From Synechococcus lacustris str. Tous (GTDB lineage: Bacteria > Cyanobacteriota > Cyanobacteriia > PCC-6307 > Cyanobiaceae): 44,375 bases of DNA. Shown in pieces: positions 1 through 44,375 of this stretch. The position numbers and the translations under genes are program-made. The stretch lies in assembly GCF_003011125.1 (NCBI RefSeq), contig NZ_PXVC01000013.1, positions 1 to 44,375 on the forward strand, in the 5' to 3' direction. The notes beneath the pieces are model-generated. The model saw only the letters and a list, made by a program, of their open reading frames with translations, did no database searches and was not told the DNA's origin. Positions within the stretch are counted from its first letter, which is position 1. Every line of letters begins with the position of its first letter.

Positions 1-165
1 ATCCTGGATTCCCAGGGCCGTGTGCTAAATACCTGGGCTGACATCTTGAACCGCGCTGGTTTGGGTATGGAAGTAATGCACGAGCGCAATGCTCACAACT
101 TCCCCCTCGACCTTGCAGCAGCTGAAAGCGCTCCTGTAGCCCTAACCGCCCCTGCAATCGGTTGA
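1..165 (+). CDS. psbA: Photosystem II D1 protein, C-terminal end (partial)
   Basis: Only the last 54 codons are present; the gene begins before the window. The translation carries the D1 C-terminal tail with [13 protein letters not shown], which by the standard numbering contains the Mn4CaO5 ligands His332, Glu333, Asp342 and the mature C-terminus Ala344. The 15 residues after Ala344 ([15 protein letters not shown]) are the extension removed by the CtpA protease in the thylakoid lumen. Frame 1 is open from base 1 to the TGA at 163-165. D1 binds the reaction-centre cofactors of photosystem II. Which psbA paralogue this is cannot be told from the tail. A strong terminator follows, so it is transcriptionally separate from the next gene. 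Confidence 0.97.
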
Positions 166-205
166 TCACTAACTAAGCAAACGCTTAATTAGAGGAATAG
201 AAATC

Positions 206-230
206 GCCCCCGCTAACGCGGGGGCTTTTT
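206..230 (+). terminator. Rho-independent terminator of psbA
   Basis: A perfect 8-bp GC-rich stem (GCCCCCGC at 206-213 and GCGGGGGC at 218-225) with a TAAC loop is followed directly by five T. It lies 41 bases after the psbA stop codon. Confidence 0.93.
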
Positions 231-259
231 AATGGTTACCCCTACTTCTGCAGGGCAGG

Positions 260-943
260 ATGAAAACTGCGGCGAAATTTATTGCATTTGGTGATAGTGG
301 CGTCTTCGGCTGGGGCGATAGCGAAGGTGGCGGTTGGGTGGAGCGCTTACGCCGCCATTGGATGCCCAGGTTGCAGGCGCCAGTTTTATATAACCTTGGA
401 GTGAGAGGCGATGGTCTTGAACGCCTCAGTAATCGGCTCAACAATGAGTTCATGGTCCGCGGAGAGTTGCGTCGTCAAAAGCCCCAAGGCATGTTGATTG
501 CTGTTGGGATTAATGATGCTGCCCGCATAGGTAGATGTGACGGCAGGCAGCAATTAGATCCTGCTGCTTTCCTATTTGGCTTTGAGCAGCTGTTGATAAA
601 TGCAAAATGTTTGGCGCCGGTTTTCGTGGTGGGGCTAACGCCAGTTAATGAAGCGGTGATGCCTTTTGCTAATTGTTTATGGTATTTAAATCGTGATCTG
701 GATCTTTATAATCGTCTAATTGAGGAAGCTTGTTTAGGGGCAAATGTGCCATTTCTAAGGCTTTGGGATGGAGAGATAAGCGCCACTGAAAATGTGCCAT
801 TGGAATGGTCTAAACGTCTTTGCAGTGATGGGATCCATTGCAATAGTGCTGGCCATGAATGGATATTTGAGCAGGTGAGCTGCTGGCCGGAGCTATTGTT
901 ATGGGCCGGGCTGCCGCCCGAGGGTTTCTGCAGGCTTAATTAG
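260..943 (+). CDS. SGNH/GDSL-type hydrolase
   Basis: A 227-residue protein of the SGNH hydrolase fold (esterase, lipase or acyl hydrolase). Block I is visible near the N-terminus as FGDSGVFGWG with the nucleophile Ser at about residue 13. The middle block shows AVGINDAAR with the Asn of block III. The C-terminal DGIHCNSAGHEW supplies the Asp and His of the triad. There is no signal peptide, so it is probably cytoplasmic. The ATG at 260 follows a GCAGG-containing leader. The next gene starts 6 bases after the stop, so the two are likely co-transcribed. The physiological substrate is unknown; lysophospholipase/thioesterase-like and carbohydrate esterase roles both fit the family. Confidence 0.85.
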   Translation: MKTAAKFIAFGDSGVFGWGDSEGGGWVERLRRHWMPRLQAPVLYNLGVRGDGLERLSNRLNNEFMVRGELRRQKPQGMLIAVGINDAARIGRCDGRQQLDPAAFLFGFEQLLINAKCLAPVFVVGLTPVNEAVMPFANCLWYLNRDLDLYNRLIEEACLGANVPFLRLWDGEISATENVPLEWSKRLCSDGIHCNSAGHEWIFEQVSCWPELLLWAGLPPEGFCRLN

Positions 944-949
944 AAAATT

Positions 950-1549
950 ATGCGCATTGCAATTTCTGGTTCCCATTCGCTCGGTAAATCAACAGTGGTT
1001 AGGGACTGGCTTCATTCCAATCCTGATTATTTATGGGAGGATGAGCCCTATAGGGTTCTATCTTTTAATGGTCCCTATGAAATTGCCTTTCAAGACAAGT
1101 CAACCAGGTTGCATAATGGCTTGCAACTATTCTATAGTATTAGCAGGTTGCATAGATATGATTCCAGTGAATGCAATGTGATATTTGATCGCTGTCCGAT
1201 TGACTATCTTGCCTATTCTCAATACACCGCATTCCAAGCCACAACGGATATAGATAAGGAGTTTGTGCTAACGATGGTAGATGCTGTTCGAGAATCTTTG
1301 GATCATCTTGACATTCTTGCTTTTATACCTATTTCTGAGCAGTGGCCCGTGCCCATGGAGGATGACGGAATCAGGCCTCCCGACCTGGAATATCGCAATA
1401 GCGTGGATATGATCTTTAAGCAGATATATAGAGATGGCTTGTTTGATCTGTTGCCAGCCTTTGAAAAGCTCAAGTTGATCGAATTAGTGGGTGATTCAGA
1501 ATTGCGATTGAAACAAATCCAGCTGGCAATTGAGAGTATTAATGCTTAG
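950..1549 (+). CDS. P-loop ATPase/kinase of the AAA_28 (NadR-like) type
   Basis: A 199-residue single-domain protein. Walker A is GSHSLGKST at residues 7-15. A DR-containing segment, IFDRCPIDYLAY near residue 80, resembles the Walker B / nucleoside-kinase DRxxxD signature seen in the NadR-type AAA_28 family. These proteins phosphorylate small molecules or act as ATPases of unknown target. I cannot assign a substrate. It lies 6 bases downstream of the SGNH hydrolase and its last codons overlap the end of the convergent Gfo/Idh/MocA gene by 4 bases. The gene is AT-richer by eye than the RNA polymerase genes. Confidence 0.75.
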   Translation: MRIAISGSHSLGKSTVVRDWLHSNPDYLWEDEPYRVLSFNGPYEIAFQDKSTRLHNGLQLFYSISRLHRYDSSECNVIFDRCPIDYLAYSQYTAFQATTDIDKEFVLTMVDAVRESLDHLDILAFIPISEQWPVPMEDDGIRPPDLEYRNSVDMIFKQIYRDGLFDLLPAFEKLKLIELVGDSELRLKQIQLAIESINA

Positions 1550-2595
1550 CCGCTTTGCTGGTTCATGATAATCGGAGTGCCAATGCGAGCCGATTCAATA
1601 ATCGCATCTGCCAGTTGCAGGCCATTTATGGCATGTTCAAGATTAGCTGTTTCTGATTCAACCCCCTGGCTTGCGCACTTCACGAAATCATCTAATTCTT
1701 CTCGCAATGCTCCATAAATCCTACCGTTATATTCCGGCCACAGAATGCTATCTGGTGAGCTGGTTCCCGATGAATCCCATATTTTTAAGGGGCTATCTAG
1801 TGATCTCAGCTGCACTGTTTTGTTGCTGCCCACAACCACTAATTCGGCATCAATGCAGCCGTTCCAGTTGCTAGTGGTAACATTCGCCGGCGCCCCTGGG
1901 GGAACAAACCAGCTGGTTTCTGTAATGCCAATGCAGCCATTTTCAAACTTTATCAGGGCAATGCAGGCCTCTGGTGATAAGTAATTGCCCAATCGGCGCT
2001 CATGGGCAAAAACACTAATTGGTTTGCTTCCTGTGAGCCATAGTAATAAATCTAGATCATGAATTGATGATTCGTAAATGGTGTGTACTTTCTCTGCCGT
2101 TGCTGTAAACCAAGAACGGCTTAAATTCCGTTTAGTGCGGATGGAAATCAGCTCACCAAGATCTTTTTGATGGATTTGCTGATGGATAATTCTGTGATTA
2201 AGTTCATATCTTAATATGAGGCCAACCTGTAGTATTGAGCCACTATTTTCGGCAGCCTGTTTTAAGTTTTGAGCATTTTTGTAATTTGAGGCAAGTGGTT
2301 TTTCTATGAATACAGGTTTGCCTGTGGCAAGTGCTTGCAAGCAATGTTGCTCATGTTGATCGTTGGGGGTTACTATTACGATTGCATCAAGATCAGGATC
2401 CTTGATTAGTTCTTCTGCTTCTTTGTATCGACATTTAACACCATAAAGCTCACCAATTTCCTCTAGTTGTTCGGGGCGTGTTTCAGCAATAGCTAATAAT
2501 TCAACATTTGCCATTGAGCTCAATACCTTGGCATGCATGATGCCAAATCGACCCAAACCGGCTAAACCAATTCTCAATTGATAGCTTGGTTTCAT
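1546..2595 (-). CDS. Gfo/Idh/MocA family NAD(P)-dependent oxidoreductase
   Basis: A 349-residue protein with an N-terminal Rossmann domain (GLAGLGRFGIMHA at about residues 9-21) and the family motif EKPLA near residue 98, whose Lys is the usual catalytic residue. The second half is the alpha/beta substrate-binding domain, with HDLDLLLWL carrying the usual conserved His and Asp. Members interconvert alcohols and ketones on sugars, inositols or nucleotide sugars. The particular substrate cannot be read from sequence. It is convergent with the ATPase gene and lies just downstream of tRNA-Thr on the same strand. Length is normal for the family. Confidence 0.88.
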   Translation of the reverse strand: MKPSYQLRIGLAGLGRFGIMHAKVLSSMANVELLAIAETRPEQLEEIGELYGVKCRYKEAEELIKDPDLDAIVIVTPNDQHEQHCLQALATGKPVFIEKPLASNYKNAQNLKQAAENSGSILQVGLILRYELNHRIIHQQIHQKDLGELISIRTKRNLSRSWFTATAEKVHTIYESSIHDLDLLLWLTGSKPISVFAHERRLGNYLSPEACIALIKFENGCIGITETSWFVPPGAPANVTTSNWNGCIDAELVVVGSNKTVQLRSLDSPLKIWDSSGTSSPDSILWPEYNGRIYGALREELDDFVKCASQGVESETANLEHAINGLQLADAIIESARIGTPIIMNQQSG

Positions 2596-2615
2596 TTGAA
2601 GGCATGTTTTCTATA

Positions 2616-2687
<72 letters not shown>

Positions 2688-2728
2688 ATAACAGCCAAAT
2701 TAGCATCGCAAAAGCAATCAATTTTCCA

Positions 2729-2977
2729 ATGACAGATCCTTCTCGCTTAGATCCAGAGTTACGCAAACGGCTACTCCAAGAGGCTCGCACCCCCTGGAGA
2801 AGCCTGCGCAGGGCCCTCTGGTTTGCCCTTTTCGCCTCCGCCGCAGTTGGAGCCGCCACCATGGCTATGCGCGGTGCCAGCGGTGGTTTGGTCCCCCTCA
2901 CGGATCTCGGCATCCAAGTGGCTGCTTTGTTGCTCAGTGCTGTTTTGATCTGGTTTGATCGCAATCGCGAAACGTAA
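2729..2977 (+). CDS. DUF3493 small membrane protein
   Basis: An 82-residue protein matching the cyanobacterial DUF3493 family (related to LPA1/Rep27 of chloroplasts, photosystem II assembly). The PWRSLRRALWFALFASAAVG segment leads into a first membrane helix (about residues 28-48), and a second follows at about 58-76, ending in WFDRNRET. The bacterial protein's exact role is not established; a photosystem II assembly role is inferred from the plant relatives. It starts 41 bases from tRNA-Thr on the other strand. Its 3' part overlaps antisense to the end of the 180-residue membrane protein gene. Confidence 0.8.
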   Translation: MTDPSRLDPELRKRLLQEARTPWRSLRRALWFALFASAAVGAATMAMRGASGGLVPLTDLGIQVAALLLSAVLIWFDRNRET

Positions 2978-3313
2978 AAGCGGGCGGAATTGCCATTGAA
3001 TTAGCAGTAGTAAACCAAAAGCCCAAAGCAAGCTTTCGGTGCGGCTTTGCCCTTGCCAAGGGGTGAGCTGATTAAATGACCCAGCCCGTTGATCAAACCA
3101 GATCAAAATTGGCAATTGAATTAGGGCAGTACTAAATAACAACAGTTTATTTAATCCGCTTAGAATTTGAGGCAGCAAAATAGCAACTGCCCACAGCAAA
3201 AGTATTTCTAACTTTGGCGCTGGCCCCGGATCGCTTGCGGCAAGTATTAGTTGCAGCAGCAACAATTCCAACGGGAGCAAGCCAAGGCTGAGCAGCGGCA
3301 GCCAAGCAGCCAT
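2771..3313 (-). CDS. Hypothetical membrane protein coupled to infB
   Basis: A 180-codon frame whose ATG overlaps the infB stop codon as TAATG, a strong sign of translational coupling and the reason for accepting this start. The first 115 residues are very Leu-rich, with four likely membrane helices at about residues 4-26, 34-53, 58-75 and 91-107. I do not recognise a family. The C-terminal 65-70 residues lie antisense to the DUF3493 gene, lose the hydrophobic character and are rich in Gly, Ser and Ala, so the natural protein may have ended near 2975 before loss of a stop. Function unknown. Confidence 0.6.
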   Translation of the reverse strand: MAAWLPLLSLGLLPLELLLLQLILAASDPGPAPKLEILLLWAVAILLPQILSGLNKLLLFSTALIQLPILIWFDQRAGSFNQLTPWQGQSRTESLLWAFGLLLLIQWQFRPLLRFAIAIKPDQNSTEQQSSHLDAEIREGDQTTAGTAHSHGGGSNCGGGEKGKPEGPAQASPGGASLLE

Positions 3314-6300
3314 TAGCTACTAAGGGTGCGGCGTTGGGTGACCATTTTGTAAGCCACTATGCGATCACCATCTTGCCAATCGGCAAACCGATCGCAGCCG
3401 ATGCCACATTCAAAGCCTGTATTTACTTCTTTAACATCATTTTTAACACGTTTTAGTGAATCAAGATCGCCGGCATAAACCTGTTGTTTACCGCGGAATA
3501 GGCGGAATTTACAGTTTCTTTGCAAGCTACCACTGGTTACATAGCAACCAGCAACTGCGCTCTTACCGATGCTGAATACTGCCCGCACTTCAGCTTCGCC
3601 AAGGGGTTGTTCCACCAATTCAGGTTCCAGCAGGCCTTCCATGGCAAGCTGAATATCCTCTAGAAGTTTGTAGATAACATCGTAATCGCGAACATCAACC
3701 CCAGCTGCTTCCGCAGCCCGTTTAGCTCCAGATGCTAAAGAGGTGTTGAAGCCAATAATTACGGCACCAGATGCAAAGGCTAAATCCACATCTGTTTCGG
3801 TGATTTCACCGGGGGCGGAGAGTAGAACTCGCACTTGAACCTCCCCTTGGGGCAGTTGTTCAAGCATGCCAAGAATTGCCTCAACACTACCTTGAACATC
3901 AGCCTTAAGTATTAAGTTGAGCTCCTTGAGTTCACCTTCGCTTGCTTGGCCAGACATCGAAGTAAGTGATACCCGCCTTGATGCCATCTGCTGGGCCAAA
4001 CGGGTGGCTCTGGCTTCGCTGGCGCGATCACCAACCACTGCCCTGGCTGCTTTCTCATCGGTATAAACCTCAAATTCATCCCCTGCTGCCGGCACCTCAC
4101 TGAAGCCCAGCACCTCAACTGCCGATGAGGGACCAGCCTGTTTTACCCGTTTGCCAGTGTCGTCTACCATCGCTTTCACCTTGCCCAATACCGGGCCTGC
4201 CGCCAAAACATCCGAAGGACGCAAGGTGCCGTTTTGAATTAGGAGTGTGGCCACAGGACCCTTGGCTTTATCGAGGTGGGCTTCGATAACAGTTCCCTTG
4301 GCCATTCGATCTGGATTTGCCTTTAGATCTTCTACCTCGGTAACTAAAAGAATCATTTCCAAAAGGGAATCAATTCCGGTTCCTTTAAGTGCACTTACGG
4401 GCACCATCACAGTGTCACCACCCCAATCTTCTGGCAGGAGATTTTGATCCGAAAGTTCTTGTTTTACTCGATCAAGTTGGGCGCCTTCTTTATCAACCTT
4501 GTTGATGGCCACCACAATAGGAACTTCAGCCGCTCGAGCATGGCTAATTGCTTCAAGGGTTTGGGGTCGTACGCCGTCGTCTGCTGCAACCACCAACACG
4601 GCAACGTCGGTTACCTTTGTGCCTCGAGCCCGCATGGCCGTGAAGGCTTCGTGGCCAGGGGTATCTAGGAAAGTAACTGTGCGCTGTTCATCCCCGTGGG
4701 GTACATCCACCTGATAGGCACCGATATGTTGGGTGATGCCACCAGCTTCACCTGCGGCCACACGGGTTTTTCTAATCGCATCAAGAAGGCTGGTTTTACC
4801 GTGGTCTACGTGGCCCATCACCGTTACCACCGGCGGCCTGCGAATTAGGTGCTCAAGGTCGCTTGCCTCGATCATTTCTACGGTTTTCTTTGCCGCTTCT
4901 TCAACATCGTCTTGAAGAACAGGAACACCAAATTCCTCGGATACTGTCTCGATTGTTGAGAGGTCGAGGGTTTGGGTAACAGTGGCAATAATTCCCTTGA
5001 AAAATAGGGATTTAATAATTTCGGAACTCTCAACACTAAGCATGTCTGCTAATTCCTGAACGGTGAGATTTCCCTCAGGAATAACAAGCATCTCAGGCCT
5101 TACCTGTTTGGCATCACGGGCGGCACGCAATTCCATTGCCCGGCGCCGTTGCCTTTGACGGGTGGTTTCTTTTTTGCGGCGGCGTAAAGCAACTGGTTTT
5201 GCTCCCCCACTGCTGGGCGAAACCCTTGGTTTGCTGGGTCTTGCAAGACTGGCTTGAAGCACAACTGCTTCCTGCTCTCCGGCAAAACCACTGGTTTCAG
5301 CAGTTAAGGAGTCGTCATTTTCACCAATGATGTGAACTTTTTGGCGTTGCTTTTGGGGCGTGCGGCTCCGCAATGCTTCCAATTTGGCGCTGTCGTCCCA
5401 ATCAGGGCGCCGTGGTTTGCCTGCGGCAGTACCTGGGGCAGCAGCTGGGCGAAATCCTGGCCGCTTGGGGGGCGCATTGGGCGCAGTAGGTGCCCCTGGG
5501 CGTGTTGGCGCTTCACTGCCTGGCCTGCTTGGTACAACGCGCCTAGGCCCCTCGGGGGCGGGTCCCCGTGGGGCTCCAGGTTTCTGGAGTTGCATCAATT
5601 CGCCAGGTGCCACAGGCTTACGCATGGCGCTGGGCCCTGGCCTTGTGGGAGGGGCGGCCGGATCCCGTCGCATTGGTTTACCAACCAATTCCAGCGATGA
5701 AGCTGGAGGGCGACCGTCGGGTTCACCGCGACGGGGTTGGGCTGGTGCTCCCGCTCTGATAACTGGTGCGCCAGGTCTTTGTGGGGCAGGGGGGCGTTGC
5801 GGCGCTGCGGCACGCATGGGTACCGCTGGACGGTTTTGATCACCACCCCTGGTGGTTGTTTGACCGGGGCGACTGGGTTGCGATTTGCCCGGTGCGGCTG
5901 TGGGCCTTGCTGGTTTTGAAATCACCACAGGCTTTGGCGCTGGAGGCTTGATCGTGGCCACTGGCTTGGGAACCACCACTGGCTTGGCGACCACCACTGG
6001 CTTGGCGGGTGCCGCTGGCTTGGCGACCACCACTGGCCTGGCAGGCACCACAGGCTTGGCGACCACCACTGGCCTGGCAGGCACCACAGGCTTGGCGGGC
6101 ACCACGGCTTGGCAAACACCACAGGCTTGGCGGGCACCACTGGCTTGGCAGGCACCACTGGCTTGGCTGGGGCACTCACAACAGCCACTGGTGCTGAGGG
6201 GCCATCGGCAGTTGCTTTTTTAACCGTGAGGATTTTGCTGGCTGCTGGAGCCGCTTGGCCCTTTAAAAGGGTGCGAATTTTGGCTGCTTCGCCATCGCTG

Positions 6301-6422
6301 ATGGAGCTGCTGTGGCTTTTCGCCGCAATCGACAGCTTCTCCGCAGCCTCGAGCACATCTCGGTTGTCGAGACCAAGGTCTCGCGATAGCTCATAGATCC
6401 GGACTTTGCCGCCGCTCGTCAT
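3313..6422 (-). CDS. infB: Translation initiation factor IF-2, with a frameshift in its repeat tract
   Basis: IF-2 is the GTPase that brings fMet-tRNA to the 30S subunit. The N-terminus starts at the ATG at 6420-6422 ([20 protein letters not shown], the IF2_N domain). After about 105 residues the frame enters an Ala-Lys-Pro-Val repeat and shifts. The rest is read in a second frame from about 6105 down to the TAA at 3313-3315. That part holds a basic Pro-rich linker, a second IF2_N domain ([20 protein letters not shown]) and the GTPase with [17 protein letters not shown] and NKVD, then domains II-IV. With one base restored the protein would be about 1036 residues, normal for cyanobacteria. The break coincides with a 17-base unit in an 18-base repeat. 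Either there is a sequence or assembly error, or translation restarts downstream; both remain open. It belongs to the rimP-nusA-ylxR-infB operon. Confidence 0.93.
5953..6167 (-). repeat. 18-bp tandem repeat inside infB (12 units, one of 17 bp)
   Basis: On the plus strand the units follow the pattern RRNCACCACTGGCTTGGC and run in register from 5953 to 6167. On the coding strand each reads Ala-Lys-Pro-Val-Val-(Val/Pro/Ala). Unit 6097-6113 (GGGCACCACGGCTTGGC) is one base short between 6105 and 6106, where its neighbours have A or T. Units on either side of it encode the same hexapeptide in different frames, which locates the frameshift precisely. Confidence 0.95.
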
Positions 6423-6484
6423 GCAGGTCTCCAATGGACGGGGCACCATGTGCCTCCGTGCCCGTCACAATGACGGGACGGTAT

Positions 6485-6775
6485 TCATATTGCCTGAAGG
6501 GTTGCCGAAAAGGCCGAATCCCTCTGCCCCAGCCTTGCGGCGAGGGTGCTGTAAACGGCTTCTTCAACGTTCACCCGTAGGGCCCGTTGTAATTTTCGCC
6601 GTTTGCGTGCATCTTCCAGGCATGGCTGCGTTTGGCAGAGATAGGCCGAACGGCCCATGCCCTGGTCAAGCTGCACACCTGCGCCCCCCGCTAGTCGCAC
6701 CACTCGCCATAGGTGCTGGCGATCAACCATGCTACGACAGGAAATGCAGCGTCGGAGAGTGGCCATTGGGTTCAC
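6485..6775 (-). CDS. ylxR: YlxR family RNA-binding protein (DUF448)
   Basis: A 96-residue protein with the YlxR core: RRCISCR near residue 8, then WRVVRL and GRSAYLCQTQPCLEDARKR. YlxR proteins are small basic nucleic-acid-binding proteins encoded between nusA and infB in most bacteria, and this gene sits exactly there. The GTG at 6773-6775 overlaps the nusA stop as GTGA. An ATG three codons further in (6766) is an equally possible start. It probably modulates RNA metabolism; RNase P and nucleoid roles have been proposed for relatives. Confidence 0.9.
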   Translation of the reverse strand: MNPMATLRRCISCRSMVDRQHLWRVVRLAGGAGVQLDQGMGRSAYLCQTQPCLEDARKRRKLQRALRVNVEEAVYSTLAARLGQRDSAFSATLQAI

Positions 6776-8112
6776 CGAACCTCAGTTGATTGTTCTTCGC
6801 CATTGGCATCTTCGAGATAATCTTCTTCTATGGGATAGAGCTCACGCAAACGTGCATCCTCTTCGGCGCGGGTTGCTTGCTCCGCCTCTAAACGCGCTTC
6901 AGCTTCAGCTTGTTGACGTTCATCCTCTTGACGCAATTCGATAAGTTCAGCAACTTTTTCGTCCTCGGAGGGTTGGTCGTATTCAGCTGAATTTTTAATA
7001 TCTATTTTCCAACCGGTTAAGCGAGCGGCAAGCCGCACATTTTGCCCCTCCCTGCCGATCGCCAAACTGAGTTGATCGGGCGGCACAAGCACATGGGCAT
7101 GTTGCCCTTCTGGATCTACTAATCGCACCATTTCCACCCGTGCAGGGCTGAGCGAATTGGCAAGATATTGAGCTGGATCAGCAGACCAACGAACAACATC
7201 AATTTTTTCACCCCGCAATTCGTTTACAACCTGTTGAATTCGAGAGCCGCGGGCACCAATGCAAGCACCAACCGGGTCTACCTCGCGCTCAACGCTGTCA
7301 ACAGCAACCTTTGTGCGAGGGCCCACAGCTCTTGATGGTGGATTCGCTTCTCTGGCAACGGCAACTATTCGCACTGAACCCTCTTGGATTTCAGGTACTT
7401 CATTCTCAAATAAATAAACCACAAGGCCTGCATTGGAGCGGCTTACAAACATTTGAGGGCCACGCCTTGCAATTTCTGAAACCTCTTTAAGAAATACCTT
7501 AAAAGTGGCATTAGCCCGATAGTTGTCATTTGGCAGTTGATCTCTGCGGGGGAGTTCTGCCTCCACTTCAGGTCTGCCAAGGCCGCTGCTAACAGCCATA
7601 ATTACGCTCTGTCGTTCAAAACGTATAACCCGTGCAGTGAGTACTGGATCCTCTAGGTCTGCAAATTCTTCCTGGATCATTCGTCTTTGTTGATCCCTTA
7701 GCTTTTGGGCTAATACCTGCTTGGTGGCAGCGGCTGCCATGCGGCCGAATTCATCTTTTTCCGGGGTTACATCTAATACAACCGTGTCGCCAAGTTGTGC
7801 GTCATCTGCAACCTGTTGAACTTCTTCAAGTGCTATTTGATGATCTTCACTTTCAACTTCTTCCACAATTATTTTAGAAGCAAGAACGCGAAAACCCTCT
7901 TCATCTAGATCTAGACCAACGTCGAAGTTGCTAAAATATTCCTCATCAAATGGATCTTCACTAATGCCCAAATAAAGCGTGCGTCGATAACGTTCATAGC
8001 CTTTCAATAGCGCTTCGCGCAATGCTGCTTCCACAACGTTTGGAGGTAGCTTTTTCTCTTCGCTGATGTCGTCGATTAGGGTTGATAAACCCGGCAGCAT
8101 TACGAGCGCCAT
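6772..8112 (-). CDS. nusA: Transcription termination/antitermination factor NusA
   Basis: A 446-residue NusA. The N-terminal RNA-polymerase-binding domain (about 1-125, with LPPNVVEAALREALLKGYERYRR) is followed by an S1 domain (about 135-200), KH1 (GACIGARGSRIQQVVNEL) and KH2 (AIGREGQNVRLAARLTG). The C-terminal 50 residues are an acidic, Glu-rich tail without the repeat domains of E. coli NusA, as is usual outside proteobacteria. It modulates pausing, termination and rRNA antitermination. It lies between rimP (53 bases upstream) and ylxR (4-base overlap) in the conserved operon. Confidence 0.97.
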   Translation of the reverse strand: MALVMLPGLSTLIDDISEEKKLPPNVVEAALREALLKGYERYRRTLYLGISEDPFDEEYFSNFDVGLDLDEEGFRVLASKIIVEEVESEDHQIALEEVQQVADDAQLGDTVVLDVTPEKDEFGRMAAAATKQVLAQKLRDQQRRMIQEEFADLEDPVLTARVIRFERQSVIMAVSSGLGRPEVEAELPRRDQLPNDNYRANATFKVFLKEVSEIARRGPQMFVSRSNAGLVVYLFENEVPEIQEGSVRIVAVAREANPPSRAVGPRTKVAVDSVEREVDPVGACIGARGSRIQQVVNELRGEKIDVVRWSADPAQYLANSLSPARVEMVRLVDPEGQHAHVLVPPDQLSLAIGREGQNVRLAARLTGWKIDIKNSAEYDQPSEDEKVAELIELRQEDERQQAEAEARLEAEQATRAEEDARLRELYPIEEDYLEDANGEEQSTEVR

Positions 8113-8165
8113 AACTAAAATTCTCGGAGTGTGGGAAGAAAAGAAAAATTGGTATGTAAAGGGGC

Positions 8166-8633
8166 TTAGGTCTCGGGGCTACTCAGGCGAACTTCGAGTA
8201 CCTCTGGTATTGGAATTCGCACAATTCGGCCCCGAAGATTGATCTCCACTGCTTTGGCGTCACGGCCGAGTAAGGAGCCCTCGCGGCGAAGTTCAGTGCC
8301 GGAGCTGTCCCGATGCAGAACACTCACAGGAAAACCGCGAAAACTGCGGAAGTCCCGATCATCTTGAAGCACTTCCCCCACCCCAGGGCTGGTTATTTCA
8401 AGAACATAGGCCCCAGGGATTAGGGATTCCAATTCCAATGCTTCGCTGAAAGCACCACTGAAAGTGGCGCAATCATCGAGGCTGATGCCAGTGCCATTGC
8501 TTCTAGCCAATGCAATAACTAAAGCTTGGGGGTTGCGATGGCTATGTAGAGCAACGGTTTCGATGCAAAACCCCATTGGAGAAGCAACGCTAGACGCGAG
8601 CTTTTCAAGAGGGGTAATTAGGGGATGGGCCAA
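8166..8633 (-). CDS. rimP: Ribosome maturation factor RimP
   Basis: A 155-residue protein with the RimP N-terminal domain (ALVIALARSNGTGISLDDCATFSGAF) and the hallmark EITSPGVGEVLQDDRDFRSFRG, then the small SH3-like C-terminal domain. RimP assists 30S subunit maturation. It is the first gene of the rimP-nusA-ylxR-infB operon. The ATG at 8631-8633 gives MAHPLITPLEKLA, which matches cyanobacterial family starts. Confidence 0.96.
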   Translation of the reverse strand: MAHPLITPLEKLASSVASPMGFCIETVALHSHRNPQALVIALARSNGTGISLDDCATFSGAFSEALELESLIPGAYVLEITSPGVGEVLQDDRDFRSFRGFPVSVLHRDSSGTELRREGSLLGRDAKAVEINLRGRIVRIPIPEVLEVRLSSPET

Positions 8634-8648
8634 GGGCAGGGAACTCGA

Positions 8649-8664
8649 GGGGCCTCCCGGCCCC
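8649..8664 (-). promoter_or_regulatory. GC hairpin in the rimP leader
   Basis: A 6-bp inverted repeat (GGGGCC at 8649-8654 and GGCCCC at 8659-8664) with a four-base loop sits 15 bases upstream of the rimP start. There is no T run, so it is not a typical terminator. It could act on translation of the operon's first gene, but that is only inferred from position. Confidence 0.3.
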
Positions 8665-8689
8665 GCAATCGCAAGTTATTAACGATTGC

Positions 8690-8723
8690 CCAAAACCTTT
8701 AGCCAAGGGGCTCAAGGTTTTGG
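8690..8723 (-). terminator. Long hairpin between the small cysteine protein gene and rimP
   Basis: An inverted repeat pairs CCAAAACCTT (8690-8699) with AAGGTTTTGG (8714-8723), and an inner AGCC/GGCT stem (8701-8704 with 8709-8712) extends it. It lies about 25 bases beyond the stop of the minus-strand 79-residue gene and before the rimP leader. Position suggests a terminator; the T-rich element is weak. Confidence 0.5.
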
Positions 8724-8748
8724 AATGCCTGCCGGGCACATCAAGATC

Positions 8749-8988
8749 TTAAGGGTTGAGCTCAATGGGAGGGGCTTCACCGTAGAAGTCTGTGGGGTTT
8801 GGCTCACTGCGTAAGGTGGGGTTTGAATTAATGCATCCCCCCCTTTCCTGGGCGTATTGGCATACTCGTGCCCATAGTTTTGCCCGGCTGCCGTTGGCAC
8901 CGGCGCTAAAGCGCACTTCATTGGCCGACCCCAAGGCTGGGTCGATCGTTGCATTACACAAAGGGCAGACTTGGGCAGGGTTAGCCAA
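8749..8988 (-). CDS. Conserved small protein with a CxxC motif
   Basis: A 79-residue protein beginning MANPAQVCPLCNATIDP. The CPLC pair and a second Cys-containing segment (WARVCQYAQERGGCIN, about residues 40-55) could form a small zinc site. The pattern resembles short conserved cyanobacterial proteins of unknown function, but I cannot name a family with certainty. The start is a TTG at 8988. A shorter frame in another phase overlaps it and lacks these features. It is divergent from the metallophosphoesterase gene and is followed by a hairpin terminator. Confidence 0.6.
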   Translation of the reverse strand: MANPAQVCPLCNATIDPALGSANEVRFSAGANGSRAKLWARVCQYAQERGGCINSNPTLRSEPNPTDFYGEAPPIELNP

Positions 8989-9045
8989 GATTTAAAAGCT
9001 GATCCCTAAAGGTTAAGTCCCCTATCAGGCCATAACGGTTTTTTT

Positions 9046-9789
9046 ATGACCGTTTCTTTGCTTCAGCTCAGCGATCCCCACCTGCTGGCCAATCCCAGCG
9101 GCTGGTATCGAGGTGTGCAACCCCTGGTGAACTTTAAGCGTGGTTTACAAATGGCCCTTAGCCAGATCCCACGCCCACCTGATTTATTGCTGCTAACTGG
9201 TGATTTGTGTCAAGACGAAAGCTGGGCTGGCTATGGAATGCTGCGGGATGTTTTAGAAGCATTTGCCTTGCCAACGGCTCTCCTTGCCGGCAACCACGAC
9301 CATCCCCAGTTATTGAGGTGTTGCTTAGCACGAACGGCCCAGGTTGCTCCGGCTTTGATTTCTTTGGGCGAGTGGAACCTGTTGATCTTGGATAGCCACT
9401 GGCCTGGGGCGGTTGATGGTTGGGTTTCGCAAAGCCAGCTGCAATGGGCAACAACTGCCTTGAGCAAAAAGCAACCAGCCTTGTGCAAACAAAAAAATCC
9501 CTTGATTGTGGCTGTGCATCATCCCCCAGAAGATCAGCGGGAGGGTGACGCTTTGCTCACTGCATTGGCCGATCTTGCACCACTGAAAATCGTCTTGATG
9601 GGACATATCCATCAGCATCGCCGCAACCTTTGGGCTGAAACCGTTTTGCTTGGTTGCCCATCAAGCTTGATCCAGTTCAATCCCACCCAAATGTGCCCTT
9701 TGGGTTTGCCCCATCAATGTGGGGGCCGTTTTTTAGAATTGGAAGGGGACGGCAGTTGGCGTGAAACACTGCTGCGCTGGCCTAACTAG
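9046..9789 (+). CDS. Metallophosphoesterase, CpdA-like
   Basis: A 247-residue calcineurin-like phosphoesterase. The five metal-binding blocks are visible in order: SDPHL (about residues 9-13), GDLCQD (about 50), GNHDH (about 82), VHHPP (about 165) and GHIHQHR (about 187). This order fits the class III cAMP phosphodiesterase / CpdA-like group, which hydrolyses cyclic nucleotides or other phosphodiesters with two metal ions. No signal peptide is present, so it is cytoplasmic. The actual substrate is unproven. The htrA-type gene starts 12 bases after its stop, so they may be co-transcribed. Confidence 0.88.
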   Translation: MTVSLLQLSDPHLLANPSGWYRGVQPLVNFKRGLQMALSQIPRPPDLLLLTGDLCQDESWAGYGMLRDVLEAFALPTALLAGNHDHPQLLRCCLARTAQVAPALISLGEWNLLILDSHWPGAVDGWVSQSQLQWATTALSKKQPALCKQKNPLIVAVHHPPEDQREGDALLTALADLAPLKIVLMGHIHQHRRNLWAETVLLGCPSSLIQFNPTQMCPLGLPHQCGGRFLELEGDGSWRETLLRWPN

Positions 9790-10914
<1,125 letters not shown>

Positions 10915-10966
10915 GAGGTGCCGAATAGCTTCCATTGCTAGGTTCGGCCCAACCAAAGAAGAAGCG

Positions 10967-11680
10967 ATGACAACCCTGCAAGATCAGATGAAGCAGGCCG
11001 TAGCTCTGGCCGCAGTGGATCAAATCAGCAGTGGGATGGTGCTTGGGCTTGGCTCTGGCTCTACCGCGGCTTTAATGATTAAAGAACTGGGAGCCCGCCT
11101 GAAAGATGGCCGCTTAAAGGATTTAGTTGGTGTTACCACCTCGTTTCAGGGGGAGGTGCTTGCCGCTGAGTTAGGCATTCCGCTCCAGGCTCTAAATGCG
11201 GTTGATCGTATTGATTTGGCCATAGATGGCGCAGATGAAGTAGATCCTGGTTTTCAATTAATTAAGGGTGGTGGTGCCTGCCATGTGCAGGAAAAGCTGG
11301 TAGCCGTTAGGGCTGAGCGATTTGTGGTGGTGGTTGATGCCAGCAAAGTTGTGCAAACCCTCAATCTTGAGTTCCCATTGCCTGTGGAGGTGTTGCCTGG
11401 GGCGTGGCGTCAGGTGCAAGCCCAGTTGAACAGCATGGGCGGTGAGGCTCAGCTGCGCATGGCTGTAAAAAAGGCGGGCCCCGTGGTTACCGACCAGGGT
11501 AATTTGGTGTTGGACGTGAAGTTTGCAGGCGGTATTAATGAACCAGCTGATTTAGAATTAGCAATAAATAACTTGCCGGGGGTTCTGGAAAATGGCCTAT
11601 TTATTAATCTCGCCGATCAAGTTTTAGTAGGTGAAATTATTGATGGAATGCCGAGAGTTAGAGATTTGGCTAAGGGTTAA
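10967..11680 (+). CDS. rpiA: Ribose-5-phosphate isomerase A
   Basis: A 237-residue RpiA with the family motifs GLGSGSTA (about residues 27-34), DGADEVD (about 87-93) and [11 protein letters not shown] (about 100-110), which hold the substrate phosphate and catalytic residues. It interconverts ribose-5-phosphate and ribulose-5-phosphate in the Calvin and pentose phosphate cycles. ATG at 10967. Its 3' end overlaps that of the convergent hisD by 11 bases. Confidence 0.97.
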
Positions 11681-12968
11681 TCTCTAAACGTAACCGCACG
11701 GATTCCCTGTGGCTGTGCAACCCCTCGCTGGCGGCAAGCTCCATTATTGCTGGCCCGGTTGCTTGCAATGCCCTCTGATTAAAGCCGATTAAACTAGTGT
11801 GATGCATAAATGTTTCAACACTTAGGGCACCGCTAAAGCGAGCAGTACCGGAGGTGGGCAGGGTGTGATTTGGCCCCGCTAAATAATCCCCAGCTGCTTC
11901 AGGTGTGTATTTACCCAAAAAGATGGCGCCAGCTTGTTGAATGCGATCTGCCAGGGCTTCAGGATCTTTAACTTGTAGCTCTAAATGTTCAGGTGCGAAG
12001 CGATCGGATAACTCTGCCGCCTCTTCAATGCTGTTGCAGAGCACTACTAAGCCCCAATCTCGAATGGAAGCACTGGTTAGTTCCTTCCTAGGGTGGTTTT
12101 CCAGTTGCCTTTCAACTTCAAGCGGCACGGCTTGGGCCAGCTGCGGGCTGGTGGTTAGCAAGATGGCAGCTGCGAGGGGATCGTGTTCCGCTTGGGCTAG
12201 TAGATCTGCGGCCACCAAAACTGGGTCTGCACTGTCGTCGGCAATGATTAAAACCTCGCTTGGGCCCGCTAGGGAGTCGATGCCAACCCGCCCAAATACT
12301 GCTTTTTTGGCCAGGGTTACATATAAGTTGCCCGGCCCAGTAATCACATCAACCTGAGCAATGCTCTCGGTGCCAAAGGCAAGGGCTGCAATTGCCTGGG
12401 CGCCCCCAACTCGGTAGATCTCATCAATGCCGGCCAAGTGGGCGGCCGCTAGAACCGTTTGATTGATTTCACCATCGGCGCCCGGTGGGGTAACCATCAC
12501 CCTCTGCTTTACCCCGGCCACTAGGGCAGGGATGGCGTTCATCAATACGGTGCTTGGGTAGGAGGCGCGGCCACCTGGCACGTATAGGCCCGCCCGATGC
12601 ACCGGCCGCCAACGACGTTTAAGCGTTTCGCCGTAGGGGCCATTTATCTCCAGGTTGTTTGGCAATTGTTGAAGATGAAAAGCGCGGATCCTTTCATTTG
12701 CAAGCTGCAGCGCCTGTTGTAGAGGGGCGGGAGTGAGTTGCCATGCCCGCTCAAGGGCCTCTGGGGGCACCCGCAATTCATTGATGGCTACGCCATCAAA
12801 ACGTTCGGTGTAATCCCTTAGCGCCTTGTCGCCCTCTCGTTTAACCCGTTCGATGATCGAATCAACGGTGAAACGCACCTCCTGCAATTTGGGGCTTTCT
12901 GTGCGGTTTTCAATGGCCACCAGCAATGGGGCTGCTGCCCTTGGATCGCTTAGTAGCTTCAGCAACAT
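11670..12968 (-). CDS. hisD: Histidinol dehydrogenase
   Basis: A 432-residue enzyme catalysing the last two steps of histidine synthesis, oxidising histidinol to histidine with NAD. Visible are [11 protein letters not shown] (NAD region, about residue 128), [12 protein letters not shown], the metal-binding AQAEHDP, and [15 protein letters not shown] with the catalytic region. Length is normal. It is divergent from rpsT with a 94-base spacer and convergent with rpiA. Confidence 0.97.
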
Positions 12969-13008
12969 GGCTGCGTAATTGAGCTGTGTAAATCAAGCTA
13001 CCGTTTGA

Positions 13009-13377
<369 letters not shown>

Positions 13378-13413
13378 TTCCATAATCGGATCAGATATTC
13401 TTGATCCTTAAAA

Positions 13414-14223
13414 GTGACGGTTCAACCCCTGCTGCCACTAATCGACAGCCACTGTCACATCGTTTTTAGGGAATTTGACGACGACCTAGCGGTAGTGGCT
13501 GAGCGATGGCGCAAGGCTGGGGTTTGCGCCCTGCTGCATGCCTGCGTTGAACCGGCTGAAATCCCTGGCATTAGAGCCCTAGCTGATCGCTTCCCTGAAT
13601 TGCGCTATTCAGTTGGCGTTCATCCCCTCGATCCCCAGCATTGGGCAAGCAATACGGTTGATGTTTTGAGGGAGGCGGCCCTTGCTGATAGCAGGGTGGT
13701 GGCCATAGGTGAACTAGGACTTGATCTATATCGAGCTACGAATTTGCAAGATCAGTTGCAGATGCTCACGGCTCAATTGAATTTGGCTGAAGAGTTGCAG
13801 TTGCCGGTGATCATCCATTGCCGCGATGCGGCAGCGGAAATGGTGGATTTACTGCAATCCCGCAAAAGCAAGGGCCATCACATATCCGGGGTGATGCACT
13901 GCTGGGGGGGAACAGCCGCGGAGATGGAGTTGTTCCTGGAATTCGGTTTATTTATCAGCTTCAGCGGCACAGTTACCTTTCCAAAAGCCCAAGAAACCCA
14001 CCAATGCGCCCGCCAGGTGCCGGCAACGCGTTACCTAGTGGAAACCGACTGCCCATTCCTGTCGCCCGTGCCCAGGCGCGGCAAGCGAAATGAACCGGCC
14101 ATGGTGCTCCATGTGGCTGAGCGGGTAGCTGAATTAAGGGGTGAGAGCCTTGAGCAGGTGTGCCTACAAAGCAGTGCCAATGCGGCCCAGCTTTTTGCAT
14201 TGCCTTATCAGGCTCCTGCCTAG
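13414..14223 (+). CDS. tatD: TatD family hydrolase (metal-dependent DNase)
   Basis: A 269-residue TIM-barrel amidohydrolase-type metalloenzyme. Metal ligands are visible as DSHCH near residue 9, GELGLDLYR at about 102, IHCRDA at about 136, HCWGG at about 165 and ETDCPFLSP at about 212. TatD proteins are 3'-5' exonucleases acting on DNA or RNA. The start is GTG at 13414. It sits between rpsT and rpoB, an order I associate with picocyanobacteria. Confidence 0.93.
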   Translation: MTVQPLLPLIDSHCHIVFREFDDDLAVVAERWRKAGVCALLHACVEPAEIPGIRALADRFPELRYSVGVHPLDPQHWASNTVDVLREAALADSRVVAIGELGLDLYRATNLQDQLQMLTAQLNLAEELQLPVIIHCRDAAAEMVDLLQSRKSKGHHISGVMHCWGGTAAEMELFLEFGLFISFSGTVTFPKAQETHQCARQVPATRYLVETDCPFLSPVPRRGKRNEPAMVLHVAERVAELRGESLEQVCLQSSANAAQLFALPYQAPA

Positions 14224-14356
14224 GTTTCGCTTTCCCGACATCTTCCTTGACAGAACCGGGGGGCATCTGGGTAAGATTAACCATTGGCCTCCGACTTCGC
14301 GGGCTTTGTTGCCGAAGGTTCCCCTGGTCTCCATCCATTGAGCAATTGCTGATCAA

Positions 14357-14386
14357 GGCCGCCCCCTGCTCACGTGGGGGGCGGCC
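14357..14386 (+). promoter_or_regulatory. GC-rich hairpin in the rpoB leader
   Basis: A perfect 10-bp stem (GGCCGCCCCC at 14357-14366 and GGGGGCGGCC at 14377-14386) with a 10-base loop, 81 bases before the rpoB ATG. The following sequence lacks a T run. It may terminate tatD transcription partially, as an attenuator, or protect the rpoB mRNA. The rest of the 244-base spacer shows nothing else convincing. Confidence 0.5.
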
Positions 14387-14467
14387 CTTGGCTTGGCGAT
14401 GCGCAGATGTGAGAGCAAGGGCTTTTATCAACAGTTTTTATTCCACTTCCGTTCTGCAGGTCTACGC

Positions 14468-17400
14468 ATGAGCAGCGCGATTCAAGTCGCCAAGACTGCC
14501 ACATACCTCCCTGATCTCGTGGAGGTACAACGCGGGAGTTTCAAATGGTTTTTAGAGAAAGGTTTGATCGAGGAGCTTGACAGCTTTTCGCCAATAACCG
14601 ACTACACCGGCAAACTTGAGCTCCATTTTGTTGGCACGGAGTATCGCCTAAAACGCCCTCGCCATGATGTGGAAGAGGCGAAGCGTAGGGATGCAACTTT
14701 TGCTTCCCAGATGTATGTAACCTGTCGATTGGTTAATAAGGAAACCGGCGAAATCAAAGAGCAAGAGGTTTTCATTGGCGAATTGCCTCTGATGACTGAA
14801 AGGGGTACGTTTATTATTAATGGTGCCGAAAGGGTAATCGTTAATCAAATTGTACGCAGTCCCGGTGTATATTTTAAGGATGAACAGGATAAGAACGGTC
14901 GCAAAACTTACAATGCTAGTTTAATACCTAATCGTGGAGCGTGGCTCAAGTTTGAAACTGATAAGAACGATTTGTTGCATGTGCGTGTTGATAAAACCCG
15001 CAAAATTAATGCCCATGTAATGATGCGGGCTATCGGCCTATCTGATAACGATGTTCTCGATAAATTACGCCACCCTGAGTATTACCGTAAGTCTATTGAA
15101 GCGGCTAACGAAGAAGGAATTTCTTCTGAGGATCAAGCGCTTCTCGAGCTTTATAAAAAGCTAAGGCCGGGGGAACCACCCTCTGTTAGCGGTGGTCAAC
15201 AGCTATTGCACAGTCGCTTTTTCGACCCCAAGCGTTACGACCTTGGTAGGGTTGGCAGATACAAAATCAATAAAAAATTACGCCTCACAATCCCCGATGC
15301 GGTAAGAACACTCACCCCTGAGGATGTGCTTTCAACGATTGATTACTTAATCAATCTAGAATTAGATGTGGGTGGTGCCACCCTCGACGACATTGATCAC
15401 CTTGGTAACCGCCGCGTTCGTTCCGTTGGTGAATTACTTCAAAATCAGGTGCGGGTTGGCTTAAACCGGCTCGAGCGAATTATTAAAGAGAGGATGACTG
15501 TTGGTGAAACCGATTCTTTAACACCCGCCCAATTGGTTAATCCTAAGCCTCTAGTGGCAGCGATCAAAGAATTCTTTGGTTCCAGCCAGTTAAGTCAGTT
15601 TATGGATCAAACAAATCCCCTGGCAGAACTTACCCACAAAAGGCGTATCAGCGCCCTTGGCCCCGGGGGACTTACTAGAGAGAGGGCTGGCTTTGCCGTA
15701 CGTGATATTCACCCTTCCCACTACGGGCGCATTTGTCCAATTGAAACACCGGAAGGTCCTAATGCTGGCCTGATTGGTTCATTGGCTACCCATGCACGGG
15801 TTAATGAATATGGATTTATTGAAACACCATTTTGGCGGGTGGAAAATGGCCATGTAATTAAAACCGGCGACCCTATTTATATCGCCGCCGATTTAGAAGA
15901 TGAATGCAGGGTTGCCCCCGGCGATGTGGCAACTGATTCAGATGGAAAAATTACCGCTGAGTTGGTGCCTGTTCGTTATCGCCAAGATTTTGAAACGGTG
16001 CCCCCAAATCAGGTGGACTATGTGCAGTTGTCACCTGTTCAGGTGATTTCAGTTGCTACTTCCCTGATTCCTTTCTTGGAGCACGATGACGCCAACCGGG
16101 CTCTGATGGGCTCAAACATGCAAAGGCAGGCGGTGCCTTTACTTAGGCCCGAGCGACCTCTTGTTGGCACTGGCTTGGAAACCCAAGTGGCGAGGGATTC
16201 GGGAATGGTGCCGATCACCAATGTGAATGGTGAAGTTGTATTTGTTGATTCAACCCAAATCATTGTTCGTGATGATCAGGGAAATGATCACTATCACCTG
16301 CTTCAAAAGTATCAGCGTTCAAATCAAGATACTTGCTTAAACCAAAGGCCAATCGTTGGCCAGGGCGACAAGGTTATAGCTGGTCAGGTTTTAGCAAATG
16401 GCTCCGCTTGCGAAGGTGGTGAAATTGCCCTTGGTCAGAATGTATTGGTGGCGTATATGCCATGGGAAGGCTACAACTATGAGGATGCAATCCTTGTTAG
16501 CCAGCGATTAGTACGCGAAGATTTATACACATCTGTACACATTGAAAAGTATGAAATTGAGGCTCGCCAAACAAAGCTGGGACCTGAGGAAATAACCAGG
16601 GAAATTCCTAATGTGGCTGAGGAAAGCCTTGGCAACTTGGATGAAATGGGTATTATTAGAATTGGTGCTTTCGTTGAAAGTGGTGATATTTTAGTGGGTA
16701 AAGTTACCCCTAAAGGTGAATCGGATCAACCCCCTGAGGAGAAACTTCTAAGGGCCATATTTGGCGAAAAAGCCCGTGATGTTCGTGATAATTCCCTGAG
16801 GGTTCCTAATACAGAAAGAGGTAGGGTTGTAGACGTTCGCATCTACACCCGCGAACAGGGTGACGAGTTGCCGCCGGGGGCAAACATGGTGGTGCGTGTT
16901 TACGTTGCCCAGCGCCGCAAGATTCAAGTTGGCGATAAAATGGCTGGTCGCCATGGCAATAAAGGCATCATCAGCCGCATTCTTCCCCTTGAAGATATGC
17001 CTTATCTGCCCGATGGCACCCCCATAGACATCGTGCTCAATCCCCTTGGCGTACCTAGCCGCATGAATGTGGGCCAGGTTTTCGAATGCCTAATGGGTTG
17101 GGCTGCAGATAACCTCCATTCCCGATTCAAGATCGTGCCTTTTGATGAAATGCACGGCGCAGAAAAATCGCGGGAAACCGTTCAGATGTATCTGGAGGAA
17201 GCCAGGAAGCAGCCCGGCAAAGACTGGGTTTATAACCCCGATAATCCCGGCAAAATCCAATTGGTTGATGGCCGCACCGGCGAGCCCTTTGATCAGCCGG
17301 TAACCGTTGGCAGGGCATACATCCTCAAGCTTGTGCACCTGGTAGACGACAAAATCCACGCCCGCTCCACCGGTCCCTACTCCTTGGTTACCCAGCAACC

Positions 17401-17758
17401 TCTGGGGGGCAAAGCTCAACAGGGCGGCCAGCGCCTTGGTGAGATGGAGGTTTGGGCCCTTGAGGCCTATGGCGCCGCCTACACCCTGCAGGAATTGCTC
17501 ACGGTTAAATCCGACGACATGCAAGGTAGAAACGAAGCGCTCAATGCGATCGTTAAGGGCAAACCAATCCCCCGCCCAGGCACACCTGAATCGTTCAAGG
17601 TGTTGATGCGAGAGCTGCAATCCCTCGGCCTTGATATTGCTGTTTACACAGATGAAGGAGCTGAGGTGGATTTGATGCAAGACGTCAACCCTCGCCGCAG
17701 CACCCCCAGCCGGCCCACCTATGAATCCCTTGGCGTAGCCGACTACGACGAGGATTAA
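14468..17758 (+). CDS. rpoB: RNA polymerase beta subunit
   Basis: A 1096-residue beta subunit, the typical cyanobacterial length when started at ATG 14468 ([20 protein letters not shown]). An upstream in-frame start adds 25 unconserved residues and was not used. Landmarks include [18 protein letters not shown] (rifampicin region), [33 protein letters not shown], and [15 protein letters not shown] of the catalytic centre. It heads the rpoB-rpoC1-rpoC2 operon; rpoC1 begins 47 bases after its stop. The 3' third is markedly more GC-rich than the middle. Confidence 0.98.
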
Positions 17759-17805
17759 TCCACCCGCTTAAAAATTGACCTGAAGCCCCCCTTTGCCCTC
17801 CGGCC

Positions 17806-19710
17806 ATGACCAACAGCAACACCCGTACCGAAAGTCACTTCGACTACGTCAAAATCACGCTCGCTTCCCCAGAGCGCATCATGGATTGGGGCCAGCGCAC
17901 CCTTCCTAACGGCCAGGTGGTGGGCGAAGTTACCAAGCCGGAAACCATCAATTACCGCACCCTTAAGCCGGAGATGGATGGGCTGTTTTGCGAGAAGATT
18001 TTTGGCCCTTCCAAGGATTGGGAATGCCATTGCGGCAAGTACAAACGGGTGAGGCACCGGGGCATTGTTTGTGAACGCTGTGGTGTGGAAGTTACCGAAA
18101 GCCGCGTGCGCCGCCATCGCATGGGCTTTATTAAGCTCGCTGCCCCCGTATCCCATGTTTGGTATTTGAAGGGTATCCCAAGCTATGTGGCAATTCTTTT
18201 AGACATGCCCCTTCGGGATGTGGAGCAGATTGTTTATTTCAACTGTTATGTAGTGCTTGAACCCGGTGATCATAAAACACTCAAATATAAACAACTTCTC
18301 ACTGAAGACGAGTGGCTTGAGATAGAAGATGAGATTTTTGCTGAAGATTCTGAAATCGAAAATGAGCCAGAAGTTGGCATCGGTGCAGAAGCCCTCAAGC
18401 GGCTTTTAGAAGATCTTGAACTAGTGAAAATTGCGGAAGAATTGCGCGAGGATATTAATGGCAGCAAGGGGCAGAAACGCGCCAAACTTATCAAACGCTT
18501 GAGGGTAATTGATAATTTCATCGCAACAGGCGCGCGCCCTGAATGGATGGTTCTCGATGCCATCCCTGTGATCCCGCCCGACCTGCGGCCAATGGTGCAG
18601 CTTGATGGTGGTCGATTTGCTACTTCAGATCTAAACGACCTCTACCGCCGCGTTATTAACCGCAACAACCGTTTAGCAAGGCTTCAGGAAATTCTTGCGC
18701 CTGAAATCATTGTGCGCAATGAAAAAAGGATGCTTCAGGAAGCAGTTGATGCCCTGATTGATAATGGTCGCCGGGGCAGAACCGTAGTTGGTGCTAACAA
18801 CAGGCCACTTAAATCCCTGAGCGACATCATTGAAGGTAAACAGGGCCGCTTCCGTCAGAATCTTCTTGGTAAAAGGGTTGATTATTCTGGCCGATCTGTA
18901 ATCGTTGTGGGCCCTAAACTTAAAATGAATCAGTGCGGTTTGCCTAAGGAAATGGCAATCGAGCTATTCCAACCCTTTGTTATTCACCGTTTAATTCGTC
19001 AAAATATAGTTAACAATATAAAAGCTGCTAAGAAGATGATTCAAAGGGCAGATGATGAGGTTATGCAGGTATTGCAGGAGGTTATCGATGGCCATCCAAT
19101 CATGTTGAATCGCGCCCCCACCCTGCACCGTTTAGGTATCCAAGCATTTGAACCAAAACTCGTAGATGGTAGGGCTATTCAGCTGCACCCCCTGGTGTGT
19201 CCTGCGTTCAACGCAGACTTCGACGGTGACCAAATGGCCGTCCATGTTCCCCTATCCCTTGAGGCTCAAACCGAAGCCCGAATGTTGATGCTGGCAAGCA
19301 ACAACATTCTCTCGCCAGCTACAGGTGAACCGATTATCACTCCATCGCAAGATATGGTGCTGGGTTCCTACTATCTCACTGCAACCCGTAAAGAAAACCC
19401 AATACCTGAATTCGGTGATCGAGCATGGAGTTTTGCCAGCTTGAGTGATGTTTGTAATGCCTTTGCTGAAAAACGCATCAGCTTGCACGATTGGCTTTGG
19501 GTTCGATTTAGCGGTGAGGTGGAAGACGATGACGAAGCAACGGAACCCTTAAAGAGTGAAACCCTTAGCGATGGCACCAGGGTTGAGCAATGGAAATACC
19601 GTCGCGATCGCTTAGATGAAGATGGTGCGCTGATTAGTCGCTATCTTCTAACAACTACAGGTCGTGTGGTTATGAACCGCACAATCATCGATGCGGTGGC
19701 CACCAGGTAA
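17806..19710 (+). CDS. rpoC1: RNA polymerase gamma subunit (RpoC1)
   Basis: A 634-residue N-terminal half of beta-prime, encoded separately as in all cyanobacteria and plastids. The zinc-ribbon cysteines appear in [20 protein letters not shown] (about residues 69-88), and the catalytic Mg2+ site is [14 protein letters not shown] near residue 470. ATG at 17806. rpoC2 starts 58 bases downstream. Confidence 0.98.
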
Positions 19711-19729
19711 TACGCCCCTGCTTGTTTGA

Positions 19730-23890
<4,161 letters not shown>

Positions 23891-23893
23891 TAG

Positions 23894-24067
23894 ATGTCTA
23901 CAACAACTCAACCCCTGCAACCTTCCCTGGTGCCTAGGCGCCAACTGCCCCGCTTTGGTTTTCATACCCATTGTGAATTAACGAATGGTCGCGCTGCAAT
24001 GCTTGGTTTCATTGCTCTGCTAGCTGTTGAGATTTGGTTGGGGCATGGCCTATTGGTTTGGCCCTAA
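23894..24067 (+). CDS. hli: High-light-inducible protein (Hli/Scp), 57 residues
   Basis: A short gene beginning ATG 23894, three bases after rpoC2, and ending TAA 24065-24067. The chlorophyll-binding helix motif is [19 protein letters not shown] (about residues 28-46), matching the ExxNGRxAMxGF of one-helix LHC-like proteins. The N-terminus contains [20 protein letters not shown]. Hlips bind chlorophyll and carotenoid and protect photosystem assembly under light stress in the thylakoid membrane. Its 3' end overlaps the possible starts of rlmN, so the two are probably translationally linked. Confidence 0.93.
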
Positions 24068-25131
24068 ACGCACCACTTTTAGGTCTTGGTCGCCCTGCCC
24101 TTGAGCAATGGGTTCAGCAACGGGGGCAGGCGGCTTTTCGAGGCAGACAACTGCATGATTGGCTTTACAGCAAAGGTGTTCGAGATCTAGATCAGGTTTC
24201 AGTGCTGCCGAAGCAATTTCGGCAGCAATTATTGGCGGAGCCACCTGCTGATGCGTTTGATTGGATTGGTAGATCCCGGGAGCTGCAACGCAGTGTTGCC
24301 CTTGATGGCACTACCAAATTGCTGCTTGCCACCCACGATGGCCTCAGTATTGAAACCGTAGGTATCCCTAATCCAAATCGCTTAACCGTTTGCGTTAGCA
24401 GCCAAGTTGGTTGTGCCATGGCCTGCCGTTTTTGCGCCACCGGTAAGGGGGGCTTTCAACGCTCGCTTGCGTTGCATGAAATTGTTGATCAGGTTTTAAG
24501 CGTGCGGGAAGTGATGCAGCAGCGCCCAAGCCACGTGGTTTTTATGGGTATGGGAGAACCGCTTCTCAATATCGACGCAGTACTTGCTTCTATTGATTGC
24601 CTCTGTAGTGACTTGGGAATGGCCCAGCGTCAGATCACTATCAGCACCGTTGGTGTACCCAAAACCCTGCCAAAACTTGCGGCCCTAGCCCAGGAGCGCC
24701 TCGGGCGAACTCAGTTCACCCTAGCGGTTAGTTTGCATGCTCCAGATCAACAGCTAAGGGAGCAATTAATTCCCACTGCCCATGCCTATCCCCTTGAGAT
24801 TTTATTAGAAGATTGCAAGCAATATGTATTAACAACAGGTAGGCGTTTGAGTTTTGAATACATTCTCTTGGGTGGTTTAAATGATCATCCTGCCCAGGCA
24901 TTAGCCCTGGCTGATTTGGTGAGTGGCTTTCAGAGCCATGTGAATTTAATTGCCTACAATCCAATTGAAGAAGAAGAATTTCAAAGGCCTAGCCCAGCTG
25001 CAGTTGAGGCATTTCGCAGCAACCTCGAAGGCAGGGGGATTGCCGTGAGTGTTCGAGCCAGCCGAGGCCTTGATGCAGATGCAGCCTGCGGTCAGCTAAG
25101 GCGCCGATTTGCTACTTCCACATCTGCATAG
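24034..25131 (+). CDS. rlmN: 23S rRNA (adenine2503-C2)-methyltransferase RlmN
   Basis: A radical-SAM methyltransferase of up to 365 residues. The 4Fe-4S cluster motif is CAMACRFC in [20 protein letters not shown], and the C-terminal methyl-carrying Cys is in [11 protein letters not shown]. It methylates C2 of A2503 in 23S rRNA and A37 of some tRNAs. The reading frame opens at TTG 24034, inside hli; a TTG at 24058 would give [18 protein letters not shown], closer to homologue starts, so the true start is likely one of these two. Confidence 0.95.
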
Positions 25132-25133
25132 GT

Positions 25134-26399
25134 TTAATTCAAATCCTTTGATGGATCAAATGCTCCCCGCGCCTCCCTTTCATGCCAAGGGGCCACAAAG
25201 GCGAGCAAAATAAAAGCAGGGATTGAAGCCGCTGCACTGAGTAGAAAGAATTCCGACCAACCCAACCTTTCCGCCAGCAATCCAGCAGGTGCCGATAGTA
25301 GTGAACGGCTTAGGGCGTAAATACCGGATAGAAGCGCGTATTGGGTTGCTGAATAGCGGGGATTACATAGGCTCATTAATAGGGCTACAAATACGGCACC
25401 AACCATTCCACCGCCAATATTTTCAAAACCAGCAGCGAGCATAAGAGCGAAAATCCCCCCCTTGAATTGTGCGATTGCCCAATAACTTAAATTTCCTGTT
25501 GCCCCCACCAAACTAAAAATCCATAGGGATCGATTCATGCCCAGATAACTAAATAAAACACCACCTAATATCGTTCCCAGCATCGTTGCTCCAATTCCCC
25601 ATGCCCCCTGCACTAATCCAATTGTTGCTTCATCAAACCCATTGAGGCTTAGGAAGGGAATTGCCATTGCATTTAGCAATCCATCCGGCCAGCGGTAAAA
25701 CAACACCAGCAGCAGCAACACCGGCGCTTTGCTAGAGCCGCTTCTTTTTAAAAATTCCCTGGCTGGGCCAAGCACCGCTTGGCGCAAGCTCACAACCGGT
25801 TGGCTTAGGGGCGGAATACTTGGGGCATTAATAGTGAATGGCACCACCAAAAGCATTAGGCCAGCTGCAGCGGCAAAGGCCGCAGGCCAGCCATAGGTGC
25901 CCGCCAATAAAAAACCACCAGAACTGATCACTAAGCCGGCAGCTCGATAACCAAGGGAGGCACTTGCCGCTCCAGCGCCCCGCTCCTCCTCTGCTAATAA
26001 ATCGGTGCGATAGGCATCAATAACGATGTCTTGGCTGGCGCTACAAATTGCCAGGATTAAGGCAATTAAGCCAATGGCAGTTAGGGCGCCGGGGTTAGTG
26101 CTGGGTTGCAGCAGTGCCATCGATGCAATTACCAGCACCAGCAGTAATTGCATTAAAAGGATCCAACCCCTACGGCGATCGGGCCAGGGAATGGGCCAGC
26201 GGTCTAATAAGGGGGCCCAAAACAGCTTCAAGGTGTATGGCAATTCCGCCAGGGGCAATAGGCCAATCAATGGCAGCGGAATATTGCTGGCGGTTAGCCA
26301 GCCCTGAAGTAATTTGCTGCCCACCATGTAGGGAGCGCCGCTGGCTACCCCTTCCATCCCCACCGTGATGATCCGCCTGCTGCGGGCGCGATTGTTCAT
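25134..26399 (-). CDS. MFS transporter, AmpG-like
   Basis: A 421-residue 12-helix permease. The N-terminus GMEGVASGAPYMVGSKLLQGWL and LPYTLKLFWAPLLDRW fit the AmpG/PAT-type subfamily of the major facilitator superfamily. AmpG imports anhydro-muropeptides for peptidoglycan recycling; in cyanobacteria the substrate is not established. It is convergent with rlmN, with only 2 bases between them, and divergent from the 41-residue membrane protein gene. Confidence 0.85.
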   Translation of the reverse strand: MNNRARSRRIITVGMEGVASGAPYMVGSKLLQGWLTASNIPLPLIGLLPLAELPYTLKLFWAPLLDRWPIPWPDRRRGWILLMQLLLVLVIASMALLQPSTNPGALTAIGLIALILAICSASQDIVIDAYRTDLLAEEERGAGAASASLGYRAAGLVISSGGFLLAGTYGWPAAFAAAAGLMLLVVPFTINAPSIPPLSQPVVSLRQAVLGPAREFLKRSGSSKAPVLLLLVLFYRWPDGLLNAMAIPFLSLNGFDEATIGLVQGAWGIGATMLGTILGGVLFSYLGMNRSLWIFSLVGATGNLSYWAIAQFKGGIFALMLAAGFENIGGGMVGAVFVALLMSLCNPRYSATQYALLSGIYALSRSLLSAPAGLLAERLGWSEFFLLSAAASIPAFILLAFVAPWHEREARGAFDPSKDLN

Positions 26400-26462
26400 G
26401 GGGAGTTACACCAGGGGCAGCGAAGAGGCAACAATAGGGATGTGCTGTTCCGCTGGAAATTA

Positions 26463-26588
26463 ATGGCGTTTTTTAGATCCAAGCTGCTGCCAGCCCTCAT
26501 AGTGCTGCTATTTTCCGCTGCCCTATTTGCCGTGAGTGCTCGCATTTGGTTGCCTGGTGATATGGCTGCTCCGGCGCCTTTGGGTTGA
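26463..26588 (+). CDS. 41-residue single-helix membrane protein
   Basis: A short frame from ATG 26463 to TGA 26588. Residues 8-28 (LLPALIVLLFSAALFAVSARI) form one membrane helix after a basic N-terminus (FRSK), followed by a short Pro/Ala-rich tail. I do not recognise the family. It ends 5 bases before the ATG of the HEAT-repeat gene and is spaced as the first gene of that operon, which is the main argument that it is real. Confidence 0.5.
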   Translation: MAFFRSKLLPALIVLLFSAALFAVSARIWLPGDMAAPAPLG

Positions 26589-26593
26589 GTTCC

Positions 26594-27364
26594 ATGACCA
26601 ACCACGATGAATTAACCCTGGAACTTGCCCTATTAGAGGAGGAATTGGAGGCGGAGGCGGCCCAAGACCCCCTAGATCTGATCAGCGAACTATCGGATCA
26701 AACCCAAGACATAGCCGCACAAAGGGAACTGGTAGATCAGGCCCTGGTTGAACTGCAAGGCAACCATGAGCAGCAATTGCAAGGGTTGAAGTTTTTTTGT
26801 GAGCACCGTGATCCCCGTGCGCTGCCGTTGCTGCTGCCGTTGCTCGATAGCAGCTGCCCAATTCTGCGGATGAGCGCCGTTTATGCCCTTGGACGTAATC
26901 CCCATCCCGAGGCTCTACCGCTATTGCTGCCAAAATTGCAACAAGACAGCAACGGCTTTGTGCGTAAAGCCCTGGCTTGGACCCTCGGAAACTACCCAAG
27001 TTTTGAGGTGATTCCAGCCCTGCTAAAGGCCCTGGGCAGCGATATCGCAGCGGTGCGCCTTTGGGCCACGAGTTCGCTTGTAGATAGCAGCTTGAACAAC
27101 TCAAATCAGCGGGAAGCGGTGGCGCAACAACTGCTTTTAAGCCTGCGCATCGATTCGGAACCAGCTGTGCGCAGCAATAGCGCTTGGGGTTTAGGGAGGC
27201 TTCACGCCTATTTGGAGCCTGATTTGGCCTTGTCCCTAGGGGAAGCTCTTGTGGCTGCTTGCATCGATGATGCTGATTCAGGGGTGCGGGATGATGCCCG
27301 CAATGCCCTAGAGCAACTGCAAAATCCAGCCCTGCTTTCCCGTTTACAAAACGACTGGGCTTAA
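26594..27364 (+). CDS. HEAT-repeat protein
   Basis: A 256-residue protein of repeated alpha-helical pairs. An acidic N-terminus is followed from about residue 65 by HEAT/PBS-lyase-like repeats (LPLLLPLLDSSCPILRMSAVYALGR, then FVRKALAWTLGNY, AVRLWATSSLVD, AVRSNSAWGLGR, GVRDDARNALEQL). Such proteins are binding scaffolds; some relatives act on phycobilin attachment or phycobilisome turnover, but no lyase role can be claimed here. ATG 26594 is preferred over the TTG at 26585, which overlaps the upstream gene. Confidence 0.85.
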   Translation: MTNHDELTLELALLEEELEAEAAQDPLDLISELSDQTQDIAAQRELVDQALVELQGNHEQQLQGLKFFCEHRDPRALPLLLPLLDSSCPILRMSAVYALGRNPHPEALPLLLPKLQQDSNGFVRKALAWTLGNYPSFEVIPALLKALGSDIAAVRLWATSSLVDSSLNNSNQREAVAQQLLLSLRIDSEPAVRSNSAWGLGRLHAYLEPDLALSLGEALVAACIDDADSGVRDDARNALEQLQNPALLSRLQNDWA

Positions 27365-27412
27365 CGCAGCTGGCAAGTAAAACTAAGTAAACTGATTCAA
27401 ATCGGTTCTGCC

Positions 27413-27631
27413 GTGCCCCAGCAAACCATCCGCTTCTGTATTCGCCCAAATGGCGTAGTGGAGGAGCTTGTTGAGGGGGTTCAAGGTGAGGGTTGTTTAG
27501 AGCTCACTAGATCGATTGAAGCCAAGTTGGGCACCGTTCAGCGCTGCACCCCCACCACTAACCACTACCAAACCGCCCCTGCGGAAATCCACCAAAATCA
27601 AGCCAGCAATGTCTCACTTCAGCACGATTAA
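27413..27631 (+). CDS. DUF2997 protein
   Basis: A 72-residue protein matching the DUF2997 family (QQTIRFCIRPNGVVEELVEGV and GCLELTRSIEAKLGTV). DUF2997 genes are typically found immediately before ycf35 (DUF1257), as here, and overlap it: ycf35 starts at 27609 inside this gene. Function is unknown. GTG start at 27413. Confidence 0.88.
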   Translation: MPQQTIRFCIRPNGVVEELVEGVQGEGCLELTRSIEAKLGTVQRCTPTTNHYQTAPAEIHQNQASNVSLQHD

Positions 27632-28001
27632 AACTGAATTGCGCGATCCTGTCGCCCTGGTGGCAGCCCTCAAGGATCTAGGCCAAACACCAAGTGAAGC
27701 GGCCCAATTACTGCGCGGTTATCAAGGCCAAACCCAAGAGGCAGATCTATGTTGTCCCCAGGCTGATGGTGGCGACATTGGTTTTCGCTGGAATAGCAGT
27801 GAAGGCCGTTATGAATTGGTAACTGACCTCGATCTATGGCGTTTACCAATACCCATTGAAAGGTTTATGTCGCAACTAACCCAGCGTTATGCCTTGCAGA
27901 GCATCCTCAATAGCGCTTCCGCTGAGGGTTTTGTTGTGGGAGAACAACAGTTAAGTGCCGATGGCAGCATCGAGCTGGTAGTTACCCGCTGGCAGGGTTG
28001 A
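27609..28001 (+). CDS. ycf35: Ycf35 / DUF1257 protein
   Basis: A 130-residue protein beginning MSHFSTIKTELRDPVALVAALKD, the family's usual start, so ATG 27609 was chosen over upstream in-frame codons. The middle DIGFRWNSSEGRYELVTDLDLW and the end YALQSILNSASAEGFVV are characteristic. Ycf35 is conserved in cyanobacteria and red-lineage plastids with no established biochemical function. It overlaps DUF2997 by 23 bases and is followed after 16 bases by a ferredoxin, a conserved arrangement hinting at a redox or photosynthesis-related role. Confidence 0.92.
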   Translation: MSHFSTIKTELRDPVALVAALKDLGQTPSEAAQLLRGYQGQTQEADLCCPQADGGDIGFRWNSSEGRYELVTDLDLWRLPIPIERFMSQLTQRYALQSILNSASAEGFVVGEQQLSADGSIELVVTRWQG

Positions 28002-28017
28002 AAGCCCCCTGGTTGCT

Positions 28018-28350
28018 TTGAAAATCGACCCTTCAATTGCCTTTGCAGCGCCGCCACTGGCGGCTCCTGGCCAAGGAAATACAGGTAAAGAACCCCTGCT
28101 GGGGGGCAGCTTGCGCCAGGAGGCGATTTGGGTTGATGAAGAGGTTTGTATTGGTTGTAGGTATTGCGCCCATGTGGCATGTAATACCTTTTTGGTGGAG
28201 CCAAATCAGGGCAGATCGCGGGTAATACGTCAAAACGGCGACAGCCTTGAACGGGTTCAGGAGGCCATCGATACCTGCCCGGTTGATTGCATCCATTGGC
28301 TGCCATTTGAGCAACTGCCCTCAGCTGAATCCTCCCCCAGCGGAGCTTGA
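28018..28350 (+). CDS. 4Fe-4S ferredoxin-like protein
   Basis: A 110-residue protein with one cluster-binding unit: C-x2-C-x2-C-x4-C in CIGCRYCAHVAC (about residues 44-55), and CPVDC near residue 91. The pattern fits a single 4Fe-4S (or 3Fe-4S) cluster with one extra Cys. The N-terminal 35 residues are Pro/Gly/Ala-rich. It is a likely electron carrier serving the adjacent Ycf35/DUF2997 proteins or the aldo/keto reductase, which begins directly after it. TTG start at 28018. Confidence 0.88.
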   Translation: MKIDPSIAFAAPPLAAPGQGNTGKEPLLGGSLRQEAIWVDEEVCIGCRYCAHVACNTFLVEPNQGRSRVIRQNGDSLERVQEAIDTCPVDCIHWLPFEQLPSAESSPSGA

Positions 28351-28351
28351 T

Positions 28352-29569
28352 TTGGCCTTTGTTCCCTGCCGTCGTTTTGGCAGAACTGAATTACAGATGC
28401 CCCTGTTAAGCCTTGGTGGCATGCGCTTTCAGCAAAGCTGGAGCGATCTTCCAGCGGAAGAAATAACAGTTGAAAGCCAGGTAAATCTGGAATCGATCTT
28501 GAAGGCAGCCATTGGGGCTGGCATGCATCACATTGAAACAGCGCGTTTTTATGGCAGCTCAGAATTGCAGCTGGGCAAATTACTAGCTACACATCCAGAT
28601 CCAAAACGGATTCTGCAAACCAAAATTGCGCCCTATGCAAATAGCAAAGAATTTGAATCAATGCTGGAGCGCAGCTTTGAATTATTGCAAGTGCAACGGC
28701 TTGATCTCCTAACTTTACACGGAATTAATCTTCCCGAACATTTAGAGCAATGCTTGCGGCCAGGGGGCTGCTTAGAGATAGTTAAGCGCTGGCAAAGTGA
28801 TGGCTGCATCGGCCATGTGGGCTTTTCCACCCATGGGCCGCTAGCTTTAATTGAGGCGGCGATTAACAGTGGCTCTTTTGATTACGTTAATATCCATTGG
28901 TATTATATTCGCCAAGATAATAGCCCCGCCTTAAGTGCAGCGATTGATCAAGATATGGGTGTTTTTATAATTAGTCCCACCGATAAAGGCGGCCATCTTC
29001 ATTCACCTTCTGAGCGATTAAAGCAGCTCTGTGAGCCATTGCATCCGATTGTATTTAACGATCTGTTTTGTTTAAGTGATCCGCGGGTGCACACCATCAG
29101 CGTTGGTGCTGCCACTGCTGCAGATTTGGATTTACATCTGCAGGCAGTGGGCCTGCTTCCCAAGGCCGAAGAATTATTGCCACTGATATCAGCTCGATTG
29201 CAAGCTGCCCTGCAGCAAAAGTTGGGTGATGCCTGGCTTAACAGCTGGCAGCAGGGGTTGCCCCCATGGCAAGCCACCCCAGGGGAGATCAATTTACCGA
29301 TCCTTTTGTGGCTCCATAACCTGCTGGAGGGATGGGATCTGCAGAGCTACGCCAAAGCTAGATATGGCCTTTTGGGCCAAGCCAACCATTGGTTCCCAGG
29401 TTGTAATGCCGATTTTTTCGAGGCGCCAGCCGGCAGTGAAGGGGCAGTAAGCGAAGCGGAATTACTGGCGGCACTGGCTGAAAGCCCCTGGCGGGCAGAG
29501 ATTCCAGCAATTTTGAGGCACCTAAAACAAGCCCTTGGCGGCAGCGTTTTACAACGACTTGGCTCCTAG
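28352..29569 (+). CDS. Aldo/keto reductase family oxidoreductase
   Basis: A 405-residue protein when started at TTG 28352, one base after the ferredoxin stop. The (beta/alpha)8 barrel begins CRRFGRTELQMPLLSLGG and carries HHIETARFYGSSELQLG with the Tyr of the catalytic tetrad, KIAPY with the Lys, and LLTLHG with a His. The C-terminal 100 residues (after about 310) form a helical domain with HWFPG, in the place where relatives carry a Cys-rich 4Fe-4S domain; here the cysteines are absent. It probably reduces an aldehyde or ketone, with a nicotinamide or ferredoxin donor. The longer upstream frame runs inside the ferredoxin gene and was not used. Confidence 0.88.
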   Translation: MAFVPCRRFGRTELQMPLLSLGGMRFQQSWSDLPAEEITVESQVNLESILKAAIGAGMHHIETARFYGSSELQLGKLLATHPDPKRILQTKIAPYANSKEFESMLERSFELLQVQRLDLLTLHGINLPEHLEQCLRPGGCLEIVKRWQSDGCIGHVGFSTHGPLALIEAAINSGSFDYVNIHWYYIRQDNSPALSAAIDQDMGVFIISPTDKGGHLHSPSERLKQLCEPLHPIVFNDLFCLSDPRVHTISVGAATAADLDLHLQAVGLLPKAEELLPLISARLQAALQQKLGDAWLNSWQQGLPPWQATPGEINLPILLWLHNLLEGWDLQSYAKARYGLLGQANHWFPGCNADFFEAPAGSEGAVSEAELLAALAESPWRAEIPAILRHLKQALGGSVLQRLGS

Positions 29570-30309
29570 GGAGCCGGGCGCAGAGGTTGTTTTGCTGGGA
29601 TTCCAACGGCCCTTGGATAGGTAGTTGGGCATGCCGCTACAGGGGTAAGTGGAATTACATGCCGTTGACCTTTGCCCTCTGGAAGTTCAATGGCCCGTGG
29701 TTCCCCAGCTTCTGCCTTGAGCTGGCGTGCAATTTCAATCAATTCGGCTTGATTCGCGGCGCTCCATTGGCCTCGATAAAGCAGGGCAGTGCCGTTAGGA
29801 GCGAGCAGCGGCACCAGGTATTCAGCAACCACAGCAGCTGGGGCCACAGCGCGAGCTACCGCCAATTGAAATTGGCCCCTGCAGCTGCGTTCGCGTCCAC
29901 TTTTTTCGGCCCGCTCGCAACGCAAGCTAAGCCTTTCGCCTAGCCCAAGCTCCTTGGCCATGGCGCCCACGGCCTCAAGTTTGCGACCCACGGAATCCAC
30001 CAGGGTTAACTGGGCATTGGGCAGGGCAATAGCGATGGCAAGCCCTGGAAAACCGCCGCCAGTGCCCACATCAACCACCGAAAATTTCTGAGCGCAGGTA
30101 GCGCCGCTTAGCTCACCTGTTAACCAGGGCTGAAGCGGCCAAAGGCTGTCGAATACTTGACCAATCCAATAGTCGGGCCCCTCCACCAACCTGGTGAGAT
30201 TTAGTTGTTGGTTCCAATGGCGCAACAACAGCTGCAGCTCCTGCAGTTGTTGCAGCTGTTGGCTGTTGGGCTGCCAAGCCAGCAGGTCCCAGGGGAAATC
30301 GTTGCTCAG
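29566..30309 (-). CDS. rsmG: 16S rRNA (guanine527-N7)-methyltransferase RsmG
   Basis: RsmG (GidB) with its SAM-binding motif VVDVGTGGGFPGLAIAIA and downstream TLVDSVGRKLEAVGAMAKELGL. The conserved N-terminal part reads LRHWNQQLNLTRLV. It methylates N7 of G527 in 16S rRNA. The start is uncertain: no ATG, GTG or TTG lies in frame between 30471 and codons inside the conserved domain. The 30471 start would add 54 residues antisense to the J-domain gene. I therefore place the start near the CTG at 30309 (about 247 residues, the family length), which would be a non-standard start. Confidence 0.9.
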   Translation of the reverse strand: MSNDFPWDLLAWQPNSQQLQQLQELQLLLRHWNQQLNLTRLVEGPDYWIGQVFDSLWPLQPWLTGELSGATCAQKFSVVDVGTGGGFPGLAIAIALPNAQLTLVDSVGRKLEAVGAMAKELGLGERLSLRCERAEKSGRERSCRGQFQLAVARAVAPAAVVAEYLVPLLAPNGTALLYRGQWSAANQAELIEIARQLKAEAGEPRAIELPEGKGQRHVIPLTPVAACPTTYPRAVGIPAKQPLRPAP

Positions 30310-30360
30310 GGCAGGGCAAGTAGGTTTCCCTAGGATCGCAAGCCATAGAGCCCGATCGGC

Positions 30361-30744
30361 TTGGTTAACTCCAGCACCACTGCCAATCTTTATGAGCGCC
30401 TTGGTGTGGAGGCAGGGGCAAGCCCTGAAGAATTGAGGGCGGCATTCCGGCGGCTTAGCAAACGCTTCCACCCGGATACCACCGAATTAGAACCCGCTGA
30501 GGCGAGTGTGCAATTTTGCGCTTTGCAGGAGGCCATAGAGGTTTTGGGTGATCCAGAATTAAGGCGTAAATATGATCTTGTTATAAATAATTCAACCTCG
30601 CCTACTCCCGCCAGCCAAGAAATATTGCTACCGGAGCGGCGGCCACTCTCTGGTGGCGAATGGTTTGCCCTGTTGCTGTTGGCGGGGGCGCTTATTTTTA
30701 GTTTGATTATTGGTGTGGGCCTGGCATACCTAAGAAGTAATTAA
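30361..30744 (+). CDS. J-domain protein with C-terminal membrane helix
   Basis: A 127-residue protein. The J domain occupies about residues 10-70 with LYERLGVEAGASPEELRAAF and the HPD motif in RFHPDT, which stimulates Hsp70 ATPase. A single membrane helix lies at about 102-122 (LLLLAGALIFSLIIGVGLAYL), so it recruits DnaK to a membrane. There is no Gly/Phe or zinc-finger region, so it is a type III J protein. TTG start at 30361. Its stop overlaps the end of fumC by 4 bases. Confidence 0.9.
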   Translation: MVNSSTTANLYERLGVEAGASPEELRAAFRRLSKRFHPDTTELEPAEASVQFCALQEAIEVLGDPELRRKYDLVINNSTSPTPASQEILLPERRPLSGGEWFALLLLAGALIFSLIIGVGLAYLRSN

Positions 30745-32150
30745 TCTTGAATAGAGGTCATCTTTTTAGGGTTAACGCTGTGGTCGAAGGCTTCTGCGCT
30801 GATGGCATCAAGGGCGATGGCTGCCTCCCGCAAGCTAAGCCCTTCCCTATGGGCATGTTGGGCGATTTTTGCTGCCTTGTCGTAGCCGATCACAGGAGCT
30901 AAAGCCGTTACTAACATTAGCGATTGATCGCGAAAATGTTCTATTTTACTGATATTTAATTCCATTCCCTCCACCAGGTGCACCCGCAGAGAGTAACAAC
31001 AGTTGCTAAGTAATTCGCCGCAGCGAATTAAATTAAGCGCTAATAATGGCTTGTATACATTCATTTGTAGGTGGCCGCCACTGCCACCGATAGCCACTGC
31101 TTGATCAAGGCCCATCACTTGGGCTGTGGCCATTGCTACGGCTTCGCATTGGGTGGGATTTACTTTTCCCGGCATGATCGAACTGCCGGGTTCATTGGCT
31201 GGCAGCAGCAGTTCCCCCAGGCCGGCCCTAGGTCCGCAGGCTAAAAGGCGAATGTCATTAACGATCTTGTGTAAAGCCCCCGCCAAAAGCCTGAGCCGGG
31301 TCATTTGCTGAACCAGGCCATCGTGGCTGCCCATTAGGGCAAAGCGATTACCACTGCACTGCCAGCTAACCCCCTCCCATTCGCTAAGTAATTGGCAGGT
31401 GGCTTCTGCGAAACCAGCTTTTGCACCTAAACCAGTGCCAACGGCAGTGCCGCCTAGGGGGATTTGGCGCAGCTCTTCAAATCCAGCTTCAATTCTTGCG
31501 GCAGCGCTGCGCAATTGGGCCGCCCAACCGCTGATTTCTTGGCCAAAAGTAAGTGGTACTGCATCTTGCAGATGGGTGCGGCCGATCTTCACCACATCGC
31601 TCCAAGCGCTTGCCTTTGCTTCAAAACTGGCAGCTAGATCCCCTATGGCCGGCAAAAGTTGGAGCCTCTGCTGGCGCTCGCTAGCGATGTGGATCCCACT
31701 GGGAAATACATCGTTAGTGCTTTGGCCTTTGTTCACATGGTCGTTTGGATGCACGCAGCTTTTACTGCCAAGGGGTTGCCCTGCTAATTCGCAGGCGCGA
31801 TTGGCGATTACCTCATTCAGGTTCATGTTTGTTTGAGTGCCGCTACCGCTCTGCCAAGTGGAGAGGGGAAATTCTTGATCCCACCGGCCCTGCTCCACCT
31901 CCATGGCGGCCAGGCTGATCCAGTTGCAGCGCTCGCCATCTAGGAGCCCCAGCTGGGAATTAGCAGCAGCAGCGGCCCTTTTTATGCGGGCGATTGCATG
32001 GATTAATGGCAGGGGCATCGGATCTTGCCCAAGCTGAAACATCAACCTCGCCCGTTCGGTTTGGGCACCCCAATAGCGCTCAGCGGGCACCTGCACCTGG
32101 CCAAGGCTGTCTGCTTCGAGGCGCCAAGGGCTTGAGGAGTGATCAGTCAT
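30741..32150 (-). CDS. fumC: Class II fumarate hydratase
   Basis: A 469-residue class II fumarase, converting fumarate and malate. Visible are SGTQTNMNLNEVIANRA, HPNDHVNKGQSTNDVFPS, GRTHLQDAVPLTFGQE and the superfamily signature SSIMPGKVNPTQCEA with the catalytic Ser loop. Length is normal. It is divergent from the oxidase operon with about 78 bases between start codons and convergent with the J-domain gene. Confidence 0.97.
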   Translation of the reverse strand: MTDHSSSPWRLEADSLGQVQVPAERYWGAQTERARLMFQLGQDPMPLPLIHAIARIKRAAAAANSQLGLLDGERCNWISLAAMEVEQGRWDQEFPLSTWQSGSGTQTNMNLNEVIANRACELAGQPLGSKSCVHPNDHVNKGQSTNDVFPSGIHIASERQQRLQLLPAIGDLAASFEAKASAWSDVVKIGRTHLQDAVPLTFGQEISGWAAQLRSAAARIEAGFEELRQIPLGGTAVGTGLGAKAGFAEATCQLLSEWEGVSWQCSGNRFALMGSHDGLVQQMTRLRLLAGALHKIVNDIRLLACGPRAGLGELLLPANEPGSSIMPGKVNPTQCEAVAMATAQVMGLDQAVAIGGSGGHLQMNVYKPLLALNLIRCGELLSNCCYSLRVHLVEGMELNISKIEHFRDQSLMLVTALAPVIGYDKAAKIAQHAHREGLSLREAAIALDAISAEAFDHSVNPKKMTSIQD

Positions 32151-32228
32151 GAAGGAATAGGGGAGAAATGGGCACCCTTAATCCATGGGCGCTAGCAATA
32201 AAGGCAAAGCTAGCTCTTGGGTTTGCTA

Positions 32229-32729
32229 ATGCTTGAGCATCTGCTTCCCCCCCTCAACGACCACAACCTGCCTTGGATGGACACTATTCATCCAATAGTT
32301 GTGCACTTCGTTATTGCGATGGCATTGATTTCAGTGCTGTTTGATTTTATCGGTGTGGTTACAGGTAGGCGGGCTTTGTTTGAAGTGAGTTGGTGGAATC
32401 TGTTATTTGCCACCAGCGCCATCTTTGTGGCGATCATGTTTGGCCAGGTGGAGGCCGGCTTGGCCAACCCCTATGGTGATGCGCGCAACATTTTAAATAT
32501 CCATAGCACCATAGGCTGGTCTTTGGCGGGGGTTCTATCTGTGCTTACCGGCTGGCGCTATGTATTGAGAGCCAAGGATCCGCTCAGCTTGCCGCTGGTC
32601 TTCCTTGGCGCTGATTCTTTATTGGCTGCTTTGGTGGTTGTGCAGGTTTTCCTTGGCGATAAATTGATATGGGTATATGGGCTACACACGGTGAAGGTGG
32701 TGGAAGCAATGCGGGCGGGGTTGGTGTAA
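32229..32729 (+). CDS. DUF2231 membrane protein, first of a pair
   Basis: A 166-residue membrane protein with four hydrophobic segments. The DUF2231 signature is DTIHPIVVHFVIAMA near the N-terminus, with two His. Later His residues sit in NIHSTIGW and YGLHTVK. The family is often next to respiratory oxidases and could bind haem through these His, but no function is proven. ATG 32229 was preferred over TTG 32217. Its stop overlaps the next start as TAATG. It is the first gene of the oxidase operon. Confidence 0.85.
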   Translation: MLEHLLPPLNDHNLPWMDTIHPIVVHFVIAMALISVLFDFIGVVTGRRALFEVSWWNLLFATSAIFVAIMFGQVEAGLANPYGDARNILNIHSTIGWSLAGVLSVLTGWRYVLRAKDPLSLPLVFLGADSLLAALVVVQVFLGDKLIWVYGLHTVKVVEAMRAGLV

Positions 32730-33358
32730 TGCAGTTTTTTAATGTGGTGCTGCCATCAGAAAGCCCCTTAAATCAAATTGCAGCCGGCCTAGGGCCCAAT
32801 GATCTGCCCTATAGCCTGCCGATTCACCCTAATTTAGTTCATCTAACCATTGGCTTATTTGTTATAGCCATTGCGTTCGACTTCGCAGGAGCTTTTTATC
32901 CTTTGGAGAAGCGTATTTTTCGCTTCTTGGCATTGCCGGTAACTAGGCCAGGTTTACATGATGTGGGTTGGTATAACCTCCTTGCTTGCGCAGTGATTAG
33001 TTTTTTTACAGTTACTGCTGGCTTTTATGAGATGCTCACGGCGGTGCCATTGGCAGGCGTTAAAAGTACCTTTGGCCTCGAAAGTTTTGTAACGATGACC
33101 TGGCATGGGGTTGGTGGGGTGCTGATTCTTTTGGTGATCGTACTGATGACTATTTGGAGAGGTTATCAACGCTTTGTTTGGCGCAAAGATATGGGTAGGC
33201 AGGTGCAATGGCCCTATTTATTTGCTGGGGTGGTGATGATGGGCGTTTTAGGGCTTCACGGCACCCTTGGTGCTCAGTTAGCTGCTGAGTTTGGCGTTCA
33301 CATAACCGCAGATCAGCTGCTGGCCGCTGGCGCTGATCTTAAGGAGGCACTGCCATGA
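32729..33358 (+). CDS. DUF2231 membrane protein, second of a pair
   Basis: A 209-residue relative of the preceding protein, with LPIHPNLVHLTIGLFVIAIAFD and MTWHGVGGVLILLVIVLM, and four predicted membrane helices. The longer frame upstream lies inside the first gene; the TAATG overlap at 32727-32731 fixes the start. Its TGA overlaps the ATG of the oxidase subunit II gene as ATGA. Tight coupling on both sides suggests a role as accessory subunit or assembly protein of the oxidase; this is inference. Confidence 0.85.
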   Translation: MQFFNVVLPSESPLNQIAAGLGPNDLPYSLPIHPNLVHLTIGLFVIAIAFDFAGAFYPLEKRIFRFLALPVTRPGLHDVGWYNLLACAVISFFTVTAGFYEMLTAVPLAGVKSTFGLESFVTMTWHGVGGVLILLVIVLMTIWRGYQRFVWRKDMGRQVQWPYLFAGVVMMGVLGLHGTLGAQLAAEFGVHITADQLLAAGADLKEALP

Positions 33359-34290
33359 ATAGCTCCTCAACGCGCATTAATTATTCCGCCTTGGCCTTGG
33401 TTAGCACCTGGACCGGTGTATTGGTGGTATTCAGTTTCTGGATGAGTCGCCAGGCATACCACTGGTTACCTGTTCAAGCTTCAACAGCTGCGCCCCTGGT
33501 GGATGGCTTGTTCAGCTTTGAAACCGCCTTGGCAACTTTTGTGTTTTTTGGTGTTATCTCAGTGATGGCTTGGGTTGTGATATTTAATCGGGCTGAGAAA
33601 TACGACATGAGTGATGCAGAACCAATTGAAGGCAATACCCGCTTGGAAATCATCTGGACGGTTATTCCAGCACTAATTGTTTTTGGCATTGCCTTCTATT
33701 CAGTGCGTGTTAATCAAAAGCTTGCAGTGTTAGGGCCGATGGAGCACATCCATCGCGGTGATCCAATTGAAGAGGTGGGTGGTTTCTTGGGGGATCGCCT
33801 ACCAGCTGAGCAGGTGGAGGTAACTGCTAGGCAATGGTCTTGGCAATTCAACTATCCGGCGGCCAAAGTTAGCTCTACTGAATTGCATTTACCTGTTGAT
33901 AAGCCAGTAACCTTCAGATTGGTTAGTGAAGATGTAATCCATGGATTTTATGTGCCAGCATTTAGATTAAAACAAGACATTATTCCAGGCCGGGCAATCA
34001 ATTTAAATCTCACCCCCACCCGCGAAGGGCGTTATCGCTTACGCGATTCGATGTATAGCGGCACTTGGTTTTCCACCAATCAAGCCGATGTGGTGGTTGA
34101 ATCTGAGGCGGAATACAACAGTTGGCTCCTACAAGCTGCCAGCCAACCACTCCAGCCGGGTTTAAGTGATGCGGTGGCTGAATACAAACAACGCCAGGCA
34201 GAAGGTGCAAGGGGATGGCCCACCGTTGTGCCAGCTCCCGCCCCGATGGTGAATGTGCCCGGCTCCAATCAACTCCCCCATAACGGTTAA
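33355..34290 (+). CDS. ctaC: Cytochrome oxidase subunit II of the alternative (ARTO) type, CuA site lost
   Basis: A 311-residue subunit II with hydrophobic segments at about 13-30, 58-77 and 97-117 (LEIIWTVIPALIVFGIAFYS) and a periplasmic/lumenal cupredoxin domain (ARQWSWQFNYP, DVIHGFYVPAFRLKQDIIPG). The first CuA ligand His196 remains, but where family members have CxxxCxxxHxxM this protein reads DSMYSGTWFSTN, with Asp231, Ser235, Phe239 and Asn242. CuA therefore cannot form. This matches the second cyanobacterial oxidase (ARTO, ctaII), thought to take electrons from quinol rather than cytochrome c. ctaD follows after 3 bases. Confidence 0.93.
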   Translation: MNSSSTRINYSALALVSTWTGVLVVFSFWMSRQAYHWLPVQASTAAPLVDGLFSFETALATFVFFGVISVMAWVVIFNRAEKYDMSDAEPIEGNTRLEIIWTVIPALIVFGIAFYSVRVNQKLAVLGPMEHIHRGDPIEEVGGFLGDRLPAEQVEVTARQWSWQFNYPAAKVSSTELHLPVDKPVTFRLVSEDVIHGFYVPAFRLKQDIIPGRAINLNLTPTREGRYRLRDSMYSGTWFSTNQADVVVESEAEYNSWLLQAASQPLQPGLSDAVAEYKQRQAEGARGWPTVVPAPAPMVNVPGSNQLPHNG

Positions 34291-34293
34291 ATC

Positions 34294-35985
34294 ATGACCC
34301 TCGCTTCCTACGATCCCCGCGTGCTGAAATCAAATGCCCCCGTGCCAGGGGCACCTGATAATTGGAAACGCTTTTTTAGTTTCAATACCGATGCCAAGGT
34401 GATTGGTATTCAATACATCACAGTAGCGATATTTTTTCTTCTGATTGGCGGTTTGCTTGCAATGATAATGCGGGGCGAATTAATCACCCCAGAAAATGAT
34501 TTAGTAGACCGCACTGTGTATAACGGACTCTACACAATGCATGGAACTATCATGCTGTTTATGTTTATTTTTCCTGTGTTGAATGGTTTAAATAATTTAT
34601 TGATCCCCACGATGATCGGCGCCCCAGATATGGCTTTCCCAAGGCTTAATGCAGTGGCCTTTTGGTTGGTTCCAATTTTTGGTGTGATTTTAATTTCCAG
34701 CTTCCTACTTCCCGGTGGACCGGCTAACTCAGGCTGGTGGTCTTACCCACCTGTGAGTACTCAAAACCCTCTGGGTAATTTGGTTAGCGGCGAGGGGATG
34801 TGGCTCACAGCCGTGGCACTTTCGGGCGTTTCCTCGATTATGGGAGCCGTGAATTTTGTTACTACGATCATAAGAATGCGGGCCCCTGGGATGACTTTTT
34901 TCCGCATGCCGATATTTATTTGGACGGCCTGGGCGGCCCAATCTCTCCAGTTGATTGGCTTACCGGCCCTCACCGGTGGAGCAATAATGCTTCTATTCGA
35001 TTTGGTTGTTGGAACAAGCTTCTTTCAGCCTGAGGGTGGCGGGGATCCCGTGCTCTATCAACATTTTTTCTGGTTCTATTCCCACCCAGCCGTTTATGTG
35101 ATCATTTTGCCTGTATTTGGTATTTTTTCTGAGCTATTCAGTGCCCATTCTCGCAAACCATTGTTTGGCTATGCCTTTGTTGCTTTGGCATCATTTGCGA
35201 TTGTGTTCTTGGGCTTGATCGTTTGGGTGCACCACTTTTTCCCCAGTGGCGTGCCTGAGTGGATGAGAAATCTTTTCATGGTTACAACCATGTTGATTTC
35301 TGTGCCAACCGGTGTGAAGGTATTTGCCTGGCTTGCAACCATTTGGGGCGGTAAGTTACGCCTAAATACGCCGATGCTTTTCAGCCTAGGAGGTTTGTTT
35401 AATTTTGTTTTTGCTGGGGTAACAGGAATTATGTTGGCCACTGTGCCCATAGATATTCACGTTAATAACACCTACTTTGTTGTTGGGCACTTCCACTATG
35501 TAATCTACGGCGCTGCAGTGATGGGCATCTATGCAGCAATATATCATTGGTTTCCTAAGTTTACCGGTCGCATGTATTATGAGGGTTTGGGAAAATTGCA
35601 CTTCTTCTTAACATTTATTGGAACAAATTTGAATTTCTTTCCAATGCATCCCCTTGGCTTAATGGGAATGCCAAGGCGTGTTTCTTCCTACGACCCTGAG
35701 TTTACTTTTTGGAATGTGGTGGCAAGTTTAGGTAGTTTTTTGCTCGGTGTTTCGATAATTCCTTTTCTTATCAATATGATCAGCTCTTGGGTTCGGGGGC
35801 CGCAAGCACCCCAAAATCCTTGGAATGCCATTGGTTTGGAATGGCTTTTGCCCTCGCCACCGCCTGCTGAGAATTTTGAGGAAAACGTACCTACTGTTAT
35901 CAGTGGGCCCTATGGCTACGGCACTGGAAAGCCTCTTGTGGAAAATCAAAGTGCTTACGAAAACCAATCTCTTTTAGAGGCATAA
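34294..35985 (+). CDS. ctaD: Cytochrome oxidase subunit I (haem-copper oxidase, A2 type)
   Basis: A 563-residue haem-copper oxidase catalytic subunit with 12 or more helices. The haem a His is in YTMHGTIMLFMF. CuB and the cross-linked Tyr are in FYSHPAVYVIILP, the other two CuB His in VHHFFPSGVPEW, and the haem a3 and second low-spin His in VGHFHYVIYG. The K-channel Lys is in VPTGVKVF. The YSHPAVY motif, without the Glu of GHPEVY, marks the A2 subtype. It reduces O2 to water with proton pumping. It is the core of the operon, 3 bases from subunits II and III. Confidence 0.96.
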   Translation: MTLASYDPRVLKSNAPVPGAPDNWKRFFSFNTDAKVIGIQYITVAIFFLLIGGLLAMIMRGELITPENDLVDRTVYNGLYTMHGTIMLFMFIFPVLNGLNNLLIPTMIGAPDMAFPRLNAVAFWLVPIFGVILISSFLLPGGPANSGWWSYPPVSTQNPLGNLVSGEGMWLTAVALSGVSSIMGAVNFVTTIIRMRAPGMTFFRMPIFIWTAWAAQSLQLIGLPALTGGAIMLLFDLVVGTSFFQPEGGGDPVLYQHFFWFYSHPAVYVIILPVFGIFSELFSAHSRKPLFGYAFVALASFAIVFLGLIVWVHHFFPSGVPEWMRNLFMVTTMLISVPTGVKVFAWLATIWGGKLRLNTPMLFSLGGLFNFVFAGVTGIMLATVPIDIHVNNTYFVVGHFHYVIYGAAVMGIYAAIYHWFPKFTGRMYYEGLGKLHFFLTFIGTNLNFFPMHPLGLMGMPRRVSSYDPEFTFWNVVASLGSFLLGVSIIPFLINMISSWVRGPQAPQNPWNAIGLEWLLPSPPPAENFEENVPTVISGPYGYGTGKPLVENQSAYENQSLLEA

Positions 35986-35988
35986 GCA

Positions 35989-36573
35989 ATGGAAAGCACA
36001 GGCAACCAACACAATCAAGGCATGCATGCCAACCACAATCTCACTGGATTTATAATTTTTCTCTGTTCGGAAAGTGTAATATTCCTCGCCTTTTTCTCAG
36101 GCTATGCCTTGCTTAAGTTGAATGCCCTTGATTGGTTACCCCACGGGGTGGAGGGTTTGGAATGGCAAACACCACTGATTAACACCTTTGTGCTGGTTTC
36201 TAGTTCAGGAACTATTTATTTGGCTGAGCGGCAGATGGCCCGCCACAATGTTTGGGGTTTTCGTGGTTGGTGGCTGGCAACCATGGCCCTGGGGGGCTAT
36301 TTCCTCTGGGGGCAAGCGGTGGAATGGAGCGGTTTGAAGTTTGGTTTTACTTCAGGTACATTTGGCGGCACTTTTTACCTGCTCACTGGTTTTCACGGCT
36401 TACATGTTTTAACTGGTGTATTGTTGATGGCCTTAATGTTAGGCAAATCATTCATACCTAATAATTACAAAGGCGGGGAACAGGGCATTCAGGCCACCTC
36501 CCTGTTTTGGCATTTTGTGGATGTGATTTGGATCATCCTCTTTGTGCTCATATACGTGTGGCAACGTTCTTGA
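35989..36573 (+). CDS. ctaE: Cytochrome oxidase subunit III
   Basis: A 194-residue subunit III with five hydrophobic helices. FIIFLCSESVIFLAFFSGY carries the conserved Glu of the lipid/proton region, FYLLTGFHGLHVLTGVLLM the family signature, and the C-terminus WHFVDVIWIILFVLIYVW ends as expected. ATG 35989, 3 bases after subunit I. A GGAGG ribosome-binding site lies right after its stop, in front of the first GMC gene. Confidence 0.95.
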   Translation: MESTGNQHNQGMHANHNLTGFIIFLCSESVIFLAFFSGYALLKLNALDWLPHGVEGLEWQTPLINTFVLVSSSGTIYLAERQMARHNVWGFRGWWLATMALGGYFLWGQAVEWSGLKFGFTSGTFGGTFYLLTGFHGLHVLTGVLLMALMLGKSFIPNNYKGGEQGIQATSLFWHFVDVIWIILFVLIYVWQRS

Positions 36574-36585
36574 GGAGGCACTCCA

Positions 36586-38100
36586 ATGATCATTGACGAC
36601 CAGCATTACGACGTGATCATCGTTGGCAGTGGTGCTGCCGGGGGAACCATGGCAGGGGCCCTTGCCTCTAAGGGCCATAGGGTGCTGCTGCTTGAGAGGG
36701 GGCGCCAGATGGCGCTCGCTGATCAAAACGTTGCTGATGTAGATCTATTTCGCAAGGATCGTTATCACCCAGCTGAGCGTTGGTTTGGCCCAGATGGTGA
36801 TCCATTTGCCCCTCAAACTATTTATGGCCTAGGCGGCAATACCAAAATTTGGGGTGCTGTGCTTGAGCGGATGCGAGAGAAAGATTTTGAAGAGCTACAT
36901 TTGCAAACTGGTATTTCCCCAAGCTGGGAACTCAACTATTCAGATTTTGCCCCATATTACGAAAAGGCAGAGAAGTTATATCACGTTCATGGGGTGGCGG
37001 GAGTAGATCCAACTGAGCCGGCGAGAAAGAATGAATTTGTTGGTAAGCCAAAACCATTGGAACCCTTTTTTGAACCTTTGCGTGCTGCCCTCCAGCGCCA
37101 GGGAGTTAAACCCTATGATTTACCAATAAGTTGGTCTAATAATCAAGATGATCCCAGTGGAGATTCAGAAGTTTTTGGAGTGGCAACGGCTATTGAAGAT
37201 CCTTCTTTTCATTTAAGGATAGAGGCTAAGGTTACTTGTTTACATGTTAATGCCTCCGGTAATGAAGTTAAAGGTGTTGAGGCATTAATTCAAAATCAGG
37301 CATGGCTTTTTCAGGCGAATTTTGTGGTGCTGGCGGCCGGTGCAGTGAATACCCCAGCTATTTTATTGCGATCATCCAGTGATGCCCATCCCCGCGGCTT
37401 GAGCAACGGATCGGATCAGGTTGGACGCAATTTAATGAAATTGCAACTTTCATCGATATTGCAATTAGCCGCCGCACCAAATTCCGGTCGCTATCAGCGC
37501 TCATTTGGGATTAATGATTATTATTGGGGTGATAAAAATGTTCAATTCCCCCTTGGCCATATTCAAAGTTGTGGTGGGGTTTTGCAGGATGCATTGTTTG
37601 CTGAATCACCACCGGTTTTATCATTAGTATCTAAATTACTGCCAAATTTTGGCCTTGAGGAGCTTGCCGCTCGATCGGTTGCCTGGTGGGCGATGAGTGA
37701 GGTTTTACCAGATCCCCATAACAAAATCAGCCTTCAGGGTGAGCAGATTCGTCTTAACTACATACCTAACAATCGAGAGGCCCATGACCGTTTGGTTTAT
37801 CGCTGGATAGACACCCTAAAAGCTATCGAGGCCGACCCTTTAACCCATGTGGTGCGTCAGGCGCCCACCCACCCGAGGGGAGAAGCACCAATAAGTGTGA
37901 TGGGTTATGCCTGCGGCACCACTCGAATGGGTAGTAATCCCGCAACATCGGTGGTTGATTTACAAGGCAGAAGCCACGAGATTCAAAATTTATATATTAT
38001 TGACGCAAGCATATTTCCCAGTTGCCCAAGTATTGGACCAGGTTTAACTGTTATTGCAAATGCACTGCGGGTGGCTGAACATCTTGAGGCAGAGCTTTGA
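36586..38100 (+). CDS. GMC family flavoprotein with catalytic residues replaced (GMC-1)
   Basis: A 504-residue glucose-methanol-choline oxidoreductase. The FAD dinucleotide fold is intact: IIVGSGAAGG at residues 11-20, E37 in LLLERGR, and GLGGNTKIWG at 81-90. The C-terminal domain aligns with the neighbouring GMC-2, but the catalytic His is Tyr441 (GYACGTTRMG) and the catalytic Asn is Gly484 (SIGPGLT). A cysteine cluster present in GMC-2 is also missing around residue 185. It may bind FAD yet not oxidise an alcohol by the usual mechanism, or may act as a structural partner. No signal peptide. It follows ctaE by 12 bases behind a GGAGG site and overlaps the glycosidase start. Confidence 0.9.
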   Translation: MIIDDQHYDVIIVGSGAAGGTMAGALASKGHRVLLLERGRQMALADQNVADVDLFRKDRYHPAERWFGPDGDPFAPQTIYGLGGNTKIWGAVLERMREKDFEELHLQTGISPSWELNYSDFAPYYEKAEKLYHVHGVAGVDPTEPARKNEFVGKPKPLEPFFEPLRAALQRQGVKPYDLPISWSNNQDDPSGDSEVFGVATAIEDPSFHLRIEAKVTCLHVNASGNEVKGVEALIQNQAWLFQANFVVLAAGAVNTPAILLRSSSDAHPRGLSNGSDQVGRNLMKLQLSSILQLAAAPNSGRYQRSFGINDYYWGDKNVQFPLGHIQSCGGVLQDALFAESPPVLSLVSKLLPNFGLEELAARSVAWWAMSEVLPDPHNKISLQGEQIRLNYIPNNREAHDRLVYRWIDTLKAIEADPLTHVVRQAPTHPRGEAPISVMGYACGTTRMGSNPATSVVDLQGRSHEIQNLYIIDASIFPSCPSIGPGLTVIANALRVAEHLEAEL

Positions 38101-40796
38101 ATTCCACCATTGGCGATCAGCTTGGATTTAGTTCAGAGCAGCGACGCATTGCAGAGCGAAATGAAGCGCATCAACAATGGGATCTCTGGGGCAGCTATTT
38201 AAGTGATAGGCAATGGGGAACGGTTAGAGAGGATTATTCTGCTGATGGTAATGCATGGAATTCGTTTCCCCATCAACAAGCAAGATCAAGGGCCTATCGC
38301 TGGGGAGAGGACGGTTTACTTGGAATTAGCGATGAACATGGCCGGCTATGTTTTGGCATCGCCCTATGGAATGGCCAAGACCCAATTTTAAAGGAAAGAC
38401 CCTTTGGCCTTGGTAATGGTGAGGGTAACCATGGTGAAGATCTAAAAGATTATTTTTATCATCTACTCAACAGCCCAACCCATAGTTTTATGCGGGGCTT
38501 ATATAAATACCCGCAAGCGGAATTTCCCTATCAACAATTAATTGAAGAAAATTCAAGGCGCACTAGAGAAGATCCTGAATACGAGCTAATCGATACTGGC
38601 ATTTTTGCTGAAAATCGCTATTTTGATGTTTTTGTTGATTATGCAAAAGCTAGTCCAACGGATATATTGATACGAATTAAGATTATTAATCGTGGCCCTG
38701 ATTCTGCGCCTTTAACTGTTTTACCAAGCCTCTGGCTCCGCAATCAATGGTCTTGGGGATATCGTGAGGAATGGCGCCAAAAAAAGCAGATCAAACTTTG
38801 TGGCAATTCAATTTCTACGGATGATATTCATGAATTAGGTGCCTACCAACTTTCCTGTAACCATCCGGGTGAGTGGATTTTTACCGAAAATGAAACAAAT
38901 ACGGAGCTGTTATTTAATCAGCCGAATGCACAGCCATATGTAAAGGATGCTTTTCATCGCTATGTGGTTGATTCTGATCTGTCTGCCGTAAATCCGGCAA
39001 ATGTTGGAAGCAAGGCTAGCTTAGTTCTATCAAAACAACTTAATTCTGGTGAGGAGTGGGTTATTAACTTGCGGCTAAGTAATCAAGCCTTAACCGAGCC
39101 GTTTTCCAGTTCATTCAACAGCACTTTTGAGTTGCGAGAAAAGGAATGTATTGAATACCTTAATCATGCAGCGGAAGGATTAAAAGCTGATGATGCCCAT
39201 ATATTTAAAGCAGCTGCTAGCGGCTTACTTTGGTGCAAAAAGTTCTATCATTGGAGTGTTGCTCGCTGGTTGAGTGGTGATCCTAATCAGCCCGCTCCAC
39301 CTGAATCACGTAAACATACTGAAAATGCTTATTGGAGCCGTTTGTTTGCTGATGATGTTATTTCAATGCCTGATAGCTGGGAATACCCATATTTTTGTCA
39401 ATGGGATTTAATGTTCCACTCGGTTGCATTTGCTGTTATTGATCCAGCCATAGCTAAAAAGCAATGCATGCTTTTACGCTCGCCAAATTACACAGCCCCT
39501 AATGCCCAAACCCCAGCCTATGAATGGGCTTTATCTGATCCAAATCCGCCAATTGGGGCATGGGCAGCATTAAGAATTTTTCAAATTGAACGTAGGGAAA
39601 GGGAGCATGGCGATTTTGTGTTTCTTCGATCGGCGATGCGTAAGCTACTTTTAGAATATGGTTGGTGGGCAAATAGAAATGATAGATCTGGCGATAATGT
39701 GTTTGAAGGTGGCTTCCTTGGTTTAGATAATATTGCTGTTTTTGATAGGCGATTCCCCTTAGCTGATGGCAGCAGGATTGAGCAATGCGATGGCACTGCT
39801 TGGATGGCAATGTTGAGTTTAAACCTCTTGCAAATTGCCGTTGAACTAAGCGTTCAAGAACCTGAGTATGAGGATATTTCTAAGCGTTTTGTGTTTGACT
39901 TTGCCCAATTAGCCATAACTTTGAATACCCCTTCCATCAGCGGGCGTAGCTATGTTAATTGGGATGAAAAAGATGGTTTTTACTATGATGTAATTAAGCG
40001 GCCTGATGGCTCTTGGACATATCTAAAAACACGATCTGTGTCTGGCCTTATTCCACTTTTGGCGGTTGCAAGTTTTGATATTGCAACTGTTGAAAGGCTT
40101 CCTTGCTTGGATGTACTTCAATCGTTTGAATGGCATTTTTCCGAACGTACTTGCACTACATGGTTGTCGGAAAATCTTGGCACTTGGCATCAAGATAGAA
40201 CCTTATTCAGCCTTGTGCCAGAGGCTAATTTGAGAAGAATTTGTTGGTATTTATTTAACGAAGATGAATTTTTATCTCCCTATGGTATCCGCTCCCTCTC
40301 GAAAGTGTATGAAAAATCTCCCTACACTTTTAGGGAAGGTGATCAAGAACAAACCCTTGCCTATAGCCCAGCAGACAGCCCTGTAGCTATGTTTGGAGGT
40401 AATTCCAATTGGCGCGGACCTGTGTGGATGCCAATTAATTACCTATTAATTGAGGCCCTGCAGAAATTTGGTCATTATTATGGAGATAGTTTTATGGTTG
40501 AATTCCCCACTGGCTCCGGTAATTTCATTACTTTGTGGGATGCATCGTTAGAACTTGAAAAGAGGTTGGCTAGTATCTTTAGGCGAAATGATAAAAATGA
40601 GCGTCCTTTTAACGGTGGCAATAGTTTGTTCCAGCACGATCCAAATTGGCGTGATTTGATTCTTTTTAACGAATATTTTCACGGCGACAATGGCTCGGGT
40701 GTTGGAGCTAGCCATCAAACTGGTTGGACCGCGATTGTTCTGAAAATGATTACCCAACTAAACCGCTACAACCCGATTGCGGGAAAGAGATTTTGA
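38097..40796 (+). CDS. GH63/MGH1-like glycosidase, first copy
   Basis: An 899-residue protein of the bacterial GH63-like (MGH1-type) glucosidase group. An N-terminal beta-sandwich (about 1-330, DRQWGTVREDYSADGNAW, FGLGNGEGNHGEDLKDYF) precedes an (alpha/alpha)6 barrel with WEYPYFCQWDLMFH (about 430), PAYEWALSDPNPP, GGFLGLDNIAVFDRRFPL, EQCDGTAWM (about 563), FGGNSNWRGPVWMP (about 767) and GDNGSGVGASHQTGW (about 863). Relatives hydrolyse glucosylglycerate, mannosylglycerate or alpha-glucosides. The TTG start overlaps the GMC-1 stop. The last residues (about IAGKRF) coincide with GMC codons read in another frame, so the native C-terminus has been replaced at a deletion junction. No signal peptide. 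Confidence 0.88.
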   Translation: MNSTIGDQLGFSSEQRRIAERNEAHQQWDLWGSYLSDRQWGTVREDYSADGNAWNSFPHQQARSRAYRWGEDGLLGISDEHGRLCFGIALWNGQDPILKERPFGLGNGEGNHGEDLKDYFYHLLNSPTHSFMRGLYKYPQAEFPYQQLIEENSRRTREDPEYELIDTGIFAENRYFDVFVDYAKASPTDILIRIKIINRGPDSAPLTVLPSLWLRNQWSWGYREEWRQKKQIKLCGNSISTDDIHELGAYQLSCNHPGEWIFTENETNTELLFNQPNAQPYVKDAFHRYVVDSDLSAVNPANVGSKASLVLSKQLNSGEEWVINLRLSNQALTEPFSSSFNSTFELREKECIEYLNHAAEGLKADDAHIFKAAASGLLWCKKFYHWSVARWLSGDPNQPAPPESRKHTENAYWSRLFADDVISMPDSWEYPYFCQWDLMFHSVAFAVIDPAIAKKQCMLLRSPNYTAPNAQTPAYEWALSDPNPPIGAWAALRIFQIERREREHGDFVFLRSAMRKLLLEYGWWANRNDRSGDNVFEGGFLGLDNIAVFDRRFPLADGSRIEQCDGTAWMAMLSLNLLQIAVELSVQEPEYEDISKRFVFDFAQLAITLNTPSISGRSYVNWDEKDGFYYDVIKRPDGSWTYLKTRSVSGLIPLLAVASFDIATVERLPCLDVLQSFEWHFSERTCTTWLSENLGTWHQDRTLFSLVPEANLRRICWYLFNEDEFLSPYGIRSLSKVYEKSPYTFREGDQEQTLAYSPADSPVAMFGGNSNWRGPVWMPINYLLIEALQKFGHYYGDSFMVEFPTGSGNFITLWDASLELEKRLASIFRRNDKNERPFNGGNSLFQHDPNWRDLILFNEYFHGDNGSGVGASHQTGWTAIVLKMITQLNRYNPIAGKRF

Positions 40797-42057
40797 GGAG
40801 TTAATTCATGTTGATGGCATTTCTCCTGCTTGGCCCCTTCGCTACAACGATTTTGAGCCCTACTACACAAGGGCTGAGGCCATGTACCACGTTCATGGCG
40901 AACGGGGTGAAGATCCCACTGAACCAAGTGCCAGTGCTCCCTATCCCTATCCACCCATTAAACATGAGCCGCGCATGCAGCAATTGGTTGATGGTTTTAA
41001 AGCTGCGGGATTACATCCCTTCCATGCACCTACCGGTGTGAATCTAGATGAGGCCAATCTGCCATTTAGTGCTTGTGTGAAATGCAATAGATGTGATGGT
41101 TTCCCTTGCCTGCTCCATGCCAAAGGGGATGCTGAGGTTATGGGCATAAGGGCTGGTCTTGGTTTAGCCAACAGTTCTCTAACTCTTTTAACTCGCTGCC
41201 ACGTATTAAAGTTAATAACCAATTTAGCTGGCGATACTATTACCGAGGTGCTCGTTGATAGAGATGGGGAAAAACTAAAATTCACTGGTGATATTGTTGT
41301 TGTTAGCTGTGGAGCCGCTAATTCTGCCAGGCTGCTTCTTATGTCTGCAAATGATAAGCACCCCAATGGTTTAGCTAATCGATCAGACCAGGTGGGCCGT
41401 AATTATATGTATCATAATTGCAAGGCAGTTGTTGCTTTGGGTCGGGAGCCTAATGATACAATTTTTCAAAAAACCATAGCCGTTAATGATTGGTATTTTG
41501 GCGACAATAATTTTGATTTCCCCATTGGTAATATTCAGATGACGGGTAAAACTAATGGTGCAATGATGAAGGGCTACAAGCCTAAGCTCACAGCCCTTGC
41601 TCCCACTTGGTCTATGGATAAGCTGGCTGAAAGATCCCTTGATTTTTGGTTGCAAACTGAAGATTTACCCAGGCCAGATAACCGTGTAACTGTTGATTCA
41701 AGCGGTCAAATAACCCTAAGCTATCTGCCTACAAACGATCGGGCTTCAAATGAGTTGATGGTTCGGCTTGAGCGTTTGCTTGATAAAATGTATCAACAGG
41801 ATCATTTAGCAGAGAGGCAAATTTATTTTGCTTCTGACATGGCAATAGCTGCTGTTGGCCACCAAGCTGGAACTTGTAGGTTTGGCACCAATCCTGAGGA
41901 TTCTGTGCTTGATTTGAATTGTAAGGCCCACGACTTAGATAATTTATATGTTGTTGATACAAGTTTTTTCCCTAGTATTGGTGCGGTTAATCCTTCTTTA
42001 ACAGCTATTGCAAATGCGATCAGGGTTTCTGAGCATTTGGTTGAAAGGCTTGGCTAA
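40777..42057 (+). CDS. GMC family oxidoreductase lacking its N-terminal FAD-binding part (GMC-2)
   Basis: 426 residues from TTG 40777, aligning with GMC-1 from its residue 96 onward (MRERDFEEL with MREKDFEEL). About 95 N-terminal residues are absent, including GxGxxG and the GGxxxxWG segment, so FAD binding on its own is doubtful. The catalytic residues are intact: His at about 362 in GHQAGTCRFG and Asn at about 405 in GAVNPSLT. Residues 100-111 hold C-x2-C-x2-C-x4-C (CVKCNRCDGFPC). The frame is closed 5' by TAA at 40759-40761, inside the glycosidase gene. A later in-frame ATG is at 40882. It may be a decaying gene, a split-enzyme half or an assembly artefact. Confidence 0.85.
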   Translation: MRERDFEELIHVDGISPAWPLRYNDFEPYYTRAEAMYHVHGERGEDPTEPSASAPYPYPPIKHEPRMQQLVDGFKAAGLHPFHAPTGVNLDEANLPFSACVKCNRCDGFPCLLHAKGDAEVMGIRAGLGLANSSLTLLTRCHVLKLITNLAGDTITEVLVDRDGEKLKFTGDIVVVSCGAANSARLLLMSANDKHPNGLANRSDQVGRNYMYHNCKAVVALGREPNDTIFQKTIAVNDWYFGDNNFDFPIGNIQMTGKTNGAMMKGYKPKLTALAPTWSMDKLAERSLDFWLQTEDLPRPDNRVTVDSSGQITLSYLPTNDRASNELMVRLERLLDKMYQQDHLAERQIYFASDMAIAAVGHQAGTCRFGTNPEDSVLDLNCKAHDLDNLYVVDTSFFPSIGAVNPSLTAIANAIRVSEHLVERLG

Positions 42058-42088
42058 GCATTAATCAACTCAACTTGACAAACAAACA

Positions 42089-44375
42089 ATGAATTCCTCC
42101 GCCTTCACCCAGTCTGCTGAATACAGCCGGTTGCATAGCTCCTCAGTTGATGCTGTTGATTGGCATCTTTGGGGAACCTATCTTCCCGACCGTCAATGGG
42201 GAACGGTGCGTGAATGCTACGCCGAGGATGGGAATGCTTGGAAAGCATTCCCCCATGATCATGCTCGATCGCGCGTTTATCGTTGGGGTGAGGATGGATT
42301 ATTTGGTTGGACTGATCGTAATTGCCATTTGTGCTTTGCTCCAGCTTTTTGGAATGGTAAGGACCCAATTCTTAAGGAGCGCCTATTTGGTTTAGCAAAT
42401 CATGAGGGTAACCATGGTGAAGATGTAAAAGAGGCCTACTACCATATTTTAAATACGCCAACCTACAGCTATGCAAAAGCTTTATATGTATACCCAATAA
42501 GTGAATATCCTTACAAACAGCTCATAGCGGAAAATGCAAAACTAACTCGCAACGATCATGAATTTGAAATTGAACAAACAGGTGTTTTGAGTAATAATAA
42601 CGTTTTCCACTGTACCATTGAATATGCAAAAGATTATTTTGATGATACATTCATTCGAATCAGTGTTAAGAATCTTTCTGCGGATCCGGCATATATAGCC
42701 GTGTTGCCAACGCTCTGGATCCGCAATTCATGGAAGTGGGGCTATCCAGGCATTAGCAAAAGGAATATAACTGTGAATTCTGATGGCTCTTTGTTTGTAC
42801 CTGAGTTGTTAGGCCCAGGGGTTCAGCGTTTTTCTCAGGATAAGTTTCCTGCCCATTATTTTTATTGCGACCAACCTAATCAGTGGTTATTTACCGATAA
42901 TGAAACTAATTGTGAGCTTTTATTTGCAACTGCTGATGGCGAAAAATATACTAAAGACGCATTCCATCGCTATTTGGTTAATGGAGAGAAGCAAGCAGTT
43001 AATCCAGCGCTAGAAGGTACAAAGGCTGCAATGATTTGCGAAAATACTATTTCAGCAGGTGATACTTGGGTTATTAATTGTAGATTATCCTCTAAATCTC
43101 ATGTCAACCCATTTTCTGATTCTTCAATGATTCTTGCGAGAAGAGAGGAGGAGGCACAAGATTTCTACGCATCATATCAAAGAATAAAGAATTTTAAATC
43201 AAGTGAAGATCTCAGCTTATTTGCGGCCGCGTCTTCTGGGCTTTTATGGTCTTGTAAGTATTATGAGTTGAATTTATACCGTTGGTTAAAAGGTGATCCA
43301 GGTCAGTTAGCGCCCCCTCAATCTCGTTGGCATAGTGACTATCGTAATTGGAAATATTTGCATGCCCACGATATTTTTGTTATGCCAGATGCCTGGGAAT
43401 ATCCTTACTTTTGCAAGTGGGATTTGATGTTCCATGCTGTTGCCTTTGCTGATTTAGATCCCGCATTTGCTAAGAATCAAAGTGGTATTTTGCGCACCTC
43501 TCGGTATGTGTCGCCACAGGCGCAGGTTCCGGCCTATGAATGGGCATTTTCTGATGTTGATCCACCGCTTGCTTCATGGGCAACATGGAGAATTTTTACT
43601 ATTGATAGAAATCACACGGGTATTCCAGATTATCGATTTCTTGAGGAATCGATAAAAACATTATTGCTTGAATATGGATGGTGGAGTAATCGTAATGCCC
43701 GCACTGATTCCGCCTTATTTGATGGTGGATTTCTTGGTTTAGATAATATCTCCCCTTTCGACCGTAGATATCCACTTAGTGATGGCAGCCGTATTGAGCA
43801 GGCTGATGGTACAGCTTGGATGGGGTTGCTTACGATTTATATGTTGAAGATAGTAGTTGCTTTAAAACAACGGGCTATAAATGTGCTCCATAACAGTAGT
43901 GCTGAATATAGTGGTGAAATGGTTCAACGGCTTGTTATTAGCTTTATGCATTCTGTATCCTCCCTTAATAGTAAGGAAGAGCGTGGCTATTTGAACTGGG
44001 ATTGCCAAGATGGTTTTTACTATGATCTTTTAAGAAGGCCTGATGGAACGGCTGAATATATAAGAGTTAGGTCACTAACTGGAATTATCCCCCTACTAGC
44101 TGTGCAATCTTTTGGCGGTAGTGATTTGGAAGTTGATAAGAATTTAAACATGGATAATGCAATCTTGTCCTATGTGCAAGTTCACGGTATTGATGATTAC
44201 AGCCTTTCTCTTGCCCATCTTGGATGCTACTCAACTGGTAGATATCTTTTTGCAATGGTTTCCCCCTATCGGCTGAGAAGAGTGTGCAGATGGTTGTTTG
44301 ATGAATCTGAATTTCTATCTGATTATGGCATACGTAGCCTTTCTAAGTTTCATGAATCAAATCCTTTCTCAATGA
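42089..44375 (+). CDS. GH63/MGH1-like glycosidase, second copy (partial, runs off the window)
   Basis: An open frame of 762 codons from ATG 42089 to the window edge, with no stop. It is a paralogue of the first glycosidase throughout: DRQWGTVRECYAEDGNAW, ANHEGNHGEDVKEAYYHIL, WEYPYFCKWDLMFHAV (about 440), PAYEWAFSDVDPPLASWA, FDGGFLGLDNISPFDRRYPL and EQADGTAWMG (about 571). The copies share motifs but are clearly diverged, so the duplication is not recent. It begins 31 bases after GMC-2, completing a second GMC-glycosidase module. It is AT-richer by eye than the RNA polymerase genes. The last ~130 residues, with the GNSNWRGP and HQTGW motifs, lie outside. Confidence 0.9.
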   Translation, partial: MNSSAFTQSAEYSRLHSSSVDAVDWHLWGTYLPDRQWGTVRECYAEDGNAWKAFPHDHARSRVYRWGEDGLFGWTDRNCHLCFAPAFWNGKDPILKERLFGLANHEGNHGEDVKEAYYHILNTPTYSYAKALYVYPISEYPYKQLIAENAKLTRNDHEFEIEQTGVLSNNNVFHCTIEYAKDYFDDTFIRISVKNLSADPAYIAVLPTLWIRNSWKWGYPGISKRNITVNSDGSLFVPELLGPGVQRFSQDKFPAHYFYCDQPNQWLFTDNETNCELLFATADGEKYTKDAFHRYLVNGEKQAVNPALEGTKAAMICENTISAGDTWVINCRLSSKSHVNPFSDSSMILARREEEAQDFYASYQRIKNFKSSEDLSLFAAASSGLLWSCKYYELNLYRWLKGDPGQLAPPQSRWHSDYRNWKYLHAHDIFVMPDAWEYPYFCKWDLMFHAVAFADLDPAFAKNQSGILRTSRYVSPQAQVPAYEWAFSDVDPPLASWATWRIFTIDRNHTGIPDYRFLEESIKTLLLEYGWWSNRNARTDSALFDGGFLGLDNISPFDRRYPLSDGSRIEQADGTAWMGLLTIYMLKIVVALKQRAINVLHNSSAEYSGEMVQRLVISFMHSVSSLNSKEERGYLNWDCQDGFYYDLLRRPDGTAEYIRVRSLTGIIPLLAVQSFGGSDLEVDKNLNMDNAILSYVQVHGIDDYSLSLAHLGCYSTGRYLFAMVSPYRLRRVCRWLFDESEFLSDYGIRSLSKFHESNPFSM

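Follow-up and report, generated by a model that had tools for sequence, protein, structure and literature searches.

A probable ARTO operon with a conserved GMC-family companion and an appended glycosidase-GMC module in Synechococcus lacustris

The DNA analysed here (the window) is a stretch of 44,375 nucleotides from Synechococcus lacustris str. Tous, and comprises the whole of one contig (C35) in a 2.67 Mb genome assembly of 305 contigs. From position 32229 to the contig end it carries nine open reading frames on the forward strand, in the order DUF2231a, DUF2231b, CtaC, CtaD, CtaE, GMC1, GH1, GMC2 and GH2. The first two encode membrane proteins: DUF2231a (32229-32729; PF09990, E = 2.6e-35) has 166 aa and four predicted transmembrane helices, and DUF2231b (32726-33358; PF09990, E = 4.7e-37), which overlaps the stop of DUF2231a, begins at either GTG 32726 or ATG 32729, the former giving an overlap of 4 nt. 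Oxidase subunits II, I and III follow, as CtaC (33355-34290; COX2/COX2_TM), CtaD (34294-35985; haem-copper subunit I, PF00115, 512.7 bits) and CtaE (35989-36573; PF00510, E = 1.2e-29). With the DUF2231b start set at 32726, intergenic spacing across the locus ranges from -20 to +31 nt. The gene order, shared strand and family assignments given in the initial annotation were reproduced by the ORF list and family searches, the coordinates bear out the close packing it described, and we likewise see no export signal on GMC1, GH1, GMC2 or GH2. We infer that the cluster is co-transcribed.

The proposal that the oxidase is of the ARTO type is supported by subunit II. The window CtaC has RLRDSMYSGTWFSTNQ in the place of the CuA motif CAELCGPYHGGM, which the genome's other CtaC (contig C236) carries, and CuA ligands are absent from all 73 of the 73 CtaC sequences of the family, the window included, as well as from a more distant set. 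Since CtaC lacks any CuA ligand, the oxidase is an ARTO; a separate, CuA-bearing oxidase is encoded elsewhere in the same genome, and the haem-copper subunit I, present here with subunits II and III, is distinct from that of the genome's COX. Against the NCBIfam quinol-oxidase models CtaD falls far under the cut-off and below its CoxA score. The enzyme fits the ARTO definition, and plastoquinol is a candidate donor, ARTO having been described as a quinol oxidase (PMC6616624). Such operons are already known: those of Anabaena and the marine picocyanobacterial ctaC2-D2-E2 also combine a CuA-less subunit II with subunits I and III (PMC6616624, PMC10119275), and the published gene order alr2729-alr2730-coxB3-coxA3-coxC3 in Anabaena likewise places two genes ahead of the oxidase (PMC6616624). 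In contrast to the published ARTO/Qox operons, however, the locus in the window has GH1-GMC2(-GH2) at its 3' end, and its sixth gene, GMC1, goes unmentioned in the literature that we found. Our searches of the open-licence literature returned no paper linking a GMC protein to ARTO, and nothing relevant on GMC proteins and terminal oxidases in cyanobacteria.

When 84,980 species genomes were scanned with an alignment of GMC1, 216 relatives were recovered; we examined the best 80, and the sample therefore leans towards picocyanobacteria. In every picocyanobacterial locus with sufficient upstream DNA (68/68), DUF2231a, DUF2231b, CtaC, CtaD and CtaE are all present, in order, 5' of GMC1, and the median gap between CtaE and GMC1 is 11 nt among the loci of these best 80 relatives. 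This arrangement extends well beyond the family: a further 20 loci, 18 from other families, were picked for their GMC1 score, and the full six-gene order is found in 16 of the 20 (14 of the 18 outside the family) at a GMC1 identity of about 50 %, the remainder being either interrupted by a contig end or having GMC1 located separately. In an even sample of 291 genomes of the class, an ARTO-type CtaC occurs among the matches listed in 146 genomes, of which 126 hold GMC1, and in 112 of the 146 it lies within 9 kb. The locus is best explained as an ARTO operon of cyanobacteria, the ancient core of which is DUF2231a-DUF2231b-CtaC-CtaD-CtaE-GMC1. Exceptions exist in family f32 and in some genomes of genus g80, where both DUF2231 genes are present at the ARTO locus and GMC1 is absent. 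Since the gene order is retained in other genomes, the proposed grouping has withstood what the initial annotation named as the main threat to it, namely that no other genome would keep these genes together.

GMC1 (36586-38100) retains an N-terminal FAD-binding GxGxxG motif and the GMC fold, and its AlphaFold2 model (mean pLDDT 77) finds fructose dehydrogenase as its nearest fold (E = 7e-38); among solved structures, FAD-glucose and fructose dehydrogenases are closest to GMC1 and GMC2 alike. Unlike these enzymes, GMC1 possesses neither the catalytic His/Asn pair nor the [3Fe-4S] cysteines. In the window Tyr441 and Gly484 replace the pair, which is missing class-wide, in picocyanobacteria and distant cyanobacteria alike: position 441 is occupied by Y, G, S, F, N, L and rarely H, and position 484 by Gly in 73 of 81 sequences and nearly always by G, S or P. 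Cys443 is invariant in a 24-sequence alignment. Because the catalytic pair is lost, GMC1 is, judging from sequence, probably no ordinary sugar oxidase, which removes part of the initial proposal of two GMC-glycosidase modules that each reduce quinone, given that GMC1 also occurs without any glycosidase. We prefer to see in GMC1 an electron-transfer or accessory subunit or partner of ARTO, as it is strongly conserved without its catalytic pair and so regularly adjoins the oxidase. It is thus a concrete candidate for an extra ARTO subunit or an electron-entry point.

The genes 3' of GMC1 have a different history. Among the best 80 of the 216 relatives, GMC1 has GH1 as its next gene in 58 of the 76 loci that allowed a test, and GH1 is in turn followed by GMC2 in 45 of 48; Synechococcus WH7803 and further marine strains are among those lacking GH1 at this point. 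Outside the family, homologues of GH and GMC2 adjoin a MIP channel and a glucose-1-dehydrogenase-like SDR, and ARTO is absent in the loci seen. The existence of GH-GMC2 without ARTO in other families, and of ARTO-GMC1 without GH-GMC2, implies that neither requires the other. We regard GH1-GMC2 as a separate, older module, which was joined to ARTO in freshwater and RCC307-type picocyanobacteria and not in the WH7803-type marine ones. In a tree of GH1 all Cyanobiaceae copies of this type form one clade within which the two unlinked copies are nested, a pattern that fits a single joining followed by later separation. The GH2 clade is sister to that of GH1, and GH2 was added in this genus. The two units of the initial annotation are not equivalent: GMC1 goes with the oxidase and GMC2 with the glycosidase, GH2 is a lineage-specific additional copy, and we reject a pair of equal modules, GMC1 and GMC2 being separate clades with differing active sites and neighbours.

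These distributions also bear on an alternative that is less probable than our own scheme and nonetheless has to be taken seriously, in which GMC1 and the DUF2231 pair serve ARTO in its structure or assembly, GH1-GMC2 is an unrelated sugar-degradation module and merely co-transcribed, and ARTO, having no electron path of its own, draws plastoquinol from the general pool. The missing catalytic pair of GMC1, the DUF2231-CtaCDE loci of f32 and some g80 genomes that lack GMC1, the marine Synechococcus with no glycosidase next to GMC1, and the description of ARTO as a quinol oxidase (PMC6616624) would all be expected under this explanation. It sits less easily with the strong conservation of the FAD motif and the complete GMC fold in GMC1, or with the recurrence of GH1-GMC2 tightly behind it.

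GH1 (38097-40796; 899 aa; PF22422, 64.1 bits) matches the GH63 family PF03200 at 32.8 bits against a curated cut-off of 22.4, and the PF03200 and PF22422 matches of the glycosidases exceed their cut-offs. Asp437 (in QWDLMF) and Glu859 (in FNEYFHGDNG) are invariant in 24 relatives and, assigned by motif, are probably the catalytic residues. GH1 and GH2 thus resemble GH63 and mannosylglycerate-hydrolase-like glycosidases in sharing PF03200/PF22422 and, within the type of motif expected, an invariant Asp and an invariant Glu, but compared with solved GH63 enzymes they represent a cyanobacterial subfamily of about 890 aa that is only remotely similar, and the match of GH1 to yeast glucosidase I (4j5t) is weak. 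GH2 (42089-44375; PF22422, 32 bits) is cut by the contig end. The GH63/MGH1-like identity of this final glycosidase, as initially annotated, stands, but the gene is incomplete here and finishes on contig C295, which starts with 639 nt of GH2 (96 % identical, with Ns, the ends exact).

A compatible-solute route, in which the hydrolase acts on glucosylglycerate and the operon consumes it, was put forward in the initial annotation, and we consider it highly improbable. The MGH1-like Pfam domain of GH1 and GH2 speaks in its favour. However, known MGH-type hydrolases are about half the size of the GH1 protein, and GpgS-like genes (E < 1e-25) are missing from the genus (G000, G001 and G003) and fail to track GH1, the two co-occurring in only 1 of 12 Cyanobiaceae genomes, although the GpgS model is unspecific and makes this a weak test. 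We have accordingly set glucosylglycerate breakdown aside.

GMC2 (40777-42057), listed in the initial annotation as GMC-2, is not an intact gene. Full-length relatives have 516-545 aa with a GxGxxG near the N-terminus, and the window copy begins at about orthologue residue 93, so that as assembled it is missing the first ~92 residues, including the FAD-binding Rossmann motif. In G001, of the same genus, GMC2 has 516 codons, and in G003, also congeneric, the GH1 stop is followed by a short gap and then an intact GMC2 start. Alignment to these two places the anomaly at 40770-40790, where the 3' end of GH1 is fused straight to GMC2 codon ~93 with a 20 nt overlap and a loss of about 0.3 kb that takes in the end of GH1, the gap between the two genes and the start of GMC2. 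A 5' end carried on another contig was sought, and the missing piece was found on none in the assembly. The shortening is either a real deletion of about 0.3 kb or an assembly misjoin; in the former case the Tous strain of S. lacustris would lack a working GMC2 step.

The truncated GMC2 still has its four cysteines and the catalytic His/Asn, and His452, Asn495 and Cys192/195/198/203 are present in all 47 of 47 GMC2 orthologues. In the FAD-GDH of Burkholderia cepacia the catalytic residues are His476/Asn519 and the [3Fe-4S] ligands Cys212/218/222 (PMC6719666); His452/Asn495 of GMC2 align with the former and Cys192/198/203 with the latter. GMC2 hence shares both the pair and three cluster cysteines with FAD-GDH and with the large subunit of Gluconobacter fructose dehydrogenase, but unlike these it has no export signal and no detected small (gamma) subunit family. 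Searches of the genome for an FAD-GDH-type small subunit (gluconate_2-dh3/FAD-SLDH) gave no match, as did the PF12318 control, and no multi-haem cytochrome c subunit is found among the genes of the operon.

Taken together, a route from glycoside via GMC2 to quinone or ARTO is plausible. The part of the glycoside-to-O2 pathway of the initial annotation that survives is that the glycosidases and GMC2 suit sugar release and FAD-linked sugar oxidation, whereas GMC1 as a sugar oxidiser does not. Under the scheme that we favour, the cytoplasmic GH63-like GH1 and GH2 would free a sugar, most likely glucose, from an internal glycoside; GMC2 would oxidise it via FAD to a lactone or keto-sugar, its electrons passing through the [3Fe-4S] cluster to the membrane, where ARTO would take them up for the reduction of O2. 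GMC1 would sit at the cytoplasmic face of ARTO in an electron-transfer or accessory role, with the DUF2231 proteins also at this interface, and GH1-GMC2 would have become attached to the 3' end of the ancient ARTO operon in Cyanobium-, S. lacustris- and RCC307-type picocyanobacteria, GH2 being the later addition of this genus. The sugar substrate and each electron step, including arrival at quinone or ARTO, are to be read as suggestions drawn from homology and gene order, and the chances for and against the scheme as a whole seem to us evenly balanced. Several observations count against it: CtaD scores closer to cytochrome-c-oxidase than to quinol-oxidase models; the window GMC2, as assembled, has no FAD-binding domain; the genome searches gave no small-subunit family of the FAD-GDH type; and GH-GMC2 and ARTO-GMC1 each occur without the other. 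In abundant picocyanobacteria the GH-GMC2 module may provide ARTO with a physiological substrate, and the cluster points to a path for electrons, open to test, that would lead from stored sugars to O2.

The physiological role of ARTO is itself debated in the literature, with both an electron sink and Fe reduction discussed. It could be supposed that ARTO here serves mainly in Fe(III) reduction, with GMC1 as a flavin carrier and the sugar genes as the source of electrons. Loss of ARTO lowers Fe reduction in Synechocystis, and low-Fe Prochlorococcus are enriched in ARTO (PMC10119275, PMC7676907), yet GMC1 has no export signal, whereas the reduction of iron is generally placed in the periplasm, and the genes are retained in freshwater species too, such that we regard this explanation as very unlikely.

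Whether cyanobacterial ARTO/Qox exceeds three subunits has been stated to be not clear (PMC6616624). A bolder proposal, which we advance as speculative and rather unlikely, is that it does so, with GMC1 as an FAD subunit, DUF2231a and DUF2231b as haem- or quinone-binding partners in the membrane and, in picocyanobacteria, GMC2 as an upstream donor; were it true, picocyanobacteria would possess a private glycoside-to-O2 respiratory chain with electrons fed from the cytoplasm.

On contig C295, GH2 is followed by a gene that by its look is glutathione-peroxidase-like, as in G001. The same contig carries an SDR that shares 73 % identity with the SDR close to a GH1-GMC2 pair not linked to ARTO (locus L042); no MIP gene is found in the genome of the window.

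The open-licence literature yielded nothing relevant on the function of DUF2231 proteins. His21, His26, His92 and His153 of DUF2231a are invariant in 16 cyanobacterial sequences, and DUF2231b, kept in 61 loci, has invariant His47/52/91/140/191/205 (alignment numbering). The AlphaFold2 model of DUF2231a (mean pLDDT 75) has four helices. We rejected the idea that its fold marks it as one of the known haem proteins, as no PDB match was significant (best E = 0.18, to cytochrome bd). Other weak fold matches were to cytochrome b561 and oxidase subunit III, the shape being that of a generic four-helix bundle.

Along the oxidase and sugar-gene cluster of the window, GC content drops from 0.51 upstream to between 0.41 and 0.44 in GH1, GMC2 and GH2 (38097-44375). 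In the same-genus genome G001, values are 0.50 for GH1 and 0.47 for GH2, and 0.52-0.57 for CtaD, GMC1 and GMC2.

The N-terminus of GMC2 is missing from the window (junction at 40770-40790), leaving a truncated gene. In a second genome of the genus, G003, two contigs (C59 and C82; loci L004 and L036) are both interrupted within GMC2; in the numbering of the full-length gene, one break lies past residue ~60 and the other ahead of about residue 330. This stretch of GMC2 may represent a difficult assembly spot in both the window and G003. At the other end of this region, the GH2 portion running to the contig end (42089-44375) overlaps positions 1-639 of C295 (L049), the contig of the same genome that carries the rest of GH2, over 639 nt at 96 % identity; the ends of the overlap are exact, Ns are present on the C295 side, and the overlap is strain variation within a co-assembled population.

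Several cyanobacterial families possess a recurrent cassette (loci L051, L052, L162, L163 and L165) that unites a GH63-like hydrolase, an Fe-S GMC dehydrogenase, a MIP channel and a glucose-dehydrogenase-like SDR. As a candidate substrate, a glycoside of a polyol (glucosylglycerol, for example) would suit the MIP channel.

At four further loci (L167, L168, L169 and L171), both DUF2231 genes occur at the ARTO cluster without an adjoining GMC1, and these clusters provide a natural comparison set for the contribution of GMC1. Finally, in the f32 class genomes (f32 being a cyanobacterial family with ARTO-type CtaC), many CtaC matches contain a single in-frame stop (TAA/TAG/TGA) inside the matched stretch.
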